Assembly (NCBI GenBank): GCA_021846145.1
Contig: JAJZCJ010000112.1
Location: 1 to 9,815, forward strand
Source: Bacillota bacterium
GTDB taxonomy: Bacteria; Bacillota; Bacilli; Alicyclobacillales; SLC66
Length of the DNA: 9,815 nucleotides
Direction: 5' to 3'
Shown here: one piece after another, positions 1 to 9,815 of the stretch
Layout: each line of letters begins with the position of its first letter
Position numbering within the stretch: the first letter of the stretch is position 1
Program-made: the position numbers and the translations under genes
The notes under the pieces: generated by a model
What the model was told of the DNA's origin: nothing
Databases searched by the model: none
What the model saw: only the letters and a program-made list of their open reading frames with translations

Positions 1-446
1 TGGAATTCTTCACAAATCGCAAAGACGAGTTCCGCACCAAATCGTAATAGTCGATCTTTATGAGTAATAACAAGTCGTTCGATGTCATTTCGCATGATGC
101 GTTGTAAAAGTGTTTTCAAACCTTTTTTTTGATAATTAAGCCCTGATCCCAAATCGCGAATCACTTCATGTGTCCATCCATTTTTCGTACAAAACTCTGA
201 TAACAAAACCGCCTGCCTTTCCAAGTCTGCTTTTTGATCATGGCTGGAAACCCGTGCATAGGCGATGGTCACACGATCTGTTTTTGGCATCGGGTGCATC
301 GCCATTTGTGTTAATTCTTCGGAATGATACCGGCGATGACCGCCAGGTGTTCGTTCTGGTTTGATGCGCCCTTCTTCTTCCCAACGGCGCATCGTGCTTT
401 TTGATACTCCTAATAACTTCGCGGCTTCTTCTAAACTTAATAACAT
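1..446 (-). CDS. tnpA: IS607-family transposase TnpA (serine recombinase), 3' end outside window
   Basis: This is the N-terminal 148 residues of a small serine recombinase, cut by the left edge of the window. Residues 1-45 form a MerR-like helix-turn-helix with the typical opening LSLEEAAKLLGVS, then RRWEEEGRI and TPGGHRRY, which binds element ends. The resolvase-type catalytic domain follows: YARVSSHDQK at 63-72 carries the nucleophilic serine (S67), followed by DLERQ, a GSGLNY segment near 100-105 and KDRLLRFG at 130-137. This order of HTH before catalytic domain is diagnostic of IS607 TnpA. Family members are about 200 residues long, so roughly a quarter is missing. An accessory tnpB normally follows and would lie beyond position 1. 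The ATG at 446 fits the family N-terminus; no good Shine-Dalgarno site is visible, and a TATGAT-like -10 lies just upstream. IS607 elements lack terminal inverted repeats, so the element end, somewhere in 447-600, cannot be fixed by eye. Confidence 0.92.
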   Translation of the reverse strand, partial: MLLSLEEAAKLLGVSKSTMRRWEEEGRIKPERTPGGHRRYHSEELTQMAMHPMPKTDRVTIAYARVSSHDQKADLERQAVLLSEFCTKNGWTHEVIRDLGSGLNYQKKGLKTLLQRIMRNDIERLVITHKDRLLRFGAELVFAICEEF

Positions 447-584
447 GATTAAATCGTATCATAGAAACGTGATTTAGTAAATAAAAAGCAGTATTTTACT
501 TACTGATTAAATCCCTAGGCATTGTTTGCATTTAGAACATGCTAGGGCTAGCCATCCATTATCTGCTCATGATAAAATACTAAT

Positions 585-605
585 TATAATTTCGCATATC
601 GAAAT
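585..605 (+). promoter_or_regulatory. Promoter -10 and overlapping palindrome upstream of the MFS gene
   Basis: A perfect TATAAT sits at 585-590. It overlaps a perfect inverted repeat, ATTTCG (589-594), CATAT spacer, CGAAAT (600-605). Transcription from this -10 would start inside the palindrome, the classic position for a repressor operator of a drug exporter gene. No good -35 lies 17 nt upstream. An alternative extended -10, TGATAAAAT, ends at 578. The Shine-Dalgarno AAGGGG (610-615) follows directly. No cognate regulator gene is recognisable beside it. Confidence 0.5.
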
Positions 606-624
606 GATTAAGGGGCGTTTTATT

Positions 625-1815
625 ATGTCAAAAAAATTTCCACCTGCGGTAATTGCCACTGCGTTTGCCACATTGATTGCATTCATGGGAATTGGAGTGG
701 TCGACCCTCTGCTCCCACTGATCGGTAAAGCAATGGGTGCCACTCCTTTTCAGGTGGAATGGCTATTCACCAGCTACATCGCCGTAATGGCCATCACGAT
801 GCTTATCTCTGGCGTACTTGCAACTAGACTCGGTGGACGGCGCGTTATGCTAATCGGATTGTCCTTAGTCGTTATTTTCGCCTTTTTGTCCGGCCGTTCC
901 CCCAACATCGCTATCCTTTCCACATTTAGAGCAGGCTGGGGACTCGGCAATGCGTTTTTCACTTCGACTGCATTATCTATCATCGTCGGTGCTTCCACGG
1001 GAGGCATGGCAACCGCTATCACTTTATATGAAGCGGCGCTCGGATTAGGCATTGCGTCAGGCCCATTGATCGGAGGCTTTTTAGGACGAATTTCTTGGCG
1101 ATTCCCTTTTTACGGAACATCATTGTTAATGTTGATTGCACTTGTATTTACTTTTTTTAGCGTCAAAGAAACAAATCGGGAAGCAGCAAGATCAGCAAAA
1201 GATCTATTTCGCGCCATGCGCCATCCCGCTGTCCTTACCAACGCTTTAATTGGACTTGCATACAGTTATGCCTTTTTCACCATACTCGCTTACTCGCCTT
1301 TAACACTAAAGGGTCTGAGCAGCATTGCGCTTGGGTTCACGTATTTTGCGTGGGGAATTCTTGTAGGTATCTCCTCTGTCTTCGTGGTCAATTGGTTGCG
1401 TCCACTGTTCGGCCCTGTGCGATTGCTTCAAGTAAATCTTGTGGGACTCATTATTGTATTTATTGCCGCGGCGTTGGTTCGTGGCAATGCACTGCTCTGG
1501 GTGATTGTTATTTCTGGGTTCTTTTGCGGGATCGCCAACGCCCTATTTACTACACTTGCCATGGAAATTTCCCCGTTTTCTCGTTCAATTTCGTCTGGCA
1601 CGTATAACTTTTTGCGCTGGGCTGGGGCAGCCATCGCACCTATTCTGAGCGGCTTCATCGGCCCCAAATTCGGTATGCAAATCCCATTCTGGGTGGCCGC
1701 AGTGATATTAACCGTGGGGCTAATATCACTTGTATTTGCCACCTCCATGATGGAAAGAAGCCTTGAGGAAAATGGTCAGGCTGAAGGCCTTCATCATCCG
1801 CAACAAGCACATTAG
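625..1815 (+). CDS. MFS transporter, DHA1-type drug efflux
   Basis: This is an inner-membrane secondary transporter of 396 residues with about 12 hydrophobic segments, the usual DHA1 length. Several signatures of proton-coupled drug antiporters are visible: a D1-like motif VVDPLLPLIG around residue 27, motif A GVLATRLGGRR at 63-73 in the loop between helices 2 and 3, the motif B arginine in STFRAG (R102), and motif C GLGIASGPLIGG at 140-151 in helix 5. A basic and polar central loop (near 180-205) separates the two halves. The likely role is export of a toxic compound or metabolite in exchange for protons; the substrate cannot be read from the sequence. The start at 625 is preferred because AAGGGG stands 9 nt upstream and the protein then opens MSKKF before helix 1. 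In-frame starts at 604 and 526 would translate across the palindrome and -10. The gene converges on the Rieske gene with 18 nt between their stops. Confidence 0.88.
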   Translation: MSKKFPPAVIATAFATLIAFMGIGVVDPLLPLIGKAMGATPFQVEWLFTSYIAVMAITMLISGVLATRLGGRRVMLIGLSLVVIFAFLSGRSPNIAILSTFRAGWGLGNAFFTSTALSIIVGASTGGMATAITLYEAALGLGIASGPLIGGFLGRISWRFPFYGTSLLMLIALVFTFFSVKETNREAARSAKDLFRAMRHPAVLTNALIGLAYSYAFFTILAYSPLTLKGLSSIALGFTYFAWGILVGISSVFVVNWLRPLFGPVRLLQVNLVGLIIVFIAAALVRGNALLWVIVISGFFCGIANALFTTLAMEISPFSRSISSGTYNFLRWAGAAIAPILSGFIGPKFGMQIPFWVAAVILTVGLISLVFATSMMERSLEENGQAEGLHHPQQAH

Positions 1816-1833
1816 TTGCGACTTGCAAATTAC

Positions 1834-2850
1834 CTACGTTCGCACCTTAGCTTCACTACTAGTCATAAATTGATACCATCGTTGCCGAAACCTCACTTGC
1901 GCCCCATCCGCAGGAACATGAGCCTCCATTCTCAATGCTTCTGGGATGGGACGGGGATGTTGGCTTTCCACTACTTTACGATCTTCCTCAAGAATTTTCA
2001 GACTATAATAAGAAAAAAACTTATTTATCAGTGGCACACTACGCAAGAATGTCCTTCCTGCATAACCAAAAATCATCGTCTCTGTGGCGCTGATCGGAGT
2101 GAAAGTCACATAGTTAATAAAACTTCGCTCACTTCTTACTGAAGGCCTTAACATCCATTGCTGAGGAAACCAATATTCCAACATCCCTCCACCGTTTTGG
2201 ATTGATATTTGATTATGATCAGACACCGCAAAGTGCAGCGCAGGAATTTCTGCATCCACCCGCCTACCAATCGTGTTTTTATGCACAAATGGTAAATGCG
2301 CCACATCCAGCACACTTTCCACCACTCGTGTCAAATGTGCCTTCCACATTGTCTCATAAGGAGAGAGAGAATAGTTATTATCCAACAACTCAGTAAACAC
2401 CTTAAGTTCTTCAGGATGAGCGATACTTGCATCTTGAGGATATACCCAAATCAAGCCTGCCTTTTCTTGAACAGGATATGCCTTAATATGAGCAAAATCA
2501 GGAATCGGCCGATCTGGATGTGCAGGGATTTTCACACACTTACCATCCCCATTAAATTCCCATCCGTGATAGGCACAGTGTAGCGCACCATTCTGACAGT
2601 GAACTAACGATAAATCAGCGCCCCGATGCGCACAATACGCTTCTAGACAATGCACGCCTCCTTGCTCATCTCGATAGAACACTAAATCTCTGCCAACCAC
2701 CGTATGCTTGATTGGTATCTTCGTTAACTTCCTAGCCCACATGACCGCATACCATGTAAGCGGAAATACTTGATCATCACTTGTCTTGGTAATAATGCGT
2801 GGGTCTGAATCGACCACTGCGTCTTTTGCTTGATTACGTACAACTTCCAT
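1834..2850 (-). CDS. Rieske [2Fe-2S] oxygenase, ring-hydroxylating / PAO-VanA-like alpha subunit
   Basis: This is a 338-residue non-heme iron oxygenase. Residues about 30-140 are the Rieske domain: C73-x-H75 and C92-x2-H95, sixteen residues apart, bind the [2Fe-2S] cluster. The catalytic domain follows, with DVAHLPFVH giving D182, H185 and H190; H185, H190 and probably D290 (in EEDRKVVESQ) would hold the mononuclear iron. These enzymes take electrons from a reductase and use O2 for mono- or dioxygenation or O-demethylation. The LPFVH and EDRxVVESQ pattern resembles the pheophorbide a oxygenase/vanillate demethylase side of the superfamily; the substrate is unknown. No transmembrane anchor is evident. 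No reductase or ferredoxin gene is in the window. The ATG follows a GGGGGA Shine-Dalgarno site and lies 16 nt after the stop of the upstream cobalamin-dependent regulator, so the two are probably co-transcribed. Confidence 0.9.
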   Translation of the reverse strand: MEVVRNQAKDAVVDSDPRIITKTSDDQVFPLTWYAVMWARKLTKIPIKHTVVGRDLVFYRDEQGGVHCLEAYCAHRGADLSLVHCQNGALHCAYHGWEFNGDGKCVKIPAHPDRPIPDFAHIKAYPVQEKAGLIWVYPQDASIAHPEELKVFTELLDNNYSLSPYETMWKAHLTRVVESVLDVAHLPFVHKNTIGRRVDAEIPALHFAVSDHNQISIQNGGGMLEYWFPQQWMLRPSVRSERSFINYVTFTPISATETMIFGYAGRTFLRSVPLINKFFSYYSLKILEEDRKVVESQHPRPIPEALRMEAHVPADGAQVRFRQRWYQFMTSSEAKVRT

Positions 2851-2866
2851 ACGTCATCCCCCATTC

Positions 2867-3817
2867 TCAATGTTTCATTGACTCAATTTTCTGAAATAAC
2901 AATCCAATACTATCGACGAAATGAAGACATCTCTTTGCACGCGTTGATAAGCTCACTTTGGCTGCGGCTCCTCCAATATAAAACTGAATATTTGGATACA
3001 GTGAAGCCAATTGATCAATCTCATCGAGCGCGAATGGATTGTTTTCCAGAGGTAGCATGGTGGTCAACGACAATAAAACCACCTTTGGTTGTAATTGGAT
3101 TACCGCATCAGCAAGCGCACGAGGAGCGGGACTAGCCCCTAGGAAGACCGTTTTATACCCTTTAATAGCCGCCTCAAGAAGTGCAAGATGAAGCATCACC
3201 TCATGACGCTCGCCAGGAACGCAAGTAGCTAATAATAGTGGTGCGTCGAACGGTACAGATAACGATGAGTATGCTTGGATCAAAAAATCTTGTACGGCTA
3301 CGCTGGCAATGTGCTCTTGGTATTCATGCCACACACCAGATTCCCAGCGTTTGCCAATTTCAAACAGAAAAGGAACCAACAAATTTCCAGACAGATACTT
3401 TAGTCCATTCTGTGAATAGATTGTTTGAAGAAGATCATGGATGTCACGACCTGCTCCTTGCTCACCTAAAGCAAACAGCTGTTCCAAATAAAGCGTTGCC
3501 TCGGTCTGCTTGATCGCATACGGGGAGACGTTTTCCTGCAAACTGAGTGTAGTTTGATCTGTAAACACCACATCAGAATCTAACGGCTGCTGTTTGACCC
3601 AGAGTACGGCTTTTCGAATCGAATAACCTTCTTCAGTCAATTTTTGCAGTTGTCTTAAGCGCATGACATCACTCTTGCTATATACCCGATATCTATTCTC
3701 AAGACGTCGAGGCTCAACGGCGTGATAACGCTCTTCCCATTTGCGAATTAATTGTGTACTTAACCCTGTTAGCTGAGCCACCTGTCGAATACTATACCAA
3801 TCCTTAGAGTCCACCAC
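2867..3817 (-). CDS. MerR-family regulator with cobalamin-binding domain (CarH/LitR-like light sensor)
   Basis: This is a 316-residue regulator. Residues 5-75 form a MerR winged helix (SIRQVAQLTGLS, then IRKWEERY and RLENRYRVYS). Residues about 105-185 match the helical bundle that caps cobalamin, including W158-x9-E168-H169, the hallmark of AdoCbl photoreceptors of the CarA/CarH type. Residues 192-310 are a Rossmann-like B12-binding domain with GERHEVM, where H205 is the expected lower axial ligand; the glycine of the usual ExHxxG motif is replaced by M208. In CarH the residue after the tryptophan is a histidine that ligates cobalt after illumination; here it is E159. In characterised relatives the dark AdoCbl form is a DNA-bound tetramer and light releases it. 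The start is GTG, within a run of GGGT repeats that may also serve as ribosome binding site; an in-frame TAG at 3827-3829 blocks extension. It heads an operon with the Rieske gene and is divergent from the EAL gene. Confidence 0.88.
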   Translation of the reverse strand: MVDSKDWYSIRQVAQLTGLSTQLIRKWEERYHAVEPRRLENRYRVYSKSDVMRLRQLQKLTEEGYSIRKAVLWVKQQPLDSDVVFTDQTTLSLQENVSPYAIKQTEATLYLEQLFALGEQGAGRDIHDLLQTIYSQNGLKYLSGNLLVPFLFEIGKRWESGVWHEYQEHIASVAVQDFLIQAYSSLSVPFDAPLLLATCVPGERHEVMLHLALLEAAIKGYKTVFLGASPAPRALADAVIQLQPKVVLLSLTTMLPLENNPFALDEIDQLASLYPNIQFYIGGAAAKVSLSTRAKRCLHFVDSIGLLFQKIESMKH

Positions 3818-3830
3818 CCACCCACCCTAT
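3811..3830 (-). other. G-rich GGGT-repeat tract over the regulator gene start
   Basis: On the minus strand three GGGT units are followed by GGTGG, and this spans the ribosome binding region and the first two GTG codons of the CarH-like gene. There is no separate Shine-Dalgarno site, so the tract itself may pair with 16S rRNA. Three G3 tracts and two G2 tracts with single-base loops could fold into a two-layer G-quadruplex in DNA or mRNA. That is a prediction from pattern only. Confidence 0.4.
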
Positions 3831-3861
3831 ACAAAAATATCTCGATTGCAGTTCTATCGTT

Positions 3862-3890
3862 ATACTACCCCCAACAATGTACAATTTCAA
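3862..3890 (-). promoter_or_regulatory. Putative sigma-A promoter of the CarH-like/Rieske operon
   Basis: On the minus strand TTGAAA (3890-3885) and TAGTAT (3867-3862) are separated by 17 nt, giving 5/6 and 4/6 matches to the sigma-A consensus. Initiation would fall near 3855, about 40 nt before the GTG start. A TGTACA site (3878-3883) lies in the spacer next to the -35, where a bound repressor would block polymerase; this suggests autoregulation. Confidence 0.5.
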
Positions 3891-3935
3891 CTATTTGTAT
3901 AAAGTTTTGTATAATTTTTTACTATACGCTTTACA
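3878..3935. promoter_or_regulatory. Cluster of TnTACA-like half-sites, candidate CarH-type operators
   Basis: Elements matching TnTACA or its complement TGTAnA are TGTACA at 3878-3883 (fits both ways), TGTATA at 3896-3901, TGTATA at 3908-3913 and TTTACA at 3930-3935. A further TATACA lies at 3828-3833, close to the regulator start. The two TGTATA copies are tandem, 12 bp apart, inside the longer shared string TTTGTATAA. From memory, Thermus CarH binds 11-bp direct repeats with a TnTACA core, so this is a plausible binding region. The sites flank the -35 elements of both divergent promoters. Binding is inferred; the background is AT-rich, so single sites could occur by chance. Confidence 0.5.
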
Positions 3936-3940
3936 AACAT

Positions 3941-3969
3941 TTGACAATTATCGCGGTGGAAAATAAAAT
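3941..3969 (+). promoter_or_regulatory. Sigma-A promoter of the EAL gene
   Basis: A consensus TTGACA at 3941-3946 is followed after exactly 17 nt by TAAAAT at 3964-3969. Initiation would be near 3976, leaving a leader of about 22 nt that holds the GAGAGGAG ribosome binding site. This argues for translation starting at 3998 and not at the in-frame TTG at 3941, which lies within the -35. A TTTACA half-site ends 5 nt before the -35. Confidence 0.68.
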
Positions 3970-3997
3970 TAAGCTAGCTCAGAGAGGAGTTCATTCA

Positions 3998-5062
3998 ATG
4001 TCTGCTAACCCTCACTACCATAAGGATCAACGTGGAATAATTGTACAATTTGACAACGAGGAATCAGTTCATCAGGCGGTGCCACTACAAATGTACCTCT
4101 CTAACAATGCACGCATGACGAGTGAAGTGTTGAACGTTTGGTTTACGGAACTCACATTATACGAGCTAGTTCCCTATTGGAAAGAGCATTTCCAAGTCGA
4201 TCAATGGCAGTTTTATGTTGCAGATTATTTGTCTGCAACGCAGTGGCAAATCATCAACGCAATGACATGGACCCAACTATTAGAAATCAGACCGAAATTT
4301 TGGATCGACGACATCATTAGAGCGAAGCGGATTCGCATGATGTATCAACCTATTGTGGAATGGAAACAAAAATCCCTCCATCTTCTTGGTCACGAAATGT
4401 TGGCACGAGGTTATGTAAATAGTGAACAAATCATCCCGCCTGAGCAACTGTTTGAAGCTGCAAAAGACAATGGTAGGCTTTATCAACTTGATCGACTTTG
4501 CCGAATGGAAGCATTACGCGCTGGACATTTGTGTCCTGACGACTCGAAAATTTTCATTAATTTTGTTCCCTCGTCCATCTATTCACCAAAACGCTGTTTG
4601 CAATCGACTTTTTCAGAAGCAAAACTCCTAAATTTAGATCCCGCACGAATTGTATTCGAAGTGATTGAGACCGAACAGATTGACGATCTCCCGCAAATGC
4701 TTACCATTCTTGACCATTATCATGAACAAGGCTATTCATATGCGCTAGACGATGTAGGGAAGGGGATGAATACCATCAAAAGATTACATCAACTGCAGCC
4801 AGACATTGTGAAACTGGACCGCCACTATGTAACGCACATCGATAACTATCCAATAAAGCAGGAGAGTGCCAAGAGAATTGCCGAAGCGGCTGGTCAAATT
4901 GGTGCAACTTGTATTGCTGAGGGAGTGGAAAGAATGGAAGAAGCTCAATATTTACTGGAAGTTGGTTATCATATACAGCAGGGGTACCTCTATGGAAGAC
5001 CAGCATTTTCTCCGCTCACAGCAGAACAACTAACTCATCCATCGCAGTCAAAACAACTCTAA
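3998..5062 (+). CDS. EAL-domain protein, predicted c-di-GMP phosphodiesterase
   Basis: This is a 354-residue cytoplasmic protein. Residues about 108-340 form an EAL domain, which hydrolyses c-di-GMP to linear pGpG. The signature reads E133-M-L-A-R instead of EAL-x-R, but the other catalytic or metal-binding residues appear intact: N188 (FINFVPSS), E221 and E224 (FEVIE), D251-D252 (LDDVGKG), K272 (IVKLDR), E308 (IAEGVE) and Q328 (QQGYLYGRP). Activity is therefore plausible. Residues 1-105 are not recognised; the tryptophan- and tyrosine-rich stretch at 48-101 may be a small sensory or partner domain. The ATG follows GAGAGGAGT with 7 nt spacing. The gene diverges from the CarH-like regulator and probably shares its operator region. 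Its last 15 nt overlap the end of the convergent phosphatase gene. It could counter the GGDEF protein encoded opposite. Confidence 0.87.
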   Translation: MSANPHYHKDQRGIIVQFDNEESVHQAVPLQMYLSNNARMTSEVLNVWFTELTLYELVPYWKEHFQVDQWQFYVADYLSATQWQIINAMTWTQLLEIRPKFWIDDIIRAKRIRMMYQPIVEWKQKSLHLLGHEMLARGYVNSEQIIPPEQLFEAAKDNGRLYQLDRLCRMEALRAGHLCPDDSKIFINFVPSSIYSPKRCLQSTFSEAKLLNLDPARIVFEVIETEQIDDLPQMLTILDHYHEQGYSYALDDVGKGMNTIKRLHQLQPDIVKLDRHYVTHIDNYPIKQESAKRIAEAAGQIGATCIAEGVERMEEAQYLLEVGYHIQQGYLYGRPAFSPLTAEQLTHPSQSKQL

Positions 5063-6109
5063 TGTCATCAAGGTAATATCATCTTGCACTAAATATTGAG
5101 AAAGAAATTTTTCAAAGTCGTCATGCATGGAGGCTATTTGAATTGGAAATTCCCGAATGGACGGAACAAGTAGATCATATAGTCCATCTGTCATCAAATA
5201 CAATGTATCGCCAGGTTTCACAAGGATTATATGTTCCTGAAAATCGGATGAATTTGATATCCCAAGGTATGTGCTCTCCACCTGAATCTTATGAAGTTGC
5301 TCTCCATCATGATGAAAAAAAGTATGTATTCCCGCTGACACATAACGAAATTTCATCGTATCAAAATCCAAAACAAAACACAGTGCAGCGGCAAATGTTT
5401 CATTTGCCAAATAAAAATTGGCAGATTGATTAAGGCGATTCATTGCTTCCCCAAGCGTAGGTGCCTGTTGAATTGTCTCTCTTATCAATACCCGCATCGC
5501 TCCAACTTGCATCGCGGCAGACACACCATGTCCCATGACATCAGCTACATATCCAAAAAGCACCCTATCCTGAAGCCAAAAATAATCATAAAGATCTCCC
5601 GTCACAGAGTATAGCCCTTTATGCACAGTGCGAATCCGTACCCTATCACTTTGGTATAATGGATCAGGAGCAAGTGATTTCTGCAATTTTCCTGCCACCT
5701 GGATGTCTAACAACATATCTTTTTCTGTAGTGATCTCCTGAAACACAGTAAAGTAATACCGATTGCCTCCTGGCATTTCGATGGGATATATCTCAAGCCA
5801 CTCGCGGTACAAGGAGCCATCTTGACGCCGATTCCAGATTTCACCTGACCAATGACCTGTTAAAATTAATGATTTCCAAAACGACTCATAAAAATCAACA
5901 CCTTGCACGCCTGATTTCAGGATTCTAGTAGAATGACCTACTGCAACTTCCCGTTCATAGCCTGTCACTCTGGTAAATGCACGGTTAACCCAAAGAATGA
6001 TCCCTTCCGCATTCGCGATCACCATTGGATCGTGTGCATAATCTAAGTATGTCCAATACCACTCACTAGAAGCCGAACGCAAATAATTACTAATGCTTAT
6101 GCACCTCAC
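5048..6109 (-). CDS. PAS domain-PP2C (SpoIIE/RsbU-type) serine phosphatase
   Basis: This 353-residue protein joins a sensor to a phosphatase. Residues 17-130 are a PAS/PAC domain (VNRAFTRVTGY at 41-51, then YYFTVFQEITTEK). Residues 127-148 look like the short helical linker common before RsbU-type catalytic domains. Residues 150-353 form the PP2C domain with its metal-binding aspartates: D172 and D175 in GDLYDYF, D190 in ADVMGHG, D308 in TDGLYD and D343-D344 in QDDITLM. Such phosphatases dephosphorylate a serine on a STAS anti-anti-sigma protein, and a STAS gene lies immediately upstream, making it the likely substrate. The PAS ligand is unknown. The start is GTG (6109-6107), preceded by only a weak GGA; in-frame extension is blocked by TAA at 6127-6125. 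The gap from the STAS stop is 18 nt. The 3' end overlaps the EAL gene tail-to-tail by 15 nt. Confidence 0.88.
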   Translation of the reverse strand: MRCISISNYLRSASSEWYWTYLDYAHDPMVIANAEGIILWVNRAFTRVTGYEREVAVGHSTRILKSGVQGVDFYESFWKSLILTGHWSGEIWNRRQDGSLYREWLEIYPIEMPGGNRYYFTVFQEITTEKDMLLDIQVAGKLQKSLAPDPLYQSDRVRIRTVHKGLYSVTGDLYDYFWLQDRVLFGYVADVMGHGVSAAMQVGAMRVLIRETIQQAPTLGEAMNRLNQSANFYLANETFAAALCFVLDFDTMKFRYVSAGIHTFFHHDGEQLHKIQVESTYLGISNSSDFQEHIILVKPGDTLYLMTDGLYDLLVPSIREFPIQIASMHDDFEKFLSQYLVQDDITLMTLELF

Positions 6110-6127
6110 AAAAAAACAAATCCATTA

Positions 6128-6439
6128 TTAATCATTTTGAATATCAAATACTTTATCTAAACGCGTCAATGTAAATAATTCCTTAACACTCCCTCGTAAT
6201 CCTGTCAATGTCATATGTCCACCACGCTCCATTAAGCGCTTATGAATGCCAATGAGTACACCAAGCCCCGCACTATCAATGAAATCTAAACGTGACATGT
6301 TCACATCGACACTGTGTGTTCCCTTTTCCACTAATTGAAGCAACCTCTCTCTGAGCATTGCCGCATCAGGAACGTACATTTGTCCATCCAACTTCACAAG
6401 GATACGATCTCCATGATTTTCAATTTCTACAGGCATCAT
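6128..6439 (-). CDS. STAS-domain anti-sigma factor antagonist (RsbV/SpoIIAA-like)
   Basis: This is a single STAS domain of 103 residues, the normal size for RsbV/SpoIIAA. The core DFIDSAGLGVLIG at 52-64 contains the phosphorylatable serine S56. In partner switching, the unphosphorylated form binds an anti-sigma kinase and frees its sigma factor; the kinase inactivates it by phosphorylating this serine, and a PP2C phosphatase reverses that. The next gene encodes such a phosphatase. No RsbW-like kinase or sigma factor gene is in the window. The start at 6439 is preferred over an in-frame ATG at 6556 because GGGAG (6450-6446) is 6 nt upstream and the protein then begins at the domain edge (MMPVEIENHG). 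The longer version would add 39 residues and read across repeats and a possible promoter. The gene ends in tandem TAA TAA, in the same frame as the following phosphatase gene. Confidence 0.88.
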   Translation of the reverse strand: MMPVEIENHGDRILVKLDGQMYVPDAAMLRERLLQLVEKGTHSVDVNMSRLDFIDSAGLGVLIGIHKRLMERGGHMTLTGLRGSVKELFTLTRLDKVFDIQND

Positions 6440-6476
6440 TGATAACTCCCATTCATCCAAAATAACTTCACAAATA

Positions 6477-6540
6477 ATAGTTAGGCTATAGTTAACCTTA
6501 TTCTTAAAGACATTGTCAATGCAACGTAAATTATTGTCAA
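6477..6540 (-). repeat. Paired direct repeats and possible promoter before the STAS gene
   Basis: On the minus strand TTGACAAT occurs at 6540-6533 and again at 6519-6512, exactly 21 bp apart. TAACTAT occurs at 6494-6488 and 6483-6477, 11 bp apart. The first TTGACA followed after 17 nt by GACAAT (6517-6512) could be a sigma-A promoter, giving the STAS and phosphatase genes their own start inside the cluster. The helical-phase spacing of both pairs suggests binding sites, but no regulator is identified. Confidence 0.4.
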
Positions 6541-6571
6541 GAGTGATACTGACCATTTTGGCTATTTGTAG

Positions 6572-7861
6572 TTACAAAATCCACTCCTCTTGATCAGGTT
6601 GGTAGACCACATGATTCCCCCCCATTTTTTTGCCGTGGTATAATCTTTGATCCGCAAGGCGATATGCCTCTTGGTAAGTGGATGCTTCCCGTGGTATTTC
6701 AACAATGCCAGCCGTAACACCCAGACTGTATGTACGCAACGGACTTTTTGCAAGCATATTTCTCATTTGCCATACCCATCGTCCACTCCACTTCGTGTTT
6801 TGCAACACCAGGACAAATTCATCGCCGCCCAGTCTCGCTACCCAGTCTCCTTTGCGCAATGCTTTGCTAATGTAAAGAGCGATCGACTGTAGTGCATCAT
6901 CCCCCATTTGATGACCTTGCGTATCATTCAATAACTTAAAGTGATCCAAATCAAAAAGCACAAACACAGCAGGCTTGTTACTTTGATCAAGAAAATAATT
7001 TTCCATATGAGTTTCGAGCGCTCTGCGATTCCAAATGCCCGTCAACGAATCATAATCCAATTGATCGCGAAGTTTCTTGCGTTGATTAATGAGTTGAATG
7101 GCCATCCGGTAATAATCAAGCAAAAAACGCATTAAGTTCTGATCTTCTAATCCAGCATCCTGAATTAAATACACTACCTCACCACTATTGCGTTCTAACG
7201 AAAGATTATAGCGAAGCAGTTGAAAAGTCTGATGCTCATATTCTATATATAATGGCAAACCATGCTTTTGCTGATGGATGTAATAATCCTGTGCATCCTT
7301 TTGAATCATATTCATGTAAAATGCTGATATAGTGATGCGCCCAAAGCACTCAGAATGCGTAATTTCCCCGTCCACAAAAAGGAAATAACAGCCACCAATT
7401 AAGTTCATCAATTGTATAAATAAATCACGAAACTGTAGCCATAATTCAGCAGGGTTTTCGAGAAATAAGAGCACATCAGATAACCGAAAGAGCCACTGCA
7501 TGATATTATTATCATTACGTAAATGTTCAATTTCTTGGTTAAAATCCAATGGAATAACGATGGATAAGATGCCTTGAAAAACCACACGATCGTCATAAAC
7601 AGGGAAAGCAATGACCGTATAAGGAAATCCTAGCAATTCCGTCTGTACTTCTTGTATTGTCCAACGCCTTTGCTGCCAAGTTTGAGCGGTTACCGACCCG
7701 ACCATGATGGGATCAATGATAGACATACCAATCTGAAATGTGAAAGGTAACCGAGCAGAATCACGATAAAAAGTAATAACACCTTCTGCATTGACGAAGG
7801 TGATCGCTGAATCACTCGGCAAAATTTGCGCGGCTTGGTGTAACAGATGATCTATTTCCAC
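6572..7861 (-). CDS. GGDEF-domain protein, predicted diguanylate cyclase
   Basis: This protein has 429 residues from the preferred start. Residues about 265-425 are a GGDEF domain, which makes c-di-GMP from two GTP. DYDSLTGIWNRRAL opens the domain, FDLDHFK carries the metal-binding aspartate near 304, and RLGGDEFV at 343-350 holds the active site. RKGD at 336-339 stands five residues before GGDEF, so the RxxD inhibitory site for product feedback is present. Residues 1-250 form an unassigned sensory region; the stretch near 40-110 (PFTFQIG, then IAFPVYDD and FQGILSIVIPLD) looks GAF- or PAS-like. No transmembrane helix is convincing. GTG at 7861 is chosen because GGGAG (7875-7871) is 9 nt upstream; an in-frame ATG at 7903 has no ribosome binding site and nearly coincides with the likely transcription start. 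It lies 132 nt before the STAS gene on the same strand. Confidence 0.86.
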   Translation of the reverse strand: MEIDHLLHQAAQILPSDSAITFVNAEGVITFYRDSARLPFTFQIGMSIIDPIMVGSVTAQTWQQRRWTIQEVQTELLGFPYTVIAFPVYDDRVVFQGILSIVIPLDFNQEIEHLRNDNNIMQWLFRLSDVLLFLENPAELWLQFRDLFIQLMNLIGGCYFLFVDGEITHSECFGRITISAFYMNMIQKDAQDYYIHQQKHGLPLYIEYEHQTFQLLRYNLSLERNSGEVVYLIQDAGLEDQNLMRFLLDYYRMAIQLINQRKKLRDQLDYDSLTGIWNRRALETHMENYFLDQSNKPAVFVLFDLDHFKLLNDTQGHQMGDDALQSIALYISKALRKGDWVARLGGDEFVLVLQNTKWSGRWVWQMRNMLAKSPLRTYSLGVTAGIVEIPREASTYQEAYRLADQRLYHGKKMGGNHVVYQPDQEEWIL

Positions 7862-7908
7862 ATGACACCGCTCCCTTTCGCATGCCGAAAATAAGTCTAC
7901 CATTAGAT

Positions 7909-7917
7909 ATTATCACA
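7909..7917 (-). promoter_or_regulatory. Possible extended -10 promoter of the GGDEF gene
   Basis: On the minus strand TGT followed by GATAAT (7914-7909) forms an extended -10 with a 5/6 core. The -35 region is poor, as is common for extended -10 promoters. Initiation would be near 7902, supporting translation from the GTG at 7861. On the plus strand the area also shows TCACAA twice, 11 bp apart. Confidence 0.35.
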
Positions 7918-8004
7918 ACGCTTTCACAAACACATCGTACCTTCATCACGGAAATAAGGTAATGTAGTCATAACGACCATCATTAAAAAAAGCGAGGAAA
8001 ACAG

Positions 8005-9141
8005 ATGCGAAACATAAATTATCATGAACGACCGATTCTTGCATTTTGGGAAACTACGCGTGCTTGCCTATTAAGTTGTGCACATTGCCGGGCAGAAGCA
8101 ATGGCTGAACCACTCCCAGGTGAACTATCTAACGAAGAAGGAAAGCAATTTATCCGATCGTTACTTGAATTTGGCAAACCATATCCCGTCTTAATTCTCA
8201 CAGGTGGCGATGTGCTAATGAGAAACGACGCGATGGAACTCGTCGACTATGCAAAAAGTCTCGAAATACCCGTCGCGATGTCTCCGAGCGTAACACCTAA
8301 TTTAACGATAGAAAGAATGCAACAAATGAAGGCGCTCGGCATTAGAATGGTGTCCATCAGTTTAGACGGCGCAGTAGCTGCCACGCACGAAACGATCCGC
8401 GGAATACCTGGACACTTTGAACAAACACTGCAGGCACTACGACAACTAGTCGAACTTGGCTTTCATGTACAAGTGAACACGGCAGTCATGCGCGATAACG
8501 CAAAAGAACTCGCTGCGATTGCTGAAATTTTAAAAACAATAGGCGTTGAGACATGGGAAGTATTTTTTCTTGTACACGTGGGACGCGGACAAAACAGTCA
8601 TGAGCTAAGCCCCGCCGAATGTGAAGACGTAGTACATTTTTTATATGACGCGTCTGCCTATGACCTTGTCGTTCGCACAGTGGAAGGTCCATTTTTCAGG
8701 CGGATTATCAAATGGCGTGAACGCGACGAACTGAATACCCAAGTGAATCCAGAGCAAGTGGCCTCCCATTACCAGCTTGGTGGCCTTTACAGAGAATTGG
8801 CAACTGATTTGGTTCACCGACTTGGTGACGCAACCGCCGCTCCCAAAGCACAAACTAGTCAGACCAGAGATGGCAAAGGGATCGTGTTTGTCTCCTACGA
8901 CGGAACAGTCTATCCTGCTGGCTTTCTGCCACTTCCACTAGGAAACATTCGCGATCAAAATATCGCAACCATTTACCGTTCACAACCGGTGCTTCAGCAA
9001 ATTCGCAACGCGGAATTTACAGGGCGCTGCGGAGTATGTGATTACAAGGACCTTTGTGGCGGTTCAAGGGCACGCGCCTTTGCCCATAGTGGTGATCCAC
9101 TTGCAGAAGATCCAGCTTGCGCGTATGTTCCATTAGCATGA
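8005..9141 (+). CDS. Radical SAM/SPASM-domain protein (NirJ/AhbD-like, resembles TIGR04053)
   Basis: This is a 378-residue radical SAM enzyme. C21-x3-C25-x2-C28 binds the SAM-cleaving [4Fe-4S] cluster, and ILTGGDV at 64-70 is the GGE-like SAM-binding motif. Residues 110-200 continue the partial barrel. The C-terminal SPASM-type segment has C342, C345, C351 and C372 (GRCGVCDYKDLCGG), enough for one auxiliary cluster. At the VYPAGFLPLPLGN position, where many SPASM enzymes have a further cysteine, there is A305. The opening ERPILAFWETTRACLLSCAHCRAEA-type sequence resembles heme-pathway enzymes NirJ/AhbD and the TIGR04053 family, whose substrate I do not know. The start is well supported: GAGG (7994-7997) 7 nt before the ATG. 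It diverges from the GGDEF gene. No peptide substrate gene is evident beside it, and a separate promoter follows for the next gene. Confidence 0.85.
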   Translation: MRNINYHERPILAFWETTRACLLSCAHCRAEAMAEPLPGELSNEEGKQFIRSLLEFGKPYPVLILTGGDVLMRNDAMELVDYAKSLEIPVAMSPSVTPNLTIERMQQMKALGIRMVSISLDGAVAATHETIRGIPGHFEQTLQALRQLVELGFHVQVNTAVMRDNAKELAAIAEILKTIGVETWEVFFLVHVGRGQNSHELSPAECEDVVHFLYDASAYDLVVRTVEGPFFRRIIKWRERDELNTQVNPEQVASHYQLGGLYRELATDLVHRLGDATAAPKAQTSQTRDGKGIVFVSYDGTVYPAGFLPLPLGNIRDQNIATIYRSQPVLQQIRNAEFTGRCGVCDYKDLCGGSRARAFAHSGDPLAEDPACAYVPLA

Positions 9142-9151
9142 TTTTTCCACA

Positions 9152-9180
9152 TAGACAACACTAATATGATGCGGTAAAAT
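9152..9180 (+). promoter_or_regulatory. Sigma-A promoter of the riboswitch leader
   Basis: TAGACA (9152-9157) and TAAAAT (9175-9180) are each 5/6 matches to consensus and are separated by exactly 17 nt. Initiation near 9187 places the full aptamer in a leader of about 260 nt before the KamA-family gene. It starts only 10 nt after the preceding stop codon, and I see no terminator between them. Confidence 0.65.
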
Positions 9181-9201
9181 TGAATTGCATTTCCCATAAA
9201 T

Positions 9202-9331
9202 GCGCTGAATTCTTTGAAGAAAAGAAGCGGGGGACCCGAGTTTTGTGGGGTGAATCCAATCGTCCGACCTAAAGGGAGCGATTGGTAGGGTGAACTTTCC
9301 ACCCGAATCCGACAGCTAACTTCGTAAGCGT
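9202..9331 (+). promoter_or_regulatory. c-di-AMP riboswitch (ydaO-yuaA class)
   Basis: The segment carries the conserved blocks of the ydaO-yuaA aptamer in order: GCGCTGAAT near 9202, GCGGGGGACCCGA at 9227-9239, GGGGTGAATCC at 9245-9255, AAGGGAG near 9273, CCCGAATCCGACAGCTAAC at 9302-9320 and TTCGTAAGCGTT at 9321-9332. GCGCT (9202-9206) can pair with AGCGT (9327-9331) to close P1, giving a length of 130 nt, normal for the class. These RNAs bind cyclic di-AMP, and most characterised ones lower expression when it is abundant; targets are often cell-wall, potassium or osmolyte genes. Together with the promoter and platform it fills the 305-nt gap between the flanking genes. The downstream target here is a KamA-family radical SAM gene. 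Confidence 0.92.
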
Positions 9332-9439
9332 TGAAAGTAGGGGAATATTTTAATTGATGCAGGCATAAATTGGATATGCTTGTTTTCACCTCTACACGCA
9401 TGATTAGCCCCGTTTCCTTCTTCCTACTTTTGAAGGGGG
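9331..9439 (+). promoter_or_regulatory. Riboswitch expression platform with possible Shine-Dalgarno control
   Basis: No intrinsic terminator with a proper U-run is visible. Instead, 9331-9343, directly at the 3' edge of the aptamer, can pair with 9421-9433 over 13 positions counting G-U pairs; the core AAAGTAGG/CCTACTTT is perfect. An alternative hairpin, CCTTC (9416-9420) with GAAGG (9432-9436), and CCCC (9408-9411) facing the GGGGG of the ribosome site (9435-9439) would hide the Shine-Dalgarno. A weak stem AGGCATA/TATGCTT (9361-9381) followed by GTTTT is also present. Translational switching is my inference. Confidence 0.45.
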
Positions 9440-9446
9440 ATTATTG

Positions 9447-9815
9447 ATGTTGCCGAAATACCACACCCATCTTACCCAGATCAATGAACTCTCTGTCGCT
9501 GAACAATCACGATTAAAACCCATATCAGAAACTTATCTTTTTCGTCTCAATGAATACTATAAGGGACTGATCAATTGGGACGACCCTACCGACCCCATTC
9601 GCAAAATAGCTATACCAAGCGAACACGAACTAGATGAATATGGGCAGTTAGACCCTTCTGAAGAACATCAAAATTACGTCGTACCCGGATGCCAACACAA
9701 ATATACGACCACTGCTTTATTACTCGTGTCTGAAGTATGTGGAACTTATTGTCGGTTCTGTTTTCGAAAGCGATTGTTTAAAAACGACGTACATGAAACT
9801 TCCTTGAATACTGAT
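9447..9815 (+). CDS. KamA-family radical SAM aminomutase-like protein, 3' end outside window
   Basis: This is the N-terminal 123 residues; family members run to roughly 350-450. After a helical N-terminus the sequence DPTDPIRK (48-55) and VVPGCQHKYTTTALLLVSEV (79-98) matches the lead-in to the KamA/EpmB group. C99-x3-C103-x2-C106 (CGTYCRFCFRKRL) is the radical SAM cluster motif. Relatives use SAM and PLP to move an amino group from the alpha to the beta carbon, for example lysine to beta-lysine. The cluster region differs from canonical lysine 2,3-aminomutase, which as I recall reads CSMYCRHCTRRR, so the substrate is uncertain; the PLP lysine would be beyond the edge. AAGGGGG (9433-9439) lies 7 nt before the ATG. 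Expression is probably controlled by the c-di-AMP riboswitch in its leader. Confidence 0.82.
   Translation, partial: MLPKYHTHLTQINELSVAEQSRLKPISETYLFRLNEYYKGLINWDDPTDPIRKIAIPSEHELDEYGQLDPSEEHQNYVVPGCQHKYTTTALLLVSEVCGTYCRFCFRKRLFKNDVHETSLNTD

Follow-up and report, generated by a model that had tools for sequence, protein, structure and literature searches.

A CarH-like MerR/B12-binding regulator of Bacillota, probably a gene repressor switched off by light

The regulator gene and its surroundings

The window analysed here, a stretch of 9,815 nucleotides from a Bacillota bacterium, carries at 2867..3817 (minus strand) the gene for a CarH-like MerR/B12-binding regulator, an uninterrupted frame of 316 aa with a GTG start. 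The product is probably a vitamin B12-binding gene repressor that is switched off by light; its fold class, cofactor residues, clade, operator-like repeats and gene order are read from sequence. A Pfam scan returned MerR_1 (8e-15) and MerR (1.3e-9) over their cut-offs, with B12-binding (25.3 bits; cut-off 32.1) and B12-binding_2 (22.8 bits; cut-off 23) both falling below theirs. The NCBIfam equivalog model for CarH, NF052513, gave 90.2 bits against a cut-off of 400. The top solved relatives by sequence were Thermus CarH (5c8d, E 3.9e-21) and CtMerR (8jbs, E 1.4e-13). When an AlphaFold2 model (34-row alignment, mean pLDDT 89.7, pTM 0.66) was submitted to Foldseek, the first 12 PDB rows were Thermus CarH chains, followed by CtMerR. 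A long helix in this model, residues 123-159, ends at W158-E159, and the next helix starts from 165. Pfam placed no photocobilin-type globin biliverdin domain in the protein, which ends with its B12 domain.

Sixteen bases past the regulator stop codon lies a Rieske/VanA_C oxygenase gene (1834..2850, minus strand), probably on the same transcript, whose product is akin to SxtDIOX, SxtT, dicamba demethylase and other Rieske oxygenases; none of the NCBIfam models scored over cut-off for it. A gene for an EAL-domain, c-di-GMP phosphodiesterase-like protein diverges from the regulator (3998..5062, plus strand), and the ATG at 3998 is its likelier start, since the listed ORF start, TTG at 3941, sits inside a predicted promoter. 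Among the ten window proteins scanned there were no photolyase, folE or carotenoid genes and no B12 synthesis or uptake families, and no cobalamin riboswitch was found in the window at the Rfam gathering threshold. A folE remnant in the window was considered and rejected, as tblastn gave three matches with E values of 1.5 or worse, none of them between the regulator and Rieske genes.

Elsewhere in the window, an IS607-family transposase (3-446, minus strand; 168 bits, cut-off 110) is cut by the window edge, and its MerR-type HTH is a weak match to the CarH model. PAS-SpoIIE, STAS and GGDEF genes (5048-7903, minus strand) are syntenic with two related loci, L002 and L003, in which an OmpR-type response regulator gene, absent from the window, lies between STAS and GGDEF. 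A TIGR04053 radical SAM/SPASM protein (8005-9141, plus strand; 499 bits) is 88% identical in both of these loci. A c-di-AMP (ydaO) riboswitch (9193-9345, plus strand; 93.2 bits) lies upstream of a KamA-type aminomutase-like frame that runs from ~9444 and is cut by the window end.

Cofactor-pocket residues and clade placement

Residues were compared in an alignment of 293 sequences, all >230 aa, in which sequence groups were set by match rank and the homologues P0001-P0086 partly overlap the Bacillota loci. An earlier, sequence-only reading had singled out W158, E159, E168-H169, H205 and M208; all are present, and their equivalences to Thermus CarH are borne out. On the minus strand, W158 (codon 3344..3346) corresponds to W131, which stacks on adenosyl; E159 (3341..3343) to H132, the upper ligand in light-state Thermus CarH; E168-H169 (3311..3316) to E141-H142; H205 (3203..3205) to H177, the lower cobalt ligand; and M208 (3194..3196) to G180. 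With the Trp, the Glu and the lower His all kept, AdoCbl binding appears likely, as that reading had held.

Measured against CarH/LitR class I, the regulator has the MerR-type DNA-binding domain and Wx9EH (W158, E168, H169), and it departs from the motif D/ExHx2(G/P)x41SxT/Vx22-27GG: E203-x-H205 is followed by M208 in place of G/P and, after x41, by S250-x-T252, with 29 rather than 22-27 residues before G282-G283. The His that follows the Trp in many, not all, CarH proteins is E159 here. The light-responsive CBD signature described in available passages of PMC11796333 appears as GKRW (GxxW), EH and GERH (GxxH), and its GxxxP element as GASPA, with the proline one residue early, which is also the case in other printed clade members. 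Phylogeny was inferred from 100 rows (quick search, midpoint root, no bootstrap, several long branches). The regulator falls in a clade of 60 Bacillota rows (SH-aLRT 99) that is sister to canonical CarH and not inside it; canonical Bacillales CarH-like proteins fall on the Thermus CarH side. Going by the strict form of the published motif, the NCBIfam threshold and the phylogeny, we file the regulator outside canonical CarH, as a member of this sister clade. The titles, abstracts and passages searched in the literature outside subscription papers held no account of this clade or of its EAL/folE link, and Bacillus megaterium CarH, a characterised Bacillota protein, was absent among the matches listed. 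Of 199 genomes sampled from the Peribacillus order, 130 gave a match to canonical CarH-like proteins, of at least two kinds, and in locus L106 a helicase frame resembling recQ (by eye) lies a few genes ahead of the canonical CarH-like gene.

The residue after the Trp (W+1) had been proposed as a special change in this protein, so that light might act without a bis-His photoproduct. Glu occupies W+1 in 63/86 homologues and in 55/80 Bacillota loci, where His is never found (0/80); the Thermaceae-dominated set P0101-P0199 has His in 88/91. P0200-P0220 (n=21) has 13 Glu and 7 His, and 14 homologues from other phyla (P0087-P0100) have Ala 5, His 4, Glu 2, Ser 2 and Thr 1, so that Glu leads in the Bacillota sets and in P0200-P0220 but not in P0087-P0100. 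Outside P0001-P0086 and L002-L081, His leads (100 of 127 sequences), reflecting the predominance of Thermaceae in that set. Canonical Bacillales CarH-like proteins L108-L137 have Glu in 30/30, in a biased sample made up of the 30 nearest to query L102 from the 130/199 genomes with a match. W+1 is Lys in a 90%-identical homologue (P0003), and on the quick tree the site changes 8 times between His and other residues and 21 times between Glu and other residues. E159 is thus a common state of a labile site, and E159 as a conserved functional change is rejected. The other half of the proposal, a light response without bis-His, is plausible with CtMerR as precedent; E159 makes a bis-His state through the W+1 residue impossible. 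H164, offered as an alternative upper ligand, was discarded since the position is not conserved (His in 3/86 homologues and 0/80 loci). M208 is a subclade residue, with Met 11 and Pro 6 among the 17 sequences P0001-P0017.

The upper histidine might instead be H169 (=H142). A homology model puts both H132 and H142 next to the upper face, and H142 was once considered a possible upper ligand (PMC4557120); H169 is retained in the window protein. The Thermus crystal structures, however, use H132, as reported in available passages of PMC10442372, and many clade members have Ser or Ala in place of H169, so we regard a His-ligated light state through H169 as very improbable. At the His position of Wx9EH, the 80 loci have Ser in 29, His in 26, Ala in 21 and another residue in 4, and on the quick tree the His is lost once. 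In 50 of the 80 loci (L002-L081) it is Ser or Ala with the Trp and Glu retained; as His is also missing from W+1 throughout the 80, both upper-face histidines are absent there. This loss, M208, the shifted GxxxP and the NCBIfam score of 90.2 against 400 would also suit a CarA-like protein that binds cobalamin without requiring it and is controlled by a partner protein or is always on. CarA lacks the Trp, according to passages of PMC9304148, whereas the regulator keeps Trp, Glu and His, and the Trp is conserved in 83/86 homologues and 79/80 loci; we consider such a protein improbable here.

E165 (codon 3323..3325, minus strand), which the sequence-only reading did not remark on, corresponds to V138 of Thermus CarH and is a nearly invariant clade glutamate. 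The column (W+7) is Glu in 85/86 homologues and 79/80 loci, while 127 other sequences include no Glu there (V 62, T 46, I 15, A 4); the canonical Bacillales proteins L108-L137 (n=30) have T 17, S 12 and I 1. It changes once on the tree, at the branch setting off the 60-row Bacillota clade, and on this alignment E165 is a more distinctive feature than E159. Position 138 of Thermus CarH presumably matches the MetH upper-face cap residue Leu715; the literature searched yielded no mention of a Val138 role or of MetH cap residues. E165 could conceivably take over from His132, either as a carboxylate ligand on Co(III) after photolysis or as a base driving adenosyl elimination, a role that we regard as improbable. 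If true, this would add a third B12 light state to the bis-His and aquo/hydroxo forms, and E165 would be essential to a nested Bacillaceae subclade in which most members have neither upper-face histidine.

Operator-like repeats and genes beside related regulators

A predicted regulator promoter (3862..3890, minus strand; TTGAAA-17-TAGTAT, 9 of 12) came from a scan for 9-of-12 sites that found 7 against 4.9 in shuffles, and TTGAAC and TAGTAT stand at the aligned place in L002 and L003. Directly upstream of its -35 box is a predicted operator of two TATACA repeats 12 bp apart (3896..3913, minus strand); the 20-base pattern around it occurs, with one T/C difference, at the same place in genomes G001 and G002 and in loci L002 and L003. 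The EAL gene has a predicted promoter at 3941..3969 (plus strand; TTGACA-17-TAAAAT, 11 of 12), and its -35 box forms the second repeat of a predicted CarH-type operator, a TnnACA pair 11 bp apart (3930..3946, plus strand); a similar pair is present in L002 and L003. Published CarH operators are described, in passages of PMC9304148 and PMC8156234, as tandem 11-bp TnnACA repeats, often over the -35 box, and the motif and spacing upstream of the clade genes are the same. Class I operators have three or four repeats; in the window the sequence offers one 11-bp and one 12-bp pair.

Of 81 clade genes, counting that of the window, 46 are preceded by a pair at exactly 11 bp; 40 shuffles of the 81 clade upstreams gave a mean of 1.9 and a maximum of 5. 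Control upstreams from the same loci had a pair in 34/582 (odds ratio 21, Fisher 2.7e-27, a p-value that is nominal because the loci are related). By class, control pairs preceded 7/13 EAL, 3/5 folE, 5/17 carotenoid-desaturase-type, 2/12 photolyase and 0/7 carotenoid-synthase-type genes, so the repeats are far from universal at these genes. The strict form TRTACA-N5-TRTACA was found in 14 control upstreams (folE 2, photolyase 2, carotenoid-desaturase-type 5, EAL 1 and 4 from a mixed cluster that includes MCP-type proteins), among which two divergent pairs share one intergenic region each. The sole strict site of each 12.9-kb locus L002 and L003 precedes folE.

A wider regulon was sought in whole genomes and rejected. 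In G001 and G002 the 20-base own-promoter pattern has no exact copy beyond that promoter itself; allowing 2-3 mismatches added three sites in G001 (control 1) and no site in G002 (control 0), while G003 had one (control 0) and G011 none. Strict 11-bp sites numbered 3 in G001 (control 1) and 2 in G002 (control 1), and those away from folE, within a gene in G002 and at a PAS-type frame start (by eye) in G001, are not counted as targets. Another of the three G001 sites (L148, 6374-6390) precedes a frame of 92 codons for a small hydrophobic protein (by eye); it is a candidate target and is likewise not counted.

Genes around the regulators were compared over ~6 kb on each side where available. Gene families are blastp clusters named from Pfam/NCBIfam scans of representatives only, so some members are perhaps misnamed, and the carotenoid-desaturase cluster is broad. 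In 30/81 loci the stretch compared has a photolyase, folE or carotenoid-type gene, and in 19/81 an EAL gene, both as raw counts; by class there were photolyase 13, folE 6, carotenoid desaturase-type 12 and synthase-type 7. W+1 is Glu in 20 of those 30 loci and His in none. Gly at position 208 was found in 11 loci (10 Paenibacillus records and Bacillus sp. FJAT-26390), none with photolyase, folE or carotenoid-type genes. Both L002 and L003 run regulator-folE-Rieske, with the EAL gene diverging; the window has the same arrangement without folE. The regulator-adjacent folE is one of two in G001, G002 and G003, and the sole FAD_binding_7 match in G006 is, by coordinates, the gene adjoining the regulator in L008. 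No match to SQS_PSY (phytoene/squalene synthase) or FAD_binding_7 was found in G001 or in G002 (the latter 1.4 Mb), both genomes of unstated completeness. An ATP:cob(I)alamin adenosyltransferase family is present in 7/7 and the AdoCbl-dependent mutase family PF01642 in 6/7 of the relatives' genomes searched. In Pseudomonas putida, folE and phrB are reported among the light-inducible genes under class II LitR (passages of PMC9758184).

Proposed mechanism and comparison with known systems

The regulator resembles CarH in the features testable here, and we infer light sensing to be the best explanation. We put at about 0.65 the probability that it is a CarH-like, AdoCbl-dependent, light-released repressor of a Bacillota clade sister to canonical CarH; AdoCbl binding, oligomer formation, repression and the light response are themselves inferred. 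In the dark, AdoCbl would be bound base-off via H205 and capped by W158 and E168, giving a DNA-binding oligomer that would occupy direct-repeat operators at the regulator's own promoter, shared with the downstream Rieske gene, and at the EAL promoter. Light would break the Co-C bond, the adenosyl group would leave and the oligomer would dissociate without a bond from the W+1 residue, leaving cobalt with water or hydroxide, or possibly with H169 or a carboxylate; regulator, Rieske oxygenase and EAL protein would then be made.

Several findings count against a light-released repressor: the ten window proteins scanned include none for photolyase, folE or carotenoid functions, the own-promoter repeats are 12 bp apart, GxxxP is shifted, G001 and G002 gave no phytoene/squalene synthase or FAD_binding_7 match, and Thermus H132A is reported to stay mostly tetrameric in light. 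The regulator could instead report B12 status, sensing AdoCbl availability, or oxygen or redox state through cobalamin, and not light as such. The nearest genomes, without those two matches and with the mutase family (6/7), would fit this, as would the use of O2 by Rieske oxygenases and the reported need of Thermus CarH for O2 to reach its final light state (passages of PMC10442372). However, AdoCbl is photolabile, the window has neither a cobalamin riboswitch at the Rfam threshold nor a B12 synthesis or uptake family among its ten scanned proteins, and photolyase, folE or carotenoid-type genes lie next to many relatives, some of them carrying the same repeats. These neighbours and operators in relatives favour light over AdoCbl or oxygen sensing, which we consider unlikely.

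A light-released repressor of this kind predicts that c-di-GMP, pterin and oxygenase genes of Bacillota are controlled by light in a manner dependent on B12. The comparisons suggest that the position of the upper His in Thermus CarH is labile, His being one of its variants. The clade forms a natural series, with Glu, Lys, Ser and others at W+1, His, Ser or Ala in EH and a near-fixed Glu at W+7, and comparing its proteins makes the driver of CarH disassembly without bis-His directly testable.

Thermus thermophilus CarH/LitR (5c8d, 5c8e, 5c8f), the best structural match, shares with the regulator the MerR domain, four-helix bundle and Rossmann B12 domain, Wx9EH and the lower His, and TnnACA direct-repeat operators are predicted for the regulator too. 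At ~30% identity, the regulator differs in H132 to Glu, V138 to Glu, G180 to Met, the shifted GxxxP and its 12-bp own-promoter repeats, and it adjoins EAL and Rieske genes instead of carotenoid genes. Thermus H132A is reported to give a hydroxo species and to be mostly tetrameric in light, although an earlier report saw disassembly (passages of PMC10442372). Canonical Bacillales CarH-like proteins (L102, L108-L142) have the same domains as the regulator, and W+1 is Glu in 4/5 of L138-L142; unlike the regulator, L108-L137 have Thr, Ser or Ile at W+7, with a WERRY recognition helix in those 30. Pseudomonas class II LitR proteins (PplR, PmlR) have phrB and folE among their light-induced genes, according to passages of PMC9758184; they are thought not to bind B12, and PmlR2 responds to a LOV protein.

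CtMerR of Chloracidobacterium thermophilum (8jbs, 8jbt) is likewise a MerR/B12 protein without His132 or the ExHxxG glycine; it differs in having Arg instead of Glu at W+1 and Ile instead of Glu at W+7, and belongs to a different phylum. Passages of PMC11796333 describe SEC-MALS and native MS in which light turns its AdoCbl tetramer into a monomer, the light form containing hydroxocobalamin; an anaerobic light crystal was not monomerised and had water/hydroxide on cobalt and a reoriented glutamate. With this precedent, a light response without bis-His is not new. The same source reports light responses with other W+1 residues, namely Arg in CtMerR, Gln in SasPcob and Tyr in AbDPcob, and such non-His precedents lend plausibility to what the sequence-only reading had proposed. 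The photocobilins SasPcob and AbDPcob respond to light with water/hydroxide on cobalt instead of bis-His, and differ from the regulator in having a biliverdin-binding globin-type domain and no MerR domain; passages of PMC10979010 report the water/hydroxide ligation for SasPcob and tie light to c-di-GMP synthesis through AbDPcob.
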